Positions 1 through 32,866 of a stretch of DNA of 32,866 bases are shown here, piece by piece (position 1 is the first letter of the stretch; each line of letters begins with the position of its first letter). This DNA comes from an uncultured Desulfobulbaceae bacterium (GTDB lineage Bacteria; Desulfobacterota; Desulfobulbia; Desulfobulbales; Desulfocapsaceae), in contig CAISPV010000026.1 in NCBI GenBank assembly GCA_903887485.1, positions 1 to 32,866 on the forward strand, read 5' to 3'. The position numbers were made by a program, and so were the translations under genes. The notes beneath the pieces are model-generated. The model was not told the origin of the DNA, searched no databases, and saw only the letters and a program-made list of their open reading frames with translations.

Positions 1-1
1 C

Positions 2-118
2 AGCACGGCAGTTTATGCCCGCATGACCCTTGATCCCGTTCGGGAAGCCATGGAAAAGGCAGTTGCCTTGATGAAGACACCAGTGGAAAAGAAGGTTGTG
101 AATATCAAAAAGGGATAG
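2..118 (+). CDS. Tyrosine recombinase/integrase, C-terminal end (partial)
   Basis: Only the last 38 residues and the stop codon lie in the window; the gene begins upstream. The translation contains STAVYARMTLDPVREAM, the usual shape of the C-terminal end of phage-type tyrosine integrases, in which the Tyr is the nucleophile that attacks DNA and the following helix packs against the catalytic domain. The tail ends with a lysine-rich stretch. The family carries out site-specific integration and excision of phages, satellites and islands. Its position ahead of a toxin-antitoxin pair, an AlpA-like gene and a primase-helicase module fits an integrated element. The other catalytic residues (R, H, R) are off-window, so activity cannot be judged. 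Confidence 0.75.
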   Translation, partial: STAVYARMTLDPVREAMEKAVALMKTPVEKKVVNIKKG

Positions 119-127
119 ACTTCACCC

Positions 128-155
128 TTGAATCTATACATGAAAAAGGTATAAT
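128..155 (+). promoter_or_regulatory. Promoter of the toxin-antitoxin operon
   Basis: TTGAAT (128-133) and TATAAT (150-155) are separated by 16 bases, close to the sigma-70 consensus. The expected transcription start, 6-8 bases past the -10 box, falls on or next to the toxin ATG at 162. No Shine-Dalgarno sequence lies between the two, so the toxin mRNA may be leaderless. Confidence 0.55.
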
Positions 156-161
156 AAGCTC

Positions 162-437
162 ATGCAATGGAACGTGTCACTGAAAGGGCAAGCAGAGAAA
201 CAGGCGTTGAAACTGCCCAGCAAGGTGCTTGATGCGCTCATGGCCCTTATGGTGGATATACGCAATCAAGGCCCTGTTCGTGGCAACTGGCTAAATTATT
301 CCAAGCTGACAGGGAACCGCCACCACTGCCACCTGAAAAGAGGAAAGCCCTCTTACGTTGCCGTGTGGACTGAGGACAAGAAGACTATTACCGTGGAGAT
401 TATTTATGCAGGCACTCACGAAAAAGCCCCGTACTGA
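162..437 (+). CDS. HigB/RelE-like toxin of a type II toxin-antitoxin system
   Basis: This 91-residue protein has the composition and ending of the RelE/ParE superfamily group annotated as cytotoxic translational repressors. The C-terminal half, with HCHLKRGKPSYVAVW and a terminal YAGTHEKAPY, is the recognisable part. Known relatives are ribosome-dependent mRNA interferases neutralised by an adjacent helix-turn-helix antitoxin. The antitoxin here starts inside the toxin gene (32-base overlap), giving the toxin-first order of higBA systems and suggesting translational coupling. The start at 162 is the first ATG after a good promoter and has no ribosome binding site. Family membership is inferred from pattern and context; the substrate is unknown. 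Confidence 0.75.
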   Translation: MQWNVSLKGQAEKQALKLPSKVLDALMALMVDIRNQGPVRGNWLNYSKLTGNRHHCHLKRGKPSYVAVWTEDKKTITVEIIYAGTHEKAPY

Positions 438-771
438 TAACGGGCTGGTTACGCTTCATTTCAAGGTGCGGCCAGAGAATGCAGAGCGTATCAAGCGATA
501 TGTGGCCAAGATTGAACCGGAACAGAATGACGAAACAGTCATTACCCTGGAAGACTTTTTCAACAAACACTTTCCGGGCCAGACTGAAGGGGCGGTCTAT
601 CTCCGCGGCATTCGTACCAGGGAAAACTTGAGCCAGACCAGACTTGCAGAATTGACCGGCATTCCACAACGGCATATTTCTGAAATGGAGAATGGCAAGC
701 GGCCTATCGGCAAGGAGCGGGCAAAGCTGCTGGCTGAAGCATTGAATGCAGACTACCGGGCGTTTCTGTAA
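406..771 (+). CDS. XRE-family antitoxin
   Basis: This 121-residue protein has a C-terminal helix-turn-helix of XRE/Cro type, roughly residues 65-115. Visible pieces are LSQTRLAELTGIP, the recognition-helix segment HISEMENGKRPIGKE and the closing LAEALNADYRAFL. The ATG at 406 was chosen over the earlier in-frame codon at 358 because the N-terminal extension would be antisense-like, Arg/Leu-rich sequence read inside the toxin gene. Antitoxins of this group bind and neutralise the toxin and repress their shared promoter, presumably the one at 128-155. A second, broken copy of the same domain follows directly. Confidence 0.78.
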   Translation: MQALTKKPRTDNGLVTLHFKVRPENAERIKRYVAKIEPEQNDETVITLEDFFNKHFPGQTEGAVYLRGIRTRENLSQTRLAELTGIPQRHISEMENGKRPIGKERAKLLAEALNADYRAFL

Positions 772-803
772 TCTCTTTTCAAGTTGGACAGGAGACAGGG
801 GCC

Positions 804-1090
804 ATGAAGCGAGATATTGGGCGGGAGTTGCTTGATGGTATGAGGCAATCAAGGCGGGTGAGGGTATTCCAGCCGTTATACTGAACCCTGAGCTGGAGAC
901 AAACCCAGGCGGCGTGTACCTCCGAGGCATTCGTTACCGTGAAGGTCTTACGCAAGATCAGCTTGCGGCACATACCGGCATTCACCGGCGGCACCTGTCC
1001 GAAATGGAAAACGGCAAGCGGCCCATTGGCAAGGAAAACGCCAAGAAGCTGGCCAAGGTACTGAACGCTGACTATCGGTTGTTTCTGTAA
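804..1090 (+). pseudogene. Frameshifted second XRE antitoxin
   Basis: An ATG at 804, preceded by GGAGACAGGGGCC, opens a reading frame starting MKRDIGRELLDGM that runs into a stop after 26 codons. From about 841 the next frame continues as EAIKAGEGIPAVILNPELE and then GVYLRGIRYREGLTQDQLAAH and HLSEMENGKRPIGKE up to the stop at 1088-1090. This second part closely matches the C-terminal HTH of the antitoxin just upstream. Adding one base near 840 would fuse the two frames into a normal antitoxin of about 95 residues. The gene is therefore a diverged duplicate of the antitoxin inactivated by one deletion, unless the sequence contains an error or the frameshift is programmed. Confidence 0.7.
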
Positions 1091-1260
1091 TCTCTAATTT
1101 GGAGACAGATAGAGCCCGACAATCTTGGTGTCATTTTTTAGAAAAATCCTGAAGTGGGCGCTGTTTATTTTTTGCATTAACAGCCTGACTTTACGAGGTC
1201 TTTGTCGTGCCCTGGTGAGCAGTATCTCTAAGGTGCTACACAATATGTCGAGATACACAC

Positions 1261-1289
1261 TTGACTTGCTTCACCCTTGGTTATATAAT
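1261..1289 (+). promoter_or_regulatory. Near-consensus sigma-70 promoter of the leader region
   Basis: TTGACT (1261-1266) and TATAAT (1284-1289) are exactly 17 bases apart, the strongest promoter pattern I can see in the element. It points toward the excisionase-primase operon. Transcription from it would start near 1296 and meet the intrinsic terminator ending at about 1517, before alpA, so a transcript of about 220 nt is expected unless termination is overcome. Confidence 0.65.
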
Positions 1290-1295
1290 TATTTG

Positions 1296-1517
1296 CATAC
1301 GAAGAAGCGGTCAACCATGCCACCTTGGAAAGAAGGTACGGATAATGGTTCGATTTTTGGGTAATGTTTTATTGAATAATTATTTCACAAAAGTTTTTTA
1401 AATTAGTTCAACATCGGTAAACCAACCACCTGCCATCGTTTCAGAATGGCAGGTACGGTCATGGCCCGACAACGGAAAAGCAGAACACTTGCTATCCATT
1501 GTCGGGCCTTTTTTTTT
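1296..1517 (+). ncRNA. Candidate structured leader or small RNA upstream of the replication operon
   Basis: The span between the promoter at 1261-1289 and the terminator at 1463-1517 holds no convincing gene. A 15-codon ORF (1320-1364, start at the ATG in ccATGCC, ending TAA) is present without a clear ribosome binding site. A perfect 9-bp hairpin occupies 1428-1454 (ACCTGCCAT / ATGGCAGGT, 9-base loop), followed by the terminator stem. The terminator arm GCCCGACAA also occurs at 1114-1122, and CCCGACAA again at 1888-1895. The arrangement recalls the P4 immunity region, where a short processed RNA causes early termination ahead of the replication operon. Existence of a stable RNA is inference. 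Confidence 0.45.
1463..1517 (+). terminator. Intrinsic terminator upstream of alpA
   Basis: GGCCCGACAA (1463-1472) and TTGTCGGGCC (1499-1508) form a perfect 10-bp stem with a 26-base loop, followed directly by nine T residues (1509-1517). It would stop transcripts coming from the toxin-antitoxin operon and from the promoter at 1261 before they reach the AlpA-primase operon. Confidence 0.75.
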
Positions 1518-1581
1518 GTTTTTTTTCTGCCTTATGAAATAACTCGTGAGGCCAGGTAACTAATCAACAAAAGGAGCTATT

Positions 1582-1800
1582 ATGAATCAAAGTAAGACAC
1601 CAACACTACACGGGGCCTCTGTTCAGGCGTTAGTGATAGATGATCTTCAAGCGGCAGAGCTGATTGGGATGAGCGTTTTCACATTGAGAAAATGGCGCAC
1701 TACTGGACATGGCCCAGCTTATATCAAGTGCGGGAAGTCTGTGAAGTATCGCCTGTCCGATCTGGAAGCTTACATTGAAAAGCAGATGGTGGCCCGGTAA
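1582..1800 (+). CDS. AlpA/excisionase-like helix-turn-helix protein
   Basis: This 72-residue protein contains a MerR-like winged-helix fold typical of AlpA and small excisionases: DDLQAAELIGMSVFTLRKW followed by GPAYIKCGKSVKYRLSDLE and a basic end. Relatives bind near att sites or the integrase promoter and switch element excision or early genes; P4 Vis and AlpA are examples. A good ribosome binding site (AAGGAGCTATT) precedes the ATG at 1582. The gene leads an operon: its stop codon overlaps the next start (TAATG). DNA-binding is a strong inference from the domain; whether it acts as an excisionase or a transcriptional activator cannot be told. Confidence 0.8.
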   Translation: MNQSKTPTLHGASVQALVIDDLQAAELIGMSVFTLRKWRTTGHGPAYIKCGKSVKYRLSDLEAYIEKQMVAR

Positions 1801-2033
1801 TGACCGCCAATGACAAAGCCCCAGTATCCGATCTGGCCGATCATATGGATAAAGAGGCTTCACAATCACAAAGTCATAATACCACACCCGACAAGCCAGT
1901 GCAACCAAGGGCTCGTCTCATCATGGTTATTGAACATGACCCCGGCCAGAAAGTTAAGGAAACCGCACTTATCCGTATTATGCGAGAAAGGGGCCACCAG
2001 ATTACTTCCGTTGAGAGGTGCGGCCATGATTGA
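1800..2033 (+). CDS. Small hypothetical protein of the replication operon
   Basis: This is a 77-residue soluble protein whose ATG shares one base with the alpA stop codon, so the two are probably translationally coupled. The first 35 residues are polar and low in complexity; the C-terminal half (RARLIMVIEHDPGQKVKETALIRIMRERG) is predicted to be helical. I recognise no domain. A competing longer frame at 1810-2208 overlaps it, but its sequence lacks a plausible start and crosses the repeat cluster. The second half of the ORF also contains one copy of the CCCGACAA word found in the upstream leader (1888-1895). Confidence 0.5.
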   Translation: MTANDKAPVSDLADHMDKEASQSQSHNTTPDKPVQPRARLIMVIEHDPGQKVKETALIRIMRERGHQITSVERCGHD

Positions 2034-2044
2034 CCTGAAAAGCC

Positions 2045-2173
2045 TTGTAATATCTGCATGTGAAATTGCCGTTACAAAATTACAAATCAAGAAAAACGAT
2101 TGTAACATGTTGATATATAACGTCTTTGCTTGTAATAAATTTGTAATTTCTGCCCATTACAAGTCGATTACAA
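2045..2173. repeat. Iteron cluster 1 (TTGTAA/TTACAA), candidate origin
   Basis: Eight perfect copies of TTGTAA or its complement occur in 129 bases: forward at 2045, 2100, 2130 and 2141, reverse at 2072, 2080, 2157 and 2168. Several extend to ATTACAAA/TTTGTAAT. The stretch is AT-rich, non-coding and lies directly upstream of the primase gene. A matching cluster follows the helicase gene. Such repeats are typical binding sites for an initiator or for a helicase-primase, so this is a candidate replication origin, or an operator for the operon. The binding protein is not identified. Confidence 0.6.
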
Positions 2174-2197
2174 AAGTACAAACAGGAGGTCAATATT

Positions 2198-2941
2198 ATG
2201 TCTATTGATGATCTGAGAGAATGCCTTCTGAAAAGTGAATTCGCTACGAATAAGACTACTGTCCACGGTGGCTTTATAAACAATCTCATTTGTCCTGAGT
2301 GCGGGAAATCAGACGCATATGCTTATGCGAATGCGCCATGGTCTATCGTTTGTAATAGGCAAAACAAGTGCGGAGCCAGAACGAAGACCGCAACATTATT
2401 TAATCTGGGCGCACAAGTTGAAACCAAATATCCAGCCACAGAAGAAGACAAGCATCGACCGGCAAAGACTTTTCTTGAACTCCGAGGCATTCCTGCTGAA
2501 AGCATAGACAAGTGCGGCTGTGAATACCACTCCAGCACAAGAAAAGGATGCGGCGGCGGCGTCATGTTTCCAGTTGGGAAGGATGACAAGGGTAACAATC
2601 TTTATAATGGACGTCTGTTTAATCCGCCTATTGGCGAAGGGAAAACGCACAATGTTGGAGCAGTTGCCGGGCACCATTGGCAGATGCCGGACATGATCTA
2701 CGATCCCGAAAAGCCGACCTATGTTACTGAGGGAATCATTGACGCCTTGTCTTTGATTGTCATGGGCTTTCAGGCGATTGCTGTTCTTGGCGCTGGCTAT
2801 GATCCTGCACGGTTTAACCTGGCAGCATTTGGGAATCTTGTCTTTGCCTTTGATAACGATAAGGCTGGCGGCAACTTTACGAAAAAATGGATGGAACACT
2901 ACCAGAGTGAGTCAAAGGAAGGAGGGTCTACCCATGACTAA
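2198..2941 (+). CDS. Zinc-ribbon TOPRIM DNA primase
   Basis: This 247-residue protein has two modules. An N-terminal zinc ribbon uses C32, C35, C52 and C58 (CPEC then CNRQNKC). A C-terminal TOPRIM fold follows, with YVTEGIIDAL carrying the catalytic Glu (E178) and FAFDNDKAGG carrying the D-x-D pair (D219, D221). TOPRIM primases of phages and satellites make short RNA primers for element replication. In P4 alpha, primase and helicase share one polypeptide; here they are two genes, and the helicase ATG lies inside the primase end (8-base overlap). An AGGAGG ribosome binding site precedes the ATG at 2198. It follows iteron cluster 1 directly, which supports a role in autonomous replication. Confidence 0.82.
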   Translation: MSIDDLRECLLKSEFATNKTTVHGGFINNLICPECGKSDAYAYANAPWSIVCNRQNKCGARTKTATLFNLGAQVETKYPATEEDKHRPAKTFLELRGIPAESIDKCGCEYHSSTRKGCGGGVMFPVGKDDKGNNLYNGRLFNPPIGEGKTHNVGAVAGHHWQMPDMIYDPEKPTYVTEGIIDALSLIVMGFQAIAVLGAGYDPARFNLAAFGNLVFAFDNDKAGGNFTKKWMEHYQSESKEGGSTHD

Positions 2942-4775
2942 GATTTCAGCTATCATGCCGCTTGATGGCGACTGGAACGATCTTCTTCTGCGTTCAGCCA
3001 GTTCTGAAAAGGCGGCTGAGCAATTTAACAAAAATCTTGAACGCTATCGTCTTCAGGCACGGTTGGCGCTGGCAGAAACCGCACAAATTTATGCCTCAAT
3101 TTATGTTGCTGGAAACAGCGGCTTTGCTCCTGGGCTGTTTTCCTTTCAAGGTCAATATTTCTGGAGCTGGGTTAAAAAATCATCGGATGAAGAAACGCCA
3201 CCTGAGATTTTTATCGAGCGAGCAAGCAATTTTACGATATCGGTTGAGCACTATCAGCGATCAGATGCAGATGAAGAGTTACCGGTATTTTTGTATCGGC
3301 TGAAGGTCATGCCCAAGCAAGGAAAGCCGGTTTATATCACGGCCAGTGGCAACGATCTTAAATCAGCTGACGGTCTTACCGGTCTATTTCTGCGTCATGG
3401 AAAAACGCATTGGTGCGGCAAGCAGGATGCGGCAAAGGCCTTTGCTGAGATGATTGTCGAGAGCAAGGCCCCTGTAGTCAGACAAGCAGAGTTCACCGGC
3501 TATGACCACAAAACCGGTTTTTATATCCTGAAAGATTTTGCCATTGATAAAAAAGGTGGGAAGGTAGCACCTGATAAAAACGGTTTTTATTCTGTTGGTC
3601 ATGGTGAATATTTACGGCCAGCACTGATTGAAACGATAAACCCCGGAACTGGCGACTTCCCTAAGCTGTACAGGTTATTACTTACGGCATGGGGGGATAA
3701 TGCGGCGGTGGCAGTGGCGTTTCTGACCGCCTCCCTGTTTGTTAATCAGGTTAAAAAGACCACTAAGTTTTTCCCTTTTTTAAGCATGTGGGGAGACACG
3801 CAAGTTGGAAAATCCCGGTTGACGATAATCTTGAACGCCATGCAGTGCTTGGATGAAGAAGGGCTTCCCATGAGTGGAGCCAATACCAAAAAAGGCGAAC
3901 TGCGAACTCTGGCACAAGTATCTGGGCACATGAAGGCACTTATTGAGGGCAACAACAAGGACAAGGCCAAGTTTGATTTTGAATCAATCCTTCCTCTATA
4001 TAATTATGGGAATGCGCTTCAAACCAGAGCGCAGACAACCAACGATAACAGAATTAACAAACTCCCTTTTCATGCGACATTGGCCTTTGTTCAGAACCGG
4101 GAACCATTCACCAGCAGGGCGGCAAAGGAGCGGGTTATCAGCCTGGAATTTTTACTTGCCGGCTTGAGTGAATCAACCAAGGCGGCCTTTGATGCACTGG
4201 TAGCAATTTCCATGCGGGAGCTGGCTGGATTTTATCCGGCTGTAATGGCTGGCCGGTCTTTTTTTGGAACCAACTGGAAAGACTTTTTTGAGAGATCAAA
4301 AGATGACCTGAAAGGAGATATCCCAGATAACCGCATCAATGAGAATCATGCTTTGATCCTGGCATTTCATCGGTTGCTCTGCCAGCATTTTAAGATTGAG
4401 CATGACTTGTTGCCCTTTGTTGCCAGCATCGGCAAGGCAAAGATGAAATCAGCACAGAAGCGACTGGAAACAGTTGCCGACCATTTTTTCAACATACTTC
4501 AAAATCTGCCGGATGAGATTACGGGGGCTGACGGTTCTGACAATACTACCAAGAATAGCTTCTGGGAGATCAAAGGAAAACAACTTTTTATCAATCGCGT
4601 CATGGCTGAGAAGACTATCAGAGAGGCAGGCTTCTCGCTTGATTACCCTGAGAAGTTGGGGAATTCTTTGCAAGAACATCCTGCGTTTGTCGAAAGTAAG
4701 ACGCATAGATTCCCTGGATTAAAAGACAAGCCGGTTAGCGGTATGATCTTTAATTTTGACCGGTTGTTTGAATAG
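2934..4775 (+). CDS. P-loop replicative helicase (P4-alpha/DUF927-like)
   Basis: The protein has 613 residues from the ATG at 2934, chosen because GGAAGGAGGG lies just upstream and because the in-frame sequence before it is antisense to nothing recognisable and overlaps the primase. The N-terminal 270 residues lack a clear domain. A Walker A motif, GDTQVGKS, sits at residues 287-294, with LIEGNN about 90 residues later as a probable Walker B region and FVQNREPFTSRAAKERVISL as a sensor or arginine-finger region. This is the layout of hexameric replication helicases found downstream of TOPRIM primases in satellites and islands. It is coupled to the primase and followed by the second iteron cluster. 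The exact superfamily (SF3 or DUF927-like) is uncertain. Confidence 0.75.
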   Translation: MTKISAIMPLDGDWNDLLLRSASSEKAAEQFNKNLERYRLQARLALAETAQIYASIYVAGNSGFAPGLFSFQGQYFWSWVKKSSDEETPPEIFIERASNFTISVEHYQRSDADEELPVFLYRLKVMPKQGKPVYITASGNDLKSADGLTGLFLRHGKTHWCGKQDAAKAFAEMIVESKAPVVRQAEFTGYDHKTGFYILKDFAIDKKGGKVAPDKNGFYSVGHGEYLRPALIETINPGTGDFPKLYRLLLTAWGDNAAVAVAFLTASLFVNQVKKTTKFFPFLSMWGDTQVGKSRLTIILNAMQCLDEEGLPMSGANTKKGELRTLAQVSGHMKALIEGNNKDKAKFDFESILPLYNYGNALQTRAQTTNDNRINKLPFHATLAFVQNREPFTSRAAKERVISLEFLLAGLSESTKAAFDALVAISMRELAGFYPAVMAGRSFFGTNWKDFFERSKDDLKGDIPDNRINENHALILAFHRLLCQHFKIEHDLLPFVASIGKAKMKSAQKRLETVADHFFNILQNLPDEITGADGSDNTTKNSFWEIKGKQLFINRVMAEKTIREAGFSLDYPEKLGNSLQEHPAFVESKTHRFPGLKDKPVSGMIFNFDRLFE

Positions 4776-4781
4776 TTGCTG

Positions 4782-4889
4782 TTACAAATATTACAACTCG
4801 TTACAGCTTTTATTACAAAATAATTATTATAATATTATATAGTTATATTACATTTATATGGGTTGTAACTTTGTAATCGTCTTTTGTAA
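4782..4889. repeat. Iteron cluster 2 (TTGTAA/TTACAA), candidate second cis-replication site
   Basis: Six perfect copies are present: reverse at 4782, 4791 and 4813, forward at 4863, 4871 and 4884, plus near-matches at 4801 and 4848. The two groups face each other across a 45-bp core made almost wholly of A and T (about 4819-4860), giving the cluster dyad symmetry. The last copy abuts the GGAG ribosome binding site of the next gene, so bound protein could also affect its expression. In P4 a similar paired arrangement (ori and crr) is needed for replication; that comparison is by analogy only. Confidence 0.6.
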
Positions 4890-4897
4890 GGAGCCCT

Positions 4898-5560
4898 ATG
4901 AATTTTATTGAAGCAGCAAAAAGAGCCCGTGGCGGATCAGGTATCATTCCAGTCTTTGAAGAACTGGTTTTACCCCGAACAGGAATGGGCCCGGCACCCG
5001 AACCCCAAAAAGGGGGCGGCGATTCACCACTCCCTTTATCTAAAGAAAGTATCGTTTCCTGCTTTACCTGTCACCATTACGACGGGAAAGGCCCCGCATG
5101 GCCCGGTATGTGTCGATACTTTGAAACAATCGGCGAGCAGGCCAAGGAGATTGATTTTAACATTGTTGACCCTGTGCACGGTTGCAAGTGTCACCAGGTG
5201 AATCCTCTTTATCTTGTGGCGGAAAGTAAGCGCATTAAACTTCATGGTGATGACCCCGGCTGGATATCGCTTGACCCTTTACGTCAATCTGTAAAGAGAG
5301 AGACCACCAGAAAGAAGCCTTCACCCGTTGCCCTGGAGTGGCTGAAGGATCACCTGCAAGCGTTACGGCGTAACGGCTGGACTGGCCGGGAACTGTACCG
5401 GCGGAATAAATCGAGAGGTATCTGCTGGTGTGTGTTATGGGATGCACCCTTTCTGAAGGTCTATCTCCACGACAACGGAGTCATTGAGCTTGAAACAGTA
5501 ATTGCTGGCAGAGATATAATCCAGACCGCAAGGCCAATGCACAGGCGCGAACAATTTTAG
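4898..5560 (+). CDS. Cys-rich hypothetical protein
   Basis: This 220-residue protein starts at an ATG with TAAGGAG upstream. It carries a cysteine cluster, CFTCHHYDG, then MCRYF and GCKCH, between about residues 55 and 118, probably binding a metal. The stretch between residues 25 and 50 is rich in Pro and Gly and likely disordered. The C-terminal part (VALEWLKDHLQALRRNGWTGRELYRRNK) is basic and helical and could contact nucleic acid. No known family is recognised. It is the first gene after the replication module, in the same direction and with 14 bases to the next gene, so it is probably co-transcribed. Confidence 0.6.
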   Translation: MNFIEAAKRARGGSGIIPVFEELVLPRTGMGPAPEPQKGGGDSPLPLSKESIVSCFTCHHYDGKGPAWPGMCRYFETIGEQAKEIDFNIVDPVHGCKCHQVNPLYLVAESKRIKLHGDDPGWISLDPLRQSVKRETTRKKPSPVALEWLKDHLQALRRNGWTGRELYRRNKSRGICWCVLWDAPFLKVYLHDNGVIELETVIAGRDIIQTARPMHRREQF

Positions 5561-5573
5561 GAGATCAAACGAT

Positions 5574-6095
5574 ATGAAGACCACTATGAACCGAGTACCT
5601 TTTGGCAACGAGACGAAGCTTTATATCATGGCGGGCAGTTGCCCCGGATGTGGAGCCGGGCGGAATCAGTATCATGCATATGGATGCCCACTTGAGCCTT
5701 GCCCACAATGCGGCGGGCGGCTGAACCATTGCTTTTGTATGGTATTGTCGATTGCAGATGAATTTAAGTTGACCAGGAAGCTTTCACAAACATTAACCAG
5801 GGATCAGGTTTTGAAGATGGCCGACACTTCAAAAGCCCTTGACCGCACTTATGAAGAGAAGGCGGGCTTCTCCTGGATATGTGATAACGCTTCACCTGAA
5901 TTGAAAAAAGAAATGGAGCGGCAAGCCTTAGAGATCATCGGCGGCACCAGACATGGAGATCTTATCCGCGTACCACTCGACAAGGCTGCAGAGTGCCTGG
6001 GCCTGAGTATTGAGGATGCGGCCCCGATCATGAATGAGCTTGAAAGCGAATGTCTTTATCCTGGATGGGATGAACGAACCGGGCAAGAACAATAA
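5574..6095 (+). CDS. Zinc-ribbon hypothetical protein
   Basis: This 173-residue protein has a dense N-terminal cysteine array: CPGCG, then CP, CPQCGG and CFC, within about residues 23-56, the pattern of one or two zinc ribbons. The remainder is a helical, acidic domain without recognised motifs. The start has TTAGGAGATC upstream. It lies between another Cys-rich protein and a DUF5681-like protein in one operon. Nothing in the sequence shows the role; a nucleic-acid-binding or regulatory function would be a guess. Confidence 0.6.
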   Translation: MKTTMNRVPFGNETKLYIMAGSCPGCGAGRNQYHAYGCPLEPCPQCGGRLNHCFCMVLSIADEFKLTRKLSQTLTRDQVLKMADTSKALDRTYEEKAGFSWICDNASPELKKEMERQALEIIGGTRHGDLIRVPLDKAAECLGLSIEDAAPIMNELESECLYPGWDERTGQEQ

Positions 6096-6117
6096 ATAAT
6101 TCATTAAGGTAAATATT

Positions 6118-6558
6118 ATGGCTGAAAATACAGCAGGAAAACAGCGAGGCAAGCCATTCAGGCCGGGAATATCAGGAAATCCTGCAGGCAAGCCACCAGG
6201 GGCAAAGAACAGGGCCACGGTCTTGGCGCAAGCTCTGTTTGATGGTGAAGCGGAAACTCTGACACGGAAGATCATCGAGCTTGCCAAGGCAGGCGACATG
6301 CAGGCATTGAAGGTATGCGTTGACCGGCTTTGCCCTCCCATGAAGGCCCAGGCCGCGCCGGTACAGGTGGAGATCCCTGAAACAGAGAATATAAGTGTTA
6401 TCGCTAAAGCTTTCATCAAGGCAGCAGCTGATGGACGATTGCCGCCTGATGTGGCTGCTCAACTGGTATCAGCCGTTGGCACCCTGGCCCATATAGTGGA
6501 AGTTAATGAACTCAAAGAACGGCTGGCAGCATTGGAAGCTGCGGTAGGCCGAAAATAG
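6118..6558 (+). CDS. DUF5681-like protein
   Basis: This 146-residue protein has an N-terminal KPFRPGISGNPAGKPPGAKN, matching the F-K-x-G-x-S-G-N-P-x-G-R-P-x-G signature of DUF5681, a short basic domain common in prophages and islands. A helical region follows (ALFDGEAETLTRKIIELAKAG), and a C-terminal coiled-coil segment (VNELKERLAALEAAV) suggests oligomerisation. Some annotations place DUF5681 proteins beside terminase genes, but no large terminase is visible here. The function is unknown. The next gene starts 9 bases after its stop. Confidence 0.65.
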   Translation: MAENTAGKQRGKPFRPGISGNPAGKPPGAKNRATVLAQALFDGEAETLTRKIIELAKAGDMQALKVCVDRLCPPMKAQAAPVQVEIPETENISVIAKAFIKAAADGRLPPDVAAQLVSAVGTLAHIVEVNELKERLAALEAAVGRK

Positions 6559-6567
6559 GAGAAAATT

Positions 6568-7101
6568 ATGGATATTGGAAAGAAGCTCTACCAGGAGTTG
6601 ACACCCAAACAACGGGCTATTGCATGTTATTCGGCAATGAACCGGGACGATCAGGACGAAGTCGACCGATTAATGGGGCATGCACCAAGGGACGGAAAAC
6701 ACGGACAACCCATACTGGCATTAGGTCAGGCTCTGGATGCTTACAATTGCTTTACAGCAAGGGCAATGACCAACTACCTTCTTGTATCCAGTAGGTTAGT
6801 TGCGGCGCTATCATTTTGTGAAGCATGGCTTGATGCTGGAGGCGCGATAGATAATTTAAAGTATTCCGAAAAACTTGCCATGATTCAGATATTAACGCCA
6901 TTAAGTGAACAATGGGCAGGCGTAGTAAAAGCTGTTCGGCAGGCTACATGGGAATGGTGCAAAATGAATCAAATTCCCACGGACCTTTTTTCGAGTCCGC
7001 TCTGTCCTTTGCCAATGCCAAAAGAGAAGGAGGAGCAAGGTGACAGCGAAACACTTAATACAGTACGTTCGCTGTTTGACAAAATAACGCTGGCTTGGTG
7101 A
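6568..7101 (+). CDS. Hypothetical protein, last gene of the replication operon
   Basis: This 177-residue, mostly helical soluble protein starts with MDIGKKLYQELTPKQRAIAC and ends in an acidic tail. A ribosome binding site, AGGAGAAAATT, overlaps the preceding stop region. I recognise no domain, signal peptide or metal site. It closes the rightward run that starts at alpA; the following 340 bases carry only a fragment of an antitoxin-like gene. Confidence 0.55.
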   Translation: MDIGKKLYQELTPKQRAIACYSAMNRDDQDEVDRLMGHAPRDGKHGQPILALGQALDAYNCFTARAMTNYLLVSSRLVAALSFCEAWLDAGGAIDNLKYSEKLAMIQILTPLSEQWAGVVKAVRQATWEWCKMNQIPTDLFSSPLCPLPMPKEKEEQGDSETLNTVRSLFDKITLAW

Positions 7102-7442
7102 GTTTTGAAAATTTTTACAGCGGAGAATTCAGAATACCTAACTCAAACAGACTGCACGACTTTTGATGATGGACGATGGCCAAGGTGCTGTTGCTCAATG
7201 AGATGATCATCCAGAGTGTCCGGCCTGCCGAGTTTGCCCGCCGCCTTGCGGGCCATGGGGAAGTATCTGGATATGCGGGTGGTGTGAAAAGGGTCTGCCC
7301 CCTTAAATACTATTTAGTTCCAGATAACATGCCCTATCATCTTCCTTATAGCTCTGCACACCGTATAATCCTGGCCCGTTATATCCATCGGTTGATATCT
7401 TGAATTGGCAAATAATGGGGTTTGTCTCTTATAATTCCCTGT
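7102..7442. other. Junction between replication operon and cargo, with a HicB-like antitoxin remnant
   Basis: No intact gene is seen. On the plus strand at about 7170-7265 the translation KVLLLNEMIIQSVRPAEFARRL resembles the C-terminal HTH end of HicB-like antitoxins, but it has no upstream part and soon loses similarity. It is best read as a decayed toxin-antitoxin remnant. The sequence AAGGGTCTGCCCCCTTAA at about 7287 is a short palindrome. The rest shows nothing I can support. Confidence 0.35.
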
Positions 7443-7694
7443 TTACTCCTCGTCCTCGTCCCAACTCCCCGGTTTCTCCGCCGGTATCAGGATTTCGTCC
7501 TTTAGCACCATTTCTTCCGCCTCGTGGAGTTGCAGTCCCGTCTTTAGTAGCTGGTTTATCTGAAAGTTTGCGCTTTTCGCTGCCGATAAGGTCAGCCTGT
7601 CGAAGCTGTTCGCCTTCTTCATCGCTGCTACCATGTGGGGGCACCACTTCGCCCAATGGTGCTTTGCCTGTATTTGCAGTTCCTCGACGCTCAT
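7443..7694 (-). CDS. Small acidic-tailed protein, third gene of the PLD-TPR operon
   Basis: This is an 83-residue protein whose ATG (7694) overlaps the stop codon of the TPR gene (7691-7693), so it is translationally coupled to it. The middle is helical and amphipathic (HHWAKWCPHMVAAMKKANSFDRL); the end is proline-acidic (ILIPAEKPGSWDEDEE). No domain is recognised. Conservation of the coupling with the two upstream genes would argue for a shared complex. It may be an accessory or immunity-type subunit, but that is a guess. Confidence 0.55.
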   Translation of the reverse strand: MSVEELQIQAKHHWAKWCPHMVAAMKKANSFDRLTLSAAKSANFQINQLLKTGLQLHEAEEMVLKDEILIPAEKPGSWDEDEE

Positions 7695-8581
7695 TTCTCC
7701 TCCATTGGTGGGTTTGCTATCCCTACTTTCAGTGTCGCTCTTCCCGCGTCGTTCCGCAACTTCCTGTTCGTAATTATTTCTACCATGTACTCTCTAAGAT
7801 AGTAGGTGACATAGGTGTCTATATTGGGGATCAAGTCCTTGAAGGTGCCCACCAGGTACTGAACGTACTCTTTCAACGACCTGCCAGCCTCGTTCATCTT
7901 CTTCCAACCAGCTTCAAAGTGTGGCCGTGCCTTTGAATAGGTGTCACGATCAAGGGTCGGCGGGAAGGACAAGAGCTTGTTCGAATCAAGAGTGTCTTCG
8001 CTATCCATCCCTGTTGCGTCCATTCCTGGATAGAATCTTACTGCTTCGTACCACACTCTAAGATAGGGTCGCACAGAATCGCCAAGATCGGAAATCATTT
8101 TTTGTGAGTAAGCGACGAAGGACCGGGCCCCGGCCTCGATGTGGTAACCGGCAAGCTCAGCACCAAGAACACGCAATTCAGGATCAAGCCCTGAGTGCCA
8201 TTGTGTAATAGCATCTTCCTGGTTGATGCGGATGGCCTCTCGATAGGCTTCAATAGCCTCATCGAAATGGTCGGACATAACATAGGCAAGCCCAAGGTAA
8301 AACCAAGCTTCAGCATCTTCTGGACAAGTTTTCGTCCAATAAAGCATATGATTTAGCAGACCTGTCCAGTTTTCTTTGTCAAAAAAATCATCAGCTTGCT
8401 TAAGCCAGTCTACGGCAGTTCGTTTCATCCCAACATGAGATGCACACCGTTTACAATGACCTTGATTGGCACTAGTCTGAATCCTTGCCAAGACCTTCTC
8501 AGTTGTCGTCACTTGCCGGGTAACAGACGCAACAACCCCGCGCTGGCAAACAGCGACTATGGCACGACTCTTATCGCTCAT
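7691..8581 (-). CDS. TPR-repeat protein coupled to the PLD nuclease
   Basis: This 296-residue protein has a helical region with TPR-like repeats, the clearest being AEAWFYLGLAYVMSDHFDEA followed by IEAYREAIRIN (about residues 90-120). TPR arrays mediate protein-protein contacts and occur often as sensor or adaptor parts of defence systems. The assigned ATG at 8581 overlaps the PLD gene stop (ATGA), which supports this start; an alternative is Met52 (MKRTAVDWLKQ), in which case residues 1-51, with the short CKRC motif, would not be translated. The C-terminal 130 residues have no recognised domain. It probably forms a complex with the PLD-J protein. Confidence 0.72.
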   Translation of the reverse strand: MSDKSRAIVAVCQRGVVASVTRQVTTTEKVLARIQTSANQGHCKRCASHVGMKRTAVDWLKQADDFFDKENWTGLLNHMLYWTKTCPEDAEAWFYLGLAYVMSDHFDEAIEAYREAIRINQEDAITQWHSGLDPELRVLGAELAGYHIEAGARSFVAYSQKMISDLGDSVRPYLRVWYEAVRFYPGMDATGMDSEDTLDSNKLLSFPPTLDRDTYSKARPHFEAGWKKMNEAGRSLKEYVQYLVGTFKDLIPNIDTYVTYYLREYMVEIITNRKLRNDAGRATLKVGIANPPMEEK

Positions 8582-9966
8582 GCAACGGTGGCCTCCATGC
8601 GCTCCAGTTCCTCTTGAAGCTGTTGTTTGAGGGTGGCGAAATATTCATCCCAATCCTTGATGGCAAGTATCTTGCGATAGGCGTCTGTGGTTCGAATGGC
8701 TGAAATGGACACAGACAAATCCTTGGCCTTGCCGCGAATCCTGACCACCTGGCCGTGCAGTTTCTGGGCATCGCTGATTGTGGCGCTCATCGGCGTGAAT
8801 ATCCCTTTTTGCAGTTGCTCGTAGATGGCCTTTACCACCAGGATGTCGTTTTTGCCGTTGGCCTCGCTTAATCTGGCGAACAGGTGAGAGGCTTCGGCCT
8901 TGAAGTCCTGGGCAACCACATCCGGATGGCACATTTTGGAGCAGGCCCGAAACATGGCCTTCAGCTCCTGCTGTTCCGCCTCGGTCACCTTGAAAAGCTC
9001 CTGCTTGCTGGTCTCCTGAAAGTCCTGGTCGTACTCGTCATATTCCTGCCGGGCTTCCTGATATTCCTCTTCCTTGTCTGCATCCTGTTCGGCCTCAACC
9101 TTCAACTTCTCGCGGCGTAACTGCAGAATCCGGCGGATGATTTCGCCAACCTCAATCGCATGGCGATAATTATATGTGTGCAGCAATTTTTCCAGCTCGG
9201 TCTTTTCATCCTCAAGGGAGCCGACCTGGAGCTCCAGGGCTTTCAATTCCAGTGTCAGTTCCGGGATTTCCGGGTCAACATAAACAGCAATCTGTTTGCG
9301 GGAATGGACAAAGGTCTTGATAGCGGTAATTGCCTGATCAAGCTGATCATCCTCTATCTGGGCAACGATCTTTTTTACTTCGTCATACTCGTTGCCACCC
9401 GAAAGAAGTTTTTTCAGTTTGGCAAGCTGAAGCTCAATATCATCCTCATCGTCCAACTCAATGACAAGACGCAGTGCCTCAAGCCTTGCAATAATCTTGC
9501 CAAACTCGGCCCCGCTCACACCCTTGTCGGAATGACGGTCAACGAGAGATTCGAATTCTGCAAGAAACTGTCGTGCTAATTCGGGATGATCGGAAATGAC
9601 TGTGATGTTCTCGCTATTCTGCTGGGCCTTGCGGCTCCAGTTGTAGGAACCGGTAATGACGGTTGCGCTGTCGATTACGCAGAACTTGTTGTGCATGAGG
9701 GTGGAGTTTTTCTTATTATCCCCAACCATCATGAACATGCCGCCTAAGTCGCGTAAACGCTCATACTGGAGGCCACCTTTACGGTTAATCGAGTCATTGA
9801 CGACAATCAGCTCTACACATATGCCGGAGCCGGCCTTCTGACAGAGTTGTTCAAATATGTCGGGATCGGTAAACCAGGCTACCGCAATATGAATTGACGA
9901 GGTTGCCTTGCGGAGTTCGTGCAGAATGTGAAGCTGGATGTCGTCAAAATATGCTTGGGTTTGCAT
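8578..9966 (-). CDS. PLD-like nuclease fused to a coiled coil and a J-like domain
   Basis: The protein has 462 residues. Residues 1-145 form a phospholipase D-like domain: IHIAVAWFTDPDIFEQLC, then one HKD motif (H92, K94, D99) followed by GSYNWS. A single HKD implies dimerisation to complete the active site, as in Nuc-type endonucleases. Residues about 160-330 are charged and coiled-coil-like. Residues about 332-388 resemble a shortened J domain, with MFRACSKMCHPDV carrying HPD at 347-349 and then LFARLSEANGKND. J domains stimulate Hsp70 ATPase or recruit chaperones. Domain order, coupling to a TPR gene and location in a mobile element suggest a defence effector; the substrate is not known. 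No strong ribosome binding site precedes the ATG at 9966. Confidence 0.78.
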   Translation of the reverse strand: MQTQAYFDDIQLHILHELRKATSSIHIAVAWFTDPDIFEQLCQKAGSGICVELIVVNDSINRKGGLQYERLRDLGGMFMMVGDNKKNSTLMHNKFCVIDSATVITGSYNWSRKAQQNSENITVISDHPELARQFLAEFESLVDRHSDKGVSGAEFGKIIARLEALRLVIELDDEDDIELQLAKLKKLLSGGNEYDEVKKIVAQIEDDQLDQAITAIKTFVHSRKQIAVYVDPEIPELTLELKALELQVGSLEDEKTELEKLLHTYNYRHAIEVGEIIRRILQLRREKLKVEAEQDADKEEEYQEARQEYDEYDQDFQETSKQELFKVTEAEQQELKAMFRACSKMCHPDVVAQDFKAEASHLFARLSEANGKNDILVVKAIYEQLQKGIFTPMSATISDAQKLHGQVVRIRGKAKDLSVSISAIRTTDAYRKILAIKDWDEYFATLKQQLQEELERMEATVA

Positions 9967-10115
9967 GATTGGAAGTTTCTGGAGTCACTTTAAAAAGGTG
10001 GTAGCAGGCGATGTGTTTTTTGTCTGACGAAAGAATTATCCGCTCTTTTGAAATGTAATCGAGTTTTATCTTGTCCTCTGTTCTGGGGGGGACGGACATT
10101 TAATTTACATCCCAT

Positions 10116-10400
10116 TTATCTACCGGAAGATTGTTTGCCCTGAGTATCTGTCTGGCTATTCAGGTCTTTTATCTTTTTTTGGGTATCTACCCCAAAGACA
10201 TCATCATATTTGCCTGGACCTGGGGTTGCTGGAAATTGCTGACGACACGCCGCCGCAATAAATCTGGATGCCTGATCGCTTGTAACTCCCTTCATGTTTT
10301 TCAACACGCACTCTTCGTAGGTTGACGGCCCGAACCAACCAGCAAAAGCATAAGTCGGTATTAATATTGCTGCGACAATAATAATTGCAATTTTCACCAT
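10116..10400 (-). CDS. Small secreted periplasmic protein
   Basis: This 94-residue protein has a typical Sec signal peptide: a basic start, a hydrophobic core (IAIIIVAAILIP) and an AFA-GW cleavage site after residue 20. The mature part begins GWFGPSTYEECVLKNMKGVT and has two Cys (C31 and C52) that could form a disulfide. I recall short proteins with the GPS-Y-x-x-C-x-x-x-NMKG pattern from many proteobacteria, without known function. The start is supported by GGGGAGATGA just upstream. The tail is polar and probably disordered. Confidence 0.68.
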   Translation of the reverse strand: MVKIAIIIVAAILIPTYAFAGWFGPSTYEECVLKNMKGVTSDQASRFIAAACRQQFPATPGPGKYDDVFGVDTQKKIKDLNSQTDTQGKQSSGR

Positions 10401-10537
10401 TCATCTCCCCTTATCAAGAGCAATATTAAATTCGGTTGAGTAATTATCGTTCATGTCATTCATTTATGGGATGCGTTAAGAGGAACAACAATTTTCTAAG
10501 TTCTTGAAAATTAAACAAACAAGGCCATTTACACAAA

Positions 10538-10960
10538 CTATTTCACGCCCTCGCAATCTTTTGCTGTTATAGAATATTCTGATAAGAATATGTTGGCTTT
10601 ATCATAAAATACATAAGTATATTTAAGCCCTCGTTTTAATAGGTTCAGAGTGTTCGGCGTACTGCACCCTATGTTCACAGCAGTTGGCTTTAAATTGTTT
10701 TCCATTTGTTGTGTGTTAATCTGATCAGCATTGTATAAAGTTGTTTTTGTTACATAAATCATTTCACTATCACCTCGAAATTCAACTCTTGTCAATTCCA
10801 TTTCACTGCTTGTCATTTTTGGGAGGGTTTTATTCATTTCATTTGCTTGTTTTTGAAACTGGTGAATTTCAGTATTACTGAATCCCATACACGTTACTGC
10901 TGTTGTCAGCAATATAATGATAGCAGCGTGTGTTGTGATAATAAACTTTGGTGAGGACAT
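10538..10960 (-). CDS. Exported or membrane-anchored hypothetical protein
   Basis: The protein has 140 residues from the ATG at 10960, preferred over the ATG at 11002 because AAAGGAG lies 7 bases upstream and the protein then begins directly with a signal-type segment (KFIITTHAAIIILLTTAVT). C24 follows the hydrophobic stretch, but the residue before it (Thr) makes it a poor lipobox. The rest is a polar domain with two further cysteines (IGCSTPNT and AKDCEG). No family is recognised. It follows the 59-residue membrane protein by 43 bases on the same strand and is probably co-transcribed. Confidence 0.6.
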   Translation of the reverse strand: MSSPKFIITTHAAIIILLTTAVTCMGFSNTEIHQFQKQANEMNKTLPKMTSSEMELTRVEFRGDSEMIYVTKTTLYNADQINTQQMENNLKPTAVNIGCSTPNTLNLLKRGLKYTYVFYDKANIFLSEYSITAKDCEGVK

Positions 10961-11003
10961 TAAATTTCTCCTTTTCTTGGGTTTTACCGGTCCGTTACTC
11001 ACT

Positions 11004-11183
11004 TCATTTTTTTGAAAACAAAATCACTCCACCTATTACCATAGCGAGTGGCACAAAGTAGGTGGCGATGGCTGTACCGAAGCCATATGCCGTTGGTGAT
11101 GGGTTTTTTCCAAAAAATATGGACATCAATAGCACACTGCCTCCAATCGCTAATAGAAATCCTCCGATAATTTTCTTTCCCAT
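11004..11183 (-). CDS. 59-residue two-helix membrane protein
   Basis: This short gene lies in a different frame from a longer open frame at the same place (10999-11190). Its ATG at 11183 has CGGAGG 7 bases upstream. The product starts MGKKIIGGFLLAIGGSVLLM, has a short polar loop with KNPSPTAYGFG, and a second hydrophobic helix (YFVPLAMVIGGVILF), ending in SKK. The regular two-helix hairpin with Lys at both ends is strong evidence of a real coding frame. The function is unknown; it is probably made with the exported protein encoded next. Confidence 0.65.
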   Translation of the reverse strand: MGKKIIGGFLLAIGGSVLLMSIFFGKNPSPTAYGFGTAIATYFVPLAMVIGGVILFSKK

Positions 11184-11333
11184 TGTGCATCCTCCGATTT
11201 TGTAGATAAGAAGCCTAATCCATCTTCCCGATATTAATCATACGCTTATTTGACATGAAAGCGAATTTTATCTATTGTCAGGCTAACAGTTTCGGCAACT
11301 CATAATCAATGAAATAAATAGGGGAATTTTTAC

Positions 11334-11588
11334 ATGTGGCCCTTCTCTCATAAGCAAAAGAAAGCACAAGTATTGCCAGCCATGACCGATCTCATTGGTG
11401 ACCGGGAATTGAAGCAACTGTCAGAGAATACAACGGTACTGCGTGTTTGGCTTCCTGAAGCGGGCAGAACGGCACTGGATGAAATTGTTGAAAGGGCTGG
11501 GATAGTGGCAGCAAAATATATTCGTGAATTCTTCGTGATATATCTCTATGGCATGCACGAATTATTAAGGATGCAAGCGATTATATGA
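11334..11588 (+). CDS. Ribbon-helix-helix-like small protein
   Basis: This 84-residue protein has a central segment, NTTVLRVWLPEAGRTALDEI, followed by AAKYIREFFVIYLYGMHELL. This looks like a ribbon-helix-helix DNA-binding unit: a beta strand (TVLRVWL) and two helices. Similar short proteins occur on plasmids and islands. GGGGAATTTTT precedes the ATG. Relatives I recall continue after the HELLRM segment, whereas this one stops five residues later, so the C-terminus may have been cut by a frameshift. It is divergent from the small membrane protein operon and could regulate it. Confidence 0.5.
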   Translation: MWPFSHKQKKAQVLPAMTDLIGDRELKQLSENTTVLRVWLPEAGRTALDEIVERAGIVAAKYIREFFVIYLYGMHELLRMQAII

Positions 11589-11699
11589 AATAGGACAAGA
11601 TGCTACATTCGCTCTGATTTTTTTCTCCAATCATGTCAGATTAGGTCTGAATAACTACAATTGAGGCCAACAATTCTTATACCTGACAGCAAGGTAATA

Positions 11700-11780
11700 T
11701 TTTAAGTTACACTCCAGGGCCAGTTTTTTCAGCACGCCTGGAACGGGTACGCAAAGGTACGCAACACGCAACGCAACGCG
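11700..11780. repeat. Diverged direct repeat, copy 1
   Basis: The segment around ACGCCTGGAAC (from 11734), with two GGTACGCAA-like words and an ACGCAACGC tail, recurs at 13133-13215 in the same orientation with several changes and small gaps. The pair brackets the decayed gene region. Confidence 0.55.
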
Positions 11781-11808
11781 GGATAAGCCTGCCCTGCGAT
11801 GACATTGA

Positions 11809-12489
11809 GGGAGCCATGAACCAGGAAAACAAACAGACCGATCACGACAGCTCGAAAAAGCCCTTGCCCAGTACCGAGGCGAAGGAATCACCGCCGGAAC
11901 CATTACTCAGGTACAACTGTCTGACGATAATGCTGCAAGAGCAGGACGATTTGGAAAACTCTTTAAAAAAGAAGTAGTCTTCTTCCACTGTTCAGACCCA
12001 TTAATCGACAAGCCCCCAATCCACCCCCGCGTAACCGGCACGGACATCACCCGCCTTGACTATAAAACAGTTTCAGGCGAACATGAGAGATCAGAAGATC
12101 AATCAGCGGCCACCTTGCTTAATCGCGGGATGGCCAAGGCCTTTAACGACAAGGAGTGGAAAAATGCCTTCATTCAGAATAAACTGCCTGACTCCCTACT
12201 TGGATTCCAACGGGGAGTTCACGCCGCGTTTGGGAAAGATATTGTTGCGATTACAGCAACTGAAGAAAGATTCGACCAGTTCAACGGAATCAATTACGGG
12301 GGAAACCTCTACGTCAACCTTGAAGGAAACATTGGATTCATCAACATTGCCGGTCACGAACTCTACGAGCAAATAGTCAAAGAGAGACCGGAACTTCACT
12401 CCTGGTTTACAGAACAGGCCCGTAAACATTATCACGGCCTGGCTGAATATCAGGTTGAGCTTGCCAATGCAGATGGTATAAATAATTGA
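11809..12489 (+). pseudogene. 5'-truncated phage-type protein with a zincin-like motif
   Basis: An open frame of 226 codons without a start codon in its first 100 codons; the first ATG is at 12130. It contains FNGINYGGNLYVNLEGNIGF and then NIAGHELYEQIVKERPEL, similar to the metalloprotease-like region of large multi-domain phage proteins, whose motif would be HExxH. Here the last His is Glu (HELYE), so the site may be dead. Two in-frame stops (12487 and 12514) separate it from the next open stretch in the same frame. The lack of a start, the truncation and the altered motif all indicate a remnant. An overlapping 54-codon frame (11816-11977) is less convincing. Confidence 0.5.
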
Positions 12490-12516
12490 TGGGGGCTGTT
12501 ACAGTATAGCTCATAA

Positions 12517-12792
12517 AAACTTGAGGAGAAATTTGGCCGTGAAAAACTTGAACAATTCCTCACAGACTTCAACACCGCCGGAAGAATCGAAGCCCTTACC
12601 GAAAAAGAAGGACGATTCATCCTCCGACAACTATCGCTTGACTCCCTCCGAGATCGAATCCTTGCGGACGCACGGGAAGCAAATATCAGCCCAAGTGCGT
12701 GGCAGGTCCAAGCATCTTTTTCAAGGGCAGTAAATCCCGAAACATATCCCGAAACAGTAATCTCCGAGCTTCGCGGGTTCATCGGCAGGTAA
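12517..12792 (+). pseudogene. Open remnant in frame with the preceding pseudogene
   Basis: Ninety-one sense codons follow the in-frame stop at 12514-12516 in the same frame as the zincin-like remnant. The translation is protein-like (EKFGREKLEQFLTDF, then LSLDSLRDRILADAREA and AVNPETYPETVISELRGF) but has no start codon or ribosome binding site at its beginning. It is probably the downstream part of the same decayed gene or of a neighbouring phage gene. I do not recognise the family. Confidence 0.4.
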
Positions 12793-12877
12793 TTTCAAGC
12801 AGATCAGAATGTTTTTGAAAAAAATACAGCAAAGGCCGAGGTTATAGCGAAGGCCGTTGCCGCAGTTGAGGAGGAAT

Positions 12878-13106
12878 AAAATGCAGGAAAAAGACAAGGA
12901 AACCTCTTCGATGAAATATCCGGGGATAAAGGCTTGGGCTCAATGCCGACGAACTGGCCTTCTACGATGCTCTGGCCAATAATGAAGAGGCGGTGCGTGA
13001 GATGGGTGATGAAATATTGAAGAAAATAGCCCACGAATTGGCGGAGAGCTTACGCAAGAACATCAGTGTCGACTGGGCGGTGCGTGATAGCGTGCGGAGA
13101 CGTTAA
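12878..13106 (+). pseudogene. HsdR C-terminal remnant (type I restriction R subunit)
   Basis: From 12933 the frame reads LGLNADELAFYDALANNEEA, then MGDEILKKIAHELAESLRKN and ISVDWAVRDSVR. This is the highly recognisable C-terminal region of type I restriction enzyme HsdR proteins. The part just before it (NLFDEISGDKG) is in another frame, so a frameshift lies near 12930. Intact HsdR proteins continue for about 20 residues with a VKRILRKYGYPPD-like end; here a stop follows RDSVRRR at 13104. Nothing of the helicase or nuclease domains is present. It is a relic of a type I restriction system, evidence that this spot once carried defence genes. Confidence 0.72.
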
Positions 13107-13132
13107 GCGCGGAGTGGGGGTAGATTGATTTA

Positions 13133-13215
13133 AGTTGCACCCAAGGTTGCACCCCATGGATAGCTTTTCAGGTACGCCTGGAACAGGTGCGCAAGGTACG
13201 CAGCGCGCAACGCGG
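13133..13215. repeat. Diverged direct repeat, copy 2
   Basis: The second copy of the 11700-11780 repeat; the shared core is ACGCCTGGAACAGGT followed by GCGCAAGGTACGCA. It begins shortly after the HsdR remnant stop. A short internal duplication (GTTGCACCC twice, 13133-13155) is also present. Confidence 0.55.
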
Positions 13216-13395
13216 CCAGTCTGGTACACATGGCTTACTTGACGGGAAATCCCATAATAGAAAACGGGATCATGACCGCTTCTTTCTTCGAGGGAGGCAG
13301 TTTATTTATTTCTTCGGCGGATGAAATATCCGGCATGACGTAATATTGACTTGTATCATGATGCTGGGGCAAAATCTAACCTGCATCTAACCAAA
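13216..13395. other. Gene-free stretch between element remnant and tRNA-Lys
   Basis: I see no coding potential, tRNA or clear att core here. The only peculiarity is a 14-base word, GATGAAATATCCGG (about 13320), that also occurs in the HsdR remnant near 12911. The element boundary probably lies in this stretch or slightly to its left. Confidence 0.3.
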
Positions 13396-13428
13396 CAAAA
13401 AAACACCTAACTCAAAGTGAGCTAAGTG
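13396..13428 (-). terminator. Intrinsic terminator of tRNA-Lys
   Basis: On the minus strand CACTTAGCTCA and TGAGTTAGGTG (plus positions 13428-13418 and 13414-13404) form an 11-bp stem with a 3-base loop, followed by seven T residues. It lies 12 bases past the CCA end of tRNA-Lys and is intact. Confidence 0.75.
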
Positions 13429-13439
13429 CTTGATTTAGT

Positions 13440-13515
13440 TGGTGGGCCGTCCCGGGATCGAACCGGGGACCTGTTGATTAAGAGTCAAATGCTCTACCAA
13501 TTGAGCTAACGGCCC
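13440..13515 (-). tRNA. tRNA-Lys (CTT)
   Basis: A 76-base cloverleaf on the minus strand includes an encoded CCA end. It starts GGGCCGTTAGCTC, has the D-arm TTAGCTCAATTGGTAGAGCA, an anticodon loop CTCTTAA giving anticodon CTT (Lys, AAG codons), and the T-arm GGTTCGATCC. The acceptor stem GGGCCGT / ACGGCCC pairs fully. Its 3' end faces the mobile element, the usual orientation for a tRNA-borne integration site. Confidence 0.95.
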
Positions 13516-13640
13516 ATCACACAACAAATGCAACAAAGTAAACACTATCTATCACAAGGGAGTGCGTCCGTCAAGACGCAGGGGCAAAGAAAGTGCAATG
13601 ATTTGTTTTCGTCTCATTTTTTGCGCAGCCCTTCTCTTTT

Positions 13641-15911
13641 CTATCGGTAATAGAGGTGAGGGCTGCCCATGGTCATGAGGGATTTGTAGAGGTTGCGTCT
13701 GAATTCTCGGCGATCCCATATTCCTTGAATGTGCCCGCGTTTGAGGGCGTTTCTGGCGGAATGGTAATCAGGGGGAATGTCAATTCCCGTGGTCTCGCGG
13801 ATGACTCGGTGACCGGCAAAGCCAATACGGCTGGAGCGGATAGCAAATTGATAGGGTGAGCAACCTAAGAAACTGGCAACGGGTCCGGCGTAGGAATTGT
13901 TGTCATAGACGACAATGTAGAGTCCACCCGCATCAATATATTCACGTACGGCCATGGTGCATTTGGGCATCTGGGTGACCCCCAGGGTTCCTTCCTGGAT
14001 ACGAATGCCGCCCGTGGTGTGGACATAGGAGATCAGTGGTCGTTTTTTACGCTTGGCCACGGCGCAGGCCTGAATGAATTTTTCCCCTTCTGCTGAGCCT
14101 ACCGTTCCGTTTCTGAAATCGGAGTAGAGCATACTTACGACAACCTGAATATCCATAATCCGGGCATGAAAGGTCATATTGCCGGCGTTACGTCCGGTCT
14201 TCTTTTTTGATGATTGTAACCGATCATCAAACCCGGTGTATCCCAGAGGATTGCCGGCAGTAATTTCAGTGTTGAAGATCCGGATAGAGTCAGGATCAAA
14301 GATGTTTTTCAGATACCACTTATGCTCCAGGGGGAAGTGGTGGCCGCAGGTTTCGCAGACCCCGGCAAATTCACCAAAAAGGTCTGGCACCCACAGATCC
14401 TTGCACCCATATTTTTCGCTATTGGGACAGGTAATGGTGCGATCCACATTGGCGAGCGGGCTGGTATAGGTGTCTGTCAGCTCCAGTGGATCCTGAATAT
14501 TGCCTGGAGTCGGGGTCCCGTCTGAGTGAGCAAGCTGGGGACGGATGCATTTTTTGTCTTTTTGCTGGGAAAAAAAATCAATGGCGCTGGTGATGGGTGA
14601 TGTGACCCGTTTAAGGATTACGGTTCCTTCTCCAGAGACATCTTTGAAAACCTTTTGCACCTGTTTCTGGTGATTTTTCAGGATATCATACCGCAGGGTA
14701 TAATAGACTTTTTCGGCCCCTTCCTGAAGTTCTCTGAGGAATTTCCCAGTAGGAGTGGGCAGGCCACTGAAACCCAACGTGGCCATTTCTCTATATTTTT
14801 TTGAGCGCCCGGCCAGCAGACGGGTGATTTCATCCTGATTAAGATCCCAGGAAACGTCAACCTGGAGTTCCTGGGCCTCGGTTTCTGCCTTCTTTCGTTT
14901 GATTTCATATGAGCGGAAGGCCCTGAAGCTTTTGGTACCCAGGACGACTTTATCAGTAGCTTGCATAACCTCCGCACGAAGCTGGGCAAAAAAGGCAAAA
15001 TCATCTCTTCTGGCGCCCAGTGGCGGTTCCTGGATGATATGATCGATGGTGCCAAAGGCAAGATTATCTGTTGCTGTCAATTTGAGCCGCTCGGCGCAGA
15101 CCTCAATGAGCTCTTTGGGCACCTTATTGCCTTCTTTCACCTTTCCCTCAATGGCTGCGGCCCCTTCTGGTGAGATGACTGAATAGTAGCCATGGGAACA
15201 CATCATCCGATAATCAGAGAGTCCGATGGCTTCAGCCCCTCCTGAACCACCCTCGGAGATCATGGAAACCATGGGAACCCGCAGTTTGGCCATAGCGTAG
15301 ATATTACGGGCGATCTGTTGCGCGGCCCCAGGGTATTCTTCCACCGGGAAGGAGCCAGGGGTAAAAACGTAGAAGTGGATAGGAATGCCTTCGGTCTCTG
15401 CGACCTTCATATAGCGAAGGGCTTTTTCGTTTCCTTCGGGTTTGCAGGAGCCGCCATTACGGAATTCCTCGCCATGGCCGGTTTCCTGACCAATGACCAT
15501 GACTGAGGCGGTGTAAGGTTTATTCTTGATGCGCCTGACGATGGTGGCCTTGGCGCAGACCATGGCCGGATCGATATTAGCATCACCCTCGCCTCCAAGT
15601 TCAGTATAGTCCTCATAGACGTTTTCGAGGATGTCTTTAAGGCTGAAACGCTGGATGCTGCGGACAATCCGTACTCGTTCCATCGGGGTAAGCTGCTCTT
15701 CGGCCCGCTCTTCGAGAAAACAGATGGATTCGTGCAGTCTGTGGATCTCGCTGGCAAATTGGTCTTCACTGTGATCATAAACCGTCTGCTTCAGCTTGTT
15801 GCAAGTCTCTTTAAAGCCGTCCAGGTTGCCCCAGTTGGAGTAGTCCTTGAGCTGAATCAGGTAGTTGATGCGTTCTTCGATTTTATGGAGCTGTTTAAGT
15901 AATGCGTTCAT
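13641..15911 (-). CDS. Fused acetyl-CoA carboxylase carboxyltransferase (AccA-AccD)
   Basis: This 756-residue protein joins both carboxyltransferase subunits. The N-terminal half is AccA-like: FPVEEYPGAAQQIARNIYAM, SEGGSGGAEAIG (residues 219-230) and YYSVISPEGAAAI. The C-terminal half is AccD-like: a four-Cys zinc site (C495, C503, C519, C522), then HTTGGIRIQEGTLGVTQMPK (631-650), the oxyanion-hole region. The enzyme moves the carboxyl group from carboxybiotin to acetyl-CoA, giving malonyl-CoA for fatty acid synthesis. In E. coli these are two genes; the A-then-D fusion is unusual. A biotin carboxylase gene lies upstream on the same strand, but no biotin carrier gene is in the window. Other acyl-CoA substrates cannot be excluded. 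Confidence 0.85.
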   Translation of the reverse strand: MNALLKQLHKIEERINYLIQLKDYSNWGNLDGFKETCNKLKQTVYDHSEDQFASEIHRLHESICFLEERAEEQLTPMERVRIVRSIQRFSLKDILENVYEDYTELGGEGDANIDPAMVCAKATIVRRIKNKPYTASVMVIGQETGHGEEFRNGGSCKPEGNEKALRYMKVAETEGIPIHFYVFTPGSFPVEEYPGAAQQIARNIYAMAKLRVPMVSMISEGGSGGAEAIGLSDYRMMCSHGYYSVISPEGAAAIEGKVKEGNKVPKELIEVCAERLKLTATDNLAFGTIDHIIQEPPLGARRDDFAFFAQLRAEVMQATDKVVLGTKSFRAFRSYEIKRKKAETEAQELQVDVSWDLNQDEITRLLAGRSKKYREMATLGFSGLPTPTGKFLRELQEGAEKVYYTLRYDILKNHQKQVQKVFKDVSGEGTVILKRVTSPITSAIDFFSQQKDKKCIRPQLAHSDGTPTPGNIQDPLELTDTYTSPLANVDRTITCPNSEKYGCKDLWVPDLFGEFAGVCETCGHHFPLEHKWYLKNIFDPDSIRIFNTEITAGNPLGYTGFDDRLQSSKKKTGRNAGNMTFHARIMDIQVVVSMLYSDFRNGTVGSAEGEKFIQACAVAKRKKRPLISYVHTTGGIRIQEGTLGVTQMPKCTMAVREYIDAGGLYIVVYDNNSYAGPVASFLGCSPYQFAIRSSRIGFAGHRVIRETTGIDIPPDYHSARNALKRGHIQGIWDRREFRRNLYKSLMTMGSPHLYYR

Positions 15912-15947
15912 AAAGAGAGTGCTGTTCCAGGTTGCAGGTGATTAGCT

Positions 15948-16005
15948 GCCGTTATGAAATAAACAGTGTTTTTTTTGCTTATTTTATAACGGCACCTTAT
16001 GCCGC
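15948..16005. repeat. Dispersed palindromic repeat, copy A
   Basis: GCCGTTATGAAATAA (15948-15962) and TTATTTTATAACGGC (15979-15993) are inverted with one wobble mismatch, followed by ACCTTATGCCGC. The outer word TAACGGC-x-C-x-TTATGCCG recurs at 16183-16200 and, in variant form, at 28071-28132. Confidence 0.55.
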
Positions 16006-16007
16006 TT

Positions 16008-16043
16008 CAAATAAACAGCCAATCTTTTTCGGCTGTTTATTTG
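16008..16043. repeat. Perfect 13-bp inverted repeat
   Basis: CAAATAAACAGCC (16008-16020) and GGCTGTTTATTTG (16031-16043) form a perfect stem with a 10-base loop. No T-run follows on the minus strand, so it is not a standard intrinsic terminator. Confidence 0.7.
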
Positions 16044-16164
16044 AGTGGCGCTTGGCAGATAACATACAACGGCGAGCTTTATACTATCATGTAGTTTTTG
16101 ATGAAAGTTATTTGAGTGGTGTCTGGCAGATATCTCATCAGGAGCTGTTATGAAAAACCCCTTA

Positions 16165-16200
16165 TCTTTCCGACCATCTCGTTACGGCTCTTTATGCCGG
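16165..16200. repeat. Dispersed repeat, copy B (half unit)
   Basis: About 33 bases, including CGACCATCTCGTTACGGCTC then TTTATGCC, match the reverse complement of 28071-28105 with about six differences. It is a half-palindrome of the same family as copies A and C. Confidence 0.5.
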
Positions 16201-16257
16201 CCACGGCATTTCAATGTTACGATTATTTTCAGAGTCTTTGTTTACCTGACCGATGGT

Positions 16258-17673
16258 TTAGAAGGTCAGCAGGCGGTCCAGGTTGTCTTTCAAATATTCC
16301 AGGTTGGTGACAATGGAGCCTCCGTGCGAGTCTTGACCGCGAATGAAGACTTCATCAATAAACTGTCCAGCCCGGTGCTTGGCTTCTTCCATGGAATCTC
16401 CCCATACCAGGGCCAGGGCCAGGTTGGGGTCATATTCACTGGGAATCCGGTATTCCCGGTCAGAAGGGACATGGGAATAGACGGTTGACCATTCGTGCTC
16501 AGGAAAATGGAAGTCGGTGATGGTGCCAATCCAGGGAGCAAAGCCGCGTCGGGTGTCTTCGGCGACAATACGCAGTTCAATGGACGCCCCTTTAAACTCG
16601 ATGGATTTCTGTTTGTAGCCAATCTTTTCACCCAGGCCCAGTCTGATCTGTTCACGAATCAGATTGGGGTGCTGATTGTCAAGATAGCTGATGCGGGCGG
16701 AGACATCATTTTCCACCTGGATCCGGGTGTTGACCTCCAGCAGATAGGGTTGGCCGGATCTGCTGACAATCCATTCCCACGTGCCAACGTTGTCATAACG
16801 GACATGGGCGGCCAGTTTCAGTGAATAGTCAACGATCTGTTCCAGTACCTTCTGTTCGTCAAAATCATAGGTGAAACAGGAACGATGAAACCCCGGCGCC
16901 GCTTCCACCCGTTTCTGACGGCCTGTTGACTGGATGGTGCAATTCCGGGAACCAAAGTGGATTCGTTCGCCATGGCGGGAACAGACCAGTTGTACCTCAA
17001 GATGGTTATAGTCACGCAGGCATTGTTCGATCAGGACGCCGCCGTCGCCGAACTGGCGTTTGGCATAGTTCTGGACCTGGCGATAGATGCGTCGGAACTG
17101 CTCGATTTCAGTGACCTCTTCAATGCCCATGCCGCCGCCGCCAGCTGCTGCCTTGACCAGGATGGAAGGGCCCTTGATATCCTGGGCCAGTTGATGGTCC
17201 ATGAGTCTCTGGGCGATCTCTTCTGCCTCCATCTCGTTGTAGATGGGGCTGTCGGTGCCAGGAATGGTGGGGATTCCCAGTTTGTTGGCGACCCGTTTGG
17301 TGTTGATTTTGTCGCCAAGGCTTTTGATGACCTCCCAGTTTGGCCCGATAAAGGTGAGGGGGCGGTCCCTGAGAGTTGCCCGTCTAGCAAAACGATAGTC
17401 TTCCGAGAAAAAACCATACCCTGGATGGATGGCGGTGCAATGGGTGTGATCGGCAACCGCGAAGATATCATTGGGTTCGGTGTAGCTGGTAATCCGCCAG
17501 GCGTTCTGATCGGCGCCGCTTATCCGGTTGTGCTGGACGTGCTCGGAGTCCTTGTCGGCGTCAGTATAGACCACTGTATATTCCAGACCCAGATCCTTGC
17601 AGGCATTCATGATGCGGATTGCGATTTCGCCTCGATTGGCAATGAGGACCTTTCCTTGCAAACTGTTACTCAT
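16258..17673 (-). CDS. accC: Biotin carboxylase subunit of acetyl-CoA carboxylase
   Basis: This 471-residue protein has the complete biotin carboxylase layout. The N-terminal domain has KVLIANRGEIAIRIMNACKD (8-27) and HPGYGFFSED (83-92). The ATP-grasp domain has the glycine-rich KAAAGGGGMGI (174-184). The active-site segment is GTWEW and then YLLEVNTRIQVEND, with the C-terminal domain carrying ELRIVAED. The Glu, Asn, Arg and Gln positions known from E. coli AccC are kept, while the usual VEH-P is VEND and FLSEN is FFSED, so this is a divergent member. It carboxylates the biotin of a carrier protein using ATP and bicarbonate. The fused carboxyltransferase lies 346 bases downstream on the same strand; the carrier protein is not in the window. 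Confidence 0.88.
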   Translation of the reverse strand: MSNSLQGKVLIANRGEIAIRIMNACKDLGLEYTVVYTDADKDSEHVQHNRISGADQNAWRITSYTEPNDIFAVADHTHCTAIHPGYGFFSEDYRFARRATLRDRPLTFIGPNWEVIKSLGDKINTKRVANKLGIPTIPGTDSPIYNEMEAEEIAQRLMDHQLAQDIKGPSILVKAAAGGGGMGIEEVTEIEQFRRIYRQVQNYAKRQFGDGGVLIEQCLRDYNHLEVQLVCSRHGERIHFGSRNCTIQSTGRQKRVEAAPGFHRSCFTYDFDEQKVLEQIVDYSLKLAAHVRYDNVGTWEWIVSRSGQPYLLEVNTRIQVENDVSARISYLDNQHPNLIREQIRLGLGEKIGYKQKSIEFKGASIELRIVAEDTRRGFAPWIGTITDFHFPEHEWSTVYSHVPSDREYRIPSEYDPNLALALVWGDSMEEAKHRAGQFIDEVFIRGQDSHGGSIVTNLEYLKDNLDRLLTF

Positions 17674-18012
17674 ATTGTCTTGATATTGTAATGGCTTAAT
17701 GGCGGCTCAGTCAGAATTGCTGATAGACACAGGTTGTGTCAGGGAAAATGATGAAATCATGACGACAACGTATTCTGACCCTATTTTTTTATTTTTACAA
17801 AAGAATAAACAGACCTTACTATAGTCATATCATGGCAATTAGAAAAGAAAAAATGTATTTTGCCGTGCGACCTTTTGCCATCACTGAAGGTTGTGGTGAT
17901 AATAAGAGTTGATGACAAAATTGCTTCTCTTTGATATCTCATTGAAATATACAAGGAGTTTTGAGTAAAAGGGCAAAAGAACTAATAACTGGAGAATGGC
18001 AATAGAAAAAAC
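17674..18012. other. Divergent intergenic region between accC and corC
   Basis: This 339-bp region separates leftward accC from rightward corC, so it should hold promoters for both. One rightward candidate is TTTACA (17794-17799), 17 bases, TACTAT (17817-17822). Just before corC, ATGGCAATAGAAAAAACATGA is a six-codon ORF (17996-18016) whose stop overlaps the corC ATG; it may be incidental. No hairpin terminator or riboswitch is apparent. Confidence 0.35.
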
Positions 18013-18888
18013 ATGAATAAGGAAAAATCATCTGAACAGCCTGAGGCTGTTGAATATAAAGGTGTCTTTAAACGTCTGGCCGCCTTGTTGCCTGGGCGAA
18101 CCCCGGATACCACCGAGTCCTTGGAGCAGGAGATTCAGGAACTGCTTGAGGATGGAGAAGAACAAGGGCTGATTACCAGTCTGGAAGAGAAAATGATTAA
18201 CTCCATCTTCGATTTTCGTGACACCATGGCCGGTGAGATCATGACCCCGGCCGTAGAGATTGAGGCGGCGGAAGAGTCCACCTCTCTTGCTGATCTGGTG
18301 GAACTGTTTATCAAAAAAGGATTTACCCGGGTGCCGGTGTACCGGGATACCCTGGACCGCATTGTCGGCATCCTCCATGTCAAGAACCTGTTGAAGATTT
18401 TTTCGCCGGCGTCTAAGAATATTCCGCTTTCAGAACTGTTGAACCCTCCCTATTTTATTGATGAAAAAAAACTGATTGTTGATCTGCTGGTGGAGTTTCA
18501 GAAACGTAAGATCCATATGGCTTTGGTAATTGATGAGTTTGGGTCCGTTCGCGGTCTGGTTACTATAGAGGATGTTTTAGAGGAAATCGTCGGCGAGATT
18601 GATGATGAATATGATGTTGATGATCACGATGAAATTCAGGAGGTTGATCAGGAAACAATACTGGTGCAGGCCAGGGTGGATATAGAAGAGGTTGAAGAAC
18701 GGTTTGGCGTGGAGATGCCGGATGGCCCTTACGAATCCGTGGGTGGGTTGGTGGTGCATCTTCTTGGCCGGCTGGCTGTGCCCGGAGATCAGGTGGATGT
18801 GGGCGGGTTGCGTTTTCTGGTGCAGACGGCGAGCAGGCGGCATATCAAGGTGGTGCGTATTACCCGGTTGATTGATGAAGGGGCGTGA
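18013..18888 (+). CDS. corC: CorC/TlyC-like CBS-domain protein
   Basis: This 291-residue cytosolic protein has a short acidic N-terminal region ending in GEIMTPAVEIEA, then two CBS domains (about residues 75-195; FTRVPVYRDTLDRIVGILHV and MALVIDEFGSVRGLVTIEDV, with VLEEIVGEIDDEY at the end). The C-terminal CorC_HlyC transporter-associated domain covers about 210-290 (FGVEMPDGPYESVGGLVVHL). This is the architecture of E. coli CorC/YbeX, linked to magnesium/cobalt efflux and ribosome function. As in E. coli (ybeX-lnt), it lies directly upstream of the lipoprotein acyltransferase gene and overlaps it. Confidence 0.88.
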   Translation: MNKEKSSEQPEAVEYKGVFKRLAALLPGRTPDTTESLEQEIQELLEDGEEQGLITSLEEKMINSIFDFRDTMAGEIMTPAVEIEAAEESTSLADLVELFIKKGFTRVPVYRDTLDRIVGILHVKNLLKIFSPASKNIPLSELLNPPYFIDEKKLIVDLLVEFQKRKIHMALVIDEFGSVRGLVTIEDVLEEIVGEIDDEYDVDDHDEIQEVDQETILVQARVDIEEVEERFGVEMPDGPYESVGGLVVHLLGRLAVPGDQVDVGGLRFLVQTASRRHIKVVRITRLIDEGA

Positions 18889-20509
18889 TTCCGGTGTGGT
18901 GATGACAACAGGCGCCGCTTTTGGGGTGCAAATGCTGACGGCGCTTCTAACCGTGGGCCTGCTCTGGCTGGCTTTTCCTGGCGGCGGCGGGATCTGGCCT
19001 CTGCTTTTTATCGCCCTTGTCCCTCTTTTATGGGCGGTTATTCAAACGAGAACGGTGCGGCAGGCGGCTATTTTCGGGGTGCTGACCGGTCTGTTCCATT
19101 TTCTGGTGCTGCTTTATTGGCTTGTCACTGTCCTGGGCCGTTACGGTGGCCTGCCACCTTTCTTGTCTATTCCGGCCCTCATGCTTCTTGCCCTGTATAT
19201 GAGTCTGTATATGGGCGTTTTTGCGCTGGTTGCCCGCTTGTTTTTCGTCAGGCTTCCTTGGCACATTGCCCTGTGGGTCATTCCCGCAGTATGGGTCGCA
19301 CTCGACTGGTGCCGCTCTTTTCTGTTTACTGGTTTTCCGTGGATGGATCCCGGGTATGCGCTGGCCAATGTACCCTGGCTGATCCAGTCGGCCGATCTGT
19401 GGGGTCATTATGGCCTGAGCTATTGCCTGGTTTTGATCAATACCCTGATGGCCATGTTGTTGCGGTCGGGTACTTGCAAAAGAGGGCAGCTTGCCTGGCT
19501 TGTCCCTGTTCTTCTGCTCTGCAGCGGTGTGGCGGTGTATTCATCCCTGCGCTGGCAGCAGATAGGGCGACAGATGCTGGTCAGTGAAACCATGCGTATT
19601 GGCGTGGTCCAAGGCAATATTGCGCAAGACCTGAAATGGTCTCCTGACTTGCAGAAGGAGACCCTGGCGAATTATATTGGTCAGAGTCGGGGGCTTATTG
19701 AGCGGAACCACCCCTTACTTGTTGTCTGGCCTGAAACAGCCTTGCCGTTTTATCCGGTTGCCCATCCTTTACTGCAATCCGTGCGCGATCTTGCGGTTCA
19801 GGGGCAGATATGCCTGCTCACAGGTGCCCCTTGGGTTGAACAGGATGGCGGTGCCGGCGACGGCCAGGAGCTGATGAGACGCTACTATAACAGTGCCCTT
19901 CTCTTTGATGCCAGTGGTCAGATCACGGACAAATACTCCAAGAGCCATCTGGTGCCGTTTGGCGAATATGTGCCCTTAAAAAATCTTCTGCCATTTCTGG
20001 CCCCGTTGGTGGAGGCCGTGGGAGACTTCAGGCCGGGTGTGATTCAGCACCCCTTGGCTTGTCAGAATGCCAGGATTGGGGTATTGATCTGTTTTGAATC
20101 CATTTTTCCGGAGATTGCCCGCAAATGGGTGGGAGTCAAGGCCAATGTCCTGGTGAATCTGACCAATGATGCCTGGTATGGCCGGTCCAGCGCCCCATAT
20201 CACAGCCTGGCCATGACGGTATTGCGAGCGGTTGAAACTCGGCGCAGTCTGGTGCGAGCGGCAAATACCGGTTTCTCTGGATTTGTTGATCCTCTGGGCC
20301 GGATGCGGATGGCATCTCCGCTGTTTGAACCCTGGGCTGAGAGTGCCGAGGTCGTTCTTATGGACGAAGAGACCTGGTTTGTGCGCTGGGGGTATCTGTT
20401 TTCGCCTTTGTGTCTGGGGGTGGTCATGGTCTTCTTGATCTGGATTGTTCTTCGCAATCCCCGATCGAGACATTTATCTGAATGGCGTCTTGATACGATA
20501 AATAATTAA
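18875..20509 (+). CDS. lnt: Apolipoprotein N-acyltransferase
   Basis: This 544-residue inner-membrane enzyme N-acylates the diacylglyceryl-cysteine of lipoproteins. About six hydrophobic helices fill the first 225 residues, followed by a periplasmic nitrilase-type domain and a last helix near the C-terminus (FSPLCLGVVMVFLIWIVL). The catalytic triad is visible: Glu in VVWPETALPF (about 287), Lys in YSKSHLVPFGEYVP (about 356) and Cys in VLICFESIFPE (about 406). The ATG at 18875 was chosen; it overlaps corC by 14 bases. A TTG one codon earlier or the ATG at 18902 are alternatives. corC-lnt is a conserved pair, and prfB follows after 39 bases. Confidence 0.92.
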   Translation: MKGRDSGVVMTTGAAFGVQMLTALLTVGLLWLAFPGGGGIWPLLFIALVPLLWAVIQTRTVRQAAIFGVLTGLFHFLVLLYWLVTVLGRYGGLPPFLSIPALMLLALYMSLYMGVFALVARLFFVRLPWHIALWVIPAVWVALDWCRSFLFTGFPWMDPGYALANVPWLIQSADLWGHYGLSYCLVLINTLMAMLLRSGTCKRGQLAWLVPVLLLCSGVAVYSSLRWQQIGRQMLVSETMRIGVVQGNIAQDLKWSPDLQKETLANYIGQSRGLIERNHPLLVVWPETALPFYPVAHPLLQSVRDLAVQGQICLLTGAPWVEQDGGAGDGQELMRRYYNSALLFDASGQITDKYSKSHLVPFGEYVPLKNLLPFLAPLVEAVGDFRPGVIQHPLACQNARIGVLICFESIFPEIARKWVGVKANVLVNLTNDAWYGRSSAPYHSLAMTVLRAVETRRSLVRAANTGFSGFVDPLGRMRMASPLFEPWAESAEVVLMDEETWFVRWGYLFSPLCLGVVMVFLIWIVLRNPRSRHLSEWRLDTINN

Positions 20510-20548
20510 AAATTTTAAATACTTATAATGTTTTTACAGGGAGTTGGT

Positions 20549-21659
20549 ATGTCAACAGAGACAGGCGCCGCAATATCCAGGCAAAGGCTGCAGGAACTCA
20601 AAAGGCGGATGCTGGCCTTGAAGGAGCATCTTTGACTTAGATCATAAAAAAGATGAACTGGAACGGCTGGAGCAGCAGACCCTGGCCCCGAATTTCTGGA
20701 ACGATGCCGATATTGCCAGAAAGGTGCATAAAGAGCATGGGCAGCTCCAGGAAATTGTCAAGGGCTGGGAAGGCAAATGGGAAGAGTTGGACGAGCTGGA
20801 GATGCTTCTGGAGCTGGCCACGGATGAGAATGACTCCGCTATGGAGCATGAGGTGGCCGCCAGTCTTGACCCGTTGCAGGAACGTATCGCCCTTGCGGAA
20901 GTCGAGTGTATGCTCAGTGGAGAGCATGATGCCAATAACGCGATCATGGATATCCATGCCGGCGCCGGCGGCACCGAGGCCCAGGATTGGGTGAGTATCC
21001 TTCTGCGCATGTATCTGCGCTGGGCTGAAATAAAAGGCTTTAAGGCGGATATCCTCGATTATCTGCCCGGTGATGAGGCCGGCGTCAAGAGTGTGACCAT
21101 CATGGTCACCGGGCATAATGCCTATGGGTATCTGCGTTCCGAGGTGGGGATTCACCGCCTGGTGCGCATCTCACCCTTTGACGCCAGTGGCCGGCGTCAC
21201 ACCTCTTTTTCTTCGGTCATGGTCATGCCTGAGCTGGATGATACTATTGAGGTGGATATCATCGATAAAGACCTGCGTATTGATACCTACCGGGCCAGCG
21301 GTTCCGGCGGGCAGCATATCAATAAAACCGATTCGGCCATTCGGATTACCCATCTGCCCACTGGCATTGTCGTCCAGTGTCAGAATGAGCGATCCCAGCA
21401 TCGAAACAAAGATACGGCCATGAAGATGTTGACCTCCCGTCTTTATGAATTGGGCCGGCAAAAACAGGCCGAGGCCAATGAAGATCTGCACGGCGATAAA
21501 AAAGGGATCTCCTGGGGCAGTCAGATCCGCTCCTATGTTCTGCAACCCTACCGTTTGATCAAGGATCACCGTACGGATATGGAGGTTGGTAATGTGGATG
21601 CGGTGCTTGATGGCAATCTGGATCCTTTTATCAAGGCCTATCTGCTGTGGGAAAAATGA
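20549..21659 (+). CDS. prfB: Peptide chain release factor 2, with programmed +1 frameshift
   Basis: The gene needs a frameshift: 20549-20632 encodes 28 residues ending KEHL, where an in-frame UGA (20633-20635) stops frame 0. Skipping T20633 gives L-D-L-D-H-K and continues to 21659, total 369 residues. The site is CTTTGAC with AAGGAG three bases before it, exactly the known RF2 autoregulation site: low RF2 slows termination at UGA and favours the shift. RF2 features are the SPF motif (RISPFDASGRRHTSF) for UGA/UAA reading and GSGGQHINKTDSAIR with the GGQ that triggers peptidyl-tRNA hydrolysis. An AGGGAGTTGGT ribosome binding site precedes the ATG. Confidence 0.95.
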
Positions 21660-21670
21660 TGGCGTCGCGC

Positions 21671-21772
21671 AAAGGCCCAAATACTTCGTTGCGCCGCATC
21701 CTTCGTCACTGCGGCGTACCCAACAGTACGCCTCATTCCTCGGGATGCGGCGCGCCTCGTCTTTGGGCCTTT
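21671..21772. repeat. 102-bp nested palindrome after prfB
   Basis: Three stems nest inside each other: AAAGGCCCAAA (21671-21681) with TTTGGGCCTTT (21762-21772); GCGCCGCATCC (21691-21701) with GGATGCGGCGC (21743-21753); GGCGTAC (21713-21719) with GTACGCC (21726-21732). All stems are perfect, separated by unpaired asymmetric loops. It may serve as a prfB terminator, but its size and symmetry resemble an extragenic palindromic repeat or small MITE. Confidence 0.7.
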
Positions 21773-21825
21773 TCGCTTAGCCATCTTATCGATGATTTTT
21801 TTACGAGAGCTTTTGGCTTGAACCC

Positions 21826-23025
21826 GTGAATTCCTGCGCTAAATGCGGGGCCTGTTCCGTGGTCTGCCCGGTCTATCGGGTTACGAATCAAGAGGCCCAT
21901 ACCGCCCGGGGCAAGATCCATCTGACCCAGCTCCCTGAGCTGCGTGGTAAAGGCACTGTGTTTGAGGATATTTTTTCCAAATGTCTTCTCTGCGGGGCTT
22001 GCTCCACGGTCTGTCCGCGAGGCATAGATGTGTGCCAGGCGGTGGTGGATGCTCGTGCTGCCTTTCCTGCCATTTATGGCGCCCATGGTTATGAGAAGTA
22101 TCTGGCCCGCAAGGCACTTGTCCACCCTGCGACTCTTTCTGCTTTGCGGGTGCTGGGCCGGGCTGGGGCCGAATTTTTGTCAAGATATCTGCCGGCAGAG
22201 AGCGGACTTCGATTGCGTCTGGCCCTGTTTCAGCAGGACGTGGGAGAAATACCGGTTCTGCCGGTTCAGAAAAACGCATTCCCTGATGACTCTCGGCCGA
22301 AAGAGCCGCTGACCTATTTCCCCGGATGTGCCGCTCACTATCTTTTCCCTGACATTGCCACATCCTGTCATTCTCTTGCCGCCGGTCTCGGGTATGCCTT
22401 GCATGTCCCTGACGGGTTGTCCTGTTGTGGTCTGGCTGCCCTGTCGGCAGGGGACAGACGGGAGGCCCAGCGGCACGCCCGAAAAAATATTCTCGCGCTG
22501 GAACAGGGTGCCGGGCCAATTCTGGTTTCCTGCGCCTCCTGTTATGCGCATCTGCGCAGATACGTGGACCTTTTTGCAGATGACCGGCTCTGGCGGAGCA
22601 AGGCTGAGGCGTTGTCCGCACGTCTGCTGGAGTTCAGTTGTTTTCTTGACCGGCATCTGCCGCCAGGACTTGCGAAACAGGCAGCCGGGGGGAAAAGGGT
22701 GCGTGTTTATTATCATGATCCCTGTCATTTCCGCCATGGGCTGAGGATTATCAAAGAGCCGCGTCAGGCACTTGGCTGCAACCCGGATCTGGAGTTGCTC
22801 GAACTTCCCGGTGGCCCTGAGTGTTGCGGGCAGGGCGGGCTTTTTCATATCGGCGCGCCAGATATTGCCGCGGTTATTCGTGACACCTTGGCGGCAAAGG
22901 TGTTGGCTCTGTCCCCTGATGTGATCACCAGCACCTGCTCCGGTTGTCTCATGCAGTGGCGTCTGGCGGTGGAGGTTGCGGGTAGCCGGGTGCAAGTGCT
23001 GCATCTGGCTGAATTGTTGGGATAA
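21826..23025 (+). CDS. Glycolate/lactate oxidase-type iron-sulfur subunit
   Basis: This 399-residue soluble protein has two N-terminal 4Fe-4S motifs, CAKCGACSVVCP (residues 4-15) and CLLCGACSTVCP, and two CCG-type domains: FPGCAAHYLFPDI with LSCCGLAA, then YYHDPCHFRHG with PECCGQGGLFH. This is the GlcF/LutA-like plan of electron-transfer subunits that work with an FAD-linked 2-hydroxyacid dehydrogenase. No FAD subunit is next to it, so the partner and substrate are unknown. The start is a GTG without a clear ribosome binding site; an in-frame stop at 21793-21795 limits any extension to 10 residues, none of them ATG. The protein therefore begins almost at the first cluster. Confidence 0.8.
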   Translation: MNSCAKCGACSVVCPVYRVTNQEAHTARGKIHLTQLPELRGKGTVFEDIFSKCLLCGACSTVCPRGIDVCQAVVDARAAFPAIYGAHGYEKYLARKALVHPATLSALRVLGRAGAEFLSRYLPAESGLRLRLALFQQDVGEIPVLPVQKNAFPDDSRPKEPLTYFPGCAAHYLFPDIATSCHSLAAGLGYALHVPDGLSCCGLAALSAGDRREAQRHARKNILALEQGAGPILVSCASCYAHLRRYVDLFADDRLWRSKAEALSARLLEFSCFLDRHLPPGLAKQAAGGKRVRVYYHDPCHFRHGLRIIKEPRQALGCNPDLELLELPGGPECCGQGGLFHIGAPDIAAVIRDTLAAKVLALSPDVITSTCSGCLMQWRLAVEVAGSRVQVLHLAELLG

Positions 23026-23322
23026 TAATTTTATTTTGCAGACCATGGCCGGAGTCTCGGTTTCACCTCGCTTACATGGGTCAACGTCTTTTGCACGATG
23101 GTTTAGGTGGTTGATCTTCGTCGTCGCCGGTATTTTTCAAATGAGAAGGGATGAGATGTTTTTTCTGATCCCTTTCTCCCTTGCAGGAACAGGGCGGGCT
23201 GTGTAAAAAGAAATATAAAAAAGGTCGCTCTTCATCCATGCCCTGCGGTCGTGTTTCCATTTCGATATACCTTTGATTGAGAAATGGAATGAGTTGTTTT
23301 CTTGTGTTCAAAGAGATGTGCC
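23026..23322. other. Intergenic region before dgt
   Basis: This 297-bp region has no gene. It contains a weak hairpin (GAGAAGGGAT / ATCCCTTTCTC, about 23141-23176, one bulge, no T-run) and a 7-bp inverted repeat CCATTTC / GAAATGG (about 23257-23287). Either could be regulatory; I see no firm promoter. Confidence 0.3.
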
Positions 23323-24417
23323 ATGGCTTATACACCAGTTGTAGGAATCTCGATTCGGTATCAGTTGGAGGAGCGGGAAGAGGAAATTTTATCCCCTTTT
23401 GCGGCCCTCAATAAAAACTCGCTGGGCCGCAGGTCTTTGGAAGAGGACGATGGGTGCGATATCCGAATGCCATTTCAGCGGGATAGGGATCGTATTACTC
23501 ATTCCAAGACCTTTCGTCGGTTGAAGCATAAGACCCAGGTCTTTCTGGCACCGGCCGGCGACCATTATCGTACCCGGTTGACCCATGTCCTTGAGGTCTC
23601 GCAGATTGCGCGGACCATTGCCGCCGCCCTCTGTCTTAATGAGGCCTTGACCGAGGCCATTGCCCTTGGTCATGATCTGGGGCATACTCCTTTTGGCCAT
23701 GCCGGAGAAGCGACTTTGAACGAACTGCATCCAGGCGGGTTCCGCCATTATGTGCACAGTCTGCGGGTGGTTGATTTTCTGGAGAATCGGGGCAAGGGGT
23801 TGAATCTGACCTTTGAGGTCAGAAACGGGATTGTCAAGCACTCCAAAGGCCGCAATGATATCCTGCCGGATGATACCTCGGAACTTCCGGCAACCATGGA
23901 AGGTCAGGTGGTGCGGGTGGCAGATATCATTGCCTATGTCAATCATGATATGGATGATGCCCTGCGTGCCGGAATTATCCATGAAGAGGATCTGCCGGCG
24001 GATATCAAGGCAGTGGTGGGAGATCGTCATTCGAAGAGAACCGGTGCCATGGTTCGGGATCTGATTGTCGAGACCCTGGCCGCAGGGGATGGCAGGCTGC
24101 ATCTCAGTCATAAGATGCTCAAGGCGATTACTGATCTGCGCAGCTTCCTCTATGAAAACGTGTATCGATTTTACAAGGTCCATAACGAATTTGAGAAGGC
24201 CCAGCGGGTTATCCGCGATCTGTACCACTATTTCCTGGAAAACGGCCTGATGGAGCGTAACGGGGTCTCATGGCAACCCAAGATCCAGAAAAATGTCTGG
24301 GCCAGTGAAAAGATCGCCCATAGAAGGGTCTGTGATTTTATCGCCGGGATGACCGACCGCTATGCCCTGAGTCTCTATGAGCATATTTTTTTACCTCAGC
24401 CTTGGAATGTGCGATAA
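23323..24417 (+). CDS. dgt: Deoxyguanosinetriphosphate triphosphohydrolase-like protein
   Basis: This 364-residue HD-superfamily protein begins with the family-typical [15 protein letters not shown] and [20 protein letters not shown]. The HD metal site is visible as [13 protein letters not shown] (first His) and [14 protein letters not shown] (His-Asp pair), with a later Asp in [17 protein letters not shown]. Enzymes of this family cut dNTPs to deoxynucleoside and tripolyphosphate, and some protect against phage by depleting dNTPs. Length matches the short dGTPase type 2 group. The ATG at 23323 has AAAGAG upstream; an in-frame TTG at 23302 is less likely. It precedes valS by 50 bases. Confidence 0.88.
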
Positions 24418-24467
24418 AAGACAGAGTGATGTCTTGTTAGAATCTTAAATCTTAAATTTTGAAACAT

Positions 24468-27125
24468 ATGAACAATATATTGAGTAAGGGGTATGAGTTT
24501 GCCAGTGTTGAGGAAAAGTGGCTTCAGCGCTGGACCGAGGAAAAATGTTTTCAGGCCACCATGGAAGAGGGGAGGCCGTCTTTCTCCATTGTTATTCCTC
24601 CACCCAATGTGACCGGGGTTCTGCATGTGGGCCATGCCCTGAATAATACCATGCAGGATGTGCTGGTCAGGTATCATCGGATGCGGGGTGATAATACGGT
24701 GTGGGTTCCGGGCACGGATCATGCGGGTATTGCCACCCAGAATGTGGTGGAGCGGCAGTTGGCGACCGAGGGTAAGACCCGGCATGACCTTGGCCGGGAG
24801 GAGTTTATTAAAAAGGTCTGGGCCTGGCGGGCGGAGAAGGGCGGGACGATTATCCGCCAGCTTAAACGTCTGGGCGCCTCCTGTGACTGGGACCGGGAAC
24901 GGTTCACCATGGATGAGGGGTTGTCCACGGCCGTCCGCGAGGTCTTTGTCCGCCTCTATCACGAGGGGCTGATTTATAAGGGGGATTATATCGTCAACTG
25001 GTGCCCCCGCTGTCAGACGGCCCTGGCCGATGATGAGGTGGAACACGAGGAGAAGAAAGGTAAGCTCTATCATCTCCGCTATCCCTTTGCCGACGGCAGC
25101 GGCTATGTGGTGGTGGCCACCACCCGCCCTGAGACCATGCTTGGTGATACGGCGGTAGCGGTCCATCCTGATGATGAGCGGTATGCCCATCTGGCCGGGG
25201 TTGGCATCAAGCTGCCCTTGAGCGACCGGATCATCCCCATTGTCTTTGATCATCATGTACAGAAGGATTTCGGGACCGGCGCCTTGAAGGTAACACCGGC
25301 CCATGACCGGGATGATTATGAGATCGGCCGTCGCCATGATCTGGAGATCCTCAAGGTCATGGACAGCAGCGGTTGTATGAACGAACAGGCCGGCGTCTAT
25401 GCCGGGCTTGATCGTTTTGCCTGCCGGAAGAAGATTGTCGAGGACCTGGAGGCGCAGGGCTTTCTGGCGCGGATCGAGGACTACGATCACGCCGTCGGCC
25501 AGTGTTATCGCTGCAAGACCGTGGTCGAGGCCACAACCTCACTGCAGTGGTTTGTTTCGGTAAAACCCCTGGCGGCAAAGGCGGTGGCGGCAGTGCGTGA
25601 CGGCCGGATCAATATCTATCCCAAGACCTGGTATAACACCTTTTACAACTGGATGGACAATATCCGGGACTGGTGTATCTCACGGCAGATCTGGTGGGGG
25701 CATCGGGTACCGGCCTGGACCTGTCAGGGATGCGGGGAGATGATCGTTGTCTCGGTTGATCCAACCAGTTGTCCGAAATGCGGCTCTGCTGATCTGAGTC
25801 AGGAAACAGACGTGCTCGATACCTGGTTCTCTTCGGCCCTCTGGCCCTTTTCCACGCTCGGCTGGCCGGAGCAGACCAAAGAACTCGCCATGTTTTATCC
25901 CACCTCCGTGCTGATCACCAGCTTTGATATCCTCTTTTTCTGGGTGGCGCGGATGATGATGATGGGGCTGCACATCATGGATGAAGTGCCGTTTAAGGAT
26001 GTCTATCTCCATGCCCTGGTGCGTGACAAGCATGGCAAGAAGATGTCCAAGTCCACCGGCAATGTGATTGATCCGTTGGAGGTGATCGAGAAATACGGGA
26101 CCGATGCCCTCCGTTTTACCCTCACCGCCTTTGCCGCTCAGGGGCGGGAGATCAAGTTGGATGAGGAGCGCATTGAGGGCTATCGTTTTTTTATCAACAA
26201 GATCTGGAATGCGGCCCGTTTTGCCCTGATGCATGTTGCCGATGGTGAGGGATCGGTAAAAGTGGTGGCCGATAAATTGCATGATCTGCGCCTGATCCAT
26301 CAGTGGATCCTTAGTCGTACCGCCGCCACCACCGCCGAGGTGCGGGCAGCCCTTGACGGCTATCGTTTTAATGATGCGGCCTCTGTCCTCTATCAGTTTA
26401 TCTGGTATGAGTTCTGTGACTGGTATCTGGAGTGGATCAAACCGGATCTGTTCAGCAAGAATGAGGATGTCAAGAATCAGGCCCGGAGTGTGCTGTTACT
26501 GGTTCTTGAAACCATTCTCAAGCTGATTCATCCCATCATCCCCTTTGTCACTGAGGAGATCTGGAGTGTCCTGCCGGGTGCGCGCAATACCTTGATGACC
26601 AGTGCCTATCCCGAGGTCAACGAGACCTGGCTGAACAGTATGGCCGAAGACCAGGTGGAGCTGCTTATGGGGGTGATTACCGGGATCCGTAATATCCGGG
26701 CGGAGGCTGATGTCCATCCCTCCGTGCAGATCGAGGCCTTTATCCTCTGTCCTTCCCGGGAGCGTATTGCCTTCCTGCAATCCTTTGCTGCCACCATTGG
26801 TGACATGACCCGACTCAGCTCCCTGGTGGTCACCGGGGAAGGGGAAAAACCGGCAGATGCCGCCACCTACCTTTACAAGGATATGGAGATTTATGTCCCC
26901 CTCAAGGGTCTGGTGGATGTGGAAAAAGAGATGACCAAGCTTGCCCGCGAACGGCAGAAGGTCGAGGCCAAGCTTTCCCAGATCAATGCTAAATTGGTCA
27001 GTGAAAAATTTCTCAACAATGCCCCGGCCGATGTGGTGATGAAGGAAAAAGAGAAAAAGGCAGAGCTGGATGCGACTTTGGCTAAAATCGCGGAATCTGA
27101 GCAACGGTTGAACGATCTTGGATAA
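24468..27125 (+). CDS. valS: Valyl-tRNA synthetase
   Basis: This 885-residue class I synthetase charges tRNA-Val. The HIGH signature appears as HVGH (residues 53-56, in PPNVTGVLHVGHALN) and KMSKS at 525-529 (GKKMSKSTGN). The editing domain lies between, with TTRPETMLGDTAV. Zinc-type cysteines are present in CQGCGEM and CPKCGS before DVLDTWFSSALWP. The anticodon-binding region follows, and the C-terminal coiled-coil tail (KEMTKLARERQKVEAKL) is typical of ValS. The ATG at 24468 is preferred to a TTG three codons earlier. Its last codons overlap nadC. Confidence 0.97.
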   Translation: MNNILSKGYEFASVEEKWLQRWTEEKCFQATMEEGRPSFSIVIPPPNVTGVLHVGHALNNTMQDVLVRYHRMRGDNTVWVPGTDHAGIATQNVVERQLATEGKTRHDLGREEFIKKVWAWRAEKGGTIIRQLKRLGASCDWDRERFTMDEGLSTAVREVFVRLYHEGLIYKGDYIVNWCPRCQTALADDEVEHEEKKGKLYHLRYPFADGSGYVVVATTRPETMLGDTAVAVHPDDERYAHLAGVGIKLPLSDRIIPIVFDHHVQKDFGTGALKVTPAHDRDDYEIGRRHDLEILKVMDSSGCMNEQAGVYAGLDRFACRKKIVEDLEAQGFLARIEDYDHAVGQCYRCKTVVEATTSLQWFVSVKPLAAKAVAAVRDGRINIYPKTWYNTFYNWMDNIRDWCISRQIWWGHRVPAWTCQGCGEMIVVSVDPTSCPKCGSADLSQETDVLDTWFSSALWPFSTLGWPEQTKELAMFYPTSVLITSFDILFFWVARMMMMGLHIMDEVPFKDVYLHALVRDKHGKKMSKSTGNVIDPLEVIEKYGTDALRFTLTAFAAQGREIKLDEERIEGYRFFINKIWNAARFALMHVADGEGSVKVVADKLHDLRLIHQWILSRTAATTAEVRAALDGYRFNDAASVLYQFIWYEFCDWYLEWIKPDLFSKNEDVKNQARSVLLLVLETILKLIHPIIPFVTEEIWSVLPGARNTLMTSAYPEVNETWLNSMAEDQVELLMGVITGIRNIRAEADVHPSVQIEAFILCPSRERIAFLQSFAATIGDMTRLSSLVVTGEGEKPADAATYLYKDMEIYVPLKGLVDVEKEMTKLARERQKVEAKLSQINAKLVSEKFLNNAPADVVMKEKEKKAELDATLAKIAESEQRLNDLG

Positions 27126-27954
27126 GGCTGCCCTGCAAACCCTGATCCGGTCCTTTCTGGCCGAGGATATTGGGCGTGGTGATCTGACCAGTGAGTCGAT
27201 CTTTGATCAGGATCAGATAGGGTGCGCCCGGATTGTTGCTCGGGAGTCTTTTGTTGTCGCTGGTGGTAAATCGGTGGCCGCCGAGGTCTTTTGGGTGCAG
27301 AATCCAGCTATTGTTGTGGAAGATTTGGTGATAGATGGCATCAGGGTGAATGCGGGTGACATCCTTTTTACGCTATCAGGCCCAGTTCTGGATTTGTTAA
27401 AGGCCGAACGAGTAGCCCTGAATCTGTTGCAGCGACTTTCGGGTATTGCCACCCTCACCGCCCGGTTTGTGGAGCAGGTTCAGTCGTACCCGGTACGGAT
27501 CACGGACACCCGCAAGACCACCCCTGGTCTGCGTATGCTCGAAAAATATGCGGTTCAGGTTGGCGGCGGCTATAATCACCGTTTTAATCTGGCCGACGGA
27601 ATCCTTGTCAAGGACAATCACATTGCGGCCTGTGGATCGATTGCGCAAGCGGTGTCCCTGCTGCGGCGGAAGGTGCCCCATACCCTGCGCATTGAGGTGG
27701 AAACCGATACCTTGGAGCAGGTGCGCGAGTGTCTGGCCTGCGGGGTGGATATCATCATGCTTGATAACATGGATATTGCCATGATGACGGAGGCGGTCCG
27801 CCTCATCGCCACCCGAGCCCTTGTTGAGGCCTCGGGTGGTATTACCCTGGAGTCAGTGCTGGCCGTGGCCAGAAGCGGGGTGGACATTGTTTCCATTGGC
27901 GCGCTTACCCATTCGGCCCCTTCCTGTGATATTGGTATGGATTGGATTGTTTGA
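27118..27954 (+). CDS. nadC: Nicotinate-nucleotide pyrophosphorylase (quinolinate phosphoribosyltransferase)
   Basis: This 278-residue enzyme converts quinolinate and PRPP into nicotinate mononucleotide in NAD synthesis. Visible family motifs are AEDIGRGDLTSE near the start, ERVALNLLQRLSGIATLTAR, ITDTRKTTPGLRMLEKYAV with GGGYNHRFNL, ILVKDNHI, IEVETDTLEQ, DIIMLDNM, EASGGI and VDIVSIGALTHSA. It begins with a TTG at 27118 that lies within the valS end (8-base overlap), suggesting coupled translation; no ATG is available nearby. nadA and nadB are not in the window. Confidence 0.93.
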   Translation: MDKAALQTLIRSFLAEDIGRGDLTSESIFDQDQIGCARIVARESFVVAGGKSVAAEVFWVQNPAIVVEDLVIDGIRVNAGDILFTLSGPVLDLLKAERVALNLLQRLSGIATLTARFVEQVQSYPVRITDTRKTTPGLRMLEKYAVQVGGGYNHRFNLADGILVKDNHIAACGSIAQAVSLLRRKVPHTLRIEVETDTLEQVRECLACGVDIIMLDNMDIAMMTEAVRLIATRALVEASGGITLESVLAVARSGVDIVSIGALTHSAPSCDIGMDWIV

Positions 27955-28070
27955 ATTATTGCTTGATTCTTGAGGTGTGAATGTGCAATACTGAATCGGA
28001 CTGGTTGAAGGATATGCACGGTCTGAATGTTGGAGCTGTTGGTACAAAATAATGTCGTCGTTTGGATGAT

Positions 28071-28132
28071 GGCATAAGAAGCCATAACGAAATGGTCAGA
28101 AAGGTAATAGTTATTTCGTAACGGCTCTTAGC
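28071..28132. repeat. Dispersed palindromic repeat, copy C
   Basis: GGCATAAGAAGCCATAACGAAAT (28071-28093) and ATTTCGTAACGGCTCTTAGC (28113-28132) are imperfectly inverted across a 19-base spacer. The left arm matches the reverse complement of copy B between accC and accAD. It lies between nadC and the zinc-ribbon gene. Confidence 0.55.
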
Positions 28133-28165
28133 AAGCAGATCTCTCTTGGAAAAGGAAAAACGATT

Positions 28166-29119
28166 ATGCGTTGCCCTAAATGTGGATATATCTCGTTTGA
28201 TAATCTGGATAGTTGTCGCAAGTGTCATAAGCCGATAGCTCAGACTGAATTCAAGGGAACAACGTATCCTATTATTGTTCCGATTTTTCTTCAACTATCT
28301 CAAGAAATCCATGACAGTGGATTCGATGAGGAGGTAGTTGTTGGAGAGGAGATGGTGGATGTTCTTGACCCTGATCTGGATCTGCTTGTGGTCGGGAATG
28401 ACGATAATGTCGTGGGGCAATCGGCGGAGAGAGAGATCTCTCTTGGTGATGATTTTGAGATTGCCTTTGGCGCTGATCAAAAAGAGGATGATCTGTCTTT
28501 AGATGAAGGTGATTTGTCGATAGATACCAGCCGGTTTGCAGATGTGCCAATCAATATGCAGGCGGTACAGGAGGCGCAACCTGTGCAGTTTGCAATTCCG
28601 GAAGGGTTGGCTGATATTTCCGACTTGGCCCGTCCGGCTGCTGGAGTAGAAACGAAGAGTGAGTTTGATGTTCACCTTGGTGATGGTGATGATAACCTGA
28701 ACCTGGATGACTTGGATCTGTCCTTTGGCGGCAAGAAAGCGGGAAAAGCAGCTTCGTCTGCTGATGATAACCTGAACCTGGACGACCTGGATCTGTCCTT
28801 TGGCGGCAAGAAAGCGGGTAAAGCAGCTTTGTCTGTCGATGATGACCTGAACCTGGACGATCTGGATCTGTCCTTTGGCGGTGAGAAAGCGAGTAAAGCA
28901 ACTTCGTCTGCTAATGATGACAAACTTGCTCTTGTCTCTCTTGATGATATCGACCTCTCTGGCGGTTTGGTAGTTGTCCCTTCGCCATCGCCTTCTCCTC
29001 GTCCGGTGGATGACGGTCTGAATTTTGATCTTGATCTGGGGGCATTTGGAGAGAAAAAGGATCAATCGCCGAAGAAGGTGTCTGATGATCTGCCCGAATT
29101 GACGCTCTCTCTTGACTGA
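28166..29119 (+). CDS. Zinc-ribbon protein with acidic tandem repeats
   Basis: This 317-residue, very acidic protein has an N-terminal zinc ribbon, MRCPKCGYISFDNLDSC then RKCHKP (CxxC...CxxC, residues 3-20). The middle is low-complexity Asp/Leu-rich. Three tandem 25-residue units, DDNLNLDDLDLSFGGKKAGK plus AASSA and variants, cover 28688-28912, with a partial fourth pattern (LDDIDLSGG) after them. Repeated LDDLDLSF motifs look like short linear interaction motifs. There is no membrane segment. Zinc-ribbon proteins with such tails occur in Desulfobacterota, but I know no function. The gene is the last before tRNA-Phe. Confidence 0.7.
   Translation: MRCPKCGYISFDNLDSCRKCHKPIAQTEFKGTTYPIIVPIFLQLSQEIHDSGFDEEVVVGEEMVDVLDPDLDLLVVGNDDNVVGQSAEREISLGDDFEIAFGADQKEDDLSLDEGDLSIDTSRFADVPINMQAVQEAQPVQFAIPEGLADISDLARPAAGVETKSEFDVHLGDGDDNLNLDDLDLSFGGKKAGKAASSADDNLNLDDLDLSFGGKKAGKAALSVDDDLNLDDLDLSFGGEKASKATSSANDDKLALVSLDDIDLSGGLVVVPSPSPSPRPVDDGLNFDLDLGAFGEKKDQSPKKVSDDLPELTLSLD
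28688..28912 (+). repeat. Three 75-bp in-frame tandem repeats
   Basis: Units at 28688-28762, 28763-28837 and 28838-28912 are highly similar at DNA level, the first two most of all. Each keeps the reading frame, so copy-number change would add or remove 25 residues. Confidence 0.85.
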
Positions 29120-29213
29120 TGGTCTTGATAAAAGCCGTCAATATCGTGTTAGGAGAGAAATTGATTGACAAGAAAAAAGATGTCGGGTAATACCACCCCG
29201 TTGTAAATGATGT

Positions 29214-29289
<76 letters not shown>

Positions 29290-29298
29290 TTTGTTGTA

Positions 29299-29359
29299 AT
29301 GACCTGTAGGTACCGTGTGCATTTGATGTGCATGAGGTATTTGGAGGTCATTTTTTTTT
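29299..29359 (+). terminator. Intrinsic terminator of tRNA-Phe
   Basis: ATGACCT (29299-29305) pairs with AGGTCAT (29345-29351), with inner TACC/GGTA and TGCA/TGCA pairing, followed by a run of T residues to 29359. It starts 10 bases after the tRNA. Confidence 0.7.
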
Positions 29360-29708
29360 GTGCTGGTTATAGCGGTGATAAAAGTGCTTGTCTTTGGACA
29401 TGTTCTCTTTCTGGAAGACATGAAGAAAAAGACTGTACAAAGCGGTGTTAGTTGGGTACTATGTATAGTTTTTGTTTGTTTGTCAAAGTCCGGTGGTGTG
29501 CAAAGATGTTTTTTTACAATACTAGGATGAGTTAAAAGAGGATCCTGTTGAGTAGTTGTCGTTTTCAAGTGGGAACTCTTTGCTGGTGCCGCTTGTTGTT
29601 TTATGTCCGTTGAATGAGGAGTTGCAGGTTCTGTGGCTCCTTATTTTTTTATTCTATCTATGTCGGCTTAGGACTGGCAGGAAGATTCAGGTGTAGGGGA
29701 TAGTAATC
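29360..29708. other. Gene-free region before the EF-G gene
   Basis: About 350 bases after the tRNA-Phe terminator show no coding sequence I can support. It is T-rich on the plus strand and should include the EF-G promoter, but I see no convincing -35/-10 pair and no hairpin with a clear role. Confidence 0.4.
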
Positions 29709-31793
29709 ATGAGTGTAGATTTAAGTAATGTGCGGAATATAGGAATAAGTGCCCATATTGATTCAGGAAAGACGACATTGACCGAGCGCATCCTGTTTTA
29801 TACGGACCGGATTCATGCTATCCACGATGTTCGTGGTAAGGATGGTGTCGGCGCTAAGATGGACTCCATGGAGCTGGAAAGAGAGCGCGGCATTACCATT
29901 CAGTCGGCGGCCACGTTTTGCAACTGGAAGGGAAAAGATATCAATATCATTGATACCCCAGGCCATGTGGATTTCACCATTGAGGTGGAGCGAGCCTTGC
30001 GGGTTCTTGATGGAGCGGTTCTGGTGCTTTGCTCTGTTGGTGGTGTGCAGTCGCAGTCCATCACCGTTAACCGGCAGATGACCCGGTACAAGGTTCCCCG
30101 TATTGCCTTTATCAATAAGTGTGATCGTACTGGCGCTAATCCAGAGCGAGTGACTGCTCAGTTACGGGAGAAGCTGGGGTTGAATGCCCATATGGTGCAA
30201 TTGCCCATCGGTCTTGAAAATGATCTGGTGGGTGTTATTGACCTGGTTACCATGAAGGCCCTCTATTTTGATGGCGACAATGGTGAGGTTGTGCGCGAGG
30301 AGGAGATCCCAGCGGCCTTGCAGGAAAGGGCTCAGGAAAAACGGGAAGAGCTGCTGGAAGCGGTTTCCATGTTTTCCGATGAGTTGATGGAGGTGATGCT
30401 GGAAGAGGGTGACATCGATCCGGCCCTGATCCATGCTGCGGTGCGTAAGGGCACTCTGTCTCTGGAGCTCACTCCGGTGTTTGTTGGCTCCGCGTACAAG
30501 AATAAGGCGGTACAGCCCATGCTCGATGGAGTGAACGCCTATCTGCCCTGCCCCACTGATGTTGAAAATGTGGCCCTTGATCTCAACAATGAGGAAAAAG
30601 AGTTTGCTGTCTCCAATGATCCTGATGATCCCTTGATCATGCTTGCTTTCAAGCTTGAAGATGGCCGCTATGGGCAGTTGACCTATGTGCGGACCTATCA
30701 GGGAAAGCTCAGCAAAGGGGATACGGTTTTTAACAGCCGGACCGGCAAGAAAGTGAAGATCGGTCGGTTGTGCCGGATGCACTCTGATGAGATGGAGGAT
30801 ATTGATTTCTGTGGTTCCGGTGATATTGTCGCCCTCTTTGGGGTGGACTGTGCCTCTGGCGACACCTTTTCTTCCGGTGATATCTCCTGCTCCATGAGCT
30901 CCATGCATATCCCGGAGCCGGTAATCTCCTTGGCTATTGTCCCGGTGGACAATAAGGCCCAGATCAACATGTCCAAGGCGCTGAACCGTTTTACCAAAGA
31001 AGATCCAACGTTTAAGACCTTTGTTGATCATGAGACCAATGAGACCATTATCTCTGGTATGGGCGAGCTGCACTTGGAAGTCTATGTTGAGCGAATGAAG
31101 CGTGAATATAATGCCGAGGTCCAGGTGGGCGCGCCCCAGGTGGCCTATCGTGAAGCTATTACCGCTCGGGCCGATTTCAACTATACGCATAAGAAACAGA
31201 CTGGTGGTTCCGGTCAGTTTGGACGGGTGGCTGGTTATATGGAGCCGCTGGAAGAGGGCGAGTATGAGTTCGTCGATGCCATTGTCGGCGGTTCCATTCC
31301 CCGGGAGTTTATTTCCTCCTGTGATAAAGGCTTCCAGAAGAGTCTGGTCAAGGGTGCGCTTTGCGGTTCGGTAGTTACCGGTGTTCGTTGTGTGATCAAC
31401 GATGGCGCCTTTCATGCCGTGGATTCCTCGGATGTGGCCTTCCAGTTGGCAGCCATTGGCGCCTTTAAGGAAGGGTACATGAAGGCCAAGCCGGTAATCA
31501 TGGAGCCGATCATGAAGGTTTCAGTGGAAGGTCCCACTGAATTCCAGGGGTCAATCATGGGCAGTATTAATCAGCGGCGCGGCATCATTATCGGGACCAT
31601 GGAAGAGGGCAATTATACCGTGGTTGAGGCCGATGTGCCGTTGTCCGAGATGTTTGGATATTCCACCATCCTGCGCTCTTTGACCCAGGGCAAGGCCGAA
31701 TTCACCATGGAGTTTTCCGCCTTTAAACAGGTGCCAAAGATGGTAAATGACGAGCTGATCAAGAAATATCAGAGCGAGAAGAAGAACGCGTAG
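29709..31793 (+). CDS. fusA: Elongation factor G, spdEFG1-like
   Basis: This 694-residue translational GTPase moves tRNAs and mRNA on the ribosome. The P-loop is AHIDSGKT (15-22), with [17 protein letters not shown] as switch [11 protein letters not shown] as G3 and [12 protein letters not shown] as G4. Domains II-V follow, with [20 protein letters not shown] in domain III and [12 protein letters not shown] in domain IV. The segment [20 protein letters not shown] and the G4 loop resemble mitochondrial EFG1 and spirochaete/delta-proteobacterial spdEFG1, which specialise in translocation, rather than canonical FusA. It stands alone, not in a str operon with rpsL, rpsG and tuf. Confidence 0.93.
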
Positions 31794-31901
31794 TTTTTTC
31801 TCTGGCGGAAGAGTTGTTTTGTTCCGGGCATGGGGGTTCATGTCTGGCAGATCGTCCCTTGGTGGACGAAGCAAATGAATCGATAAAAGAGGTACACGAC
31901 C

Positions 31902-32609
31902 ATGGGCAAAAAAAACCTGGTAATGAATAATCCGTTGCGTGTTTTGGGGATTGAGAAAAAAGTTCAGGAGAGTGGCGCTGGTATGGGGTTGGTAATGGCC
32001 CGTGCAGGCCTTGGTAAAACAGCTATTCTGGTACAGATCGCCCTTGATTCAATGCTCTGGGGAGACAAGGTGCTGCATGTCTCTATCGGTGAAGGTATCG
32101 ATAAGACCAAGGCATGGTATGATGATATCTTGGCCCTGATGACTGCTGAAGAGAAAAGTGAGAGCATGCAGGTCACCGTCACTGAGATTATGCAGAAGCG
32201 GATGATCATGACCTTTAAGGAAAGTAATTTCAGTCAGGCCAAGCTTGAAGAAAGACTGGATGATCTGGTGCAGCAGAATATCTACAAACCAGTGTGTCTG
32301 ATTATTGATGGATATGACTTTCAGGCGGGTACGCATGCGGCTCTTCAGGAATTTAAGGAGTTCATGGTGCGGCGTGGCTTGAAGATGATCTGGTTCTCAG
32401 CCGTTACCCATCGTGATGATGAGCGTAAGAGCGCTGCGGGTATTCCTGCTCCCTGTCATGAAGTGGATGATCTTTTTGATATTGTCATGTTTATTGCTCC
32501 CAAGGATAATGCCATTGATCTGAAGATCCTGAAGTGTGTCAATTGCGCGGTGAATGCCGGCACCTCATTGACTCTTGATCCTTCCACCATGCTGATTCAG
32601 AAGGCATAG
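31902..32609 (+). CDS. RecA/KaiC-like P-loop ATPase of unknown function
   Basis: This 235-residue protein has a P-loop ARAGLGKTA (about 33-41) after a short N-terminal lead, and a Walker B-like PVCLIIDGYDF near residue 130. The strand order and the phrase MGLVMARAGLGKTAILVQIA suggest the RecA/KaiC/GvpD group that binds ATP without a helicase core. The C-terminal part has four cysteines, in PCHEV, LKCVNC and related positions. There is no membrane segment. It lies 108 bases after the EF-G gene on the same strand and may share its transcript. The function is unknown. Confidence 0.65.
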   Translation: MGKKNLVMNNPLRVLGIEKKVQESGAGMGLVMARAGLGKTAILVQIALDSMLWGDKVLHVSIGEGIDKTKAWYDDILALMTAEEKSESMQVTVTEIMQKRMIMTFKESNFSQAKLEERLDDLVQQNIYKPVCLIIDGYDFQAGTHAALQEFKEFMVRRGLKMIWFSAVTHRDDERKSAAGIPAPCHEVDDLFDIVMFIAPKDNAIDLKILKCVNCAVNAGTSLTLDPSTMLIQKA

Positions 32610-32693
32610 GCTGGAGGGCATCTGGAAAAGGTGGTCAGGATCAGGGTGTTGCCTGATTTTTGGGGAGGCATTGCCCAGAAAACAGAGTGAAAA

Positions 32694-32730
32694 AACGGGT
32701 GTCTCCAGAGAGGGGGCGCCCGTTTTTTTT
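32694..32730 (+). terminator. Intrinsic terminator after the P-loop ATPase gene
   Basis: AACGGGTGTCTCC (32694-32706) pairs with GGGGGCGCCCGTT across a 4-5 base loop, including G-T pairs, giving about 13 bp, followed by eight or nine T residues. Confidence 0.85.
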
Positions 32731-32806
32731 GGCTCTGTTCCCGTTAAGTGTTGAAAAATAAGCAATGGTTCTTATCTTTTTGATATATCACAAGAAGGAG
32801 GGAACC

Positions 32807-32866
32807 ATGGAGAACGAGTCCTTTTCTAAATTGTTAGTTCAAATCACCGAGATGGATCATCGGCAA
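32807..32866 (+). CDS. Start of a further gene (partial)
   Basis: An ATG at 32807 follows a strong ribosome binding site, AAGGAGGGAACC. Only 20 codons are present (MENESFSKLLVQITEMDHRQ) before the window ends. The segment is polar and probably helical; no family can be named. Confidence 0.6.
   Translation, partial: MENESFSKLLVQITEMDHRQ

Follow-up and report, generated by a model that had tools for sequence, protein, structure and literature searches.

Two clusters of the word TTGTAA/TTACAA flank the primase and helicase genes of the window, by which is meant the whole stretch of DNA analysed, a complete contig of 32,866 bp that begins inside the element. On the evidence of sequence comparison, structure prediction and analogy, there is good reason to assign this module to a small integrated mobile element with an AlpA-like regulator, a primase and an initiator helicase, whose C-terminal winged helix would bind the word. 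Cluster 2, behind the helicase gene, is very probably the replication origin because it has the layout of SaPI and PICI origins and because the predicted fold of the helicase comes closest to those of Cch and SaPIbov1 Rep. Cluster 1, ahead of the primase gene, would be read by the same protein, and its favoured role is that of an operator and auxiliary site. Most likely this is an origin such as phage satellites have, and the related elements appear to retain its layout while exchanging the word. The original prediction had included an autoregulatory operator pair; cluster 1 does fit an operator or auxiliary site, but cluster 2 fits an origin, and the two readings are not alternatives.

Both clusters are non-coding, as first noted, and lie between likely genes (Table 1). 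Cluster 1 follows the small ORF and ends 10 bp before the Shine-Dalgarno sequence of the primase, while cluster 2 starts 6 bp past the helicase stop and is followed by an ORF at 4898. Recounting returned the same eight and six exact copies as before, and the dyad symmetry described for cluster 2 was confirmed around an A/T core of 46 bp. The window holds 27 copies of the word, compared with a mean of 13.1 and a maximum of 23 in 100 shuffles, and the 13 copies outside the clusters equal the chance expectation. The genome (3.19 Mb) has 17 close TTACAA pairs (gap 1-12) versus 4 for a reversed control pattern, and 6 of the 17 fall within the two clusters. Away from both clusters, no 6-mer containing G or C exceeded four copies in 130-bp windows moved along the contig in steps of 10; the word is not similarly dense elsewhere. 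Elsewhere in the genome, TTACAA also forms a triple (C55:4424-4447), and C82 carries two pairs separated by some 400 bp.

Table 1. Features of the replication module and its surroundings in the window
Feature	Position	Strand	Evidence or remark
AlpA/MerR-like small HTH regulator	1582..1800	+	Pfam HTH_17 E 7e-10; PHROG 66 excisionase/regulator E 6e-8
Small ORF	1800..2033	+	ends 11 bp ahead of cluster 1
Cluster 1	2045..2173	.	eight words, - + + - - - + + (TTACAA as +)
AGGAGG, probable ribosome-binding site of primase ORF	2184..2189	+	read directly
TOPRIM primase half, 247 aa	2198..2941	+	Toprim_2 E 1.5e-10; PHROG 1139 positions 22-242
Initiator helicase half, 613 aa	2934..4775	+	PHROG 1139 positions 263-764; predicted fold
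C-terminal winged-helix-like domain, presumed word reader	4554..4772	+	AlphaFold secondary structure
Cluster 2, proposed origin	4782..4889	.	six exact words +++ / core / --- plus TTACAG at 4801
A/T core of cluster 2, proposed unwinding element	4808..4853	.	46 bp; richest 40 bp 95% A+T
DUF5681 protein	6118..6558	+	E 4e-13

For the small ORF ahead of cluster 1, neither Pfam nor PHROG gave a match at E 0.05. Past cluster 2 come two unmatched ORFs, the DUF5681 protein and one further ORF. L010, a contig titled Deltaproteobacteria MAG whose helicase is 88% identical to that of the window, also has a DUF5681 protein past its replication module (L010:7021-7587, E 1e-13), and it carries a tyrosine integrase upstream of the module (257-1687). 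An integrase at the left end is a trait of SaPI/PICI-type replicons; the window's own contig starts inside the element. At the very start of the L010 contig, an apparent 3' part of a tRNA gene can be read, and ARAGORN found no complete tRNA there. Direct repeats that might serve as att sites were sought in seven loci and none was convincing. PHROG 1139 spans primase and helicase as a single protein. Both are fused in L010 (858 aa), G006, G002 and 12 further elements, 15 of 20 in all, and the window differs from L010 by one extra base at the junction; the split alpha protein of the original prediction comes down to this base. The split frame could signal a decaying element.

Related elements were collected by searching for the helicase in three overlapping sets of genomes, 144 of kin, 257 of the order and 395 of the phylum; it was found in 7, 15 and 3 genomes of these sets, a count that includes the window's own genome. 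The genome matches, with the window among them, L010 and five viral contigs provided 20 elements with sequence past the gene. Left out of the downstream count were G156 and G158, which have upstream sequence only, and G066, which is decayed and lies at a contig edge. Further scans of viral contigs for relatives added just two truncated loci, L068 and L201, and two other searches recovered G261 once more and nothing else. The window, L010, G006 and G002 form a well-supported subclade (100/99).

All 20 elements have at least three copies of one word starting 1-79 bp past the primase-helicase stop, the word of each having been picked after looking, from 6-mer counts and reading. When 6-mers were counted de novo in the 400 bp 3' of the stop and compared with 200 dinucleotide shuffles, no shuffle reached the counts in 17 of the 20 elements. 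The de novo test failed for L010 (28/200), G006 (33/200) and G002 (43/200), the nearest kin of the window, with just four exact downstream copies each. Conservation in relatives was thus of two kinds: L010 keeps both TTACAA clusters (10 and 4 exact copies), but where helicase identity is 59% or lower, TTGTAA forms no cluster, and a different word is clustered directly 3' of the gene. The missing TTGTAA clusters in these relatives had counted towards refutation, which was dropped once other words were sought and found. The downstream words are TTACAA (window, L010), GCTACA (G006, G002), GGTTACA (G035, L039), GGCAACA (G012), GGTGACA (G019, G175, G193), GTGACAG (L038), TGGGGAC (G179a), GGCCACA (G179b), GGGTACA (G171), TGTCACA (G186), GGCTACA (G160), GGTAGCA (G261), GGGGACT (L040), GGTAACA (L041) and GGGTGCA (L042). 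They vary between elements, with GG-NN-ACA as the usual fit.

A larger layout, with four to six words followed by two or three in inverted orientation, then an A/T core and at least three further words, is found in 7 of 20 elements (G012, G019, G179a, G171, G175, L038 and L042). That of the window is shorter, with three exact words, the core and three inverted words. The A/T core of the window has 19-20 identical nucleotides with G012, G171 and G193 despite their other words (0/1000 shuffles each), and the 20-mer at 4829-4848 is common to G171 and G193. Identity with L010, G179b and G186 extends over 13 nucleotides (9-13/1000 shuffles), and for 13 of 19 partners sharing did not exceed that of shuffles (at least 46/1000). 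A pattern scan with the A/T core returned nine stretches, of which two are the known contigs L038 and L040, two (L073 and L078) have GTACA-type words, and the remaining five, with two sequences appearing twice, show nothing similar. In the extracts available from the open-access literature (e.g. PMC6092414, PMC7581432, PMC7145576 and PMC9942202), no description of origins of this primase-helicase family was found.

The DNA ahead of the primase was examined in 21 family elements with upstream sequence (just 108 bp in L039), again with 200 shuffles. No shuffle reached the counts for the window and L010 (k=6) or for G006 (k=8). In G002 the cluster was not found de novo; a query with the word itself gave three GCTACA versus 0.1 expected, beside two GTTACA, and these sites align with those of the window, L010 and G006. 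A cluster before the primase, in the same position, is accordingly present in 4 of 20 elements. Both clusters consist of TTACAA in the window and L010, and of GCTACA in G006 and G002. Read from these sequences, the word of both clusters changed jointly inside the subclade, and because both switch word together, one protein probably reads both. Between the window and L010, one word flips from TTGTAA to TTACAA and is still a site, which speaks for the preferred reading. Of the earlier proposal, the parts that find support are the repeats as probable binding sites of the element's own primase-helicase, an origin beside it and the comparison with P4 in layout.

The assignment of cluster 1 as an operator for autoregulation that is also an auxiliary binding site is given about an even chance. 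The original prediction had also proposed a P4-like two-site replicon, in which both clusters would be needed in cis in the manner of ori and crr; this differs from the preferred reading just in the role of cluster 1 and is possible rather than probable. There is a precedent in the P4 record, where crr begins 45 bp past the alpha stop, ori lies upstream of the operon and both carry the same 8-bp type 1 repeat. The shared word of the two clusters also agrees with it, as do the higher number of words in cluster 1 and its constant place in all four subclade members. However, the other 16 elements show one compound cluster past the gene and no second cluster of at least three words in the 4-40 kb of DNA per locus (some of it short). 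Also, cluster 1, as read from the sequence, lacks a long A/T core such as that of cluster 2 and sits directly against a ribosome-binding site, as would be fitting for an operator. The likeness to P4 holds in layout, but not so far in the protein: hhalign showed no relation to P4 alpha (probability 1.6) in what is a weak test against a single P4 sequence.

An unlikely reading is that the module is a dead remnant, the relic of an origin that once worked, its element now having a broken primase-helicase. It draws on the extra base that parts primase and helicase and on the interrupted frames of four further elements (G179a, G186, G193 and G160). Against it, conservation is higher in the words than around them, with 79 of 84 columns in the window's words identical to L010 versus 155 of 193 outside words (p 0.003). 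In addition, GGAAGGAGGG (2917-2926) stands upstream of the helicase start codon (ATG, 2934), and an 8-bp overlap joins the two ORFs in the manner of translationally coupled genes, and pri and rep of PICIs are described as just 'sometimes fused' (PMC6092414, in part). Quite improbable is a pure operator pair, bound at both clusters by AlpA or another regulator of the element and including no origin; each cluster does abut the start of an ORF, the primase in one case and the ORF at 4898 in the other, but the cluster behind the helicase recurs throughout the family, partly with a shared A/T core, and described PICI origins occupy that very place (PMC6092414, in part). Chance repetition in A/T-rich DNA has a negligible probability: both regions are indeed 58-59% A+T over 400-450 bp, but 0/200 shuffles of either reached the counts, copies elsewhere are at expectation and L010 has both clusters.

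The AlphaFold model of the window helicase (pLDDT 82) matched SCCmec Cch (5dgk) with Z 22.9 and rmsd 6.4 over 458 aligned residues (model residues 65-609), and SaPIbov1 Rep (8tch) with Z 20.0 and rmsd 4.8 over 437 (model residues 66-613), at identities of about 11-12%. The window helicase has no Pfam match at E 0.05, DUF927 and HTH_56 included, and Toprim models were the sole matches of the fused proteins of L010 and L015 at E 0.01. From about residue 541, the modelled C-terminal part forms a winged-helix-like unit. Taken alone, this domain had no Foldseek match at E 0.001; its best Z of 5.8, a weak one, was with a relaxosome accessory protein of pCW3 in complex with oriT DNA, and its Z of 4.2 with Cch was tied with unrelated proteins.

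Winged-helix identity was further set beside helicase identity in pairs of elements. In helicase pairs at least 60% identical, winged-helix identity minus helicase identity averages +0.007 where the word is the same (n=3) versus -0.150 where it differs (n=24), in pairs that are not independent; more distant pairs show a small contrast (-0.087 vs -0.109 and -0.073 vs -0.102). The clearest case is G179a and L042, with different words, 89% helicase identity (just 254 residues compared, owing to an in-frame stop in G179a) and 52% winged-helix identity. The corresponding values for same-word pairs are 88/91% in window/L010 and 84/95% in G006/G002. Counter-cases are L038/G193 (74/62%) with the same word, and L038/L040 (61/69%), G012/G019 (63/62%) and G179b/G171 (73/67%) with different words. 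Winged-helix divergence, as far as these alignments go, does not always track the word.

In the proposed mechanism, the C-terminal winged helix would bind TTACA(A), and the opposed words around the A/T core of cluster 2 would allow two helicase assemblies to load there and melt the core, where the element's own primase would then prime. The helicase is thus postulated to be a self-loading initiator. By reading cluster 1 as well, the same protein may limit its own expression, with the cluster serving also as an auxiliary site.

A residue that may contribute to word choice was noticed by eye at helicase position 590, where R or K occurs mostly in elements whose word has G or C as its fourth letter. 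Columns were scanned in 18 of 20 sequences (the near-duplicates L010 and G002 dropped), with columns of more than three gaps excluded and six label sets. For column 590, 0/500 shuffles matched the association with two label sets, and column 329 likewise gave 0/500. Seven of the eight elements with a fourth-letter G/C have R or K at 590, and none of the 10 with A/T does (Fisher 2.5e-4, uncorrected for columns tested or kinship). Among 14 distant DUF927-type ORFs of viral contigs, aligned by eye, R/K is present in the eight at GGGAACA loci, which include two near-identical pairs, and absent from those whose words are GGGGACA and GGGCACA; because of this the rule does not transfer. As a general rule it is contradicted in distant families, and it survives inside the family as a lead.

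A scan of viral contigs for GG-NN-ACA gave at least 120 stretches and a letter-permuted control 102, raw counts that provide no clean contrast. At least six identical words in both orientations occurred in 34 of 120 among the GG-NN-ACA matches listed, versus 6 of 102 in the control, where five of the six clusters share a single word, GAGGGCA. When 22 of the 34 were examined for neighbours, 16 lay 3' of a long ORF at a distance of up to about 730 bp, the ambiguous case L097 being left out of the 16. A family search of 10 of these 16 ORFs identified nine primase/helicases (DUF927 in four, VapE-like in four and DUF5906 in one) and one capsid gene. This shows that GG-NN-ACA clusters are common; the search pattern fixes GG and ACA, so that rarity of other frames is not implied, and phage PaBSM-2607-JFK has a cluster outside this frame. 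GG...ACA is also common to the family, the P4 type 1 repeats (GGTGAACA kind) and, by eye, the words of EcCICFT073 (GGTAGACA and variants). A wider proposal, put forward tentatively and judged less likely than not, is that many mobile-element initiator helicases use a GG-NN-ACA or GG-NNN-ACA frame in which the middle letters co-change with a small number of winged-helix positions that read them, giving each a private origin. Residue 590 would track the fourth letter within the family, and one subclade would repeat the word before the primase for self-control.

The 20 related elements provide a ready-made series of constant layout and changing word, with two near-identical helicases among them that differ in word. 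This series allows tests of how initiator specificity changes and of word choice as an incompatibility code between co-resident elements, and the layout offers a route to origins in unannotated elements.

Among known systems, P4 is alike in having two repeat regions that share one word, with crr just past alpha, and unlike in that ori is upstream of the whole operon whereas cluster 1 of the window is directly ahead of the primase. The PHROG 1139 primases of Peduoviridae, such as that of phage phi3, belong to the same protein family as the window's, and phi3 has 10 CGGAACA words 3' of its gene; of 14 distant records from phages and plasmids that were inspected, 12 lacked a comparable cluster close to the gene. 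SCCmec Cch and SaPIbov1 Rep provide the best predicted-fold matches of the window helicase, the C-terminal domain included, although the window protein matches neither DUF927 nor HTH_56 in Pfam. Differences from SaPIs and PICIs are the TOPRIM primase, compared with an AEP in SaPIbov1 and SaPI5 (PMC7581432), the additional cluster ahead of the primase, a word without GG, and a helicase with the predicted Cch/SaPIbov1 Rep fold where that of EcCICFT073 is D5-type. In the available extracts of the two sources, SaPI Rep binds the origin through its C-terminal domain, with the origin directly downstream of the gene (PMC7581432), and Gram-negative PICIs have two iteron sets around an A/T region 3' of the initiator; pri-ori plasmids of EcCICFT073, with controls lacking ori or pri, were assayed for maintenance in DH5alpha (PMC6092414). 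The window shares with these elements an AlpA-like gene, a primase and Rep helicase, and a proposed origin 3' of the gene with iteron sets around an A/T region (PMC6092414, PMC7581432), and EcCICFT073 has GGTAGACA-type words, read by eye, directly past its primase gene.

Relatives of the window's TOPRIM primase-helicase occur in Peduoviridae, in other phages and in two plasmids (L044-L051 and L204-L209). A comparable iteron cluster is absent from 12 of these 14 distant phage and plasmid records, for each of which 6-7.5 kb was inspected. The primase-helicase reading frame is broken in several relatives (L023, L026/L036, L028/L037, L029/L034 and L031). In the family element G193, the primase-helicase is encoded by two overlapping ORFs as well, split at a different place.

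Upstream of the AlpA-like gene, the RelE-like and HTH_3 genes look, from their sequences, like a toxin-antitoxin pair. By reading of the sequence, the HTH end of the HTH_3 gene is present again at approximately 914-1090. A promoter-like TTGACT-17-TATAAT (11 of 12 matches) is located at 1261-1289, also upstream of the AlpA-like gene; promoter-like sites were not enriched in the surrounding region, where 7 were found versus 6.4 in shuffles.

Features of the window outside the replication genes
Feature	Position	Strand	Location	Remark
RelE-like toxin and HTH_3 protein	162-771		upstream of AlpA-like gene	RelE: matched only weakly in PHROG, E 0.005
TPR and PLD-domain proteins	7694-9966	minus	outside element
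Carboxylase genes	13644-17673

Elsewhere in the same genome (G000), a TTACAA triple is found on contig C55 at 4424-4447 (L210), and no larger cluster was seen in the sequence read around it. Two TTACAA pairs, spaced approximately 400 bp apart, are found on contig C82 at 22804-23236.

Repeat words were also observed beside other primases. A viral contig (L073) carries the same A/T core with AGTACA words at approximately 2440-2800, 3' of a different primase (PHROG 3022/1156). In Pseudomonas phage PaBSM-2607-JFK (L207), 11 copies of CCTTCCA/TGGAAGG lie at 5063-5600, 3' of a primase-like gene; this word, unlike those usual in the family, is not in the GG-NN-ACA frame.
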